Made by a program: the position numbers and the translations under genes | The notes under the pieces: generated by a model | The model's input: the letters and a program-made list of their open reading frames with translations, nothing else | Databases searched by the model: none | What the model was told of the DNA's origin: nothing | Shown here: positions 1-41,710 of the stretch, piece after piece | Layout of the letters: each line of letters opens with the position of its first letter | Position numbering within the stretch: position 1 is the stretch's first letter | Source of the DNA: a virus | DNA length: 41,710 nucleotides | Direction: 5' to 3' (one strand) | IMG/VR virus record: IMGVR_UViG_3300025889_000020 | Span: 1 to 41,710 of that record

Positions 1-127
1 GCTTTCCTTCTTTGATCTTTTGCTCCGTCCATATCCAAGCTGACGCATTCCACAGTATAGCACCCGCATGGTCTTCAGAGTTGTCCCCCTCAGCCAGCCC
101 CAACAAATGTCTAAACATCGAGTCATA
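1..127. repeat. Terminal direct repeat, left copy (contig overlap)
   Basis: Bases 1-127 are identical to 41584-41710. The copy cuts through the DUF5664 gene, whose reading frame continues without a break when the two ends are joined. This shows the contig is circular in the assembly. A length of exactly 127 equals a common maximum k-mer of de Bruijn assemblers, so it is more likely an assembly overlap than the natural terminal repeat of the phage. Confidence 0.95.
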
Positions 128-325
128 TAATCTACTTAGTGGGAATCCTTGCTTCCAGTTGTCGTCTCCGTAAAGCTTTCCGCCAGCTTCAAATCGTTTG
201 GCGAGACTGCGTAAGGCGACCGGAGGTATAAGGCTGGGTCGTCCCCGTCCATCGTCCCCATCACGCCTTGCCCCAGTGCTGAAGTTTCTAGTATATCCTT
301 GGTTTGGTAGTTCTTCGGTGTCCAT
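1..325 (-). CDS. DUF5664 / dATP-dGTP diphosphohydrolase-like protein, N-terminal part (continues at 41583-41543)
   Basis: Joined across the closed contig ends, this frame runs from an ATG at 325 through base 1 to a stop at 41543-41545 and encodes 121 residues. Conserved pieces of the DUF5664 family are visible: TGARRD (17-22), GRPSLIPP (28-35), a KLYGDDNW stretch (50-57), PLSR (62-65), RHLLGLAEGDNSEDHAGAI (72-90) and a C-terminal LPQELSD. Members of this phage family are often annotated as dATP/dGTP diphosphohydrolases, which would adjust the nucleotide pool; the activity here is inferred. Its first 63 codons overlap the 3' end of the exonuclease gene in another frame, and its stop overlaps the GTG of the methyltransferase gene. 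The closely packed reading frame suggests translational coupling. No PurZ or DatZ homologue is present, so a 2-aminoadenine genome is not indicated. Confidence 0.85.
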   Translation of the reverse strand, partial: MDTEELPNQGYTRNFSTGARRDGDDGRGRPSLIPPVALRSLAKRFEAGGKLYGDDNWKQGFPLSRLYDSMFRHLLGLAEGDNSEDHAGAILWNASAWIWTEQKIKEGK

Positions 326-1062
326 AGTTTCTTTATTGTATTTGTTCTGAAGCAGTAGTTCTCTGCTCGTAATAATCGTGCCATCCATGCATTCATCAAA
401 GCATCTTGTTCAGTAAGTCCTGCTTTCTCATACATTGCAACAACAGTTTCCCAAGTGTATCCGTATTTATCCAACGCTTTCTTAGCAGCTACTGGTCCAA
501 CCTTTGGTACACCGCTGTATCCATCTGTTGAATCTCCAGTCAGTGTTTGTATAAGGTGGAAGTTATCTGCTTCTTCTACGGATGGTTGGTGGTACTCTCC
601 TTTGTTATAATCGTAGAAGATACCTGGTACACTCTTGAAGTCTTTGTCTATACTAACAATGATCGTCTCTTCATCCATTGCTTTGTCAGTAGCTAAGATA
701 GATATAACATCGTCTGCTTCCAAGTTATCCCACAGCACACCACCCAGTTCATCGATGATCCACTGCTTTACTTGTCGAAGGATGATAGGCAGTCGGGACT
801 TAGCTCTGTTACTTTTATAGTCAGGGTACAGCTTGCGTCGGAAGTTAGCACGGTCTGATAGGCACAGCACTACATTCTCACACTTCAACTGATCTCTGAA
901 CTCCTGTATCTTATTTATCACACGAGCTTTAGCTAGTGCCATGTCTGCGTGCACAGTCCACAGTTCTTCCTTCCATTGTATAGGTTCTTCTGCGACAACA
1001 GCTGCCTCGAAAGCGAGGACATCTGCATCTATTAATAGTGTAGTTTTTGTTTTATTACTCAT
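136..1062 (-). CDS. 5'-3' exonuclease (FEN-like, T7 gp6 role)
   Basis: A 308-residue flap-endonuclease/5'-3' exonuclease of the size of T7 gp6 (300). The metal-binding acidic clusters are visible: IDADVL (11-16), LSDRANFRRKLYPDYKSNR (68-86, arch region), EADD (115-118), SIDKDF (137-142) and TGDSTDGYSGVPKVGP (175-190), the helix-hairpin-helix motif. In T7 this enzyme degrades host DNA and removes RNA primers. The ATG at 1062 overlaps the end of the preceding PD-(D/E)XK nuclease gene by 8 nt. The last 63 residues (246-308) lie outside the recognisable nuclease core, and their DNA is also read as the start of the DUF5664 gene. Confidence 0.93.
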   Translation of the reverse strand: MSNKTKTTLLIDADVLAFEAAVVAEEPIQWKEELWTVHADMALAKARVINKIQEFRDQLKCENVVLCLSDRANFRRKLYPDYKSNRAKSRLPIILRQVKQWIIDELGGVLWDNLEADDVISILATDKAMDEETIIVSIDKDFKSVPGIFYDYNKGEYHQPSVEEADNFHLIQTLTGDSTDGYSGVPKVGPVAAKKALDKYGYTWETVVAMYEKAGLTEQDALMNAWMARLLRAENYCFRTNTIKKLWTPKNYQTKDILETSALGQGVMGTMDGDDPALYLRSPYAVSPNDLKLAESFTETTTGSKDSH

Positions 1063-1543
1063 AGTATACGCTCCAGTTATTTTGATATTTCATGTACTTG
1101 GACTTGGAACTATTGTCGTCGTACAGTTTTATTGTCAAGCTAGTGACAGCTTTTCTAGGTATCATCCACCACATATTAATAGGTGCTGCGTAACAAGCTA
1201 CTACATCCACCAAGTCACTCATGTGTGCTTTAGTAGTACATCCAGTACCGGTTGATAAACTGTAGTAATTACATTTGTGTTTAATACTTGTGCTTTTTAC
1301 TTGTACCTTCAGATCACCTGCTGGACAGTGGACGATATAGTCCCAAGGCATAGGAGTAGTTGGAGTGTGAGGTTCAAAGTCCCGCTCTAAACATTCTGTT
1401 ATGAAGCGAGTCTCTGCTATAGCTCCTATGCGTTGTTCTTTAGATGATGGCATGTGTTGTCTCCATTCGAATGGGTAGCTAATATCTTGGGTGTCGTACA
1501 GGTTAGCGACTGTAGTATAGTAATCATATTCTATTTCGTCCAT
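1055..1543 (-). CDS. PD-(D/E)XK-family nuclease
   Basis: A 162-residue protein with a PD-(D/E)XK-like core: an early acidic residue in GAIAETRF (E44), WDY (D68) and QVKSTS (Q81-V-K83). The Q-x-K form of the last motif occurs in resolvase-like and group I intron-associated members of the superfamily. It probably acts on DNA during replication or host DNA breakdown; substrate specificity is unknown. It sits between DNA polymerase (stop 2 nt upstream) and the exonuclease (8 nt overlap), so the three genes form one translational unit. The alternative is a stand-alone homing-type endonuclease, but its close packing and size argue for a resident phage gene. Confidence 0.7.
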   Translation of the reverse strand: MDEIEYDYYTTVANLYDTQDISYPFEWRQHMPSSKEQRIGAIAETRFITECLERDFEPHTPTTPMPWDYIVHCPAGDLKVQVKSTSIKHKCNYYSLSTGTGCTTKAHMSDLVDVVACYAAPINMWWMIPRKAVTSLTIKLYDDNSSKSKYMKYQNNWSVYYE

Positions 1544-1544
1544 A

Positions 1545-3419
1545 TCAATGCGTCTCCGCCCATGTTGTACCTACTTTGTACTCACCGTCGAGTTGTACAT
1601 TCAGCTTCAGTTCAACACCCGCTACACGAATAGCTTTCACTGCTAACTTACCAAATGCTTCTGCTTGGTCTGGTATTACTTCTGCTTGGAACTCATCGTG
1701 TATGTTAGCAACAAATGCATACTCTCTACCGTGCTGCCAGTTACTCTTACCGAGTGCATGGAACAGTTGGATAAGTGCTACCTTCATACACACTGCTCCG
1801 GCTGATTGAAGTAACATGTTCAGTGCTGCGTGACTACTTCTAATCCGTAATAACCGACCATCCAATCCTGATAATACACCACTGTGTTCTACTTTCTTTT
1901 GAATAGCATCTTGTAGTTTCTTCAACGCTGGTAGGTTATCTAAGAACTTACGCTTAAGTTGTACTCCTTCTTTAGCACCACCTCCAATGATCTCTCCCAT
2001 CTTAGCGGGACCAGCTCCGTACAACAAAGCGTAGATCATAGTCTTAGCTTGGTCTCTGTTGTCTAACCCTGCTCGTTCCATGTTGAATGTGTGGATATCT
2101 CCTTCTGTTACGATCTTACCGTACTCTCCTCTGTCGTAGAATGCTAAGTAATGTGCTAACATCCGTAGCTCCAATCCACTAGCGTCACATCCCACCAACT
2201 TCTTACCACTACCCGCACCGAATAAATCCCGACACTCTTCACCGTAAGGTACACGACAAGCAGGAACCTGTGCTACATTTGGATTGCTGTGTGTACATCT
2301 TCCCGTCACCGCTCCGTTAGTATTAACACTACCGTGTATCCGTCCGTTCTTAGCCAGCTTCAACCACGCTTGTTCTCCCTCTGCTAACTGACCAAGTCTT
2401 TTCTGTACTAATAGATAGTCTAACAACTTAGCTGCTATTGGATGGTCTATCTTCTTCAGTACTCCTTCGTCCACCTTCGGTGTGGTAGCATCTTGTTCTA
2501 CAGGTAACTCGTATCCTAGGTCAGCTAATGCAGAGGCTATCTGTTGTCGGGAACCAGGGTTGAACGGTGTAGTCTTTTGTTTGTTACCGCTCTTGACTGC
2601 TTCCTTTAACAAGGTCTGCTTCAAACCTCTAGCTTTCAACATCTCCTTTAGCTTTACCTTGGTCTCAGCAGTGAGGACTTCTATCTTATCTTCCTCCTTT
2701 AATGTTATCGACCAACCAGCTGGACTCTTCATCTCTTCAACCTTTGGTGATACCATCTGTTGCAACTCGTCCTTTAACTCCGCACGAATAGATGTTAGCT
2801 TGGCTGTCAGTCTGTCTGCTTTATCAAGATCAAAGCTGAACCCGTGTCGTTCCTGTTGAGATATGATAAATGCGAACCAGTGTTCGATAGCTATCATCTG
2901 ATTGCTAGGCTCTTGAGTGAGTAGATAATCGTACAACAGTTGTGTAACTATACAATCACGCTCGCAGTATTTCTTCATCTCATCGTTGTAGTGATCGAAC
3001 GCACCATCCTCTTCTCCGTATGTCAGCTTCGTAGCTTTACCCATCCGGTGTCCCCAAGCTTTCAAGCTGTGACTACCAACCAGTGCTTTATCGAAGTTGT
3101 TCCGTCCGAAGTCCTCGTTGCGTAAGTCAGAAAAGATACAACGACTCATCACCAATGTATCTACGACTTTAACAAGAGGTGGAGAGAATCCGTACATCTT
3201 CTTCAGTGCAGGTATATCGAAACTAATAACGCCATGCCCAACAATTCTGTCTGCTTCTGCTAAGGCTGTTAGTCCACGGTGTATACTATCTCCTGCAAAG
3301 GTCACCATCTTCGGAGTCATAGGATCGTACACAGACAAGCAGTGTACAGTATGTAAGTCCGACAGTGTAACCCAGTCTTTAATCTTATTTGTTTCTATAT
3401 CAAAGAATAGTGTTCTCAT
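1545..3419 (-). CDS. DNA polymerase, family A (T7 gp5-like) with 3'-5' exonuclease
   Basis: A 624-residue replicative polymerase. The proofreading domain has DIET (7-10), a second exo motif around GHGVISFDIPAL (61-72) and YCERDC (151-156). The polymerase domain has motif A around VGCDASGLELRM (409-420), motif B RDQAKTMIYALLYGAG (455-470) and motif C with HDE (574-576). The residue corresponding to E. coli Pol I F762 and T7 Y526 is Tyr463, a form linked by earlier virome work with lytic phages. The ATG at 3419 overlaps the stop of the preceding gene as ATGA. The protein is about 80 residues shorter than T7 gp5 (704), and I cannot tell whether a thioredoxin-binding loop is present. Confidence 0.96.
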   Translation of the reverse strand: MRTLFFDIETNKIKDWVTLSDLHTVHCLSVYDPMTPKMVTFAGDSIHRGLTALAEADRIVGHGVISFDIPALKKMYGFSPPLVKVVDTLVMSRCIFSDLRNEDFGRNNFDKALVGSHSLKAWGHRMGKATKLTYGEEDGAFDHYNDEMKKYCERDCIVTQLLYDYLLTQEPSNQMIAIEHWFAFIISQQERHGFSFDLDKADRLTAKLTSIRAELKDELQQMVSPKVEEMKSPAGWSITLKEEDKIEVLTAETKVKLKEMLKARGLKQTLLKEAVKSGNKQKTTPFNPGSRQQIASALADLGYELPVEQDATTPKVDEGVLKKIDHPIAAKLLDYLLVQKRLGQLAEGEQAWLKLAKNGRIHGSVNTNGAVTGRCTHSNPNVAQVPACRVPYGEECRDLFGAGSGKKLVGCDASGLELRMLAHYLAFYDRGEYGKIVTEGDIHTFNMERAGLDNRDQAKTMIYALLYGAGPAKMGEIIGGGAKEGVQLKRKFLDNLPALKKLQDAIQKKVEHSGVLSGLDGRLLRIRSSHAALNMLLQSAGAVCMKVALIQLFHALGKSNWQHGREYAFVANIHDEFQAEVIPDQAEAFGKLAVKAIRVAGVELKLNVQLDGEYKVGTTWAETH

Positions 3420-3748
3420 GATGCAAAGTAAAGTACCTCGTTGTCTTCACTTATAGCTTTAGCAGCTTTCTTAATGAAATCATTGTTTTCTTTCTCGTAG
3501 TTATCACCTAGGTCAGCAGTACTCAATGCTTGTATATCACTCAACTGTAACTCAACACCCATATCGATAAGCTGATCAGGATTTTCCTGTCCGTAAACAT
3601 TCTTACCAGGACTGCCCCTCTTACTCCACTCTTCTTCTATAACAGAATGTAGTTCATAGTTATTCCTCCACTCAAACTTAACGATTCTTTGTTTCTCAGT
3701 TTGTCCTCTTTTGTTTAAATAAACATATGCTTTTTGATCTAGTCCCAT
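3416..3748 (-). CDS. Conserved phage protein, MGLDQ family
   Basis: A 110-residue protein beginning MGLDQKAYVYLNKRGQ, followed by an FEWRNNYELHSVIEEEW segment. This resembles a small phage protein family that starts MGLDQYAY and carries a WRK/N-x-L-x-x-W region; it is sometimes annotated as a phosphoglycerate-kinase-like protein without good support. No catalytic motif is evident. It lies between the primase-helicase and DNA polymerase genes and ends in an ATGA overlap with the polymerase start, so it is co-translated with the replication proteins. Confidence 0.75.
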   Translation of the reverse strand: MGLDQKAYVYLNKRGQTEKQRIVKFEWRNNYELHSVIEEEWSKRGSPGKNVYGQENPDQLIDMGVELQLSDIQALSTADLGDNYEKENNDFIKKAAKAISEDNEVLYFAS

Positions 3749-3749
3749 A

Positions 3750-3947
3750 TTAATTGTTCTCCGGTTTATCTTGTATGTTGTTTTCTTTTATTAGTTTCTG
3801 ATAAGGCACTAGCTTCTTTAAAGCTGTAACCCAATCGTTATTGTGTAGTCTATTCTTTGTGTTGCTGTTCTTCGCTGCGTCTATACACATGTCAAAGAAC
3901 TCAGCTTTCCACTTACTAGAAGGGTTGGTTAGTTTCTTCTTCTTCAT
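3750..3947 (-). CDS. Small basic hypothetical protein
   Basis: The ATG at 3947 gives a 65-residue protein beginning MKKKKLTNPSSKWKAEFFD. The frame is open further upstream, but that part runs inside the primase-helicase gene and lacks protein-like character, so 3947 is preferred; the overlap with the helicase stop is then 32 nt. The N-terminus is strongly basic and the rest appears helical. I do not recognise it. Its place in the replication operon suggests an accessory DNA-metabolism role, which is inference only. Confidence 0.6.
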   Translation of the reverse strand: MKKKKLTNPSSKWKAEFFDMCIDAAKNSNTKNRLHNNDWVTALKKLVPYQKLIKENNIQDKPENN

Positions 3948-5499
3948 TAAATGTGTTACTCCTCTCTTCCTCGGTGCACCTACCTGTATCACAGTTGTAA
4001 TACAAAGTACTACAGTGTCCGGTCTCACCGCTGAATCGATTCTTCAGTACTCTTACTTTTGTTTCGTTACTTAGCCTGTCGCTTTGTTGGTTGCGTTCCA
4101 ATCCGATGACCATGTCCGATAGCTGTGCAATTGCTTGACTACCTCGGAGGTGATGCAGACTTACTCGTCCACCCTCTTCATGTCCAGTATCCACACGCTT
4201 CAAGTGACTGACCAATACCATACCACACCCTGTCTCTTCTACTAGAGATCGTAGCTTGGTCATTGTATTATCTATCAGTCTGCGTTCATCGTCTCCCTGT
4301 ATCCCACTAACAACAATCGATAGGTGGTCTAGGAATATCCATTTACAATCGAAGCCCTTAATTAAGTACCTTATTTTGGACAGAAGATTGTCACTCTCCA
4401 TACTCCCGAAGTGATCGTAGGTGTAGAACTTACCGTTACCCACAGTCCTATCGAAGGCAGGTTTCAGTTCCTTTTCATCTAACATATCATCATCGAGGTG
4501 TAGTGGTTTGTTCATGTGTATTCCTAGGATACCCAACGCTGTACGCCTGACGGATTCTTCAAGAGCTATGTAACCAACCGTCTCACCCAACCCTAACAGA
4601 TGGTGTGCGATCTCACGACAGAACAGACTCTTTCCGATACCACTACCAGCAGTAACAGTAACTAACTCTCCTAGTCTCAATCCGTGTGTTATGTGGTTCA
4701 GTCCGAAGAACGGATACGGTTTGCTTTTGTGCTCCTCTTTATGAGAGATAACATCCCACAACTCCTTACCGTTTACGATGCCGTCTGGTCTGTACTCACG
4801 AGCGTCAAACAAACACTGGACTAACTCCTTACTTCTGTTCGCAACAAGCATATCATTCGGGTCTTTAAGTGGTAGCTCTGCGATGTAAGCTTTACCAGGT
4901 GTCAAGAGTGCTGCACATTCTGCTGCTCCCTTTCGTCCGACATCATCCATATCAAAGCAGAACACTACTTGATCGTACCTGTCTAACCAATCGATAGCTT
5001 GAGCAACAAACTTCTTAGCTGCTCCTCCACCGTTAGGTACACTCACGACTGCCCACTTGTTATCGAAAGCTTGGGACACACTCAATGCATCTATCTCACC
5101 CTCGGTAACAACTACCCGTCTGCCTCCGTCTCTCCACAGGTGCTGACCGTACAATCCAATCAGCTCTCCTCGTACAGAGAATGACTTGTCTGCGAACCTA
5201 AGCTTCTGTCCGCATGTCTTACCGTCTCTTGTTTTATAGTTAGCTATTTGTACAGGCTGTCCGTTCACGTTGCCCATCCAATACCCCCACTTCCGACAGG
5301 TATCTTCAGTTAGGTTTCTTCGGGCGATTGCTTGAGGTGATCCGTTGACAAACTCTCTCGGTGTTGGTTCGCTCACTCGTCGTCCTCCTCCAGCGTGACT
5401 GTTACAGCTGAAACAATGCCAGCTTCCGTCGTCGTTAGTGGCTCTTGCATCACTTGATCCACACTTAGGACACGGTTGGTGTGTGTTTGTAAAAGCCAT
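3916..5499 (-). CDS. DNA primase-helicase (T7 gp4-like)
   Basis: A 527-residue bifunctional enzyme. A zinc ribbon is formed by CPKC (10-13) and CFSC (29-32). The Toprim primase core has EGEID (133-137) and FDMDD (182-186). The RecA-like helicase has a Walker A loop AGSGIGKS (284-291), a Walker B segment ending IFLDH and a conserved LVSHLKR motif. Its role is to unwind DNA and make primers at the fork with the family A polymerase. The C-terminus is acidic, as in T7 gp4 where the tail contacts the polymerase. The start at 5499 lies within the 3' end of the endonuclease I gene (127 nt overlap). Confidence 0.95.
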   Translation of the reverse strand: MAFTNTHQPCPKCGSSDARATNDDGSWHCFSCNSHAGGGRRVSEPTPREFVNGSPQAIARRNLTEDTCRKWGYWMGNVNGQPVQIANYKTRDGKTCGQKLRFADKSFSVRGELIGLYGQHLWRDGGRRVVVTEGEIDALSVSQAFDNKWAVVSVPNGGGAAKKFVAQAIDWLDRYDQVVFCFDMDDVGRKGAAECAALLTPGKAYIAELPLKDPNDMLVANRSKELVQCLFDAREYRPDGIVNGKELWDVISHKEEHKSKPYPFFGLNHITHGLRLGELVTVTAGSGIGKSLFCREIAHHLLGLGETVGYIALEESVRRTALGILGIHMNKPLHLDDDMLDEKELKPAFDRTVGNGKFYTYDHFGSMESDNLLSKIRYLIKGFDCKWIFLDHLSIVVSGIQGDDERRLIDNTMTKLRSLVEETGCGMVLVSHLKRVDTGHEEGGRVSLHHLRGSQAIAQLSDMVIGLERNQQSDRLSNETKVRVLKNRFSGETGHCSTLYYNCDTGRCTEEERSNTFNEEEETNQPF

Positions 5500-5873
5500 T
5501 GTTTTGGTATAGTTTTATTTGCATATAGTATATTTTTCTTTTCGCACCAGCGGGCGTAGGTAGTGTTGCTTCCTTTCCGTATCTTATTAAAAGCATTCAT
5601 AAATACTAGTCGGATGTCTAGGTGTGGATGTTGTTGACGGACTAGTAGATGCTTCGTTCGATCCTCCACCGTCCATACACCCTTGGCTTCAATGATGATG
5701 CCGTTGGGTAGTATGAAGTCGGGAGTGTAGGTAGCTATCTTTTGATATTCTAACTTTACTGTTTCGTACTCAAAAGCAACACCACTACGCTGAAGCTGGT
5801 TAGCTAATGTTTGTTCGAATCCAGAGCGGTACTTAGAAGTTGGCAATGACCTCTTCTTCTTCCGTTTCCGCAT
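5373..5873 (-). CDS. Endonuclease I, Holliday junction resolvase (T7 gp3-like)
   Basis: A 166-residue protein closely following T7 gp3: SGFEQ with catalytic E20, TYTPDFILPNG (D52) and IIEAKG (E62, K64), then a TKHLLVRQQHPHLDIRLVF segment. It cleaves branched DNA and takes part in host DNA degradation and concatemer resolution. The N-terminus is very basic (MRKRKKKR). It overlaps the SSB gene by 41 nt and the primase-helicase by 127 nt. Roughly the last 40 residues extend beyond the T7 fold and are encoded by DNA that also specifies the zinc ribbon of the primase, an unusually long overlap for this position. Confidence 0.93.
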   Translation of the reverse strand: MRKRKKKRSLPTSKYRSGFEQTLANQLQRSGVAFEYETVKLEYQKIATYTPDFILPNGIIIEAKGVWTVEDRTKHLLVRQQHPHLDIRLVFMNAFNKIRKGSNTTYARWCEKKNILYANKTIPKQWLLQTHTNRVLSVDQVMQEPLTTTEAGIVSAVTVTLEEDDE

Positions 5874-6465
5874 CGAAGGCTCCCTCTAAGTTTTCACCGC
5901 CATTCACAAAACCTTCTTCTTGTTCAGTGAATCCGAATGAACTAGCTGCCTTAGCTGACACGCCTCCTTCACCCAACTGGATAACTTGAACAGCTTCTAA
6001 CTTAAAGGTAACTCCGAAACCAATAGCCGGACTGTTGTAAAAGCTAGGACGGAAAGCTACTACTACTTCACTACCACTCCATACTTGTACATCTTTGTCC
6101 AATGGTTGAGCTTTGGAATCGTACACAGGCATTGATCGATGATAAACTTCCTTAGTAGCTTTGATTCTCCCTCCCCCTTCCATCTTAGTTTTAACCAAGT
6201 ATCCGCCATCGATTTCTTCAATAGGGAACTCACGCTGTACTAATTTCTTAGCTGGGTTTTCTTGCTGTGCTTCCTGCAACTCCTGTTCGTACAACGGGCG
6301 GAGCGTAGCTTTGATAGCATCAGCTTGTGCTTTGTCGATGATAACATCACAAGTATACACGCCAAACTCTGGCTCGAATTTCTTGTTAGGTTCTGTGATG
6401 TGAGGATACCTAGCTGTACCCTTTGCTTTTATTATTTGATGTTTGGTTCTACTTTTCAGTGCCAT
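5833..6465 (-). CDS. Single-stranded DNA-binding protein (T7 gp2.5-like)
   Basis: A 210-residue protein directly after the RNA polymerase gene, where T7-like phages carry gp2.5. It starts MALKSRTKHQIIKAKGTARY, has an OB-fold-like pattern of alternating hydrophobic strands, and ends in an acidic tail finishing EEEEVIANF. A terminal phenylalanine after an acidic stretch is the signature by which gp2.5 contacts the polymerase and helicase. It should coat single strands and help annealing and recombination. The short AT-rich gap upstream has no clear Shine-Dalgarno sequence. Confidence 0.85.
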   Translation of the reverse strand: MALKSRTKHQIIKAKGTARYPHITEPNKKFEPEFGVYTCDVIIDKAQADAIKATLRPLYEQELQEAQQENPAKKLVQREFPIEEIDGGYLVKTKMEGGGRIKATKEVYHRSMPVYDSKAQPLDKDVQVWSGSEVVVAFRPSFYNSPAIGFGVTFKLEAVQVIQLGEGGVSAKAASSFGFTEQEEGFVNGGENLEGAFDAETEEEEVIANF

Positions 6466-6487
6466 ATCTATTTTTATTTTATCGGTG

Positions 6488-8848
6488 TTAAGACAACAGA
6501 TACTTCATACGCTTTACTGCCAAGACATCTAAGTCTCCAAGTTCAGGCACGAGTGGAAGTTCTGCGGTCGGATGGTTGTTGATTTGCTCCATTCTGAACT
6601 CGGTCAGGAGATCAACAGAGAAAGTTTTAGCGTACATCTGTCGTACAATCGTATTACATTTGCGTACATTACAAGCGTGAGTCACAAAGCAGTCATGTAC
6701 GGTAGCCAAGTCGAAGTCAACCTCATTAGCTACTTGATGTACGATACAAGCGTCAAGACTGTGGATAAAGTTAGCAGTAACTGCGTTGCCTTGTCCCTTT
6801 GGGTCAATCTTATCTTCCATCTCATCTACTTGTATAGCAACGCTCAGGTTTTGAAAGACAGATTGTACCTCTACCTTCTTCTTATACTTACGGTAGCTTT
6901 GTACTACTTTAAATCCAGTCGGTGTTGTCCAAGTAATAGCTGAGTCGTAACCTAAAGCTCGTACACTTTCACGCAGGAATGTCATCACTTTATTAACAGG
7001 ACGACACACTTGGTTAGCTAATCGGTTGACGATCTTACTCACCCATATAACAGAGGTAAGCATCTCTCCGGTCGATGTCCACGGATGATTAACTCCTATG
7101 CTTTTAAATAAATCCTGTACCAAATTATAGTGGGTAGCACCGTACGGTCTGTTCATCACTGCTAACTTAGATAACTTACGAGAGAATCCGTACTGCATCC
7201 AAGTCTTAGCCAGCGGTCCACCGTCCTTCTTCAACTCATCGTACACCATATCACTAAACTCTGTGTACATATCATTAGCTTTGTCTTCCTCCACCAAGTT
7301 GCACATCCTACCGATCTCTTTGTCCCGTAATAACAAACTCAGTATCTGCATACCGTTATTGGAACAGTCTTGACGCACAGGTAGGTAGCTAACATATCCG
7401 TACCCCTCTTCTCTGAACTTCTTAAACTCTAAACAGAACCGCAGGAAACAGAACGGATCGGATGCATCTGTCCACCAATCTGTACCGTGTGGATCATTCG
7501 CTGCTTCAAGAATAAAGTTCTGTCGTTTACCTACCCACTCAATACGTTCATCCCGTGTACCTTTTACTCCCCACATGTTCGCACCGTGGACAAATATCGA
7601 CATAACATCCTCTTCATCCACCACCTGTTGACCGTTCTTAAAGTCCAACAAACTCTTAGCTAAATCAGAACCTTGAGGGTGTAAGTAGTACGGAATAGCG
7701 TACACTCTGCCCCTGTAATCACAACGATAAGGAAAGTACAGCTTGTCCCAAGTCTTATATATCTTAGCTAGGTGTAGGATACGACAAGTCTGATACCGCT
7801 TGCTGTTGTTAGCATCGTTCGCTTTCTTGATGTCCTTCTGTTTTAACTTCCAAGCCCGTAGCTCATGCGGACAATCACCTGTGTACCTCGGTTGCTCAGG
7901 TATCGTTCCAAAGTTAGGAATGTTTCCAACAACACGCTCATTCTCCCAACACTTTAGAGTAATATCTAAAATCTCTTTGTTAATTTTCCATTCCACTCTA
8001 GCAAGTTTATTACAAGCAGACATAGCGTGTTGGTAGCTCTTCTCGTAATCTTGAAACCATTGAACGGGCTTACCTGTTATGAACTTCTGTGGAGGCATGT
8101 GCTTAACACTGTACCCACCACCTACTAATCCGTACCAATCAACAGGACGGTCAGGTAAAGCCATCTTAAATACTCTAGTTGTCTCCTTCCACGCATCAAA
8201 CCGCTGTACCCAATCTTTAAATTGTGAAGTAGGTAAGACAGTGCGTTCCGGTTTGTAACTCTTCTGTCCACCTGAATTAAAACCGATCTCCCACAACCCT
8301 GTCTCTAGTCGTATCTCTTCCAATAACCAAGCACCAAGAGCTGTCTTACACTTACTATCCCACAGCGTGAACCGCTCCTCTTCATAGTCGTAGAACTGCT
8401 TCAGCTTCATAGCTTTACTCCTGTCATCCAACGCTAACAGATCAAGCTTGTTCGGATGCATAGTATCTAACGCTTTGTCCCACCTCGCCTGATTCTCAAA
8501 TGCCTTGCCTATCTTGTAAGCCATACGACCAACAGGTAAGTTAAACTGGAGGTGATCAAGAAATGTTTGCAGAGCTAATGCACTGACCTGGTACGGACAC
8601 ATATCTAATATAAAAGTAAGGAACAGCGGTGTAGTGTGCTCGGTGTTACCTCCAAATGTGTACATAAAATCCTCTACCTTCTTACCTAATCTCGGAGCCA
8701 TGACCCGTAACATTCGCTTACTAGCGTCCGTCTTAGATGACTCTCCCTCCTGTCTCAGCTTGGCTTGTCGGTTACGATATTGTGTCCGTCCCCACTCACG
8801 CATTCGCCACACATGACCCCGTTGGTCTTCGTTCGTATCTTTAGTCAT
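6488..8848 (-). CDS. T7-like single-subunit DNA-directed RNA polymerase
   Basis: A 786-residue polymerase, about 100 residues shorter than T7 RNAP (883). The palm aspartates align as D494 in VRQDCSNNG (T7 D537) and D719 in ATVHDCF (T7 D812). The fingers helix SRKLSKLAVMNRPYG supplies K561 and Y569, with the same spacing as T7 K631 and Y639. YFPYRCDYRGRVYAIPYYL (371-389) is another family block. It would transcribe the replication, structural and packaging genes from phage promoters. The start ATGACTAA overlaps the stop of the preceding small gene. The shortening is mostly in the N-terminal promoter-recognition half, so promoter contacts may differ from T7. Confidence 0.97.
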   Translation of the reverse strand: MTKDTNEDQRGHVWRMREWGRTQYRNRQAKLRQEGESSKTDASKRMLRVMAPRLGKKVEDFMYTFGGNTEHTTPLFLTFILDMCPYQVSALALQTFLDHLQFNLPVGRMAYKIGKAFENQARWDKALDTMHPNKLDLLALDDRSKAMKLKQFYDYEEERFTLWDSKCKTALGAWLLEEIRLETGLWEIGFNSGGQKSYKPERTVLPTSQFKDWVQRFDAWKETTRVFKMALPDRPVDWYGLVGGGYSVKHMPPQKFITGKPVQWFQDYEKSYQHAMSACNKLARVEWKINKEILDITLKCWENERVVGNIPNFGTIPEQPRYTGDCPHELRAWKLKQKDIKKANDANNSKRYQTCRILHLAKIYKTWDKLYFPYRCDYRGRVYAIPYYLHPQGSDLAKSLLDFKNGQQVVDEEDVMSIFVHGANMWGVKGTRDERIEWVGKRQNFILEAANDPHGTDWWTDASDPFCFLRFCLEFKKFREEGYGYVSYLPVRQDCSNNGMQILSLLLRDKEIGRMCNLVEEDKANDMYTEFSDMVYDELKKDGGPLAKTWMQYGFSRKLSKLAVMNRPYGATHYNLVQDLFKSIGVNHPWTSTGEMLTSVIWVSKIVNRLANQVCRPVNKVMTFLRESVRALGYDSAITWTTPTGFKVVQSYRKYKKKVEVQSVFQNLSVAIQVDEMEDKIDPKGQGNAVTANFIHSLDACIVHQVANEVDFDLATVHDCFVTHACNVRKCNTIVRQMYAKTFSVDLLTEFRMEQINNHPTAELPLVPELGDLDVLAVKRMKYLLS

Positions 8849-9077
8849 GTGCGTTATTAAACCAAGATTTAGGTAGCTGTCGTTGCTTGTTGGTGCGGTA
8901 AGCTATTAACTTGCCTTCAGCGTCCCGTACATAGTTGCCATTCTTATCTCGTTGAAAGCCTGTTATCTCAGTATCCGCCCAGAACTTATTCCACCCAACA
9001 GCTATTGCGTTGTGATCGATGCTCGACCAGTTAAAAGGCAAGTCAGTTACGGATGTTTCGTATTCTTCCACACTCAT
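8841..9077 (-). CDS. Hypothetical protein immediately upstream of RNA polymerase
   Basis: A 78-residue protein starting MSVEEYETSVTDLPFNWSSI. The ATG at 9077 has a good ribosome-binding site (GAGGTGA, about 8 nt upstream), one of the few in the early region. Its end overlaps the ATG of the RNA polymerase gene, which suggests coupled translation. The C-terminal half contains DKNGNYVRDAEGKLIAYR, probably two beta-strands with turns. I do not recognise a family. An early regulator or host-modifying protein is possible from its position only. Confidence 0.8.
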   Translation of the reverse strand: MSVEEYETSVTDLPFNWSSIDHNAIAVGWNKFWADTEITGFQRDKNGNYVRDAEGKLIAYRTNKQRQLPKSWFNNAHD

Positions 9078-9153
9078 CTAATAACTCACCTCTAATAATG
9101 TCCGCCTCCGCCTCCCAAAACAGGTCAACTCTTTCTCGGATCTTCGTATCCAT
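9043..9153 (-). CDS. Possible 36-residue protein
   Basis: A short frame from an ATG at 9153, beginning MDTKIRERVDLFWEAEAD and ending in a basic GRIRNIRN tail. It bridges the gap between the 58-residue gene (stop 9125) and the gene starting at 9077 and overlaps both. The frame stays open upstream to 9252, but there it is a shadow of the acidic 58-residue protein. A GGTGG sequence lies too close to the ATG to be a normal ribosome-binding site, so the call is weak. Confidence 0.35.
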   Translation of the reverse strand: MDTKIRERVDLFWEAEADIIRGELLDECGRIRNIRN

Positions 9154-9301
9154 TCCACCTGAGCCAGTGTTCGATCTCTTCTTCATCACCTTCAAACTCT
9201 TTAATCTCTTCCAAAAGCCACTCTCTTTCTCTCTCTTCATAGTCTTGTTCATCGTATGGGTTGTTGCTGTTTAACCAGCTATCGTAGTTGCAGTTCCTCA
9301 T
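9125..9301 (-). CDS. Small acidic hypothetical protein
   Basis: A 58-residue protein from an ATG at 9301 that overlaps the preceding stop as ATGA. It starts MRNCNYDSWLNSNN and has a strongly acidic helical middle with WLLEEIKEFEGDEEEIEHWL. The charge pattern is typical of DNA-mimic or regulator-type early phage proteins, but nothing specific identifies it. Its start-stop coupling with neighbours on both sides supports real translation. Confidence 0.7.
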   Translation of the reverse strand: MRNCNYDSWLNSNNPYDEQDYEEREREWLLEEIKEFEGDEEEIEHWLRWNGYEDPRKS

Positions 9302-9462
9302 TGTTCCAATCTCCGTGTTTCATCCTCCAACAGCTGTTGCAAGGACAGGTAAAGTGGAAAGTATTTATGATCTGGGTTCAGCTCCCCGTCAAACTCATTC
9401 CATAAAATGTGATACATTAATTCTTCAATCATATCAGCGGGTTGTAGTAATAGTTCTTTCAT
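9298..9462 (-). CDS. Small hypothetical protein (54 residues)
   Basis: Starts MKELLLQPADMIEELMYHI from an ATG at 9462 and ends with an ATGA overlap into the next gene at 9301. The ATG also overlaps the stop of the upstream membrane micropeptide as ATGA. The composition is amphipathic and helical, with a C-terminal LSLQQLLEDETRRLEQ. No family is recognised. The double overlap is the main evidence that it is a gene. Confidence 0.65.
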   Translation of the reverse strand: MKELLLQPADMIEELMYHILWNEFDGELNPDHKYFPLYLSLQQLLEDETRRLEQ

Positions 9463-9536
9463 AGGTCATCATATAGCCAAGCCAAGAACAGTAATCCACA
9501 GATCAGGAAACAGCCAAAGCCTAGCATTGTAATCAT
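9459..9536 (-). CDS. Membrane micropeptide (25 residues)
   Basis: An ATG at 9536, overlapping the previous stop as ATGA, opens a 25-codon frame: MITMLGFGCFLICGLLFLAW followed by LYDDL. Almost the whole peptide is one hydrophobic membrane segment with an acidic C-terminal end. It ends in ATGA with the next gene. Small single-pass peptides of this type in phages can affect host membrane proteins or lysis timing, but the function here is unknown. Confidence 0.55.
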   Translation of the reverse strand: MITMLGFGCFLICGLLFLAWLYDDL

Positions 9537-9712
9537 TCTTCGTTGTTTAGTTGTCGGTTAAGTAGTTCGTCTTGCAGTTCAATCAATCGATCACGGACAG
9601 TTACAGAGTCAGGTAATTTTTCACGGACACGTAAGTAATGATCGATAAGCGTTTGCAAGCTCGGTTCGTCCAAGGTTTCAAGGTGTTCTGGATTAGTGTT
9701 ATTCAAAGTCAT
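9533..9712 (-). CDS. Small hypothetical protein (59 residues)
   Basis: The ATG at 9712 gives a 59-residue protein beginning MTLNNTNPEHLETLDEPSL. The frame is open further upstream, but that part overlaps the coding end of the previous gene in another frame, so the internal ATG, with a 14 nt overlap, is preferred. The sequence is helical with a charged pattern (DRLIELQDELLNRQLNNEE at the C-terminus). It is followed by the membrane micropeptide through an ATGA junction. Function unknown. Confidence 0.7.
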   Translation of the reverse strand: MTLNNTNPEHLETLDEPSLQTLIDHYLRVREKLPDSVTVRDRLIELQDELLNRQLNNEE

Positions 9713-9977
9713 GATCGATACATCTTGTGCCTTCGTTCTCTCGCCCTTGCAAGCTTTTATCGCAAACATCACAAGTTTTACGCTTCTTTAATTCTTTAAG
9801 CACACCTTTGAACGCTTCAAACGCTTCCTCTTTGCTAGCACAAGTGCCACTAAAATTCGGATAGTCACGGCACTTCCAAACAAGTTGCGGACAGGTACGA
9901 TATCGCTCCGAATCTATGTAGTAAAAGAAAGCAACTCTGTTTCCGTTGTGATCGGTTAGGTATTCGGTGACGCTCAC
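9699..9977 (-). CDS. Small protein with a possible zinc-binding C-terminus
   Basis: A 92-residue protein with a GTG start at 9977 that overlaps the preceding stop as GTGA. The N-terminal half looks like a beta-rich fold (RVAFFYYIDSERYRTCPQLV). The middle is helical (SKEEAFEAFKGVLKELKKRK). The C-terminus has CDVC, then a distant C and H (TRCIDH), compatible with an incomplete treble-clef or zinc-ribbon site. No family is recognised; an early regulator is a plausible guess. Confidence 0.75.
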   Translation of the reverse strand: MSVTEYLTDHNGNRVAFFYYIDSERYRTCPQLVWKCRDYPNFSGTCASKEEAFEAFKGVLKELKKRKTCDVCDKSLQGRENEGTRCIDHDFE

Positions 9978-10126
9978 TCTTGAATATCCTCCGTTACTTC
10001 GCCATCTTCATCATCTACACGCCATCTCTTTACGATCACCTCGCCATCTATTGAATCATCAAAGTAGTAAACATACTTGCCAATGGTAACATAAAGAGAG
10101 TTGTCGGTTGGTTGGTTTATTTTCAT
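9974..10126 (-). CDS. Small hypothetical protein (50 residues)
   Basis: The ATG at 10126 opens a 50-residue frame beginning MKINQPTDNSLYVTIGKYVY and ending in an acidic DDEDGEVTEDIQE. It ends in a GTGA overlap with the next gene. The leader directly upstream (10127-10141 as a + strand 15-mer) is an exact copy of that in front of the gene starting at 10330, and both proteins start MKI. Function unknown. Confidence 0.65.
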   Translation of the reverse strand: MKINQPTDNSLYVTIGKYVYYFDDSIDGEVIVKRWRVDDEDGEVTEDIQE

Positions 10127-10141
10127 GGTCAGGTAAGGTTA
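10127..10141 (-). repeat. Leader repeat B, copy 1
   Basis: The minus-strand sequence TAACCTTACCTGACC stands immediately before the ATG at 10126. It is identical to 10333-10347, which precedes the ATG at 10330 by two bases. Neither leader has a Shine-Dalgarno sequence. Confidence 0.8.
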
Positions 10142-10330
10142 GGTGTTTAAAAGCTTTTTACCACGGCACAATTCTTCGTATTCAAATTGACTCACAACAT
10201 GAGTAACAAACTCAATAGAATCCAATTCTTTCTTAACATATAGATTATAGAATCCTTTTAAATCCTTTTTAGGATGTTTGGCTATGATGTACCAGTGCTC
10301 GTTGTTTGTATCGGTTACTTTTATTTTCAT
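10139..10330 (-). CDS. Small hypothetical protein (63 residues)
   Basis: Starts MKIKVTDTNNEHWYIIAKHP at an ATG at 10330, preceded by a pyrimidine-rich leader rather than a Shine-Dalgarno sequence. The protein appears beta-rich at the start and helical at the end (FEYEELCRGKKLLNT). The leader contains two 15-base elements shared with neighbouring genes. No family is recognised. Confidence 0.7.
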   Translation of the reverse strand: MKIKVTDTNNEHWYIIAKHPKKDLKGFYNLYVKKELDSIEFVTHVVSQFEYEELCRGKKLLNT

Positions 10331-10332
10331 AA

Positions 10333-10354
10333 GGTCAGGTAAGGTTAAAGGTTA
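10333..10354 (-). repeat. Leader repeats A and B, composite copy
   Basis: Contains element B (10333-10347, identical to 10127-10141) and the overlapping element A, TAACCTTTAACCTTA on the minus strand (10340-10354, identical to 10747-10761). It lies directly upstream of the ATG at 10330. Confidence 0.8.
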
Positions 10355-10358
10355 AAAG

Positions 10359-10583
10359 TTAGTTAAAAATTTCGGTTAAAGACTCGCCAGCAAGATTCCA
10401 GCCCCTATGCATTGCAAGCTTTTCCCCTTGATTTATAAATCTACCTGAACGGAAAAGCCAGTAAGATTCACCGTCAAAATAATACGCCCCTAAATCGTTC
10501 CAATGCCCGAATAAGGTTGCAAGGTTGCCATTAGGTAAAGTTATTTTTTCTTTGTATTGTTTATTATATTTTTCGTTGTACAT
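10359..10583 (-). CDS. Small hypothetical protein (74 residues)
   Basis: Starts MYNEKYNKQYKEKITLPNGN at an ATG at 10583, six nt after the preceding stop. The middle part, with GAYYFDGESYWLFRSGRF, suggests a small aromatic-rich beta-sheet. No family, signal peptide or membrane segment is evident. It belongs to the early block by position and strand. Confidence 0.7.
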   Translation of the reverse strand: MYNEKYNKQYKEKITLPNGNLATLFGHWNDLGAYYFDGESYWLFRSGRFINQGEKLAMHRGWNLAGESLTEIFN

Positions 10584-10588
10584 GATGT

Positions 10589-10732
10589 TTAAAATTCGGT
10601 TTCCAGTATTGTCTTGATCGTTTCAATCGGTTTACGGTCTCGCAAAGCTTGCAAGATATTTTCGTTTTCAAGTGCTATGCTTGGCTCGATTAAGTATTCG
10701 TTGCAAAGTAAGATGAATTGAGTCTTTGTCAT
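10589..10732 (-). CDS. Small conserved early phage protein (47 residues)
   Basis: An ATG at 10732 gives a 47-residue protein beginning MTKTQFILLCNEYLIEPSIA. I recall similar short phage proteins with a TREQFIALC-type start and an EPSIALEN segment, but I cannot search for them here. The frame continues upstream to 10795, but that part overlaps the previous gene and the repeated leader, so the later ATG is used. The leader carries the 15-base element at 10747-10761. Function unknown. Confidence 0.7.
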   Translation of the reverse strand: MTKTQFILLCNEYLIEPSIALENENILQALRDRKPIETIKTILETEF

Positions 10733-10746
10733 TGGTTTTATAGATT

Positions 10747-10761
10747 TAAGGTTAAAGGTTA
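10747..10761 (-). repeat. Leader repeat A, copy 1
   Basis: TAACCTTTAACCTTA on the minus strand, 15 nt before the ATG at 10732 and overlapping the stop of the preceding gene. Identical to 10340-10354. Confidence 0.8.
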
Positions 10762-10926
10762 GGAAAAAAGGATAGAACATAGAATAGCTATCCAAGCAGT
10801 AAGTAAGATGAAAGGCATTGCCTTATCTATCAAATTTGGTGCTGTAAACATCTTGTACACCTCTTTGTCGATCATGTCGCTAGGTGTTGGTAGTTTGTTT
10901 ATGATTTTGAGTTGTTGTTCGTTCAT
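10759..10926 (-). CDS. Small protein with a C-terminal membrane anchor (55 residues)
   Basis: The ATG at 10926 overlaps the preceding stop as ATGA. The protein begins MNEQQLKIINKLPTPSDMID and ends with a hydrophobic anchor, AMPFILLTAWIAILCSILFS. This is a tail-anchored topology with a soluble N-terminal half in the cytoplasm. Early phage membrane proteins of this kind can alter host envelope functions or superinfection; that is inference. Its stop falls inside the repeated leader element of the next gene. Confidence 0.65.
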   Translation of the reverse strand: MNEQQLKIINKLPTPSDMIDKEVYKMFTAPNLIDKAMPFILLTAWIAILCSILFS

Positions 10927-11087
10927 AGTATTTCGGTTGTCTTTATAGTTTTAAAACAAGTTGTTAGGTAATCTATTAAATCTTGAGTTGTCTCAAATCT
11001 TTCCTTTGTTTCAACACCTCTAATATCACCTAACCAAAAAGTGTAGGAATCAGTATTATTGTAAATTACTAAGTGATCTCGTTTCAT
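10923..11087 (-). CDS. Small hypothetical protein (54 residues)
   Basis: Starts MKRDHLVIYNNTDSYTFWLG at an ATG at 11087 and ends with an ATGA overlap into the membrane-anchored gene. The first half looks like two beta-strands, the second is a helix with TTQDLIDYLTTCFKTI. The start codon follows GACC, as in the leader at 10126. No family is recognised. Confidence 0.65.
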   Translation of the reverse strand: MKRDHLVIYNNTDSYTFWLGDIRGVETKERFETTQDLIDYLTTCFKTIKTTEIL

Positions 11088-11092
11088 GGTCT

Positions 11093-11362
11093 TTAAGCGG
11101 TTGCAAGTTCTACGCCTTGAATAAGTTTGTGCAAAGCGGTGTACAATTCTCTTTTAGTACCTAAACCTATTGTTTCTTTTACACCGCCCCCTTCATTTAC
11201 CATTTCATGCAAGCCAACCGCTCCATAAGCCTGATAAAGGTGAAAGTTGCCTATTTGTGCGGTAAGTTTGTCATTATCCTTTGCATAAGGCTTTAAAGGG
11301 CGGTTCAATAGTTTGTTTAATTCAGCGGTTAACGCTTCAAGTTGTGCAAGTGTAGTTCTCAT
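11093..11362 (-). CDS. Conserved small early phage protein (89 residues)
   Basis: The ATG at 11362 gives a protein beginning MRTTLAQLEALTAELNKLLN, a clear amphipathic helix, followed by IGNFHLYQAYGAVGLHEMVN and a glycine-rich turn. This second block resembles a small protein seen in several marine T7-like phages. The frame is open upstream to 11419, but that part overlaps the preceding gene; the leader before 11362 (ACAAAATACTAT) resembles that of the neighbour, which supports this start. Function unknown. Confidence 0.75.
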   Translation of the reverse strand: MRTTLAQLEALTAELNKLLNRPLKPYAKDNDKLTAQIGNFHLYQAYGAVGLHEMVNEGGGVKETIGLGTKRELYTALHKLIQGVELATA

Positions 11363-11381
11363 GTGTATAGTAGTATTTTGT

Positions 11382-11555
11382 TTATTGATTTTTGATTGTA
11401 CATATATCTTCTTTCCCAAAGTAAAACCACCGCTCGGAATATTCTTTAGGTTTTATAATTTGAGCAGTTCTGGTAGATTTCTTTACCCACTCGTTGCCCC
11501 CAAAGTAAAATCTTGAGTTAATTTCTATATTTTTAAAAGTTTGTTTTATTTTCAT
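11382..11555 (-). CDS. Small early phage protein (57 residues)
   Basis: The ATG at 11555 gives a protein starting MKIKQTFKNIEINSRFYFGG, followed by NEWVKKSTRTAQIIKP. A short beta-barrel-like pattern with GxxWxKxSxRTA is, as I recall, common in small proteins of T7-like phages. The frame is open to 11618, but that stretch overlaps the preceding gene, and the AAAATACTAT leader next to 11555 matches the neighbouring gene. The role is unknown; nucleic acid binding is conceivable. Confidence 0.7.
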   Translation of the reverse strand: MKIKQTFKNIEINSRFYFGGNEWVKKSTRTAQIIKPKEYSERWFYFGKEDICTIKNQ

Positions 11556-11595
11556 TTTGATAGTATTTTTGTTTTTTATTGTGATTCGATTAAGA

Positions 11596-11784
11596 TTAAC
11601 CAAACTTGTATGGATCAATGCTAATTAGCTTTTCAACAAGTATATCGTCAAGTTTAGAAAACTGGTCTCTAGTAAAGATGCCAGCGTTCCAAAGTCTTTC
11701 CAAGCTTTCCTCTACTTTCAAAAGAGATTCAGCGTCATTAGCTTTATTGATCCGTTCAAGTGCTGATTGATAGTTTTTATTCAT
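11596..11784 (-). CDS. Small helical hypothetical protein (62 residues)
   Basis: The ATG at 11784 opens a protein beginning MNKNYQSALERINKANDAES, helical throughout, with a hydrophobic/charged periodicity suitable for a short coiled coil or dimer. A TTG at 11808 would add eight residues without a better ribosome site, so the ATG is chosen. No family is recognised. Confidence 0.65.
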   Translation of the reverse strand: MNKNYQSALERINKANDAESLLKVEESLERLWNAGIFTRDQFSKLDDILVEKLISIDPYKFG

Positions 11785-11835
11785 GTAAACAGCTATTGAA
11801 CGAACCAAAGCATCTTTGCAAATTATTTTTTGCGT

Positions 11836-11961
11836 TTACCTATTCTTTAAAGCTGTACTTATCGATGGTATAACAAAGGCTAATGATCGATTAAGTTGTG
11901 CTTCAAGCTGTTCATTTAGTTCATTTATTTTTGAACTTGGAACTTTGAAAGCGAAAAACAC
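11836..11961 (-). CDS. Possible small membrane protein (41-47 residues)
   Basis: From a GTG at 11961 the frame reads VFFAFKVPSSKINELNEQLE, then a helical part ending STALKNR. With a TTG at 11979 the N-terminus gains LLLVLY and becomes a short membrane segment. It lies just downstream of the large inverted repeat at 11976-12056. The non-ATG start makes it doubtful, but the composition is protein-like. Confidence 0.4.
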   Translation of the reverse strand: MFFAFKVPSSKINELNEQLEAQLNRSLAFVIPSISTALKNR

Positions 11962-11975
11962 ATACAAGACTAAAA

Positions 11976-12056
11976 GCAACTAACTTGCATTAACGAGTTT
12001 GATCCGAAGCTCCATTGACTAGGCTATTGATCGATCTACTAATGCAATTTAGTTGC
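11976..12056 (-). repeat. Large inverted repeat with T-rich 3' flank (terminator or structured RNA)
   Basis: Bases 11976-11992 and 12040-12056 are inverted copies of 17 bases with one mismatch, separated by 47 bases. In minus-strand RNA the stem would be followed by UUUU (11972-11975). This fits a factor-independent terminator with a large loop or a small structured RNA. It lies in the only long gene-poor stretch of the early region. Confidence 0.75.
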
Positions 12057-12163
12057 AATAAGGAAAAAAAATAAGCAAGAAATCAGTAGGAATCTATTAA
12101 GTTTGCATAAGTCGTTGCTAATCAACAAATCTAATTAGACATAATACATAAAGAGCGAAGCTC

Positions 12164-12204
12164 TACCCCCCGCCCTTTAATAATCCTGGGTACGCACGGG
12201 GGTA
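12164..12204. other. GC-rich hairpin
   Basis: TACCCCC at 12164-12170 pairs with GGGGGTA at 12198-12204. An inner CCC/GGG pair (12173-12175 with 12188-12190) can extend the structure. A second hairpin, AGAGC-GAA-GCTCT, abuts it at 12152-12164. The surrounding DNA is very AT-rich, so these stems stand out. No T-run follows closely on either strand, so a simple intrinsic terminator is unlikely. Confidence 0.5.
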
Positions 12205-12234
12205 ATTAATGCGCGCGTATATAGCGTCGACCTC

Positions 12235-12300
12235 TCAGATTTTTCCGACTAAATCTTTTTAGATAAGTCGTTCAGATTTTTCTGCCTAATCTTTTTGAGA
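12235..12300. repeat. Imperfect tandem repeat, 37-base spacing
   Basis: Two copies beginning at 12235 and 12272 share TCAGATTTTTC and then TAATCTTTTT-like sequence, differing at several positions. Within each copy AGATT and AATCT can form a small hairpin followed by T residues on the + strand. The second copy runs into the 3' end of the gene that stops at 12286. Confidence 0.6.
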
Positions 12301-12549
12301 GTCTAGAAACTCCTCTAAACCACACCTCAGAGCTACGCTTATATAGTCTTCATCAGTAGCTACTTCCTTGCCCCATTTAACAAGCATATCGTGTGTGCTG
12401 TCTTCCATCTCCAGTTCTAGCTTGGTGAAGACTTCGTCTTCTGTTGAGACGATCCGGATAATCGGTAGAGGCTCCTTAGAGCAGCTAGGTGCGAGTTCAG
12501 AACTTAAAGTTAATGTCGGTGTCGGTGTCTTTTTCTTCTTCTTCATCAT
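12286..12549 (-). CDS. Early hypothetical protein (87 residues)
   Basis: The ATG at 12549 has the best ribosome-binding site of the early region, AAGGAG six nt upstream. This decides the start even though the first 53 nt overlap the preceding gene. The N-terminus is MMKKKKKTPTPTLTLSSELA, basic then Pro/Thr-rich, and the C-terminal half is acidic and helical (EDSTHDMLVKWGKEVATDED). A flexible basic tail with a helical domain could be a nucleic-acid-binding early regulator; this is inference. Confidence 0.75.
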   Translation of the reverse strand: MMKKKKKTPTPTLTLSSELAPSCSKEPLPIIRIVSTEDEVFTKLELEMEDSTHDMLVKWGKEVATDEDYISVALRCGLEEFLDSQKD

Positions 12550-12718
12550 CTTCTACTCCTTCGAATATAACATCATCTGTTTCAGTAAGTACAGACAACT
12601 TAGCGAAGTCCAGGCAACCTGCTATCGTGTAGTCGTTAAGATCGTACTCTCTTTTAAAGCGGTACACCAGCTTGGCTAGTTCGTACTGGAAGGTGTCTGT
12701 TTGATCGTTGATATTCAT
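12497..12718 (-). CDS. Early acidic hypothetical protein (73 residues)
   Basis: Starts MNINDQTDTFQYELAKLVYR at an ATG at 12718 and ends in a very acidic tail, EGVEDDEEEEKDTDTDINF, then KF. A sigma-like promoter sequence lies just upstream, with three 11-base repeats further up. It overlaps the next gene by 53 nt. Acidic early phage proteins often act on host DNA-binding proteins, but there is no direct evidence for that here. Confidence 0.75.
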   Translation of the reverse strand: MNINDQTDTFQYELAKLVYRFKREYDLNDYTIAGCLDFAKLSVLTETDDVIFEGVEDDEEEEKDTDTDINFKF

Positions 12719-12723
12719 CAGTA

Positions 12724-12751
12724 TTAATAATACATAAGATAGAGTAGTTGT
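12724..12751 (-). promoter_or_regulatory. Candidate host-type (sigma70-like) early promoter
   Basis: On the minus strand TCGACA (one mismatch to TTGACA) is followed after 16 bases by TATTAT (one mismatch to TATAAT), ending about eight bases before the ATG at 12718. Transcription would begin at or next to that ATG, giving a leaderless or nearly leaderless message. The position suits an early T7-like promoter read by the host polymerase. Based on pattern only. Confidence 0.35.
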
Positions 12752-12770
12752 CGAGTAAAGCTGTATTGTT

Positions 12771-12803
12771 ATGCGAGACGCTCTTGAGACACTATTGAGA
12801 CAC
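12771..12803. repeat. Three 11-base direct repeats
   Basis: On the minus strand three adjacent 11-base units read GTGTCTCAATA, GTGTCTCAAGA and GCGTCTCGCAT, all with GTCTC at the same place. The spacing is about one helical turn, so a protein could bind three equivalent faces. They lie some 20 bases upstream of the -35 of the promoter candidate. Confidence 0.65.
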
Positions 12804-12913
12804 CTGCTGTACCCCTGATAAACACTGATGTTTTAAATTTTAAGCTTTACAAGTTTCCTTCGGTTTGAGATCGTTATAATAATGATATTTAGATCGTACC
12901 TATAAGGTCCGTT

Positions 12914-13081
12914 TTAAACGATCCTCAAAGGAATAACAAAGATAAGAGTACAAGCAATTAGTTTTAGAGTCGTATAGCTGGTTACTCCTTTTATACCTTT
13001 CTTTTCCGCATTCGCTACAAAGATTAAACCAAAGTTAACTTCAGCTTTGATCACATCAGTTACAGTTGTTGAGCTGCTCAT
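12914..13081 (-). CDS. Possible small membrane protein (55 residues)
   Basis: An ATG at 13081 opens a 55-residue frame beginning MSSSTTVTDVIKAEVNFGLI and ending with a hydrophobic segment, LKLIACTLIFVIPLRIV. It would be the first gene of the early region and of tail-anchored type. There is no clear Shine-Dalgarno sequence, and a gap of about 195 bases separates it from the next gene. Composition and codon pattern are reasonable, but it could be a chance frame. Confidence 0.5.
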   Translation of the reverse strand: MSSSTTVTDVIKAEVNFGLIFVANAEKKGIKGVTSYTTLKLIACTLIFVIPLRIV

Positions 13082-13350
13082 ACATCCGTTCTTTCGCAGC
13101 TACTCTAACAAAGGAGACTGATAACAACTCTTTAACTTAGGTTTTTAAGGATAGGTGTGTTTATAAATAAACCTAGCATATTTAAAGCTATACTTTAGGA
13201 TTTCAAGGTAACTTGTATGTACTAAGTCTGTATTTAAACTAAGTAAGAAATTACAATATATACAATATAAGAATACTAAATAGATACTGTAAAAGAGCTA
13301 TTGGTGAACGAAGTGAGCAATAGCGATGAGAACGAAGTGAATAAGATTTG
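13082..13350. other. Intergenic region between terminase and early genes
   Basis: AT-rich, about 270 bases, without a convincing gene. It contains a terminator-like hairpin (13290-13324) and two copies of an 11-base sequence GAACGAAGTGA (13306-13316 and 13330-13340). In T7 the corresponding place holds the genome ends and terminal repeat, so the real termini of this phage may lie here or in 12719-12913; the sequence alone does not show them. Confidence 0.55.
13290..13324 (-). terminator. Terminator-like hairpin after the large terminase gene
   Basis: GCTATTG and CAATAGC (13318-13324 and 13297-13303, read on the minus strand) form a perfect 7-base stem with a 14-base loop, followed by TCTTTT. 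It lies just after the terminase stop at 13351, at the end of the late transcription unit. The stem is AT-rich, so it may be weak. Confidence 0.5.
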
Positions 13351-15042
13351 TTATATCCAGCTAACAGCTGTTTTGTTATTACTTCGTTTATGAAAGCTAT
13401 CAACAAACTTTGTTAACTCTTCATTCATCAGCTCTTGTTGTCTATCAATCATGGATTGGTTAACATCAGCAGCCATCTGCTGCACCCAATAACCAACAGC
13501 TATTGATAAAGCATCAAGACGGTCATCATGTACCAGTGATCCTCTATCTCTTGTTATCCTACTTAATTGATACATAAGCATGTACCTGGTTTGTTGTTCT
13601 ATAGGATAGCTAAGGGCAGACCTGTAGTCATCCGTGATGACGGAAGGGTCAACAATAAGTCTATGAGAGTTTAACACAGGTTCAAGGGTATCAACAATCC
13701 GTAGCTCCTTTTGCTTATTATGTCTGACTTCTTCTATTGTTACAGGATAAGTAGTTCTAAACAGAGGCTTTATCAGCTCCATAAACATACCGTCACCAAA
13801 GTTAGACTCTATCACTACCTTATTAACTTTGTTATCCTTTGCTATAGCTACCAGCTGCTTAAGGGTCTTCTCATCGTATCCACCTCTTATCCCTCCAGCA
13901 TCCGGAACAAACAACTGACCGTTAAGCATCTTCACCACAGCGTACCCTGTTTCATCCTTACCACGACCAGACGGGTCAATCGATAGCACAGAGCCTGTGT
14001 ACGGTATCATATCCCCAACAGTGTTAGCAGGTCTTCTGTACCTGTCCCCAGCCAATCCTACATTAGGTAACTCTCTATCACAGTTATCAGGATCGGATGA
14101 CCACACTACCTTCTCAGGAGCTACATCGACATCCACATCCATAATGACCAAGTCGTTAATCTTTAATGGGTATCTATCAGCGTCCGATAGCTTAGGATTA
14201 AGCATGAACTGTAGAGCGTACCCTGTCCGACCGTACGACATCTTTCTTTCCTCTAAGTCTAAGTCAGTGAACCGTAAGGGTTCTGTAGAGGTACCAACAG
14301 TCTCAGGTGTTATTCTGTCCGCTATAAGGGGTGCTAGATCGCCTCCGTAGTTATTTATAGCCTCCCTATCGTCTGGATACTCTGAAGACCATATACGGCT
14401 CTTGTAGCCCCTCTCTCGCAGTTTGTTGTATATACTGTCCTCACATTGAGGAGTACCAAGAAAGATGATCCTTGAGGAGTCTAAAGGTTTAATGATAGCG
14501 TCGAACTCTTTTACTTGTTCATCCAGCTTATCTCTCATTCCTTGAGTAGCACTGTTGTTAGCTACCTCCACATCGTCTGCTACAATTATATCAGCACGAG
14601 ATCCAGTTAGCTGTGATGATATACCAAGGGACTTAACGGAGGGTGCGTGAGAGGCTGGAGCAGGTCCAACATCAAATGCTATCTTACTGAATCGTTGGTT
14701 CTCTGACGGCTTTAATCCTTGTAAAATGGGAATCTCCTGAATGATTCGCAAGGTAAATGTAGAGAAGTCATCCGATCTGTTTTTAGATGCTGATACAACA
14801 AGTATGTTCTTAGATGGGTCCAGCAGCAGCTGATGTACTACAAAAGCACTTGTTATCCAACTCTTCCCTACTCCACGGAACGCCATAATAACAGACCGCT
14901 TTGGACCGTGTTGCAGGTACTCTGCTATGTCGTACTGTAGCTCGGTAGGATCAGGGAGGTTCAGGTGCTTCCAAACCAGGTATAGAAAGTTTCTAAAGTC
15001 CCGTAGCTTGGGCGGTATCTCTTGGTGTTTCTTCTTCTTCAA
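13351..15042 (-). CDS. Terminase large subunit (T7 gp19-like, DNA maturase B)
   Basis: Strongly T7 gp19-like along its length. The ATPase has Walker A FRGVGKS (about 55-61) and Walker B IIVADDVE (about 152-159), with LTGSRAD between. The nuclease part has SIDPSGRGKDETGYA, VIESNFGDGMF and HDDRLDAL, the metal-binding acidic residues. It packages DNA into proheads and cuts concatemers. The frame is open to 15111, but by alignment with T7 the protein should start about 15 residues before RDFRNFLYLVWK. The TTG at 15042 (MKKKKHQEIPPKL if initiated with Met) fits that and gives 563 residues and a 50 nt overlap with the small subunit gene. The start remains uncertain. Confidence 0.95.
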   Translation of the reverse strand: MKKKKHQEIPPKLRDFRNFLYLVWKHLNLPDPTELQYDIAEYLQHGPKRSVIMAFRGVGKSWITSAFVVHQLLLDPSKNILVVSASKNRSDDFSTFTLRIIQEIPILQGLKPSENQRFSKIAFDVGPAPASHAPSVKSLGISSQLTGSRADIIVADDVEVANNSATQGMRDKLDEQVKEFDAIIKPLDSSRIIFLGTPQCEDSIYNKLRERGYKSRIWSSEYPDDREAINNYGGDLAPLIADRITPETVGTSTEPLRFTDLDLEERKMSYGRTGYALQFMLNPKLSDADRYPLKINDLVIMDVDVDVAPEKVVWSSDPDNCDRELPNVGLAGDRYRRPANTVGDMIPYTGSVLSIDPSGRGKDETGYAVVKMLNGQLFVPDAGGIRGGYDEKTLKQLVAIAKDNKVNKVVIESNFGDGMFMELIKPLFRTTYPVTIEEVRHNKQKELRIVDTLEPVLNSHRLIVDPSVITDDYRSALSYPIEQQTRYMLMYQLSRITRDRGSLVHDDRLDALSIAVGYWVQQMAADVNQSMIDRQQELMNEELTKFVDSFHKRSNNKTAVSWI

Positions 15043-15250
15043 ATGGTAAAGTATTAAGTTGGTCAGACAAGGTTTGTAAAGGTGTACCCATTCCGCTGTC
15101 CATAACAACATTGTTATCTTTAAGGAACTGTCTAGCTCCGTTAAGAAGTGCAGCGTTGTACTCTCCTAAATCCTCCATCATATCAATACTGTTACTGTAT
15201 GCACCAGCTATCTTGTCGTGCAGTTTACTTCCTTCGGTATGACTTAACAT
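14993..15250 (-). CDS. Terminase small subunit (T7 gp18-like, DNA maturase A)
   Basis: An 85-residue protein (T7 gp18 is 89) located directly before the large terminase gene. The LHDKIAGAYSNSIDMMEDLG segment and the later ARQFLKDNNVV resemble the conserved helices of gp18. It recognises concatemeric DNA and stimulates the large subunit. The ATG at 15250 is joined directly to a TAATACACTAACTATA sequence resembling a T7-type promoter, and a good intrinsic terminator lies about 40 bases further upstream. Confidence 0.8.
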   Translation of the reverse strand: MLSHTEGSKLHDKIAGAYSNSIDMMEDLGEYNAALLNGARQFLKDNNVVMDSGMGTPLQTLSDQLNTLPFEEEETPRDTAQATGL

Positions 15251-15265
15251 ATAGTTAGTGTATTA
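15250..15265 (-). promoter_or_regulatory. Possible phage RNA polymerase promoter
   Basis: The minus strand reads TAATACACTAACTATA; it matches the T7 promoter core TAATACGACTCACTATA if one base is deleted and one changed. A similar sequence, TAGTACATTAACGATA, occurs at 38616-38631. The element abuts the start codon, which would leave almost no leader, so the match may be fortuitous. Confidence 0.25.
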
Positions 15266-15282
15266 GTAGTTGTTATCTTTGT

Positions 15283-15315
15283 AAACAAAAAGAGGCAGCC
15301 CGATTGGACTGCCCC
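15283..15315 (-). terminator. Intrinsic terminator between tail-fibre and terminase genes
   Basis: In minus-strand RNA GGCAGUCC (15306-15313) pairs with GGGCUGCC (15294-15301) around the loop AAUC, with one G-U pair, and is followed by UCUUUUUG. This is a canonical factor-independent terminator. It lies 26 nt after the stop of the fibre gene ending at 15341 and before the packaging genes. Confidence 0.85.
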
Positions 15316-15340
15316 TTGATGATAGATATGAGATAAACTC

Positions 15341-16315
15341 TTAGCTTAAAGCAGCTTCGAACTCAGCAACGGTTCCTAATTCAGTTCCGTTGTGGTAGAT
15401 GTTACCGTCAAACTTCGCACGAGTAGCTGAACCGTCAGTCGAAGAGATGTCGGTAGCAGCAGCAGTTGCGGAAGTAGAGAGAACCTTGAACATGTCGTCT
15501 CCTTCGTCCCAGATCAAAGCAACATTGCTTTCAGCAGAACCACGCTCAACGATGAAACCACCGTCATTCGAGGCATTTGTTCCGGAAGCAGCACCTTTAG
15601 AAAGGTTCATGATGCTGTCAGCAACATCGATGTTAGTGGTGTTTACGGAAGTCGTAGTACCATTAACAGTCAAGTTACCGCTGAATGTAGCATTAGCAGC
15701 CGAGATGTTACCGGAGAAGGAAGCGGAGTTACCGTCAGAAGCAAGCGATCCTGTAGCAGTTTGCAACGCAGAGATGTCGCTGTCATTGCTGGATACATTC
15801 GATTGCAGGGTGGAGATGTCCGAATCATTCGAAGAGACATTGCTTTGCAGCGTGCTAACATCAGATTGAAGTGAAGAAATATCACTGTCATTCGAGCTAA
15901 CATTAGACTGAAGAGTGCTGATGTTAGAGGCGTTAGTAGAAACGCTGGACTGAAGGCTGGAGATGTCGGTATCGTTAGAAGCAACAGCGTCAGCAACAGT
16001 TTTAAGTTGGCTATCAAGAGCTTCGTCAGCAGCTTTAAGGCTGGCTACAGAACCGAGATAGTTGGTCGAACCGTTAGCGGAATAAGAACCGTCAGTACCA
16101 AGACCAGCACCAGTTTGAGTAGCGTCAAGTTCTGATTGAATACCAGAAGCAGTAGAAGATACTGAATCTACATATTGCTTAGTAGCAGCGTGGAGGTTGG
16201 CAGTAGGAGCACCTGAGAGCGTCAAAGCTCCGGTCATTGTTCCTCCTGCGAGGGCAAGCTTCTTATCAAGCTCTACTTTGGTTTTTTGTCCCAATTGGGT
16301 AAGCAAACTAGACAT
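15341..16315 (-). CDS. Tail fibre-like protein with trimeric coiled-coil repeats
   Basis: A 324-residue structural protein. The N-terminus MSSLLTQLGQKTKVELDKKL is shared with the next gene upstream and may be an attachment module. GGTMTGALTLSGAPTANLHAATKQYVD (two pieces, about 24-50) is typical of phage tail fibre shafts. Residues 104-187 form about six copies of a 14-residue unit of the type VSSNDSDISxLQSN, i.e. heptads of a left-handed coiled coil. The C-terminal part repeats fibre-type beta motifs (FSGNISAANATFSGNLTVNG). It is likely to be part of the adsorption apparatus. The upstream leader has AAGGA at a workable distance. Confidence 0.8.
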   Translation of the reverse strand: MSSLLTQLGQKTKVELDKKLALAGGTMTGALTLSGAPTANLHAATKQYVDSVSSTASGIQSELDATQTGAGLGTDGSYSANGSTNYLGSVASLKAADEALDSQLKTVADAVASNDTDISSLQSSVSTNASNISTLQSNVSSNDSDISSLQSDVSTLQSNVSSNDSDISTLQSNVSSNDSDISALQTATGSLASDGNSASFSGNISAANATFSGNLTVNGTTTSVNTTNIDVADSIMNLSKGAASGTNASNDGGFIVERGSAESNVALIWDEGDDMFKVLSTSATAAATDISSTDGSATRAKFDGNIYHNGTELGTVAEFEAALS

Positions 16316-16379
16316 AATATATAATCCTTTGTTGTGGGTTAGTTGTGTTAAAAGAGAGTATTAGCAGAACTTATATCTG

Positions 16380-16724
16380 TCAAACAGGTTCAACAATAAG
16401 AATGTCTCCAACCTCTGTTGTCAAACTGTCTCCGTCTTCTGCAAGTATATGAGTAACAGTAGGTACTGCACCACCAAGCTCTATAATTTTCCAAGCTGTT
16501 CCGTCGTCAATCGCCAGACAAGGACCACCGCTTCCGTCACCATCTGTTACAAAGATAACACGACCTGATGTACCTACGGTTGGTAGAGCAGATGCTAGAT
16601 ACGATCCGAATTGTATAGATTGAGATACAGACAGATTACCACTTATCAACCCTCCTGACTTATCAAACTTATCAGTAAGCTTGGCTTTAACTTTCGCTCC
16701 GAGTTGTGTAAGTAAACTGCTCAT
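16380..16724 (-). CDS. Small tail-fibre-associated protein
   Basis: A 114-residue protein starting MSSLLTQLGAKVKAKLTDKF, closely matching the N-terminus of the downstream 324-residue fibre protein, then GGLISGNLSVSQSIQFGSYL, a fibre-type beta segment. The rest resembles short beta-sandwich proteins of tail appendages. The shared N-terminus suggests a gene duplication with different C-terminal domains, attached to the same virion partner. It starts three bases after the previous stop. Confidence 0.7.
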   Translation of the reverse strand: MSSLLTQLGAKVKAKLTDKFDKSGGLISGNLSVSQSIQFGSYLASALPTVGTSGRVIFVTDGDGSGGPCLAIDDGTAWKIIELGGAVPTVTHILAEDGDSLTTEVGDILIVEPV

Positions 16725-16726
16725 AT

Positions 16727-16960
16727 CTAAGGTGTTGTGAGACCGTCAAGGAAGTCTTGATAATCACCAACCTCCTCTTCGTGTGCATCTAAGAAGTAAG
16801 GCAAATCATTCCAGGCATTCGTCCCGTCACCTATCTTAATTCTGTTACGAGCAGGGTCTAATTCAAGACCTAGTTCACCTTCGAGAAGTACGGGGTTGGT
16901 GGTCTGCCAGTTGGCAGCAGTATCTCTTCTAAGTTGTATTCTTTTACTAAATGTAGCCAT
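16727..16960 (-). CDS. Small RRGT/RRDT-type tail protein
   Basis: A 77-residue protein starting MATFSKRIQLRRDTAANWQT. The sequence VLLEGELGLELDPARNRIKI followed by GDGTNAWNDLPY is the short beta-domain found at the N-terminus of many phage fibres and of major tropism determinant proteins. Here it stands alone with a short acidic C-terminus. Two other genes (18727-19188, 17996-18715) begin with the same type of domain. A receptor-binding or fibre-attachment role is likely. Confidence 0.75.
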   Translation of the reverse strand: MATFSKRIQLRRDTAANWQTTNPVLLEGELGLELDPARNRIKIGDGTNAWNDLPYFLDAHEEEVGDYQDFLDGLTTP

Positions 16961-16963
16961 CTG

Positions 16964-17197
16964 TTAAGCTCCTCCTCCATTGTAAACATCTAAGTTATTA
17001 TCAACGACAGCTCTTTGGGATTGAATGATTGGATCACTTAAAGGAGCGTCGCCAGCGTCTAAAGCAACGATATCAGGGTCTTGTTTCAAAAGTTCTACTG
17101 TTTGGTTCACTTGTGTGGCGACAGCAGCGGATACAGCGTTCAGCGTCCGGTACTGAGCGGATAGTGGGTGTGGACGAACTACAGGGCGACGAGGCAT
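16964..17197 (-). CDS. Small hypothetical virion-region protein
   Basis: A 77-residue protein starting MPRRPVVRPHPLSAQYRTLN, with a basic proline-rich N-terminus, a helical middle (AVSAAVATQVNQTVELLKQD) and a short glycine-rich end. It lies between the basic 91-residue gene and the RRDT-type protein, with only 2-3 nt between stops and starts. No family is recognised; a minor structural protein is likely by context. Confidence 0.65.
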   Translation of the reverse strand: MPRRPVVRPHPLSAQYRTLNAVSAAVATQVNQTVELLKQDPDIVALDAGDAPLSDPIIQSQRAVVDNNLDVYNGGGA

Positions 17198-17199
17198 GA

Positions 17200-17475
17200 C
17201 TACGCTACAGATTTAGCCCCTCTGCACTTCCACTTCTTACGACTGAGGCTATTAGGACTGTTAGGATCATTCTTCCAATTTCCTTTTATCTTTAGAGACC
17301 TAGCACAGTAAGCATCACCTTTAGCTGTTCCTGGTCTGATTCTATCACCACCACCTTTAGCTTTACCTGCTTGACCGTAGCCTATGCGACGCTTTCTACC
17401 TGTCTTAGGATTAGTAACAACTTTAACGAAACGCTTACCTTTAGGCTTCTTTATGCTAAGGTTCTTTCGTTTCAT
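17200..17475 (-). CDS. Conserved basic phage protein
   Basis: A 91-residue highly basic protein starting MKRKNLSIKKPKGKRFVKVV. Conserved-looking blocks are GYGQAGKAKGGGDRIRPGTA, YCARSLKIKGNW and NSLSRKKWKC. I recall this arrangement as common in marine phages, where its function is unknown. The charge and two cysteines suggest DNA or RNA binding, or a virion protein bound to DNA. The ATG overlaps the preceding stop as ATGA. Confidence 0.75.
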   Translation of the reverse strand: MKRKNLSIKKPKGKRFVKVVTNPKTGRKRRIGYGQAGKAKGGGDRIRPGTAKGDAYCARSLKIKGNWKNDPNSPNSLSRKKWKCRGAKSVA

Positions 17476-17591
17476 TTCTTCTTGATAGCTAACTTCTTAC
17501 GCTTAACAGCCATCAGGTCTGCTTTTGTTATGTGACCTCTAGGTTCAGCCATAGCTGCTAACCGTTGTTGTTTTTTAGATTTGTACGGCAT
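17472..17591 (-). CDS. Small basic phage protein (39 residues)
   Basis: Starts MPYKSKKQQRLAAMAEPRGH at an ATG at 17591 and ends in a lysine-rich tail with an ATGA overlap into the next gene. MPYKSKKQxR-type short proteins are common in phages and are often found close to basic proteins of this kind. The function is unknown. Confidence 0.7.
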   Translation of the reverse strand: MPYKSKKQQRLAAMAEPRGHITKADLMAVKRKKLAIKKK

Positions 17592-17592
17592 C

Positions 17593-17730
17593 TTAGCTAG
17601 GGAATCCTTTTTTCATGTTAGAGTAAGCTTTAGCACTTACCGTAGAATCTTTCTTACTACGACTAATACCTAAACGCCTACGGTTATTCATGTTCTCGTA
17701 CAGTCCTGGTCTTTTAATCTTTCTTTTCAT
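17593..17730 (-). CDS. Small basic phage protein (45 residues)
   Basis: Starts MKRKIKRPGLYENMNNRRRL at an ATG at 17730, with AGGA about nine bases upstream. It is highly basic, with the KRPGLYENxxxRR pattern known from short marine phage proteins. It is the first of three consecutive basic proteins. Function unknown; a nucleic-acid or virion-assembly role is conceivable. Confidence 0.7.
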   Translation of the reverse strand: MKRKIKRPGLYENMNNRRRLGISRSKKDSTVSAKAYSNMKKGFPS

Positions 17731-17734
17731 CTGT

Positions 17735-17986
17735 CTATTTCCTCACTAATACTTCAAGCATTCGATCCAGCTTCTTGTTCATCTCCTTGATAGCTTCCTC
17801 GACTTTCCCCATACGGGACTCCACAGCTATATCTCTTTCCCGTTGGGCAGCCAACTCTACCTCTATCTTTGTCAGGCGTTTATCACCGATGTCCATTCGT
17901 TCGATCATGCGTTTGATAATCCAACCGATAACTCCAAGAGAGATAGCTAATACGGTGTTAAGAAGTCCAGAGAGGGAGTCGATCAT
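17735..17986 (-). CDS. Membrane-anchored coiled-coil protein, holin or spanin candidate
   Basis: An 83-residue protein starting MIDSLSGLLNTVLAISLGVI. One membrane helix covers about residues 7-25, followed by a basic residue cluster (IIKRMIERMDIGDKR) and a long charged coiled coil. This topology suits a small holin or inner-membrane spanin subunit. In T7 the holin gene also lies shortly before the terminase genes. The gene sits 10 nt after a fibre gene and 5 nt before a basic small gene. Confidence 0.6.
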   Translation of the reverse strand: MIDSLSGLLNTVLAISLGVIGWIIKRMIERMDIGDKRLTKIEVELAAQRERDIAVESRMGKVEEAIKEMNKKLDRMLEVLVRK

Positions 17987-17995
17987 TGTTGGTGT

Positions 17996-18715
17996 TTATC
18001 CGATTGCGGTCAGTCTAACATATTTACCTGTAAAAGAAACACCTGTGTACGAACCCGATGATAAAGATTGATAACTTTGACCTAATCTAATTTGTACAGT
18101 TGAACTAGTTATTTCTTGTATTTGAGCACCTAGCATATTACCTGAATTATCATCGGATTGATGTTCTAATACTGATCGTGCATTAGTGCCTGAAGAGTCA
18201 TCAGCTACTTGAAAATAAAACACCAACGCATCAGTCGATCTACCGTGGCTAAATGTTAAAAGAACATTATTATTAACAGTCGTAGGAGACCCTTGATTGT
18301 CTTGATTTACCCACCCACTGTCGAACTTAGATACCACAACACTACCATTACTTGCAGCTGTGATTCTTCCTTGTGCGTCTACCGTTAAGTTTGTATTGGT
18401 GTAGCTACCAGCTGTAACTGCTGTGTTAGCTAACTGGTCTGGACCTACTCCATCATCTGCAATACTAAGCGTACCGCTAGTAGTAATAGGACCACCTGTC
18501 AGTCCTGTACCACTTCCTACTGAAGTTACCGTACCTCCACCTCCAGCTCCCAACTCACTGTGCTTTGCTAATCTTACACCAGTCCCAGCACCACCTCCAG
18601 TGTGTACCATGAGTGTGTCTAAGTCAGTATCTACTGTTACTTCTCCGACAGCACCCGCAAATGAACTGTGCTGTGATGTGGTTCCTCTTCTAAATTGTAC
18701 TTGTATGTTTGACAT
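17996..18715 (-). CDS. Tail fibre-like protein with RRGT-type N-terminal domain
   Basis: A 239-residue protein starting MSNIQVQFRRGTTSQHSSFA, an N-terminal fibre-attachment domain shared with the upstream gene, followed by glycine-rich GTVTSVGSGTGLTGGPITTS, a phage fibre shaft motif, then NLTVDAQGRITAAS. The C-terminal part is beta-rich and could bind a receptor. It belongs to the fibre cassette 15.3-20.0 kb. The leader before the ATG is AT-rich without a Shine-Dalgarno sequence. Confidence 0.8.
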   Translation of the reverse strand: MSNIQVQFRRGTTSQHSSFAGAVGEVTVDTDLDTLMVHTGGGAGTGVRLAKHSELGAGGGGTVTSVGSGTGLTGGPITTSGTLSIADDGVGPDQLANTAVTAGSYTNTNLTVDAQGRITAASNGSVVVSKFDSGWVNQDNQGSPTTVNNNVLLTFSHGRSTDALVFYFQVADDSSGTNARSVLEHQSDDNSGNMLGAQIQEITSSTVQIRLGQSYQSLSSGSYTGVSFTGKYVRLTAIG

Positions 18716-18726
18716 GGCTTATATTT

Positions 18727-19188
18727 TTATACGATTGATCCGAAGTCTAGTGTAGTAGCAAGCTTTGCAGAAGTTACAACGTTGTTAGCGATAACAGTAG
18801 CACCGTCTCCAGTACTGGTTACATCTCCGGTGTGGTTTGGATGGATATAGTTATTAGCACTTGTAGCAATACCGTCCAGCTTGGCTTTATCTTCATCTGT
18901 CATAGCTCCCCACGCACTTGTCGTAGCAGCTGGGATGGAAGCGTTAGTTCCTGTATCACTGTTAACAGTTAAAGAAGTTGCGTTAGCGGTTGTTGAAAGA
19001 TTGGTAGTACCAGCACCGCCACCTACCAGATTACCTCCAGTTGTAGTACCGTCACCCACATATAACAACTTTTGGTCAGTGGTGTAAATCAATTCACCTG
19101 CAAGAGGTTTAGCTGGGTTACCCACGCCTCCATCCATCGTTTGTCTTTGGGCGTCTGTGCCTCTTCTGATTTGTACTGCGATGCTCAT
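18727..19188 (-). CDS. Tail fibre-like protein with RRGT-type domain
   Basis: A 153-residue protein starting MSIAVQIRRGTDAQRQTMDG, then PLAGELIYTTDQKLLYVGDG, the same beta-domain as in two neighbouring genes. The later part includes DEDKAKLDGIATSANNYIHP, a sequence type widely found in phage tail fibres and neck proteins, then HTGDVTSTGDGATVIANN. Likely a shaft component of the adsorption apparatus. Confidence 0.8.
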   Translation of the reverse strand: MSIAVQIRRGTDAQRQTMDGGVGNPAKPLAGELIYTTDQKLLYVGDGTTTGGNLVGGGAGTTNLSTTANATSLTVNSDTGTNASIPAATTSAWGAMTDEDKAKLDGIATSANNYIHPNHTGDVTSTGDGATVIANNVVTSAKLATTLDFGSIV

Positions 19189-19197
19189 AATGTTTGT

Positions 19198-19986
19198 TTA
19201 TACTATTTGTCCGTAAGTGTAAGTAGCTGTTACAGGGTCTCCTACAACACTGCCCCAATCATACTCGGTTGGTATGTCCGTTTTAACTTTATATCCCCGC
19301 TCGATAACAAGGATTTCTGAAAGATTAGGTGGAGGTGTTACGAATTGTATCTCATCTGCACCACCTGCGATTGTATAGTCGCTTGGGTCTTGTACCGCAC
19401 CGTTGATAGAAACCAGCACAGCAGAAGAAGCTACACCATTTGTAGTAAAAGAAAGAGAGAATGTATCAGTCGTACCGTTACCTGTGAACTTGTTGAAGTC
19501 TGGAGTTATTCCTACACCTGTTGCGATGGCAGATGCGATACCGTCTACATAAGCTTTTGTGGTAGCGTCTCCTAAGTTTGTTGGAGTTCCTACATTTGTT
19601 ATGCGTTTGTTCTTAGCGTCCCAATTCGTACCGCCTTGTTCCAACTGCAACGACGCATCATTTAACTCACTGATCTCTTCGCTTAAGTAACGGTTGTGTA
19701 AATATGCTCTATCTAGTTCACTCTCAGTAAGTACTGAACCGTTAACAAAGTCTACAAGGTTCGTGTTTGGTTGGCTCTTTCTTCTTACTCGGACGATCTG
19801 ACCAGCTGTAGCACCGCTGTTTAAAACAACTTTAAGTGCGGGAGTAGTAACGATAGTAAAAGCAGAAGATAGCTGTGCAACTCCGTTGATCTCCACCGTA
19901 ACATGTTCATCTTCAAGATACGGAAAGTTAAAAGCAAAGTCTGTTTGTCCGGCAGTCGCTGTGTAGTCTTGGAAAGTGTTAGCCAT
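19198..19986 (-). CDS. Tail fibre base protein (T7 gp17 N-terminal domain)
   Basis: A 262-residue protein. The first 130 residues resemble the N-terminal domain of T7 gp17, which attaches the fibre to the tail: TAGQTDFAFNFPYLEDEHVT, VRVRRKSQPNTNLVDF and SELDRAYLHNRYLSEEISEL. The long receptor-binding part of T7 gp17 is absent. The end carries another beta-domain (VSINGAVQDPSDYTIAGGAD). The distal fibre is probably supplied by the small proteins encoded next. Confidence 0.9.
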   Translation of the reverse strand: MANTFQDYTATAGQTDFAFNFPYLEDEHVTVEINGVAQLSSAFTIVTTPALKVVLNSGATAGQIVRVRRKSQPNTNLVDFVNGSVLTESELDRAYLHNRYLSEEISELNDASLQLEQGGTNWDAKNKRITNVGTPTNLGDATTKAYVDGIASAIATGVGITPDFNKFTGNGTTDTFSLSFTTNGVASSAVLVSINGAVQDPSDYTIAGGADEIQFVTPPPNLSEILVIERGYKVKTDIPTEYDWGSVVGDPVTATYTYGQIV

Positions 19987-20008
19987 GATGTTAAGTGTAT
20001 ATTATTAA

Positions 20009-23000
20009 TTATTGAGTGAGAAGAGCAAGTACATCTTGTTGAGAGCCTTGTCTTTTCGCAGCTTTTATTTGATTCTGTTGCTGAAGCAGTTCAGGGAACT
20101 CTTGTAACATCTGCATTCTAGCCCTCGATCTATATCTACTCATTATTCTTTGTATGTATTCAACACGTGGACTAGGCAAACCGCTGTACGATGTTGCGTC
20201 TAAAGCTTGGTAACGTGAATCAGCAAACAACTTCTCAAAGGCTTGTCTCATAGTGAAACCGTTTATGGTAACTTCAGAATGTAATTCCATCCATCTATCA
20301 TAAGCACTTCTTCCGTTAGCTTGTTCGTAATCTAATAGATCAATAACACCATCTAACTTCGTACTGGGTGCAGAAAAACCGTGTCCGACTTTAGCTAACT
20401 CCAACATAACAGAGTCGTTACTAGCTGATCCCCACATAACAGGATTCAAAGGGTTGATAACACCAGCGACCCCCTCAAAGTACTCTTGTACTACAGGTTC
20501 CCCTAATGGATTGCGTTTCAAATCTAATGTAGTACCGGGTATTCTTTTAAGAACTACATCAGCAAATGTCCTAGCTTCTTCTAACTGTTGATCTCCTGTT
20601 ATAGATTGACCTTGGTTGAATATGTTAGGAATGAAACCTCCCACAACAGTTCCTCCATACTTACCAGCAGTAGTAGACTCTGGGTCAAAGATAGCCTTAA
20701 AGAAGTTATCAATACCAGCTAAGTAAGACTTGTTAGTAGCGTTCCTAGTTAAAGCTAGAGTCATTGAAGAAGCTAACTTCATAAGAACATTATCATCAAC
20801 GCTGTGCATCTTACCGTCTTCCATCAAGTCAGCGGTATCTGCATACATACCAATCATAGTAGCTATAGGATCGAGACGACCGTAACTTATCCACTTATCT
20901 CCAATCTTTATACTATATGGAACATTACCAGCAGCTTCCCATATCTTCCTTTGCTTAAAGTCTTTAGGGCCTTGTCCGTTAATTCTGTCTTTAAAGTTAA
21001 ATACAGCAACCATCATAGCTCCATTCAACAAAGCACTAAATGCTAACTTACCCTTTACCTCTGCTCTCTTTAAATGGTCAGGAGTTCCGTCAGCCTTTAC
21101 AGCATTCAACTGCTCAAGTATAGAGTTCTTAGCGTCTTCTGTAGCTGGCATCCCTTTCCTTAAACGCTCAATCCTAGCTTTGTATTCAGGAGCTACTAAA
21201 GGTAGTTTTTCTCTGAGCTTATCAAACGCTAACATTTCCCAAGCACCTAATCTACTAAAAGAGAATTTAAGAATGTTTGTTGGGGTCCTGATAAATGGAG
21301 CAACGATAAATCCTCCTGGAAAACCGCTAACAAACTTTTGTAGTAGCTGCATGTTTTTACCAAGCTCAGTAGAGAAAGTTATCTCATCAGCAGATGCTAA
21401 GTTAGGTTCAACAAAATCTCTAGTCAAAGCATCTAAAGCTTCAAAGTCAGTACTAGATTCATCTACTAAACCTAATCGTCTTGAACGTTCCGCTGTTTCC
21501 TTTTTAGCTTGCTCTACATATTCGTAGATCGCTTTCTCTCTGTCAGACGGTGCGTCAAACTTCTGATCTTTTACAGATGCTTGAGCTTCTTTAATTAGAT
21601 TAGCTTCAGAGAAGTTCCTGTTAGAACGAGTTAACAAAGCTTGCATAGCGTCAGCTGTATACTCTGCTATCTTCTCTGGGTCTTGTATACCTAAGTCCAT
21701 TGCTTTAGTACGGAGCATCGTTTCAGCACGAGTTCTGTACTCATTAAATTTGTACATTTGATCCCAAGCTTGGTTGGTTCTGTTTGGTAACCGTACGGCT
21801 TTCCCAATCCAATCTATTGCTGTCTCTAGACCGTCTGATAATTCAGTTCCTAACACTTCTCCTACATTCTTTCCGGTAATTGATCCTATGCTATCTTCAG
21901 TTTGTTCTACGAAAGCTGATCTAGCATCTCCGATATAATAATCACCGCTCTTCCACGCATTAAGCATGAATCGAACTAAACCTGTTAATTGAAAGTTTTT
22001 AGAACTAGCGTGTGTTATAGCTTTCTTTGTAGCAGGATCAGCACTCATCCAACCACCTACATATCTCTCAAACTGCTTAACAGATGTAGACATAAAACCA
22101 CCCCCAGCATTTACCGTTATAGTACGAGGTCCCCACATTAAAGCATTTTTATAATATTCTTCTACCATTTTTAAGAACTTGCCTCCCTCATGTCCTCTTA
22201 TGGTATTGTTCATCCCTATAATAGTATTCCACACATCATCTCCGCCTTTAGCCTTAGCGAACAATATGTTTTCCACTATTTGGTCAATGGTTAAACCGCC
22301 TTTCTTACGGAGATAATCGTTCCTGAGTTTTCTGTCAGTTATTTCAACTCTATCTAGTCCAATCCTAGCTTTCATTTGTGTAGTTTTTAAACCAAATCCG
22401 AACCCACTAGATAACCCAGAAACACCTGCTTGTATATGAAGTTGGAGGTCTATTAAACTTTTAATCCGTGCTTCTAGGATTTCTAATTCTTCCTCTCCTA
22501 GTTTAGCTCTACCTACATTGTATTCTTCAGCTAACTTAATAATCTCTTGCCCGTTCTTAGTTAAACCAGCTCGAAGACTTACATGACGTAATGCAATTCT
22601 TCTTAACTGAACAGCATCGTTTTTATATTGATTAACTAATCCTTTAAGAAAGTTCCCATCGGCTCCTGTAGCGTCAGCCATTTCATTAAGAACGCCTTCA
22701 TCTAACATCTCTTGAGTATACTTAGCTACTTGGTTCGATCCTTGTAGTTTTTCAGCACCAGCATCCAACATAGCCATAATCTCATCAGCGTATGCACCTG
22801 ATGGTATATCAAAATCATTTGCTACAGCTTTAGCTACACCGTCAATAGCTTGCCTGCCGCCAGTTCTTATACTTTTAACAGATACATCGTCTATTGATTT
22901 TTTAATAATATCATCACTAAACTCAGGCATCTCGGCAAAAGTTCTACCAAACTCTAAAGGACGCTGACGCTGTATCTTTATATTACGCTGTTTAATAAAG

Positions 23001-25141
23001 TCGTTAAATATCTTCTGTCTTTGATCGATACCTAACTTAGCCTTCAAAGAAGCAAACATATCCTTGAACATGATCGCTACTTCTTGTGCTATTCTTTTAA
23101 GTGTGCCTTGAGGAGCTAAGTCTTTCTCATCTAACTTCTTCAAGAAAGCATCCGTCATCTCCTCCGCAAAGTATTCGTCTACATCTGCGTATCTGTAGTT
23201 ATCGCTGGTAAACTCCCCTTTCTTGAATCCGTTCAGTTCTTTCGCTAACGCTATTCTTTCACTTGGAGTCTTAGCTTTGTCTTTAGCTCTTTTACTTAAA
23301 TCGTCTAAATAGTTCTGACGCTCTTTTTGAAATTGTTTAGTTAAAGAATCTACATCAGTTGAAGGAAGATAACGACTAAGGCTATGCCACAACTCGTGAA
23401 CCATAGTTCTTTTAATCTCACCCTTATCTATAGTAGCTTGTCTTATTTGTAGTAGATTGTTACCAAAGTTATAACGACCAGCTGAGGGTATTTTATTAGT
23501 AACAGACAGAGATACATCACCAAACAGGCGTTGTCCCATTACATCTATAAACTTCTCTACATCCGCTACATCCTCCGGATCAGCTCCCTTTATAGGGAAC
23601 TTCTTCATCAACCTACTCTTTAAGTTACCAGCCCCTTTAGGAATAATATCCATCATGGCTTCTTCTTCGTAGGTCTTGAATGGTCCTGGTCTTCTATCTA
23701 TAGCTTCATCAAAGTCTTCGATAGTTTCACCGAGGTCGTCTAGTTTTTGTTGTAGTTCTGGTTCAACTTGCTTCTCTCGAAACTCCGGCATTTCCGCAAA
23801 AGGTCTATCTCTTCTTCCTCGAAAATCCTTTGGAGACTCTCCCATCGTAACAAGTTCATCCATTAACCGTTCTTCAGGAAAGTTAACAGCTTTAGATATT
23901 TCCCTAATAGAATACCCTTCTTGCCACATATCTATAGCAGCGTTTAATGCTGTATCCTCACGTCTTTTAGATAACTCGAAAGCATCCAATCCAGTGTCAA
24001 AACCTTTATCCTTACGCCCTAGCATTATATCCCTAACATCCTCTCCTAAAGATATTAGTTCTTGTTCTATAAATTCAGGTTCTAAGTTTACTGTTTTAGA
24101 AATTTCATCTGGAGAGTAGCCTTCGTCCCACATCTTTAAAGCTACATTCATTCCTATAGCTTCTTGTGTTTCTCTTGTTACTTCAAAGCCTGTATCTTTT
24201 CTTCCTAGTGAGAAATCTCTAGGGTCCTCTCCTATATCTAGTAAATAGTCCTGTATTCTCTTTTTATCAATCTTGAGAGTTCTTTTTATTTCATCTAAGC
24301 TGTAACCGCTATCCCACATAAAAAGACTTTTATTTTTTAATACATCTTCTTCTGTTAACGGTTCTCTAACAAACTTCTTTCCTTCAGCAAAACTAGGCAG
24401 ATCAGCAAACGCTTCTCCTTTAGTCTGGTCTTGCCATTTAAACATAGCAGAAGTTATAGCGTCCTCTCTAGTAGCACCTTTACTTACTTCTGTGTTCTTA
24501 ACCTTAATAGCATCAAGACCAGCTGTGAATCCTTTAAACAAACCTGCTAGACCTAACCCTACAAGCTGCCCCTCAATGACATTTTTTAACCTACCTTCCA
24601 ACTCACTGTCTTCAGGATCAGCAGCCAAGTATTGAGTAACTGCGTTATTAAAAGCTGGGTTATCGGATTCAGTCAACAAATTGGCTAACCTCTGTTCTTG
24701 ACCGTCGAATGCTGCAAAGTCTGTAGCTAGTTCCGCTCCTAATAATCCAGTTACTTTTACATCGGTAAACTTACCTGGTTTCTTACCTTTAGTTAGAGCT
24801 TTCGCTGCTTTACCTGTAACACCTGTTAGCTTACCTGCTCTAGCTGCTTTACCTGCTACACTAATCCCCTTTCCAATAGCACCGAAAGGAACAGCAAACT
24901 GTACTAAACTAGTAGCTATATCACCCGCCATTGTTTTAGAACGACCAAACAAACGCTGCTCGTCCCAATCTGGTAACACATCGAATGACAAGAAATCTCC
25001 TAAATTATAAACACCGTGAGCCATGCTCTCCAATCCTCTAGGAACACTAGCAGCTATATCTAAAACATAGTCACTAACTCCTAACGATTCTTTTTTAGAA
25101 GTGCTTAAATCAAACTCGCTATAATCTTCAGTAAACTTCAT
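20009..25141 (-). CDS. Large internal virion protein (T7 gp16 position) with zincin-like motif and HTH-like repeats
   Basis: A 1710-residue protein in the position of T7 gp16 (1318). Domain order by eye: N-terminal part with Ala/Gly-rich helices (1-244); three repeats of about 60 residues (W276, W338, W406) of the type WxxGYSxxEIxxxxx, resembling sigma/HTH helices; a segment with HELWH (582-586) and a downstream YFAEE (657-661), a candidate zinc metallopeptidase site; then about 950 residues, mostly helical. FADLPSF (245-251), FAEMPEF (448-454) and FAEMPEF (735-741) lie at the borders. No lytic transglycosylase motif of T7 gp16 type is seen. It probably forms part of the ejected core that opens a DNA path through the envelope. 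Its ATG overlaps the preceding stop as TAATG. Confidence 0.8.
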   Translation of the reverse strand: MKFTEDYSEFDLSTSKKESLGVSDYVLDIAASVPRGLESMAHGVYNLGDFLSFDVLPDWDEQRLFGRSKTMAGDIATSLVQFAVPFGAIGKGISVAGKAARAGKLTGVTGKAAKALTKGKKPGKFTDVKVTGLLGAELATDFAAFDGQEQRLANLLTESDNPAFNNAVTQYLAADPEDSELEGRLKNVIEGQLVGLGLAGLFKGFTAGLDAIKVKNTEVSKGATREDAITSAMFKWQDQTKGEAFADLPSFAEGKKFVREPLTEEDVLKNKSLFMWDSGYSLDEIKRTLKIDKKRIQDYLLDIGEDPRDFSLGRKDTGFEVTRETQEAIGMNVALKMWDEGYSPDEISKTVNLEPEFIEQELISLGEDVRDIMLGRKDKGFDTGLDAFELSKRREDTALNAAIDMWQEGYSIREISKAVNFPEERLMDELVTMGESPKDFRGRRDRPFAEMPEFREKQVEPELQQKLDDLGETIEDFDEAIDRRPGPFKTYEEEAMMDIIPKGAGNLKSRLMKKFPIKGADPEDVADVEKFIDVMGQRLFGDVSLSVTNKIPSAGRYNFGNNLLQIRQATIDKGEIKRTMVHELWHSLSRYLPSTDVDSLTKQFQKERQNYLDDLSKRAKDKAKTPSERIALAKELNGFKKGEFTSDNYRYADVDEYFAEEMTDAFLKKLDEKDLAPQGTLKRIAQEVAIMFKDMFASLKAKLGIDQRQKIFNDFIKQRNIKIQRQRPLEFGRTFAEMPEFSDDIIKKSIDDVSVKSIRTGGRQAIDGVAKAVANDFDIPSGAYADEIMAMLDAGAEKLQGSNQVAKYTQEMLDEGVLNEMADATGADGNFLKGLVNQYKNDAVQLRRIALRHVSLRAGLTKNGQEIIKLAEEYNVGRAKLGEEELEILEARIKSLIDLQLHIQAGVSGLSSGFGFGLKTTQMKARIGLDRVEITDRKLRNDYLRKKGGLTIDQIVENILFAKAKGGDDVWNTIIGMNNTIRGHEGGKFLKMVEEYYKNALMWGPRTITVNAGGGFMSTSVKQFERYVGGWMSADPATKKAITHASSKNFQLTGLVRFMLNAWKSGDYYIGDARSAFVEQTEDSIGSITGKNVGEVLGTELSDGLETAIDWIGKAVRLPNRTNQAWDQMYKFNEYRTRAETMLRTKAMDLGIQDPEKIAEYTADAMQALLTRSNRNFSEANLIKEAQASVKDQKFDAPSDREKAIYEYVEQAKKETAERSRRLGLVDESSTDFEALDALTRDFVEPNLASADEITFSTELGKNMQLLQKFVSGFPGGFIVAPFIRTPTNILKFSFSRLGAWEMLAFDKLREKLPLVAPEYKARIERLRKGMPATEDAKNSILEQLNAVKADGTPDHLKRAEVKGKLAFSALLNGAMMVAVFNFKDRINGQGPKDFKQRKIWEAAGNVPYSIKIGDKWISYGRLDPIATMIGMYADTADLMEDGKMHSVDDNVLMKLASSMTLALTRNATNKSYLAGIDNFFKAIFDPESTTAGKYGGTVVGGFIPNIFNQGQSITGDQQLEEARTFADVVLKRIPGTTLDLKRNPLGEPVVQEYFEGVAGVINPLNPVMWGSASNDSVMLELAKVGHGFSAPSTKLDGVIDLLDYEQANGRSAYDRWMELHSEVTINGFTMRQAFEKLFADSRYQALDATSYSGLPSPRVEYIQRIMSRYRSRARMQMLQEFPELLQQQNQIKAAKRQGSQQDVLALLTQ

Positions 25142-27366
25142 TACGGTCTTAGCTGCTCTGCTACTTTGAATTGTTGTCTTATAAATTGTCTAACCTTGTT
25201 TTCGTCTTCTTCACTATCTTCTTGCAGTGATACTTGAAATATAGCTTCATACAGTTGCGTCTCTGGTGTTTTATCCTCATTAGGATCATTTTGTAAAGCA
25301 AGTAATCTATCTTTAGATATAAGAAGAAACGAAGGTAGTAACTGTTTTATAGCTTCTCTATCTATAGGTACTTCTCTAGCACCTCTAGTTGTATTTAAAG
25401 TAAAAGAACCTTTATTGATATTTTCAGTAGTTAAAAGTTTATCCTTTTTAGCTAACATATACACAACTAAACTACGCCTAGCTATGTCTTTTTCAGCTTT
25501 AAATTTATCAGTAGATTCCAATGTATCTAAAAGTATATCTATGTTTTTTCTATATAAACCTTGAGGATATGAACCAGTCTTTTCAAAAGTATCTGCATCC
25601 CTAACGGCTCCTTCAAAATCACCTTTCCTAAGTTTTTCCTCTATATCAAAAATATTAGTAGCATAAGTTTCAGGACTTAAGAAAGATAAAGCTGCGTCGC
25701 TTACTTTTTTAGTAGGGTCTACATAAGAACTAGTTTTACCCTCTTCATACTTTTCAGCTCCCTTAGTGGTAACCTTAAGTTCAGCTTCTGATTTCTTCTC
25801 GTTTTCTAGTCTCTCTTGTAGTTGAGTTCTAAATTTAGATAGCAAATCATCCTCATAGTTAAGCATGTGATCCGCTACTACAGTCTGGAACTTTGTGCTT
25901 TCTACATCTTCTCCCTCTACAGTTTTATATTTACCTGTAGCAAGTTGTCTCATTATTTTAACACGCTCTTTTAACATATCTTTAGCCAAAGAACCTGCTA
26001 TAGCTGCATACTTAGGATTAATCGTAAGAGCACTCAAAGTGTCCGAAGGGTTGCTAGGGACCATGTACTCTGTTTTAGTTAATAACTCATTTGTTAAAGT
26101 GTTAACTTCCTCATCAAAACTTAAGCCAACTTGTTGCGGTCTAACTTCCGATAGAATCCTTTTAACTTGTAGGAATACTTCCTCTTTAGGTTTTGGTTTC
26201 CGTATAGCTTCTAATGATTGATATATACGATCTACAGCATCAGGACCCGCAACATATGAGTTACCAGTTTTAAGTGCTTTTTGTCTTAAATATTCAAATG
26301 CTTCTTGTTCATTGGTTATAGTAAGCGTGCCATCTTCCCCTATATAAGATTGGTTGTTAGCTAGTTTAGCAGATATTTCAACAGCTTCGTTGCTTATCTC
26401 TCTTAGAATATTATTTCCTTCTTTAAGCTCTTCGTTTTGTTGTTGGCTAAAAATATTCTCAGCATCTGCTCTCAACACCGCTTCATCAGAGGAGTAGTCA
26501 CTAAACACATCATCAGTCTTTAGTTTCTTATCTTTAATTGTAGTGGTCCCTACTTTAAGGTCTCCTGAAAATTCCATCCAGTGTTCAAAAGACTCCCGAT
26601 CCCCAGCTCTAGCGTGTGCCATAGCAACATCACGCCTTAGCTTCAGTAGTTGGGCTGGGGTAAAAGCACCTTCATTTTCGGACCACCACTCACTTATAGC
26701 GTCCGGATCAGCCATAACACCTTGGTTATCTAAAGAAGCTCTGTATACTATGTTCTTACCTGCCAACTCTAACTGTTCTCTGTTCTGTTCATTCTTTATA
26801 GAATTATAACGAAGCGAGTATTGTTGTATTGTATTCTTAGCAGCTGCATCAAAACCCTGCCTTATGGTAATATCTTTTAAGGATTCATAATCCTCAGTCA
26901 TACCAGTAATAACATCTTGAACTACTTTATCTGTAGGTGTAGCTGCGTCTGACTTATCAAGTGCTTGTTGTAATCTAAGTTGGAACTCATCGTGGAACTG
27001 TGCACCTGCTGCTTTTCTTACACGCTCTTGGTTCCAAGGATTAGACATAAAAGGGATGAACTGCTTACGGACTCCCTTATCAAATTCATTTCTATTTTGT
27101 AGTGCTTCTGCATTTACTTCTTCAATTGATTTATCAGCGAGATCGGCTATAGCTTCTTGTTCTTTTATATCACCTATTTGTTTTACCTCACCTGCAATTT
27201 GTACGCCTACACCTACTGCCCTAGCTAACTGACCTAACTTCCCCTCCTGCCATGACGGTGTCTGTATTACATTAACAGGTGTTGTACCGTAGCTGCCAGG
27301 AACCGTTGGTCTTACCTGTTGGATAGCACCTTTTAAACCTTCTACTACTACTCTTGGTTTAGCCAT
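25141..27366 (-). CDS. Internal virion protein (T7 gp15-like position)
   Basis: A 741-residue helical protein (T7 gp15 is 747) starting MAKPRVVVEGLKGAIQQVRP. It is rich in glutamine and acidic-basic helices and lacks enzyme motifs that I can identify. By size and gene order, between the gp14-like and the gp16-like proteins, it should be the second core protein ejected into the host. Its stop overlaps the next ATG by one base. Confidence 0.8.
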   Translation of the reverse strand: MAKPRVVVEGLKGAIQQVRPTVPGSYGTTPVNVIQTPSWQEGKLGQLARAVGVGVQIAGEVKQIGDIKEQEAIADLADKSIEEVNAEALQNRNEFDKGVRKQFIPFMSNPWNQERVRKAAGAQFHDEFQLRLQQALDKSDAATPTDKVVQDVITGMTEDYESLKDITIRQGFDAAAKNTIQQYSLRYNSIKNEQNREQLELAGKNIVYRASLDNQGVMADPDAISEWWSENEGAFTPAQLLKLRRDVAMAHARAGDRESFEHWMEFSGDLKVGTTTIKDKKLKTDDVFSDYSSDEAVLRADAENIFSQQQNEELKEGNNILREISNEAVEISAKLANNQSYIGEDGTLTITNEQEAFEYLRQKALKTGNSYVAGPDAVDRIYQSLEAIRKPKPKEEVFLQVKRILSEVRPQQVGLSFDEEVNTLTNELLTKTEYMVPSNPSDTLSALTINPKYAAIAGSLAKDMLKERVKIMRQLATGKYKTVEGEDVESTKFQTVVADHMLNYEDDLLSKFRTQLQERLENEKKSEAELKVTTKGAEKYEEGKTSSYVDPTKKVSDAALSFLSPETYATNIFDIEEKLRKGDFEGAVRDADTFEKTGSYPQGLYRKNIDILLDTLESTDKFKAEKDIARRSLVVYMLAKKDKLLTTENINKGSFTLNTTRGAREVPIDREAIKQLLPSFLLISKDRLLALQNDPNEDKTPETQLYEAIFQVSLQEDSEEDENKVRQFIRQQFKVAEQLRP

Positions 27367-27371
27367 TGTTA

Positions 27372-27875
27372 TTATGAAAATGTTTTATAAGCTCTAGCAG
27401 CTTCCAATCCGGTTTCCGCAAGAGCGATTGCAAAGTTTGGTCGAGATGGCATCTTTGATCTTATCCGTGCGATGTCTTGAGTGTGAGCGAATGCTATCTC
27501 CTCTTGCCTCATCTCTCTACCTACACGCATATATCCTTGTTGTATTTGTTGAGCTGTTTTTACCCTACCGAATTGAGCAGCTAAATCATTGTACGATTTC
27601 ATCTCAATGCCTACTCCTTCACCTCTCGCTGCTATAGCTGTAGCTTCCCTTGCTTGATTCTCTAAAGCTAAGTCACGCATTCTTAAAGTTTCAGACTCAG
27701 TCTCTTGCAGTTGCTGCATATTTTCAGCAGTGAAGCGTTTTAAGGTTTGTTGATTGCGTAATGCAGCAGCTTGTTCAACAGCAGCTTTCTGCATCTTATA
27801 TGCTTGCTGTTGGGCTGCGAACTTCAACCCTCCTTGAACGCCTACTAAGGCTGCCATAGCTCCTGCGTTACACAT
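27372..27875 (-). CDS. Internal virion protein (T7 gp14-like)
   Basis: The ATG at 27875 gives 167 residues beginning MCNAGAMAALVGVQGGLKFA. A short alanine/glycine-rich hydrophobic N-terminus is followed by long alanine/glutamine-rich helices (AAQQQAYKMQKAAVEQAAAL), as in T7 gp14, which inserts into the outer membrane during ejection. The frame is open up to 27926, but that extension overlaps the previous gene. The next two genes are the other core proteins, in T7 order. Confidence 0.8.
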   Translation of the reverse strand: MCNAGAMAALVGVQGGLKFAAQQQAYKMQKAAVEQAAALRNQQTLKRFTAENMQQLQETESETLRMRDLALENQAREATAIAARGEGVGIEMKSYNDLAAQFGRVKTAQQIQQGYMRVGREMRQEEIAFAHTQDIARIRSKMPSRPNFAIALAETGLEAARAYKTFS

Positions 27876-27880
27876 AACAA

Positions 27881-28327
27881 TTACTTCCTCTCTAATATAA
27901 ATGACAGATAGTTCTCGTACTGACAATCGTTAAACTCAGCACCTAACCACTCCAACCATCTAATACTCAGCTTGTTACTACGCATGACAAAGTTAGTTAA
28001 GTAATCAAAGCCATCTAACAACTCCTCTACCTTCTCAGCTGAGTGTTTCAAAAAGAACTTCTTTATCTTCGGTAATCTTCTAGTCCCTAATAACCAAGCA
28101 CTTCCGATATTAGTACCGTTGATAGGAGCTACTCCAAAGGAGCAGTACAGATTGTTTTCCTCATCCCGTACACTGTAGCACTTGCTCGATGTAACATACG
28201 ACATATACACAGCATCTCTAGGGTGACACATAAGACCGAGAATCTCTAACATATCTTCCTCCCGCAAATCGTCGTACAGATCAGCTGCATCCATATCCCC
28301 TTGTGCTTCATCTATCCTAAGCTCCAT
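27881..28327 (-). CDS. DUF2833 / T7 gp13-like protein
   Basis: A 148-residue protein starting MELRIDEAQGDMDAADLYDD. The CHPRDAVYMSYVTSSKCYSV and GSAWLLGTRRLPKIKKFFLK segments resemble the gp13/DUF2833 family, which has a GNAT-like fold and is needed for assembling infective virions in T7. The position between tail tubular protein B and the gp14-like protein is also that of T7 gp13. It overlaps the tail tubular gene by 11 nt. Confidence 0.8.
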   Translation of the reverse strand: MELRIDEAQGDMDAADLYDDLREEDMLEILGLMCHPRDAVYMSYVTSSKCYSVRDEENNLYCSFGVAPINGTNIGSAWLLGTRRLPKIKKFFLKHSAEKVEELLDGFDYLTNFVMRSNKLSIRWLEWLGAEFNDCQYENYLSFILERK

Positions 28328-31300
28328 AGCGTCTACTTCTCGGTATCATCATCGATTCAAATTCTGCAGCTAACAACTTGACTGGCAAGGCAGAACTGCT
28401 CTTCACTTCAATCGTTGCTTCGTTAGGCTGTGCTTGGACGGGGAATCTAAAGTGTCCGCTTTGTGGTACAAAAGTATTAAGTGTTAAGTTAGCACCCACA
28501 ATGTCAGGATTAAATGCGTAGGAGTAGGTGTCTCTGTACTTAGGAGTTACTTCAACAGTGAAGTGTCCGGTCTCTGCGTAGTCTATACTACCGTTACGGA
28601 TCGTTTGAAAAGCGTAGTCAGATGCACTCCGACCTCCTCGTTCTGTTGGCTGTTTAAGTGTTTGATCAGAGAACCTGTACAACATATTGTACGGGATACC
28701 AGCAAAGAAGTACTTCTCGTTATTGTAAAACTTACCAGCTACCCATTCAGGAGCCGTGGCAACATCTGTGCTAACAGTCCAGTAAGTGATGTTAGGAGTT
28801 ACAGAAGTATCAACAGCTACGAAAGAACTTGGGGATGTGTGAGTAGTTTCACATTTATAGATCGTACCGGAGTGGGTAACATAGTTAGCTAGTGTTCCAC
28901 TAACCGTACCTGCTGTAGAAGTAGTCTTAGTAAATGCTACCTTGTGTCCCTTCTTCGTGTATATGTTTACATTGACTGGATCAAAAGGGAAACCACTTAT
29001 AGTAGTAGTCTTAGAGGGAGCGTCGTAGCTGGTAGTTAAAGCACTACCGTCCACTCGGCTATCAAGATAAAGTGTGTAGTCTAAGTCTGTATCTTTTAAT
29101 CCGTCTTCCAGTGTCAAGCTTTCCAAGTGTAAACCCTCACTGTCTGCTGTTAACATATGCAAGTTACTGTCGATAAAGTCAAACCCTCGAACATCACGAC
29201 CAAAGGTAAACTTCATCCAAGCACTCTGTATCTTTTCTTTGTTACTCCAGAAGTACTTATAAACAAACAAAGTCTTTGGGTCTTTAGATGTACCAATAAC
29301 AATCGTGTTCTCAGACTGTGATCCAGCTATCTGTTTAACATCTGCTGTGATGTACTTAGGTATCTGTGATGTTATCTCTTCGGAGTGAAATGTCTCGGTG
29401 TTGTTATCAACAAAGTATTCGTACATCCCTTCAAAGTCGTTCCGTTTAAATGTGAAGTAGATGTAATTACCCAGTGCTATTGGTTCTACGGTGTCTGATA
29501 TATCGTACTCAGTAACAGGAGATATAGCTACCGTCTTAGGTGATAACACATCTGCCCCTCTAAGTACAAACTGTGACTGCTTACTGAACAACATCAACTT
29601 CTCTTGGAACGGTACAGCGTGTTGAAGTACTGCTACCTTTGTATGGCTAAGTCCTACATCTATCGGTGCACTGTCTAACAACTGTTGTGTAGTAGTACGG
29701 AAGAAGTTAAAGTACTCATCTGCTTCAGAGAAGATAATATTACTATCTGTAAGGAATCCTAAACGGTTCTTAAAGAAGAAGACATCGTTGATCGTAGACC
29801 CTACAAAAGATGGGAATGGATTGGTTCCGTTATCACCAGCAGCTCTTTGTCCGTATCCTACAGGTCGTTCTGCATAGGTGATGTTTGTTCTCCAAACTTG
29901 TGCTGAATCTATACCTGCTATAGATACCCAATAGTTCTGCCAATCAACACCTACTCCTGGTTCATTACTTGAGTTAGATATGTGGTCTTCTACTAAGTTA
30001 TAATAAACACCGTAGTTCTTTACTATGTTTCCGTATTCGTTTGGAGTTTGTAAAGTAAACCCTACCACCTCTCCTGTCACCTCATCGTAGCCATCTGCTA
30101 CAAGAACGATAGGCATAGTAGTATAATCTATAGTAGTGTCTATACCTTTGCTTGCCCGTTTAGATTCAGGACCGTCGTCCCAACCAACAGTCTCTACCCA
30201 ACTACCTTCTCCAAACTCTTCACGATCTTTTGTTTGAAATACTACATAGTAGTCGTCTTGGTCTACATCTGCATCCCCTCTGATACGCACCCTAAAGTCG
30301 TGATAACACTTCTTAGGTAAGTCAGTAATGCTTTCTACTTCTTTGTAAACAATACCCAATCCTTCATTACTTAAACCATCTTCTGAACGAATACTAAAGT
30401 CTGCATCTCCTTGTATCTTTATGATAGAGTCCATCCTAGAGATGGTGAAGTTACTACCTCCAGGAACGACTGGGACAAAGCTAGGCATAACAACACCAGG
30501 AGTAGAAGGGAAAGATGTGTATACAGTCTTGGTTGTTTCTGTGGTATATTTCCTAGTTCCAGACGATTGACCGGAATAGAGATTAGATGAACTTTGTTTA
30601 CTTACCGCTTCATGTCTAGTAATAGTAAGTACAAACGGTTTATCAAAGACTCCTGATACTGTTTGTGTACCGTCGTACCCTGTACCTTTGTGCGTTAAAT
30701 CCCAATTTTGAACTCCCCCACTACTACCTATAACAAGTGTACCGCCAGCTCCGTATCCTACTTTAGCGTTTAAGTCAGGATCACCAGTACCATCGTCTTC
30801 AAATTGTTCGATGGAAAAGGAGTAAGTTATAGTAGTTCCCTCCCTCTGGGCTGTTCTACTCGGTTCAAACCCACTACCACCTGACAGAGTTATACCAGCT
30901 ACTATACCATCTGCTCCGAAGTAAGCCTTCAAACAAGTTTCCAATCCTTTAGATATATACTCAGTGTCTGCGTGAGCAGCGTTACCTCCACTACTGGGAC
31001 CACTAATATAAGTAACATCGTTGAGTTGTGAAGGAGCGGTTTGAGTGTTAAAATCGTGATGTGTATTTACTACACCAGTACCACCAGGAGGTATTAACTT
31101 ACCGTCTATATAAATACTGTAACCCTTTTCGTAATCTCCAAGCTTGGCAAACACTAAAGCATTGTACTTACCGTTATCATCTTTGACATCTTTAGATAAG
31201 TACTTAGGGTCTGTATCTACCTTTACCTCCTTCTTCTTATTAACAAGGAATGTATAGTCAGCTACTGTCAGTGCTCGTATATCTTTTAGTGGATTCGTTA

Positions 31301-31667
31301 CAGAAGTACCAAGGCTAAGATAGCTACTAGCAATAGATGTTACAGTTATTGGATAGTTCGTACCGTCATTTAAATTGATAACACCTACACCTGCTGGTAT
31401 ACCTAAAGATACATTACCCAACGATACAGTAACACAGTACTTATTCGTCTCGTCTCGTTTAACAAAGTGGGTGAATAGTTTATCTGAATCCTTGGCACTA
31501 GTTTGTACATTCTTCTTGTACTTAGTAGGTGGTCGTTTTACCAACCCTTCAACAACAGTAGCCCAAGCATTGATTTGTTCGTCACACTGTCCAGGATACC
31601 GCAGGTTGTCAGGTTGCTGCGATACGCCCTGTGCGAGGTTAGGTACACTGTTTACTAACAGAGGCAT
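28317..31667 (-). CDS. Tail tubular protein B (T7 gp12-like nozzle)
   Basis: A 1116-residue tail nozzle protein, larger than T7 gp12 (794). The N-terminus MPLLVNSVPNLAQGVSQQPD, then LRYPGQCDEQINAWATVVEG and LVKRPPTKY, follows the gp12 signature. YGQRAAGDNGTNPFPSFVGS and DVFFFKNRLGFLTDSNIIFS are also conserved tail-nozzle blocks, and a DVLSPKTVAISPVTEYDIS stretch follows. The extra length is mainly in beta-rich insertions between about 200 and 450, which could form appendage docking or carbohydrate-binding surfaces. It starts nine nt after the tail tubular A gene. Confidence 0.93.
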   Translation of the reverse strand: MPLLVNSVPNLAQGVSQQPDNLRYPGQCDEQINAWATVVEGLVKRPPTKYKKNVQTSAKDSDKLFTHFVKRDETNKYCVTVSLGNVSLGIPAGVGVINLNDGTNYPITVTSIASSYLSLGTSVTNPLKDIRALTVADYTFLVNKKKEVKVDTDPKYLSKDVKDDNGKYNALVFAKLGDYEKGYSIYIDGKLIPPGGTGVVNTHHDFNTQTAPSQLNDVTYISGPSSGGNAAHADTEYISKGLETCLKAYFGADGIVAGITLSGGSGFEPSRTAQREGTTITYSFSIEQFEDDGTGDPDLNAKVGYGAGGTLVIGSSGGVQNWDLTHKGTGYDGTQTVSGVFDKPFVLTITRHEAVSKQSSSNLYSGQSSGTRKYTTETTKTVYTSFPSTPGVVMPSFVPVVPGGSNFTISRMDSIIKIQGDADFSIRSEDGLSNEGLGIVYKEVESITDLPKKCYHDFRVRIRGDADVDQDDYYVVFQTKDREEFGEGSWVETVGWDDGPESKRASKGIDTTIDYTTMPIVLVADGYDEVTGEVVGFTLQTPNEYGNIVKNYGVYYNLVEDHISNSSNEPGVGVDWQNYWVSIAGIDSAQVWRTNITYAERPVGYGQRAAGDNGTNPFPSFVGSTINDVFFFKNRLGFLTDSNIIFSEADEYFNFFRTTTQQLLDSAPIDVGLSHTKVAVLQHAVPFQEKLMLFSKQSQFVLRGADVLSPKTVAISPVTEYDISDTVEPIALGNYIYFTFKRNDFEGMYEYFVDNNTETFHSEEITSQIPKYITADVKQIAGSQSENTIVIGTSKDPKTLFVYKYFWSNKEKIQSAWMKFTFGRDVRGFDFIDSNLHMLTADSEGLHLESLTLEDGLKDTDLDYTLYLDSRVDGSALTTSYDAPSKTTTISGFPFDPVNVNIYTKKGHKVAFTKTTSTAGTVSGTLANYVTHSGTIYKCETTHTSPSSFVAVDTSVTPNITYWTVSTDVATAPEWVAGKFYNNEKYFFAGIPYNMLYRFSDQTLKQPTERGGRSASDYAFQTIRNGSIDYAETGHFTVEVTPKYRDTYSYAFNPDIVGANLTLNTFVPQSGHFRFPVQAQPNEATIEVKSSSALPVKLLAAEFESMMIPRSRRYGA

Positions 31668-31675
31668 GTGTCGCT

Positions 31676-32254
31676 TTATCTATCTAAAACTCTAAGTACG
31701 CTGTAGCTATCAAAGATTGTCCTGTCTGCATTCTCAGAGTCACTGTCAATAGCACGGGCTTTAGCTTCTATCTCGTCTCTCAAAGCAAACCCTTCAATCT
31801 CTCTACTGCCTAAGAATCTGTTAGCAAAGATACGAGCTGCTTTAACTGTGATGTAGTGTCTGAATTGCTCAGGCATATCTGTGAATGCTAACTCAAAAGT
31901 TATGGAGGCTTTAACCTCCTTGGTCCATACATCCGTGTGTTTCTTCCTATCGTATAAGATAAGTCCACGCTGTACTGGATCGCTGTCTGTATAAATTAAT
32001 GGGTCTAAGTCTACTCTAAGTGTGTTACTTGGTAAGTTAATCTTAGATGTGGAAGCGTCAGGAGTAAGTACATATTCATGTTCTGTATTGAAGTGCCAAC
32101 CCTCTGACTGTACGGCTTTACTGGTTTCGTCCAGCACGGCTTCTGCTTGTACGACTGATACGGGAACTGCTGTCCCTCCTAATGTATTTACTGGTGCTTC
32201 TCCAATAACGGAGATCATCGTGTTTACTGCATTTAGTTTAGTCGTAAGTGCCAT
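31676..32254 (-). CDS. Tail tubular protein A (T7 gp11-like adaptor)
   Basis: A 192-residue protein (T7 gp11 is 196) starting MALTTKLNAVNTMISVIGEA, with the gp11 block VLDETSKAVQSEGWHFNTE and later GLILYDRKKHTDVW. It joins the portal to the tail nozzle. The order capsid, gp11-like, gp12-like is that of T7. The leader lacks a clear Shine-Dalgarno site. Confidence 0.93.
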   Translation of the reverse strand: MALTTKLNAVNTMISVIGEAPVNTLGGTAVPVSVVQAEAVLDETSKAVQSEGWHFNTEHEYVLTPDASTSKINLPSNTLRVDLDPLIYTDSDPVQRGLILYDRKKHTDVWTKEVKASITFELAFTDMPEQFRHYITVKAARIFANRFLGSREIEGFALRDEIEAKARAIDSDSENADRTIFDSYSVLRVLDR

Positions 32255-32329
32255 AGCTTTGTATATAAGTAATCCCGATGGAGGGAGCGGAACGAATCAC
32301 AGACCTCCCAACACCGAGAGAAAACAGGG
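32255..32329. other. Spacer between capsid and tail tubular A genes
   Basis: About 75 bases. The minus strand has GGGAG and CTCCC separated by about 18 bases, a possible hairpin after the capsid gene, where T7 has its main terminator. No T-run follows, so termination is doubtful. Confidence 0.3.
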
Positions 32330-33385
32330 TTATGCTACTAATTCGATAGCACACTCAGGACGGAGGATTCCGTGACCCATAGCATACTTAGCAACAAATA
32401 GCGTACCTTGACGCTCGATCTGATACTCGGATTCGGTAGCAAGATCAAGCAACTTAACGGTTCCGACAGCAGCAGAGTGGGAAACAATTCCAACACTATT
32501 GCGGAAGTCACCATTGTATCCGAGACCACTAACACCAAACACATCGTTGTTCGAAGCTCCGTCTCCAGAAGAAACAGCACTAAGGTCAGTTGATGGGATG
32601 TGGTTGGATTTGTAGATGCTGATACCAGCGATTTGTGGGATCATTCCAGTAGCAAGACCGCCTTGACCTCCGATGTCAGCGTTAACTGCGGAAGTAAGGG
32701 AGAAGCTGTTGGAAGCGTCAGCACCAGTGATTAACTTGTAGTAATCGGATGGGCGAAGAACGCAGAAACGACCGTCGCTAGGAACATCGTTTTCGTCAAG
32801 CTTTTGAGCAGCACTGAAGAAAGCAGCAACGAGGTCAGCACCAGTGATAGCAGCAGGAGTACCTGGAGTATCAGGAGCAGAGAAGTCGTTGTTAGCAACA
32901 TCAAGCTGTCCACCAACTTTACCGCCAGTAATGACAGCAGATGAACGAGCAGCAGCGATGAACACTTTAGCAAGAGCGGTGTCGAAACGAACTGCAAGAG
33001 CTTTACCCAACTCGTTAGCGTAGATGCTGCGGATGTCGTAGTGATTCTTGATGTCGTCGATGTTAGCCAAGAAAGTAGAAGCAACAAGCATCTTATCGAT
33101 GGTGATGATTTGCTCTGCCTTCTTGATGTCGCTCAAGTAGCTGTTTCCAGCGTCAGCAATGTTTTCACCAGGAGTGTGGTAAGAAGCTGAAGCAATTCCG
33201 GTTACTGGGAACTGTGCTGATTTACCAGACTCGATGGTTCTGATTGTGTGTAGGGGCTTGAATACATTGCTTTCCTCAAAGGTTTGCAGAATTTCTCCGC
33301 TGAACTTTTTAAGGAACAAGGCATCTTCATTGCCAGCTGAATTAATCTGACCTACACGACTGGGGGAAGTATTTCCGTTAGCCAT
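32330..33385 (-). CDS. Major capsid protein (T7 gp10-like)
   Basis: A 351-residue protein (T7 gp10A is 345) beginning MANGNTSPSRVGQINSAGNE. Capsid-fold features include FEESNVFKPLHTIRTIESGK, FPVTGIASASYHTPGENI and LPxS-like turns near RPSDYYKLI. It forms the icosahedral head. A proper Shine-Dalgarno site, AGGAG (33395-33399), lies nine nt before the ATG, one of the strongest in the genome, consistent with high expression. There is no obvious slippery site or extended frame for a gp10B-like product. Confidence 0.93.
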   Translation of the reverse strand: MANGNTSPSRVGQINSAGNEDALFLKKFSGEILQTFEESNVFKPLHTIRTIESGKSAQFPVTGIASASYHTPGENIADAGNSYLSDIKKAEQIITIDKMLVASTFLANIDDIKNHYDIRSIYANELGKALAVRFDTALAKVFIAAARSSAVITGGKVGGQLDVANNDFSAPDTPGTPAAITGADLVAAFFSAAQKLDENDVPSDGRFCVLRPSDYYKLITGADASNSFSLTSAVNADIGGQGGLATGMIPQIAGISIYKSNHIPSTDLSAVSSGDGASNNDVFGVSGLGYNGDFRNSVGIVSHSAAVGTVKLLDLATESEYQIERQGTLFVAKYAMGHGILRPECAIELVA

Positions 33386-33551
33386 AATATATGTCTCCTA
33401 TGTTTATAAGTTATTGTGAATATGTTTGATTACCAGTGACTTTCACACCTTTCGTCTTCACAGGATTGTCCTCCGCAGAGGGTCGAGGGACTAGTTGTTG
33501 CTAGTTGTCGATTAAATTTAAGTATAAGTAAAAGGGAAAAAAGCTTGACTG
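33386..33551. other. Leader region upstream of the major capsid gene
   Basis: A gap of 166 bases that probably contains the strong late promoter. Visible are an AT-rich stretch near 33515-33545, two CAACTAG copies on the minus strand, a small CCTC-TGCG-GAGG hairpin and the capsid Shine-Dalgarno sequence. No reading frame there is convincing, and I could not define a promoter consensus. Confidence 0.5.
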
Positions 33552-34019
33552 TCAACCTCTTCGACCACTTGGACCAAAGTAAAAACCTAGGATACAAGGC
33601 AGTATTACTGTGCATCCCATAAGGCTGATGTGTCCAGAAGATATAGTGATCGGCTCTTGAGCTGCTTGCCAACTGATGAGTCCAAAGAAGATTTCGTTGA
33701 TTCCTTCTCCGTCTGCGTTGGTGATGGTGACGATCTCTGCGGTGGGGAAGAGGGTACAAAGGACGATACACGCACAGAGCGTAGACACCCCGATAACAGC
33801 AAGAATACGACGAGTAAAAGAAACAAACTCCCCATTACCGCCTTTATTGATTTCAGCTTGTAGTCTAAGGAAATTGTCGTTGTTACGAGCCTCTCTCGCC
33901 ATTTCAAGATCGTGCTTCTGTTGCTTAGATTCAAACACATAACCAAACACCCCCTTAAGAATCGCACCCATAGCAGTGCTACCACCGCCCGTGATAAACA
34001 ACATAAGTAACTCACCCAT
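33552..34019 (-). CDS. Membrane protein, holin candidate
   Basis: A 155-residue protein starting MGELLMLFITGGGSTAMGAI. The glycine-rich hydrophobic N-terminus is followed by a charged helix (ESKQQKHDLEMAREARNNDN) and then by at least two membrane segments, ILAVIGVSTLCACIVLCTLF and HISLMGCTVILPCILGFYFG. The topology resembles larger phage holins. It lies four nt downstream of another membrane-anchored gene and before the capsid gene. A second frame inside it (33605-33835) could encode a lipoprotein. Confidence 0.65.
   Translation of the reverse strand: MGELLMLFITGGGSTAMGAILKGVFGYVFESKQQKHDLEMAREARNNDNFLRLQAEINKGGNGEFVSFTRRILAVIGVSTLCACIVLCTLFPTAEIVTITNADGEGINEIFFGLISWQAAQEPITISSGHISLMGCTVILPCILGFYFGPSGRRG
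33605..33835 (-). CDS. Possible embedded Rz1-like outer-membrane lipoprotein (o-spanin)
   Basis: In the alternative frame inside the membrane protein gene, an ATG at 33835 preceded by AAGG at a suitable distance opens 76 codons. The product begins MGSLFLLLVVFLLLSGC, a short signal peptide with an LSGC lipobox, then a Ser/Pro-rich region (SSFVPSSPPQRSSPSP). This is the form of Rz1-type outer-membrane spanins, which are also embedded in another gene. The upstream gene at 34024-34398 has the membrane anchor and coiled coil expected of an inner-membrane spanin. A shadow of a membrane segment can be hydrophobic by chance, so the call is tentative. Confidence 0.4.
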   Translation of the reverse strand: MGSLFLLLVVFLLLSGCLRSVRVSSFVPSSPPQRSSPSPTQTEKESTKSSLDSSVGKQLKSRSLYLLDTSALWDAQ

Positions 34020-34023
34020 CTCT

Positions 34024-34398
34024 TCACCTGCTTTCTGTCAAATGACTTTCCATTTTGCTACGCAATCTGTCTAATTCTTTTTCAAGATACCGTATCCGTT
34101 CAAACTGTTGGAAGTCAGATGTTATTGGTTTATCTTGCATCTCTAACAAATGATCTAGGTCTGCTTTGGATTGTTCTGCAAACTTTTCTATGTGCATCAT
34201 CCGTGCTGACAAGTCTCCTAGTAAAGTCCCTTCGTGTTGTACTCTGTCCAATCCACTATCAAGTGCTATGATCTTATTCCATACTACACTGTATCCCCAA
34301 ACCACACTACCTACCACAGCTATCACTTTAGCCATGAATGCCAGGTTCGCTTTGACTTGGACATTGTCTCCTAGTTCTGTTGCCATAGCCTTTATCAT
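34024..34398 (-). CDS. Membrane-anchored coiled-coil protein, inner-membrane spanin candidate
   Basis: The ATG at 34398 gives about 124 residues starting MIKAMATELGDNVQVKANLA; an ATG at 34386 (MATELGD) is also possible. One membrane helix, FMAKVIAVVGSVVWGYSVVW, is followed by some 85 residues of charged heptads ending RLRSKMESHLTESR. This is the layout of an inner-membrane spanin (Rz type) or a small holin. It is placed after the scaffold gene and its terminator, before a second membrane protein. Confidence 0.65.
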   Translation of the reverse strand: MIKAMATELGDNVQVKANLAFMAKVIAVVGSVVWGYSVVWNKIIALDSGLDRVQHEGTLLGDLSARMMHIEKFAEQSKADLDHLLEMQDKPITSDFQQFERIRYLEKELDRLRSKMESHLTESR

Positions 34399-34402
34399 AA
34401 AC

Positions 34403-34453
34403 AAAAACCCCTACCTAGGGAAACAAAAATAACGAAACAAACCTAGATAGGGG
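34403..34453 (-). terminator. Intrinsic terminator after the scaffold gene
   Basis: On the minus strand CCCCTATCTAGG (34442-34453) pairs with CCTAGGTAGGGG (34408-34419), a 12-base stem with one G-U pair and a loop of 22 bases, followed by TTTTTG. It lies between the scaffold gene (stop 34492) and the membrane protein genes, so late transcription may be reduced here, as at T-phi in T7, which however follows the capsid gene. Confidence 0.8.
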
Positions 34454-34491
34454 CTTATAGATGCCTATGAATAATGAACTATACTATAACA

Positions 34492-35262
34492 CTAAATATT
34501 ACTTACAGATAACCGTCTGTCAATCTCTTCGTGATATGCTTTATCACCGGATCGATAGCGTGGATCAGACTGTGCTCGTGCTAATTCCTGCATACTTTTA
34601 AAAGGCATAGTGGATGTACCGGATAGACTACCTTGGGTAAGTTTAGGTTTACTACCTGTAGCATTCTGATACCTAGCGTACAATCCTTGCACTGCTAACT
34701 TAGCTTGGTTAATTGTACCACCTGTGACTGCCTCATCAAAAGCGTCGATCTCTTCTTGTGGTAGATTCTCATTTGCCCACTCAGCCATCGCATCGTATTG
34801 ACCGTTAGCCACGCCTTTGATTTGTGCTTCTTCAGATTGTAACAATGCTTGCTGACCGGCTGCGTAGCTGTCAACTAAATCTCTGGGTAAACCTGCTTTC
34901 TCTAAAGCGTTATAAGTTTCCTCACTAAGTTGACCGTCGTTTTCAAAAAACTCTTTACTTGCTTCTGCAATCGTTTGATATGCTTCACTAACATTCTCTT
35001 CAGTTTGTTCCTTTTTGTCCTCAGCTTCCGTTTCACTTTGTTCAACTTCTGCTTCATCTTCTTTAGCCCCTGCTCCCATTTTCTTTTCCAACTCGGAGTA
35101 GGCTTTCGCCATGTCTTCCGCACTCTTAAACTTCTCTGGGAGCCATTGCGGACGGTCGCTTTGTTCTTCCGGTAATTCCTCGGCTTGTTCGTGGTTCTCT
35201 TCGGTGGGTTCGATTTCGCTTGGTGCTTTCTCATTAATCTCTACTCGGTGTAATTCAGCCAT
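34492..35262 (-). CDS. Capsid assembly scaffolding protein (T7 gp9-like)
   Basis: A 256-residue very acidic, helical protein starting MAELHRVEINEKAPSEIEPT, with long Glu-rich stretches and a more basic C-terminal part (DKAYHEEIDRRLSVSNI) of the kind that binds capsid protein. Position between portal and capsid matches T7 gp9. It drives prohead assembly and should leave the head before packaging. It begins three bases after the portal gene stop. The WLPEKFKSAEDMAKAYSELE block is common in phage scaffolds. Confidence 0.9.
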   Translation of the reverse strand: MAELHRVEINEKAPSEIEPTEENHEQAEELPEEQSDRPQWLPEKFKSAEDMAKAYSELEKKMGAGAKEDEAEVEQSETEAEDKKEQTEENVSEAYQTIAEASKEFFENDGQLSEETYNALEKAGLPRDLVDSYAAGQQALLQSEEAQIKGVANGQYDAMAEWANENLPQEEIDAFDEAVTGGTINQAKLAVQGLYARYQNATGSKPKLTQGSLSGTSTMPFKSMQELARAQSDPRYRSGDKAYHEEIDRRLSVSNI

Positions 35263-35265
35263 TTG

Positions 35266-36825
35266 TTATTCCTCTTGCGGTTGTTGTTGTGAAGCCATGT
35301 ACTGCTCCTGTGCTGCGTTGATAGCTGGTCCTACTGCGGGTGCTCCGAGTTTCTGTGCCATCTCCATCATCTGTTGCTGTTGCATAGCTTGTTGAATTTC
35401 TTCTTCTGTCTTGATCAGTCCTTCAGTCTCAATACCAAGAGCAGTAGCACGACGCTTAAAGTAGTCACTGACATTTAAGTATTGAGTAACTGCTTGTGGT
35501 CCTACTATCTGATTAGCACCAGCAAGGAACATATCAAGTCTGTTAAGATCATTACCACGACCAAGTGCTTCCACACCAGTAACAATAGTAGGCTTAACGA
35601 TATCTTTAGGTATCTTTGGTAGACGCTTATTCCTAGCCATCTTGTCCATCAACCTACTAACAATAGGAAGCTGTAGCTCTTGAGATAACAGAGAGTAGAG
35701 ACCACCAAGTGCAGCTTCAAGCTCTTGACTTAACATGCGTATCTCTTCAGCAGTCACTCTCTCTGCATCTCTAACAACTCCCGATGTCAAAAGAAATGCC
35801 TGTGATAGACGATCTGTTATACCAGTCATTGTGGCTTGTGCAGTACGAAAGTCATTAAACTTATTCAACTGCAATACAGATACATCTCCTTCACTGCCTT
35901 GTACAATCGCACCGTTAGGAGCTTCAGCTAATGTCCGTGCTCTTGTTGTACCGTTAGGATTAACCATGAACAATACTTTAGCTGCTGCTGCACTACCTTC
36001 CACGATTGCTTTGGTCAGTGCTTCTAAACTCTTTAAGTCTCCAAGATATTCTTCAACAAATCCTCTACCGTAATCTTCTCCGTCGATTTGAGTATAACGC
36101 AGTGGGAGCCAGGGAGACTTATCAATAGGATACTCACCGATACTTTCTTCGATAAGCATTCCTTTGACATCTTGGTAGACTTTGTACTTGTCGTCTTCTC
36201 TGACGATGGCGGTATATAGATCACAGCTGTTCTCCTTTTCTTGACGATATACTTCTTCTCTTACAGATTCAGGAAGCATCATAGGAGCTACAGTTTCTTT
36301 CACTGCTATGTGTGTAACATTACCCATTGGGTCTCTCTTGACTACATAACGATCAAGCTTGAACACACGCATACCACCTTCGTCTGGTAAGTACAACAAA
36401 CTGTTACCTGTTATAAGTAAGTTCTTTAGTGCTTGGAAGATACCGTTCCTGAAGTTCTGTACTTCTACTTCCTGTGATACACTACGCTCTACATCAGCTA
36501 ATGCTTTCTCTAAGTCTGTGCGTAACTGCTCACCACCCTCTGGTCCTAACTCCTGCTTTGCTTTGTCCAGTTCGTATCTATCTATAACAAGACGAAAGAA
36601 TGGAGCGTTAGGTGGTAACAGTGCTAACAATAACTTACTGCTAAGATTCAGTACACCTCTAGCTCCTATACCTTGGTACGGTGTGTAGTACTTAGTAGCG
36701 TAGTTGTGTCCGTCAGGAGGTAAGACATAAGGAAGCGTAAGCTCGGAAGATGTACGACCTCTGTCTAAGAATGACCACCGCTGGTTCTCCAACGAGTGAT
36801 ATAGCCCTTGGGCTGTTTCGTGCAT
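35266..36825 (-). CDS. Portal protein, head-tail connector (T7 gp8-like)
   Basis: A 519-residue portal (T7 gp8 is 536). Family blocks: LPYVLPPDGHNYATKYYTPY, GARGVLNLSSKLLLALLPPN, then PFFRL, and later VTAEEIRMLSQELEAALGGL, the conserved helix of T7-type portals. The C-terminal end is glutamine-rich. It forms the dodecameric ring at the packaging vertex that binds terminase and tail tubular protein A. The upstream gene stops about one base before its ATG. Confidence 0.95.
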   Translation of the reverse strand: MHETAQGLYHSLENQRWSFLDRGRTSSELTLPYVLPPDGHNYATKYYTPYQGIGARGVLNLSSKLLLALLPPNAPFFRLVIDRYELDKAKQELGPEGGEQLRTDLEKALADVERSVSQEVEVQNFRNGIFQALKNLLITGNSLLYLPDEGGMRVFKLDRYVVKRDPMGNVTHIAVKETVAPMMLPESVREEVYRQEKENSCDLYTAIVREDDKYKVYQDVKGMLIEESIGEYPIDKSPWLPLRYTQIDGEDYGRGFVEEYLGDLKSLEALTKAIVEGSAAAAKVLFMVNPNGTTRARTLAEAPNGAIVQGSEGDVSVLQLNKFNDFRTAQATMTGITDRLSQAFLLTSGVVRDAERVTAEEIRMLSQELEAALGGLYSLLSQELQLPIVSRLMDKMARNKRLPKIPKDIVKPTIVTGVEALGRGNDLNRLDMFLAGANQIVGPQAVTQYLNVSDYFKRRATALGIETEGLIKTEEEIQQAMQQQQMMEMAQKLGAPAVGPAINAAQEQYMASQQQPQEE

Positions 36826-36826
36826 A

Positions 36827-37057
36827 TTAAATATCTAAGTCAGGACTTGTCCACTCAGGACCACTCAATACTTCTAGTATCTCAGCGTGATCGTACTGTG
36901 GTTCACCGATTAAAAAGCTGGGAGTGTCTCCCTCAAATCGTGCTAGTATCTTACTACCGTCCAAGCTCTTCCTGCTGTAAGACTCATCGATGTCTACTAA
37001 TTGACTGAAGTCAAAGCTACTAGCTTCTGCGGAATCAACGATTACATATGTTCTCAT
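36827..37057 (-). CDS. Small conserved phage protein before the portal
   Basis: A 76-residue protein starting MRTYVIVDSAEASSFDFSQL. The sequence DGSKILARFEGDTPSFLIGE followed by YDHAEILEVLSGPEW is of a type found in other T7-like marine phages next to the portal gene. The function is unknown. It ends one base before the portal ATG, so translation is coupled to an essential head gene. Confidence 0.7.
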   Translation of the reverse strand: MRTYVIVDSAEASSFDFSQLVDIDESYSRKSLDGSKILARFEGDTPSFLIGEPQYDHAEILEVLSGPEWTSPDLDI

Positions 37058-37059
37058 AA

Positions 37060-37884
37060 TTAGTAGGGTTTCTCGGAGGTAACAAAAGTTGCTCCAGTGT
37101 TAGTACCGTTATTGGTTCCTGTTTCATCGTTTGCATTATTTTCCAAGCGATACAACGAAGTTACTTGTGGGAAGGTCTTGCTGGTTCCTCTGATGTTGTC
37201 TATCTCTGAGCTAGTTAACTCACGGTTAAAAAGGCCTACTTCATCCATATGACCAAAAAACCCATTAGTGTTACTACCGCTAATAAAAGCACTACCTAAT
37301 TTCATAGTGTACAAAGCACTTGTAGCGGTTGTGCTTGGTGCTGATGTGCTTCCTATAACCGTACCGTCTTTATAAAGCTTTAATGTTCCACCAGCGGCAC
37401 AAGTAACAGCCAAGTGATGCCAGTTGTTATCTGTAATGCCGTCATCTACATTTATTGAGGCAGTCGCACCAGCAGATAATAGAACTTTTAAAACATTATT
37501 ATTACCTGTCCGATTGTCGTAGAATAAGTAAAGACCTTTGTAAGTAGAAGTATAAGTTGTACCTAAGATTGATTGAATAGCAGTTGTGCTAGTATGATCT
37601 GTAAATTTAACCCAAGCTACTACACTAAAATTACAAGTGCTTTGTATGAAATCAAATTTATCCCCTGTATCTATAGTGTCGTTGGTAGCATCAAATTCAG
37701 CACTGTAGCTGTTACTTAGGTAGCTACTAAAAATACCATCGTTATTATATGTCAAATAATCTGTGCCGTCCGACACTTCGATAGCTTTAGTATCTGATCT
37801 AAATATACACAGACCTGTGTTGCTTGCTGCTGGTGCTGCTGAATCTCTAGCTGATTGTGATCCGTAACTTGTTAATGTACTCAT
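37060..37884 (-). CDS. LamG/concanavalin-like domain virion protein
   Basis: A 274-residue protein. The pattern from about residue 60 onward is typical of LamG-type jelly-roll domains: CNFSVVAWVKFTDHT, GITDNNWHHLAVTCAAGGTL, KLYKDGTVIGS and FFGHMDEVGLFNRELTSSEI. Such domains bind carbohydrates or proteins, so this protein could recognise the host surface. Its N-terminus (ARDSAAPAASNTGLCIF) carries a short adapter-like part. It is located among small virion proteins, not with the tail fibre genes. Confidence 0.8.
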   Translation of the reverse strand: MSTLTSYGSQSARDSAAPAASNTGLCIFRSDTKAIEVSDGTDYLTYNNDGIFSSYLSNSYSAEFDATNDTIDTGDKFDFIQSTCNFSVVAWVKFTDHTSTTAIQSILGTTYTSTYKGLYLFYDNRTGNNNVLKVLLSAGATASINVDDGITDNNWHHLAVTCAAGGTLKLYKDGTVIGSTSAPSTTATSALYTMKLGSAFISGSNTNGFFGHMDEVGLFNRELTSSEIDNIRGTSKTFPQVTSLYRLENNANDETGTNNGTNTGATFVTSEKPY

Positions 37885-37892
37885 GTTAAATC

Positions 37893-38111
37893 TTAATCGT
37901 TGTTATATAAATACCAAGCATTACCATCCCACACATACAGTTTATCGGTGTCTTTAGCGTAGGTTATGGTGTAGTTTGGTGCGTCTGTGTAGGATATGAA
38001 GTCTGCTTCGTTATCAAATACTTGGATGGTTGGGAATGTTAACGAGGAGTCAAATACAGATAGAGGAGTTGCTCCTACTACCCCAAGACTGAATGTCGGA
38101 AGAACGAACAT
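37893..38111 (-). CDS. Small virion-type protein, paralogue of the 311-residue protein C-terminus
   Basis: A 72-residue protein starting MFVLPTFSLGVVGATPLSVF. Its last 50 residues, including TIQVFDNEADFISYTDAPNY and TDKLYVWDGNAWYLYN, repeat the C-terminus of the protein encoded at 38639-39574. This small domain (KDTDxLYVWDGxAWxLxxN) is typical of phage structural proteins. The ATG overlaps the stop of the preceding gene as TAATG. Confidence 0.75.
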   Translation of the reverse strand: MFVLPTFSLGVVGATPLSVFDSSLTFPTIQVFDNEADFISYTDAPNYTITYAKDTDKLYVWDGNAWYLYNND

Positions 38112-38596
38112 TATGCAGCAGTATCTCCAGCAAGAACAAAGGTGTCAGCTGCGTAAGCTACGATACTTGCCACTCCGTACTGACCATTGATCTTGGTGTG
38201 TGATTGTCTGTTGTTAATGGTAGTACTGGAAGCAGTGAAGCTTACTTGACCCGCTCCCTTTTGTATAAAGCTACAATTAAATCCAGCTCCTAAACCACTT
38301 GGTACTGTGACAGTTACAGCAGAAGCATTGTCTAACACTACTACTTTACCGTTGTCTCCAGCTACTAATGTATAGGTGGTTCCTGTTTGATCGTTGATAG
38401 AAGCGTCGAAGTTGCTGATCGCATTACCGTTAAAGTCGTAGCTTGCTAAGTTAGAGGCAGATGCTTGCCCCATTAGATTGGTAACGGTTACTTTCTTAGT
38501 GGTGGGTGTACCTGATACATCGTCAACGATTGCCACAATGTCAGCACCTGCTGGTGTCGTCAGCTCGGTAAGTTCTGAAATCTTTTTGTTAGCCAT
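38111..38596 (-). CDS. Virion structural protein, MANKKISEL type
   Basis: A 161-residue protein starting MANKKISELTELTTPAGADI followed by VAIVDDVSGTPTTKKVTVTN, a start shared by many phage tail or head-decoration proteins. The second half, LVAGDNGKVVVLDNASAVTV and later GAGFNCSFIQKGAGQVSFTA, is a beta-sandwich seen in tail spikes and fibres. It is probably an adsorption or head-decoration protein. The frame ends in TAATG with the next gene. Confidence 0.8.
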   Translation of the reverse strand: MANKKISELTELTTPAGADIVAIVDDVSGTPTTKKVTVTNLMGQASASNLASYDFNGNAISNFDASINDQTGTTYTLVAGDNGKVVVLDNASAVTVTVPSGLGAGFNCSFIQKGAGQVSFTASSTTINNRQSHTKINGQYGVASIVAYAADTFVLAGDTAA

Positions 38597-38638
38597 AATT
38601 AAGGTGTGTAATCGTTATCGTTAATGTACTAATACTAA

Positions 38639-39574
38639 TTATGGATTGTTCTTAAATAATACCCAAGCACTGCCGTCCCAAACATATAGCATGTCGGTGT
38701 CTTTAGCGTGGACGATGGTATGTAAATCTGCGTAATTAGTGTTTATAAATGTGGATTCGTTATCAAATACTTGAATAGTACTGAAAGTTAATGAATTGTC
38801 AAATATAACAGCTAGTACAGTACCGCTTACATTTGCTTGGTTGTGACCAGTACCTGTCAGTGTAGCTGTTACACCGCTTATAAAAGAAGCAGAGTTCTGT
38901 AATTCAAATGTAATAACAGTATCGGAACCTGCTAGTAATGTTTGACCACTGTCTACTGTAAGTATAAGCGTACCTGTGGACTGCGTCCAACTACCTGATG
39001 ATCCAAATATAGAAGCTCCCGCTCCACTCAATGTTAAAGAAGTATCTGCCGTTTGACTAGTATTTAAACCAGTTAATGTAAGTGTTGATCCAGAACTTAG
39101 AGGACCTTCTGGTTGTACTGTAAATGTTATAGTATTCGTAACATTTGGATTACCCGTACTATCACTCAATGTAGCCGTTACAAAATCCCCTGGGATCAGA
39201 ATAGTAGCTGAGTCGGAAGTTGCAAAATCTACTCCATCTGTGGCTGTTATCCTGTAGTAATATGTAACAGACCCAATCAAAGGACCTGTATCATTAACTG
39301 TTAAATCTAAAGTACCACTAGATATAGTAGTAGGACTTGGAAACGAAGCACTAGTATCTCGTTCGTATGTATAACTAGTAGCTCCTGTCACTCCTGTTGT
39401 ACTTATAGTAGCACCGTCATCTCCGAATTGAACAACTGTTATATCAGGCTTTGCAAGCCCAGCTACTACAGCGTCAAACCCATACAGTACCTCAAAGCTG
39501 GGTCGAATGAAGTTACCAGGCAGCGGGATGATGTTGCTTGGTTTTTCAATCGACGGTGTGAGTAGTAATGACAT
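38639..39574 (-). CDS. Virion protein with Ig/fibronectin-like repeats
   Basis: A 311-residue protein starting MSLLLTPSIEKPSNIIPLPG. The part from about 50 to 130 looks like a fibronectin type III-like domain (TYYYRITATDGVDFATSDSA) and that from 130 to 250 like a further beta-sandwich rich in Thr/Ser. The C-terminal 50 residues (TIQVFDNESTFINTNYADLH, then VWDGSAWVLF) are shared with the 72-residue protein at 37893-38111. Ig-like domains commonly decorate phage heads and tails and bind cell surfaces weakly. The start overlaps the preceding stop as TAATG. Confidence 0.75.
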   Translation of the reverse strand: MSLLLTPSIEKPSNIIPLPGNFIRPSFEVLYGFDAVVAGLAKPDITVVQFGDDGATISTTGVTGATSYTYERDTSASFPSPTTISSGTLDLTVNDTGPLIGSVTYYYRITATDGVDFATSDSATILIPGDFVTATLSDSTGNPNVTNTITFTVQPEGPLSSGSTLTLTGLNTSQTADTSLTLSGAGASIFGSSGSWTQSTGTLILTVDSGQTLLAGSDTVITFELQNSASFISGVTATLTGTGHNQANVSGTVLAVIFDNSLTFSTIQVFDNESTFINTNYADLHTIVHAKDTDMLYVWDGSAWVLFKNNP

Positions 39575-39891
39575 TATAGTGAGTCAACAGTTCCGGTAGC
39601 GTAGACGCTGTGGGTTCCTGCTGTGTATGCACTTACATTAGCTCTTAGCTTTTCGTAGTGTCCGTGGTCATCTCGTACCATAACTGATCCCAGTGCTGAT
39701 ACTGATTGACTGTGTACTACACGCCAAGCTCCTCCAATGTAAGCTTCTATATCTACGGTTGCAGCTCCAGCGGACTCAGTGGCTATGACAAATGTCCAAC
39801 CCTTAGAACGCTCAACTGAGAATGCACTACCCGCTCCTGATGAAGTTGCAGATGAGAGTAGCGTCTTTTTATCAAGTGTGCGAAGGCTCAT
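39574..39891 (-). CDS. Small beta-rich virion protein
   Basis: A 105-residue protein starting MSLRTLDKKTLLSSATSSGA, mostly beta-strands in a pattern of a small sandwich (GWTFVIATESAGAATVDIEA, then WRVVHSQSVSALGSVMVRDD). It is most likely a structural or head-decoration protein by neighbourhood. Its leader is AT-rich without a Shine-Dalgarno site. No family is assigned. Confidence 0.7.
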   Translation of the reverse strand: MSLRTLDKKTLLSSATSSGAGSAFSVERSKGWTFVIATESAGAATVDIEAYIGGAWRVVHSQSVSALGSVMVRDDHGHYEKLRANVSAYTAGTHSVYATGTVDSL

Positions 39892-39915
39892 ATATATTTA
39901 TATTATTAGTTGTTG

Positions 39916-40128
39916 TTACGATGAAAGCTGTACTCCGGTTCCTCCGTTACCTCCACCCATGCTTAGAGTAGGACGACGAGTGGCAGTTAGTTGCTGTGTG
40001 CCACGCCTCTGTTTCTTAGGTTGCGTCTGCCTTACAGTCTTAGCTTCTGTAGCCGGTTTAAAAGCAGGTTCTGGTGGTGGAGCAGGTGGTGGTACTGGCT
40101 CAGGCATCTTAGGTTGTGAAAAACACAT
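39916..40128 (-). CDS. Proline-rich small phage protein
   Basis: A 70-residue protein starting MCFSQPKMPEPVPPPAPPPE, then basic and low-complexity (RQTQPKKQRRGTQQLTATRR) with a glycine-rich end. An MCFSxPKMP start with a proline-rich run is common in small proteins of T7-like phages near the portal. The function is unknown; a cysteine at position 2 might suggest modification. The ATG is two bases after the preceding stop. Confidence 0.75.
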   Translation of the reverse strand: MCFSQPKMPEPVPPPAPPPEPAFKPATEAKTVRQTQPKKQRRGTQQLTATRRPTLSMGGGNGGTGVQLSS

Positions 40129-40130
40129 AG

Positions 40131-40334
40131 CTATTCTAAGTCTTTGGTTATGATGTTGTCTTGCAATTGTTCGTCGTAAGTCTGTTGTAAATAATTAATT
40201 ACACTTCGTTGTCCTACCTTAAACCATACATCTCTATCAGAGTCTGTCAAGAGGGGACATTTATCCGGGAACAGTTTGTCAAGCTTTTCTATCAAAGACT
40301 TACTCAACGCTGGTAATACTATTTCTTCATTCAT
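40131..40334 (-). CDS. Small conserved phage protein
   Basis: A 67-residue protein starting MNEEIVLPALSKSLIEKLDK, followed by LFPDKCPLLTDSDRDVWFKV and GQRSVINYLQQ. The pattern of a helical protein with PDxCPxxxxSDRDxWFKxGQ is known from T7-like marine phages; function unknown. A strong Shine-Dalgarno site, AGGAGG (40345-40350), lies 10 nt before the ATG, so this gene probably opens a translational unit for the virion genes. Confidence 0.8.
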   Translation of the reverse strand: MNEEIVLPALSKSLIEKLDKLFPDKCPLLTDSDRDVWFKVGQRSVINYLQQTYDEQLQDNIITKDLE

Positions 40335-40389
40335 GTTCGTCGTTCCTCCTCACATCGTGTTTTCTCACAAGTTCGCAAAACACTCTTGT

Positions 40390-41550
40390 TCATCTTAGTT
40401 GTTGTATTAATGTATTGAATGCTAGCTCACAGGTATCTGGTACTACTCCGTTGCCCAAGAGCCTAAGTCTGTCCACCCTGTAGGAAGTCCCATTAGCTGT
40501 TCCACCCAATTCACATTGAGTTTTGCCTTCGCTTCTTTTGCATTCGGGTACTCCTTCAGATGAGCTTGTGTTGGAAGACCTACTGAAAACTTCTGCCCCG
40601 TCTTCCTGATGTTCTCTCCGTTCCTCAGTATATGATTCTCTACATCTCTGTAGTCTCGGCTTTTTGGAGTCAACCACTGTTCTTGGTTCTTCCCACTCAT
40701 GCTGCTCTTCCCCTGGTCTTGCTGGATATTTAGTTTTGTATAAACCTCGCACGATTTCTCGTCTACTTGTTCCCGAAGATTCGCTGGTGTTGTTCTTCCT
40801 TTCCTCGCTCCTGTAGCTTGTTTGATTAACCCCTCTTCTGTTCGTGGTGGTAGATGATCCATCGTGTTTGGTGTAGCCCAATTCTGTTTCGCTAACTTCT
40901 CCACTACTCCTGGTAGGCTCGCAAACTTTATATTGTTCTCCTCTCCCCTCTCGTCCTTGTATTCGTTCGCTTGCTTCCCCTTCCAATCTCTCGATGTTGG
41001 TGTTGGATAACTCTGCAAGGATGAACACTCGTTTTCTTTGGTGCGGTGCACCGACTTCAGACGCTGAGAATACTCCCCACGTACAGCGGTAACCTCTTTC
41101 TTCCAAGTCTCCGAGGACATATTTAAGTACCGATTCTCCGTCCCCTGTTTTAGCTGAGATGATTCCTTCAACATTTTCGAGGAAGACATATCGTGGTCGC
41201 ATAGCTGTAACTCCATCTGCGATCCACGGGTACAAGTGTCGTGGGTCTTCTGTTGCTTGTCGTTTCCCTGCACTGCTAAATGGTTGACAAGGGAATCCTG
41301 CACTGAGCACGGTAACCCGACCACTAAGTTCTCGATACGGAAATGTCTTGAGGTCCGTGAAAACAGGAGCTTCATCCATTTGTCCCGCTTCCATTTTCGC
41401 AATAAGGTTGGCAACTGCATAAGCTTCGATCTCACAGTGAGCGATAGTTCGCAAGTTTGGAATAGCTCTTTTAAGTCCGCTTCCGATTCCGTCGTATCCG
41501 CTGCACAAAGAGATGTAGGTAGGAACACTAATTGTTTCATTGTTATTCAC
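40390..41550 (-). CDS. C5-cytosine DNA methyltransferase
   Basis: A 386-residue enzyme with motif I LCSGYDGIGSGL (15-26), motif IV GFPCQPFSSAG with catalytic Cys88, motif VI ENVE (125-128), motif VIII QRKRVFIL (171-178), a region 179-345 in the place of the target-recognition domain, and motifs IX-X RVDRLRLLGNGVVP (358-371). It methylates the C5 position of cytosine in an unknown sequence, perhaps to protect phage DNA from host restriction. The frame is closed just upstream of the GTG at 41550, so that start is favoured; it overlaps the end of the DUF5664 gene. No cognate restriction gene is present. Its DNA carries a second 365-codon frame (40443-41540). Confidence 0.93.
   Translation of the reverse strand: MNNNETISVPTYISLCSGYDGIGSGLKRAIPNLRTIAHCEIEAYAVANLIAKMEAGQMDEAPVFTDLKTFPYRELSGRVTVLSAGFPCQPFSSAGKRQATEDPRHLYPWIADGVTAMRPRYVFLENVEGIISAKTGDGESVLKYVLGDLEERGYRCTWGVFSASEVGAPHQRKRVFILAELSNTNIERLEGEASERIQGREGRGEQYKVCEPTRSSGEVSETELGYTKHDGSSTTTNRRGVNQTSYRSEERKNNTSESSGTSRREIVRGLYKTKYPARPGEEQHEWEEPRTVVDSKKPRLQRCRESYTEERREHQEDGAEVFSRSSNTSSSEGVPECKRSEGKTQCELGGTANGTSYRVDRLRLLGNGVVPDTCELAFNTLIQQLR
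40443..41540 (-). CDS. Overlapping second frame of the methyltransferase gene
   Basis: From an ATG at 41540, ten bases after the methyltransferase GTG, the other frame stays open for 365 codons and is almost fully nested in that gene. Its C-terminal half is not random: SYPTPTSRDWKG (177-188), NWATPNTMDHLPPR (220-233), QWLTPKSRDYRDVE (288-301) and LNVNWVEQLMGLPTGWTDL (341-359). By my recollection these resemble TRD-region and C-terminal parts of phage C5 methyltransferases and a phage protein family with MDHLPPR. Either both frames are translated, or a frameshift can join the catalytic part to this C-terminus. GAAGTG lies nine bases before the ATG as a weak ribosome site. Existence of the product is unproven. 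Confidence 0.5.
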   Translation of the reverse strand: MKQLVFLPTSLCAADTTESEADLKELFQTCELSLTVRSKLMQLPTLLRKWKRDKWMKLLFSRTSRHFRIENLVVGLPCSVQDSLVNHLAVQGNDKQQKTHDTCTRGSQMELQLCDHDMSSSKMLKESSQLKQGTENRYLNMSSETWKKEVTAVRGEYSQRLKSVHRTKENECSSLQSYPTPTSRDWKGKQANEYKDERGEENNIKFASLPGVVEKLAKQNWATPNTMDHLPPRTEEGLIKQATGARKGRTTPANLREQVDEKSCEVYTKLNIQQDQGKSSMSGKNQEQWLTPKSRDYRDVENHILRNGENIRKTGQKFSVGLPTQAHLKEYPNAKEAKAKLNVNWVEQLMGLPTGWTDLGSWATE

Positions 41551-41710
41551 TTCTATAACTTATATCTGATAGTTCTTGTGGCAGCTTTCCTTCTTTGATC
41601 TTTTGCTCCGTCCATATCCAAGCTGACGCATTCCACAGTATAGCACCCGCATGGTCTTCAGAGTTGTCCCCCTCAGCCAGCCCCAACAAATGTCTAAACA
41701 TCGAGTCATA
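41543..41710 (-). CDS. DUF5664 / dATP-dGTP diphosphohydrolase-like protein, C-terminal part
   Basis: This is the 3' part of the gene described at 1-325; 41584-41710 repeats bases 1-127. The frame is in phase from 41710 and stops at 41543-41545. It encodes the final 55 residues, with RHLLGLAEGDNSEDHAGAI, an aromatic WNASAWIWTEQ helix and LPQELSD. The stop overlaps the GTG start of the methyltransferase by eight bases. Confidence 0.85.
   Translation of the reverse strand, partial: YDSMFRHLLGLAEGDNSEDHAGAILWNASAWIWTEQKIKEGKLPQELSDISYRSE
41584..41710. repeat. Terminal direct repeat, right copy (contig overlap)
   Basis: Exact copy of bases 1-127. Removing it leaves a circular sequence of 41,583 bases in which the DUF5664 gene is intact. 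See the left copy for the reading of its length. Confidence 0.95.

Follow-up and report, generated by a model that had tools for sequence, protein, structure and literature searches.

Why should a short peptide recur almost unchanged at the internal borders of a giant phage virion protein? The question is raised by a virus record of 41,710 bases (the whole stretch of DNA analysed, referred to below as the window), in which a minus-strand open reading frame, 20009-25141, encodes a product of 1710 aa. An earlier note had placed in this product three FAEMPEF-type motifs, two of them identical in protein and similar in DNA, at the borders of an HTH-like repeat block and an HEXXH block, and had offered processing sites, linkers or docking peptides as explanations. 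All three motifs indeed lie in frame on the minus strand (Table 1). Motifs 1 and 2 flank three HTH repeats (HTH_40), motifs 2 and 3 flank the block that carries HELWH, and the two FAEMPEF copies encode the same peptide with 3 of 21 nucleotides different, every difference being synonymous.

Table 1. Modules and junction motifs of the 1710-aa protein (window coordinates)
Feature	Position	Strand	Basis
gp16-like internal virion (ejection) protein, 1710 aa, motif carrier	20009..25141	-	PHROG 6651, tblastn
N-terminal domain, aa 1-244	24410..25141	-	lineages common to different zincin classes in relatives
Junction motif 1, FADLPSF, aa 245-251	24389..24409	-	in pLDDT<50 segment
Three-fold HTH module, aa 252-447	23801..24388	-	HTH_40 E=3.7e-10; swapped as unit
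Junction motif 2, FAEMPEF, aa 448-454	23780..23800	-	in pLDDT<50 segment
Zincin-like module, aa 455-734	22940..23779	-	alignment A2; hhalign E=1.4e-5 to second zincin class; fold unconfirmed
HELWH (HEXXH) putative zinc-binding motif, aa 582-586	23384..23398	-	invariant in 49 aligned sequences (A1)
Junction motif 3, FAEMPEF, aa 735-741	22919..22939	-	in pLDDT<50 segment
C-terminal gp16-like body, aa 742-1710	20009..22918	-	one of at least three body types after motif 3 in relatives

Judged by its homologous body and by gene order, the product is a T7 gp16-like ejection protein. It is matched by PHROG 6651, annotated as 'internal virion protein' (E=4.4e-39), and by tblastn to 'internal virion protein D' of Autographiviridae infecting Pelagibacter and Roseobacter. 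Its neighbours are gp13-, gp14-, gp15- and tail-fibre-like (Phage_T7_tail, E=3.4e-25; the T7_gp14 match is weak, E=6e-4, below the cut-off). The likeness to T7 gp16 and protein D thus covers the gp14-/gp15-like and tail fibre neighbours and the C-terminal body. T7 gp16 itself, however, has an N-terminal lytic transglycosylase, for which a Pfam search of the window protein gave no match, and the gp16 proteins of the isolates or fosmids CRP-125, HTVC119P, HTVC200P and MedDCM-OCT-S28-C10, unlike the window protein, have neither HEXXH nor the border motif. The domain content of gp16 homologues is known to vary, as is domain mosaicism in ejection proteins (PMC8954989). This giant protein of a marine phage is probably carried in the head and then injected. 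Elsewhere in the window, positions 15341-19188 hold a run of small tail-fibre-like genes with common N-terminal signatures (MSSLLTQLG and QIRRGT/QFRRGT/QLRRDT), of which 15341-16315 contain a repeated SSLQS/TLQSNVSSNDSD stretch.

The module is assigned to the zincins from HELWH, a Glu downstream of it and its profile match with a further HEXXH class. HELWH and DEYFAEE, the latter supplying the downstream conserved Glu, are kept in alignments A1 and A2, and the HELWH class aligns with the HEILH class at HEXXH and at DEF (hhalign, Table 1). Pfam gave no peptidase match above cut-off for the module. AlphaFold2 modelled it as all-helical (pTM 0.69), and a structure search with this model found at best unrelated helical proteins in the PDB (Z 5.3) and no viral match at E<=0.001. 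This failure to recover a zincin fold was not counted as evidence against one. As has been noted for N4, HEXXH is not restricted to proteases.

The motif is rare outside its junctions. From its composition, the 1710-aa protein is expected to contain 2e-4 copies of FA[DE][LM]PxF and 2e-6 copies of exact FAEMPEF. A six-frame translation of the window holds just three copies of the core [AS][DE][LM]Px[FL], every one of them in the 1710-aa protein, and the broader pattern [FY][AS][DE][LMI]Px[FL] was absent from the other open frames of related loci, 493,553 residues in all, on which ground we rejected the motif as a substrate common to other virion proteins. It was likewise rejected as a wider phage motif: scans of IMG/VR DNA with FA[DE]MP[DE]F and FADLP[DE]F returned its own family and unrelated proteins, the latter mostly with one copy, which by a rough estimate is about the level of chance. 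At 38 junctions with flanks below 60% identity, the motif stands out as a sharp island of seven residues, with about 3-4 bits at positions 1, 2, 4 and 7 and about 1-2 in the flanks, part of this being fixed by the search pattern.

The predicted structures, which the earlier note had suggested consulting, place the motifs in disordered linkers rather than in folded cores. In an AlphaFold2 model of aa 195-830 they fall in three of the low-confidence segments (model residues 49-68, 249-265 and 526-549). When the zincin module was modelled by itself, the two ends that bear motifs (1-28 and 274-294) had pLDDT below 50, and the core reached 77-94. Both models are modest, with mean pLDDT of 61 and 72, respectively.

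Relatives were collected as a family set of 107 nonredundant proteins, drawn from IMG/VR scans and five phage-collection records; tblastn against INPHARED gave no match in cultured phages for the zincin or the HTH module. One or more copies of the motif core are present in 57 of 66 proteins with an HELWH zincin and in none of 28 with another zincin class. Comparison of relatives, also proposed in the earlier note, bears out that the motif is kept at the same borders, mostly in HELWH-zincin proteins, while modules and linkers vary. Two of the three outcomes that the note had named as refuting, motifs within folded cores and free variation among relatives, were thus looked for and not seen. The three-HTH block, ART-PolyVal, a ParB-like module, the zincin and the C-terminal body are all swapped, and what lies between motifs may be three HTH repeats, a module starting EKPKAAYQ, ART-PolyVal, coiled-coil-like stretches or the zincin only. 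Extra modules bring extra motifs: the EKPKAAYQ module, of about 140 aa, sits between FAEFPTF and FTDLPSF, and an ART-PolyVal module is followed by TADLPSF. Linkers between the HTH repeats carry no motif. Taken as a whole, this is an ejection protein of modular, polyvalent type, with an exchangeable HTH and zincin-like cassette between a conserved N-domain and the body; it combines effector-type domains (HTH and HEXXH modules here, ART-PolyVal PF18760 in the sister cassette of L026).

Exchange leaves its mark at the motifs. L005 and L020 are mostly 12-60% identical in N-domain and body and mostly 76-100% identical in the cassette, the change falling at motifs 1 and 3. The same switch is seen in L001/L150 (L150 being on the same contig as L008), L002/L017, L125/L123 and L099/L006, and L126/L040 is the reverse case. 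Residue and nucleotide views of the recombinant pairs alike put the switch in identity within or beside the motif.

Several relatives depart from this arrangement. Some HELWH proteins, with ART-PolyVal and ParB-like cassettes, lack motif 1. In L026 (ORF 2851) an ART-PolyVal ADP-ribosyltransferase at aa ~205-435 (PF18760, E=2e-10) directly precedes a TA[DE][LM]P.F border, as it does in L031, L107 and L139; in L023 (ORF 2284) a ParB/DdrB-like stretch at aa ~215-360 (DGNHRYELAKMAG), with no Pfam match, replaces the HTH repeats, and motif 1 is absent. A divergent HELWH-zincin group (L114, L115, L129, L130, L140 and L144) has KEMKDF-like peptides after the zincin (e.g. VKKMQDF) or no motif, with upstream sites in some members reading K-L-[LM]-P-D-[FL]. 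A remote HELWH-zincin protein (28% identity) is encoded at 4068-6857 of L235, a contig filed as a bacterial MAG; its post-zincin linker, PPLAFGSRVFETPDL, faintly resembles PLEFGRTFAEMPEF. A general rule for giant zincin proteins was rejected, as Xanthomonas phages CP2 and SAC, Ruegeria phage 45A6 and L235 have no equivalent repeated peptide.

Within the family, the presence of the full motif depends on the class of the zincin. At the body junction it is found in 53 of 54 proteins with HELWH and in 0 of 24 with other zincins (HEATH, HESTH, HEGTH and HEILH), on the same body types A, B and C; the other classes are combined with the same N-domain types as well, and 12 HELWH proteins with an untyped body, mostly of the divergent group, lie outside this count. 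The raw Fisher p for the split is 3e-19; since the sequences are related, it is safer to count body types, of which there are three, each found with both classes. At the N-domain junction, on the same N-domain types, the figures are 38/44 for HELWH and 0/10 for other classes. The other-class body junctions instead carry FAP[EPSK] (11/24) or RG[VI]PxF (9/24), neither of which ever occurs at typed HELWH junctions.

The two halves of the motif behave differently. As far as these junction comparisons go, the first half, FA[DE], follows the zincin class, while the second half, hydrophobic-P-x-[FL], goes with the body: it is found in 54/54 HELWH junctions and 17/24 others, compared with 6.8% of random 30-aa windows. 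Other zincin classes thus retain part of the motif. In L222, of another class, the cassette starts at ...AFAPELSL and ends at ...DFAPELPKL; FAPELPKL resembles FAELPKL with one inserted Pro, so the peptides of the two classes are variants of one theme rather than unrelated peptides. Some other-zincin proteins also show peptide repeats of their own. L010 (ORF 1889, 2218 aa) has two HEXXH modules, HEATH at aa ~962 and HEILH at aa ~1238, the second with an identical ARGEFKAD peptide on both sides. In L218 (aa 331 and 886) and L227 (aa 17 and 644), DFAP-type peptides precede a short domain (YVYSDGKQFGPFNREQV), GYF-like by eye, as if this class had module borders of its own.

We propose that the zincin-like domain of the cassette itself uses the motifs as recognition sites that delimit modules, and probably as cleavage sites, a reading to which we assign a probability of roughly 0.5. 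The site is repeated at junctions, predicted to be accessible and, in its first half only, tied to the type of protease. The placing of the motifs at domain junctions in the earlier note holds; of the functions that it suggested, the link between FA[DE] and zincin class favours candidate processing sites over docking to a common partner. Most economically, the cassette's own zincin would recognise the junctions and cut them. A change at both cassette ends when nothing but the zincin class differs would not be explained by a partner that all these phages have in common.

The most serious rival, which we consider unlikely, is a docking peptide that binds another internal virion protein, the portal or, as an uncut clasp or inhibitory peptide, the zincin itself, and so keeps the modules in place within the head or at the tail. 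A disordered linker holding seven conserved residues, two Phe and a Pro among them, has the look of a typical binding motif, and the persistence of hydrophobic-P-x-[FL] whatever the zincin fits docking as well. With a common virion protein as partner, however, zincin class should make no difference to the first half where N-domains and bodies are of the same types, yet it does, and this tie speaks for a processing site rather than for docking to a shared partner. The motif may act as a clasp inside the zincin module, although the model leaves the flanks unplaced (pLDDT<50).

The switch in identity at the motif in swapped pairs also suits a recombination seam, that is, a short boundary sequence that eases homologous exchange, or a passenger of the cassette, without a function in the protein. 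Phage mosaicism has been proposed to occur at short boundary sequences (PMC3029335), and the motif DNA is identical at 16-20 of 21 positions where one flank is unrelated. Codon choice at several motif positions is, moreover, more biased than gene-wide usage, a bias that looked significant. Against a seam, 63 context-distinct copies comprise 55 distinct DNA 21-mers and 23 peptides, the D/E, L/M and F/L replacements follow protein similarity, and cassettes of other classes have come to be joined to the same types of N-domain and body in the absence of FA[DE][LM]Px[FL]. In a control for shared ancestry, wobble entropy at motif 3 was within the range of conserved zincin columns of the same sequences; with wobble as free as at ordinary conserved residues, conservation is at the level of protein. 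DNA-level conservation beyond coding was rejected on this ground, with some bias relative to gene-wide usage remaining. Codon comparison thus suggests that the bias probably reflects shared descent and that selection acts on the peptide, and we regard a seam as improbable. Least probable is a hinge or unfolding linker, a structural joint for bending or for threading through the tail during ejection: the motif does lie between folded modules in predicted disorder, but hinges seldom require seven near-fixed residues, the linkers between HTH repeats do without the motif, and the dependence on zincin class would be left unexplained.

If the motifs are sites of the cassette's own zincin, the protein would be carried as a single chain fit for threading through the tail, in which the zincin would recognise the motif and probably cut there. 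Cuts at every junction, made in the course of ejection, afterwards or in the head, would separate the HTH, ART or ParB-like modules from the body that forms the channel. A hydrophobic residue just after the cut is a common preference of zincins, as established for thermolysin-like enzymes, and the half common to both classes is hydrophobic-P-x-[FL]; for these reasons the scissile bond may tentatively be placed at [DE]|[LM], and at G|[VI] in the RG[VI]PxF class. Against cleavage we counted the all-helical zincin model with no convincing structural match, the want of a Pfam peptidase match above cut-off, the lack of a repeated peptide in CP2 and SAC, the motif gaps in some HELWH proteins, the second half that does not follow the zincin, and the case of N4 vRNAP, which is not cut.

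Like the polyvalent proteins that Iyer et al. 2017 (PMC5512222) describe from phages and conjugative elements, the window protein is large and multidomain, has HEXXH with a downstream conserved Glu, and has sister cassettes with ART-PolyVal; unlike them, it has a T7-type gp16-like scaffold and a repeated border peptide linked to zincin class, which we did not find described in the available text of that study. The same source names phage P1 DdrB and N4 vRNAP as giant virion-carried proteins with zincin-like domains, of which DdrB is processed before packaging and N4 vRNAP, despite its HEXXH domain, is packaged unprocessed (PMC5512222); for neither does the available text mention a border motif such as that of the window protein. 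In Salmonella phage SPN3US, a phage-encoded prohead protease cuts head proteins, ejected ones included, during head assembly (PMC10052503). This protease is a separate gene product, whereas the candidate protease here is in the same chain, and the motif is found in no other open frame of the related loci. The earlier note's statement that it knew of no described system of this type in gp16-like proteins holds in part. A limited search of the open-access literature found nothing on the motif string, on short linear motifs in internal virion proteins or on class-linked junction peptides. The idea of processing, in turn, is not wholly undescribed, since processing of polyvalent proteins by their zincins was proposed in general form by Iyer et al. 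(PMC5512222).

No domain is reported to be commoner in polyvalent proteins than the zincin (PMC5512222). For the question of what these zincins do, self-processing included, a conserved junction peptide matched to zincin class is a concrete candidate substrate, giving predicted fragment borders and simple mutants. The motif also offers a sequence rule for locating module borders in giant injected phage proteins. More tentatively, and with less confidence than in the sites themselves, the effector modules of an injected protein may be separated by a protease-specific junction code, that is, by peptides matched to the zincin of the same cassette. If so, new modules could be inserted and still be released after injection, and a change of zincin class would alter the code at both ends of the cassette.

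Follow-up and report, generated by a model that had tools for sequence, protein, structure and literature searches.

A nested second reading frame in a phage cytosine-C5 methyltransferase gene as the probable second chain of a split enzyme

Why does a phage methyltransferase gene stay open in a second reading frame, and what might that frame encode? The question was raised by a 41,710-nucleotide stretch of viral DNA (positions 1 to 41,710 of IMG/VR record IMGVR_UViG_3300025889_000020), which we refer to as the window. Frame 1 of its minus strand (40390..41550) encodes a C5-cytosine methyltransferase of 386 aa with a GTG start and motifs I–VIII and X, here called the alpha chain. Frame 2 (+1) of the same strand (40443..41540) encodes the beta chain, 365 aa with an ATG start, which is wholly nested within the alpha gene. 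A preliminary description of this DNA had pointed out that frame 2 is open along the full length of the methyltransferase gene from 10 bases past the first start, and had listed four places with protein-like sequence in both frames; we confirmed the open frame, whose ATG lies 10 nt downstream of the alpha GTG, and found all four places as described. Frame 1 matched the profiles PF00145 (3.7e-36) and phrog_363 (1.8e-51), and frame 2, when compared with PHROG, matched phrog_1008, "DNA methyltransferase" (3.5e-22). The remainder of the window resembles a lytic-type phage, with genes for a single-subunit RNA polymerase, DNA polymerase, primase-helicase, terminase, head-tail adaptor, and internal virion protein. 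The RNA polymerase (6488-8848; phrog_414, 4e-156) also has an N4-like RNA polymerase match.

We consider it highly likely, judging from the conserved sequence features described below, that this locus encodes a two-polypeptide cytosine-C5 methyltransferase of the M.EcoHK31I kind, expressed from nested genes. The motifs that define C5-methyltransferases (PF00145) occur in the expected order and all on alpha: motif I (SLCSGYDGIG, 41482..41511), motif IV with the catalytic PCQ (GFPCQPFS, 41275..41298), motif VI with ENV (LENVEG, 41164..41181), motif VIII with QRKR (HQRKRV, 41026..41043), and motif X (RLRLLGNGVVP, 40438..40470), each on the minus strand. Motif IX, which lies between the recognition region and motif X, is absent from the alpha chain of the window. 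A profile search aligned alpha to residues 12-182 of M.HhaI; an alignment to 3g7u spanned the whole alpha length and was not adopted as a template. The AlphaFold model of alpha was confident only at approximately residues 10-180 and 360-386, with pLDDT under about 50 across most of the middle, and it matched the catalytic domains of M.HhaI, M.HaeIII, and DNMT1 (Foldseek).

Frame 2 contains far fewer stop codons than its composition predicts. The preliminary description had estimated the chance of such an opening under equal base frequencies; the opening is indeed not due to chance, but that null is too simple. With the frame-1 protein and its codon usage held constant and synonymous codons shuffled (300 shuffles), frame 2 of the window was expected to carry 8.5 stops, with a shuffle minimum of 2, and carried none, while the +2 frame had 24 stops compared with 26.3 expected. 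By the same synonymous shuffling, 13 of 14 other relatives were open at full length with P(0) ≤ 0.01, the exception being L020, which has a single frame-2 stop. Across the variable region of 155 distinct main-class relatives, frame 2 was open in 155 out of 155, with 0 stops in 22,028 codons, compared with a stop rate of 5.35% in the third frame over the same region. We note that similarity to the window guided part of the collection of relatives, which are also related to one another, so the 160 loci considered here are not a random sample and their counts are not independent events. Stops in the second frame of relatives, which the preliminary description had named as the sign of a noncoding frame, were almost absent both in the 14 shuffled relatives and in the 155 main-class loci. 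Chance opening of frame 2 was ruled out under this composition-aware null, by the synonymous shuffles and by the stop expectations.

Stop expectations conditioned on the opposite chain gave a similar depletion in each frame. Over motifs I–VIII, 285 beta stops were expected given the alpha amino acids and 6 were observed, confined to 4 of 154 loci. In the variable region, 724 alpha stops were expected given the beta amino acids and none was observed, a figure conditioned on the 150 loci without an alpha interruption; with the interrupted loci included, all 155 had 64 observed and 798 expected. Ordinary single-chain phage enzymes carried 109 +1 stops in 2,442 codons. Openness over motifs I–VIII alone is the weaker half of this evidence, because ordinary single-chain enzymes can show long +1 runs there: three single-chain phage C5-methyltransferases had runs of 171–188 codons over the catalytic part, yet 13–17 stops overall. 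Among close relatives, only L020 and L021 have a beta-frame stop inside the catalytic overlap. In both it lies at core codon 96, and an in-frame start follows it.

Substitution patterns indicate which frame is constrained in which part of the gene. The wobble test separates the frames, as the alpha wobble position is beta position 2 and the beta wobble position is alpha position 1. Alpha-dominated ratios (1.5–2.4) were found for motifs I (1.94), IV (2.20), VI (1.51), VIII (1.86), and X (2.38), and for a WPARPGExQHEWEEPR island within the variable region (YPARPGEEQHEWEEPR, 40681..40728, minus strand; 2.03). The opposite pattern, with a ratio of 0.30, was found for a beta segment resembling motif IX (LNVNWVEQLMGLPTGWTDL, 40464..40520, minus strand), which lies at +1 wherever it was detected in relatives. 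In the beta modules described below, amino-acid identity was 82% for beta versus 46% for alpha at 70–80% nucleotide identity. This dominance of beta persisted when pairs were chosen on alpha similarity at nucleotide identities of at least 60%; below 60%, alpha-picked pairs look alpha-like and beta-picked pairs look beta-like, and only closer pairs are informative. Four-fold sites of alpha over motifs I–VIII were more conserved than those of flanking genes on the same contigs (0.521 versus 0.375 at 50–60% protein identity, and 0.547 versus 0.434 at 60–70%). Frame-2 similarity also exceeded a synonymous-resampling null in every relative pair (minimum Z of 3.5), although this null treats synonymous sites as saturated and so gives inflated Z values for close pairs, for which the control genes are the better comparison.

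By resampling, the wobble test, and four-fold sites, substitution in frame 2 is non-neutral, and its homologues extend far outside the exact overlaps; the earlier view of frame 2 as a real, conserved coding frame is borne out. The same description had placed the recognition region in both frames, a claim that is not supported, since constraint on the modules and motif IX is confined to frame 2 and the corresponding middle of alpha is predicted with pLDDT below about 50. We give almost no credence to the view that frame 2 is an untranslated shadow, left open by composition and by the conserved frame-1 protein. The +1 runs of 171–188 codons in some single-chain enzymes are in keeping with such a shadow, but the synonymous shuffles, the beta-dominated substitution in the modules and motif IX, and a beta frame that is intact in five loci where alpha is broken all argue against it. 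A frame 2 that merely shadows the frame-1 protein was rejected on the beta-wobble variation in the modules and motif IX, and on beta being open where alpha is broken.

In the beta chain, "WPTPxxxD" modules lie between motifs VIII and X and are followed by the segment "LNPxWVEQLMGLPxGW". We regard this segment as motif IX-like from its position and resemblance; it sits where canonical enzymes have motif IX, and can be compared with RRLTPRECFRLQGFSDE in L220. Modules number 0–7 per gene with a median of 42 codons and start with [W/Y/F/L]xTP, although their boundaries come from a regular expression and the start motif joins them into one large single-linkage cluster, so these counts are approximate. 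The window has three, all on the minus strand: module 1 (YPTPTSRDWKG...KLAKQN, 40881..41009), module 2 (WATPNTMDHLPPR..., 40728..40880), and module 3 (WLTPKSRDYRDVE..., 40521..40676). Related modules sit at different positions in different genes, and module order and number vary between close relatives. Module 1 of the window, for example, recurs at other positions in other loci and is the last module in the Bacteroidetes-like phage contigs L034, L035, and L038. Each module probably recognizes a DNA site, and the recognition part of beta is probably modular and multispecific. Read in frame 1, the modules give sequences (ADTxxR..., SNTNIERLEGE) that seem to be a by-product, held free of stops so that translation runs on to motif X.

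Database searches added little to the description of beta. Pfam gave no C5-methyltransferase domain in beta or in IX+X segments, Pfam and NCBIfam gave nothing above cut-off for beta (matches to CBM_5_12_2 and a seadornavirus family fell below theirs), and searching PDB sequences with the beta profile returned no meaningful match. The AlphaFold model of beta alone was poor (pTM 0.24) and too poor for a fold search, with confidence at motif IX and at a helix of residues 143-165 (pLDDT about 85–91). This core helix (SETWKKEVTAVRGEYSQRLKS, 41052..41114, minus strand) overlaps alpha motifs VI–VIII, and its W146 is invariant in A1 and A4.

Natural variants of the layout bear on whether beta belongs to the same enzyme as alpha. 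Among distinct loci with both motifs IX and X, IX is at +1 in 160 out of 160, while X belongs to alpha in 155 of them and to beta in the other 5 (L154, L171, L179, L193, and L195). Motif X has also moved into the beta frame in L219, L223, and L224. In X-in-beta loci, alpha stops soon after the start of the variable region or after WPARPGExQHEWEEPR. A further five of the 155 loci (L014, L026, L112, L115, and L116) have alpha broken solely in the variable region by 6–18 stops, approximately the number expected without constraint. In these five, motif X follows an internal ATG, with an AAGGAG-type Shine-Dalgarno sequence 6–8 nt ahead in four, and we interpret them as apparent three-chain methyltransferases from this arrangement of stops and starts. 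In the Mycobacteroides abscessus prophage L200 (1483-2838), motifs I–VIII, several PTP modules, IX, and X occur in one frame. In phages Euratis, Spino, and Schuy, one ORF has motifs I–VIII and an overlapping +1 ORF has the modules, IX, and X. Taken together, the single-frame, X-in-beta, and three-piece variants indicate that the second chain completes the first. Two other arrangements were seen. The Gordonia phage Rabbitrun (L221:1489-2352) has IX and X in the catalytic frame and a PTP module in the +1 frame, which then stops, and the Paenibacillus polymyxa plasmid pAP1 (L217:1317-2807) has two +1 motif-IX-like segments with stops between them, as if by tandem duplication.

Beta could instead be a protein with a separate job, such as anti-defence, whose gene happens to overprint that of a methyltransferase able to work alone. 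Conservation of both frames, and a beta start that is often its own, would suit such a protein. However, alpha has neither motif IX nor a folded recognition domain, the modules and IX are located exactly between VIII and X, motif X can sit in beta (five loci), and the single-chain relative L200 has modules and IX in frame, all of which make an independent beta protein improbable. A single polypeptide made by double ribosomal frameshifting, from alpha to beta after motif VIII and back before X, would account for the colinearity of I–VIII, modules, IX, and X once the frames are spliced. We judge this route to be quite improbable, as the open stretch of both frames greatly exceeds what shifting would require, beta starts at an ATG of its own, motif X in three-piece loci has a separate start, and no conserved slippery sequence stood out near VIII. 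This last observation comes from scanning the border between VIII and the modules by eye in 124 aligned loci, without a formal frameshift search. Of the two products that the preliminary description had proposed, two proteins are the likeliest outcome of the two frames on present sequence evidence; isoforms made by frameshifting fit poorly with a double shift being required, beta having its own start, and no slippery site being conserved.

The same description had also suggested that specificity could be switched by an indel. Differences in module order and number between close relatives could be read as phase-variable or indel-switched specificity, but the changes are whole-module exchanges that preserve both frames, and none of the 155 main-class genes has a shifted module array. 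Switching of this type is unsupported because a single indel would disrupt both chains, and we assign it very little probability.

An own beta ATG near the alpha start is conserved among relatives, and in 62 of 156 loci it overlaps the sole start available to alpha, a GTG that begins two bases later (ATGTG). The alpha GTG of the window has no clear Shine-Dalgarno sequence. The TAA of a short upstream ORF (41543..41701, minus strand) falls between the two starts of the window, so that both lie within coupling distance, in keeping with translational coupling. Overlapping AUG and GUG codons (AUGUG) can open two frames in Escherichia coli, as in pqiA and tamA, where the second frame yields short peptides of unknown use (PMC9841429). 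By comparison, the second frame of the phage loci is predicted to encode an entire conserved chain, in no fewer than 62 of them. The window differs from the E. coli AUGUG sites in that its GTG and ATG are 10 nt apart.

These features suggest how a two-chain enzyme may work. Alpha would form the large catalytic domain, with SAM binding, the PCQ nucleophile, ENV, VIII, and the C-terminal motif X helix, and its middle third may be a poorly structured linker kept stop-free so that VIII and X share one chain. Beta would supply tandem modules of approximately 40–50 residues as target-recognition units, and its motif IX would pack the small domain onto the large domain. The two chains could then join on phage DNA, methylating cytosines at sites recognized by the modules and most likely shielding the DNA from host restriction. 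Phages may exchange modules with both frames kept open, which could change or add specificities. We infer expression of both chains, their assembly, DNA recognition by the modules, and the anti-restriction role from sequence. More broadly, we lean towards a phage-wide class in which recognition is carried by shuffled dual-coded cassettes, specificity changes by cassette exchange under two-frame constraint, and natural one-, two-, and three-chain versions occur. As part of this reading, each cassette would comprise a beta recognition module and a stop-free alpha linker.

The layout is spread across phages and is annotated unevenly. Both nested frames are annotated in Kagunavirus K1G, fKuEco01, Paenibacillus larvae phages, Tadhana, and PhiXhv-18. 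The Mte8-like proteins of Kagunavirus and the second "DNA-cytosine methyltransferase" of Paenibacillus larvae phages correspond to the same +1 nested beta frame and are annotated without explanation. In the open-access literature, we found nothing treating these proteins as a subunit and no paper on overlapping phage methyltransferase genes. The layout also occurs in N15, BcepC6B, Lc-Nu, and a Paenibacillus plasmid. Only alpha is annotated in N15 (gene 58) and BcepC6B (gp33), and only beta in an Acidovorax phage (gp46) and Salmonella phage W5 (orf62). A +1 beta frame carrying modules and IX, missing from the annotation, overlaps N15 gene 58 (L213:912-1907), and this locus would be a handy model for laboratory work. 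At L201:1484-2650 and L203:1442-2371, the beta frame alone is annotated as a methyltransferase, and the catalytic alpha is unannotated. A strict pattern matched nine cellular contigs, too selective a scan for this number to measure spread in cellular genomes; seven of the nine hold the catalytic part, with IX at +1 in all seven. Ten broader phage C5-methyltransferases further down the ranking comprised three X-in-beta splits, six single chains, and one mixed form (Rabbitrun). The split layout is frequent, not universal, among phage C5-methyltransferases.

To our knowledge, it is rare outside small viruses for two frames of one strand to overlap at length with both conserved and each encoding part of a single enzyme. 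With approximately 160 related examples, one can measure how constraint is divided between two frames and how recognition modules travel, and the same loci allow study of how a protein cut into two or three chains persists. Additionally, for many phage methyltransferases the annotation covers just one half, and a cloned annotated half would be expected to be inactive.

Two-chain enzymes of this kind are already known; what appears to be new is the length and modular build of beta, the AUGUG starts shared by the two frames, the three-piece versions, and the spread across phages. Nesting of the beta gene in another frame is a defining trait of the M.EcoHK31I type, to which M.EaeI also belongs, and Lee et al. 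1995 reportedly described the small-chain gene of M.EcoHK31I as nested in the large one in the other frame. The window shares this trait, with beta nested in alpha in another frame. Serial recognition modules also have precedent: Trautner et al. 1996 reportedly described several in series between VIII and IX in the multispecific phage C5-methyltransferases of the SPR, SPbeta, and phi3T type. Those enzymes are single-chain and single-frame, whereas the window family is split over two frames, and the likeness is one of serial layout.

Like the enzyme proposed for the window, M.AquI consists of two overlapping chains of one C5-methyltransferase, and its split point lies inside the variable region (PMC3404938). 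The M.AquI-like placement of IX and X together on the second chain is found in the five loci with X in beta and in Euratis, Spino, and Schuy; the window, in contrast, has X in alpha, as do 155 of 160 loci. In M.EcoHK31I, the larger chain has I–VIII and X and the smaller chain has IX (PMC3404938), the same division of motifs as in the window and its relatives. The recognition domain of M.EcoHK31I was predicted to lie in the large subunit, not in beta (PMC3404938), whereas the window family has its constrained modules in beta. Compared by description with M.EcoHK31I, the window family also includes three-piece and X-in-beta forms. Its beta further differs from that of M.EcoHK31I in nearly spanning the alpha gene, in carrying 0–7 modules, and in often sharing an AUGUG start with alpha.
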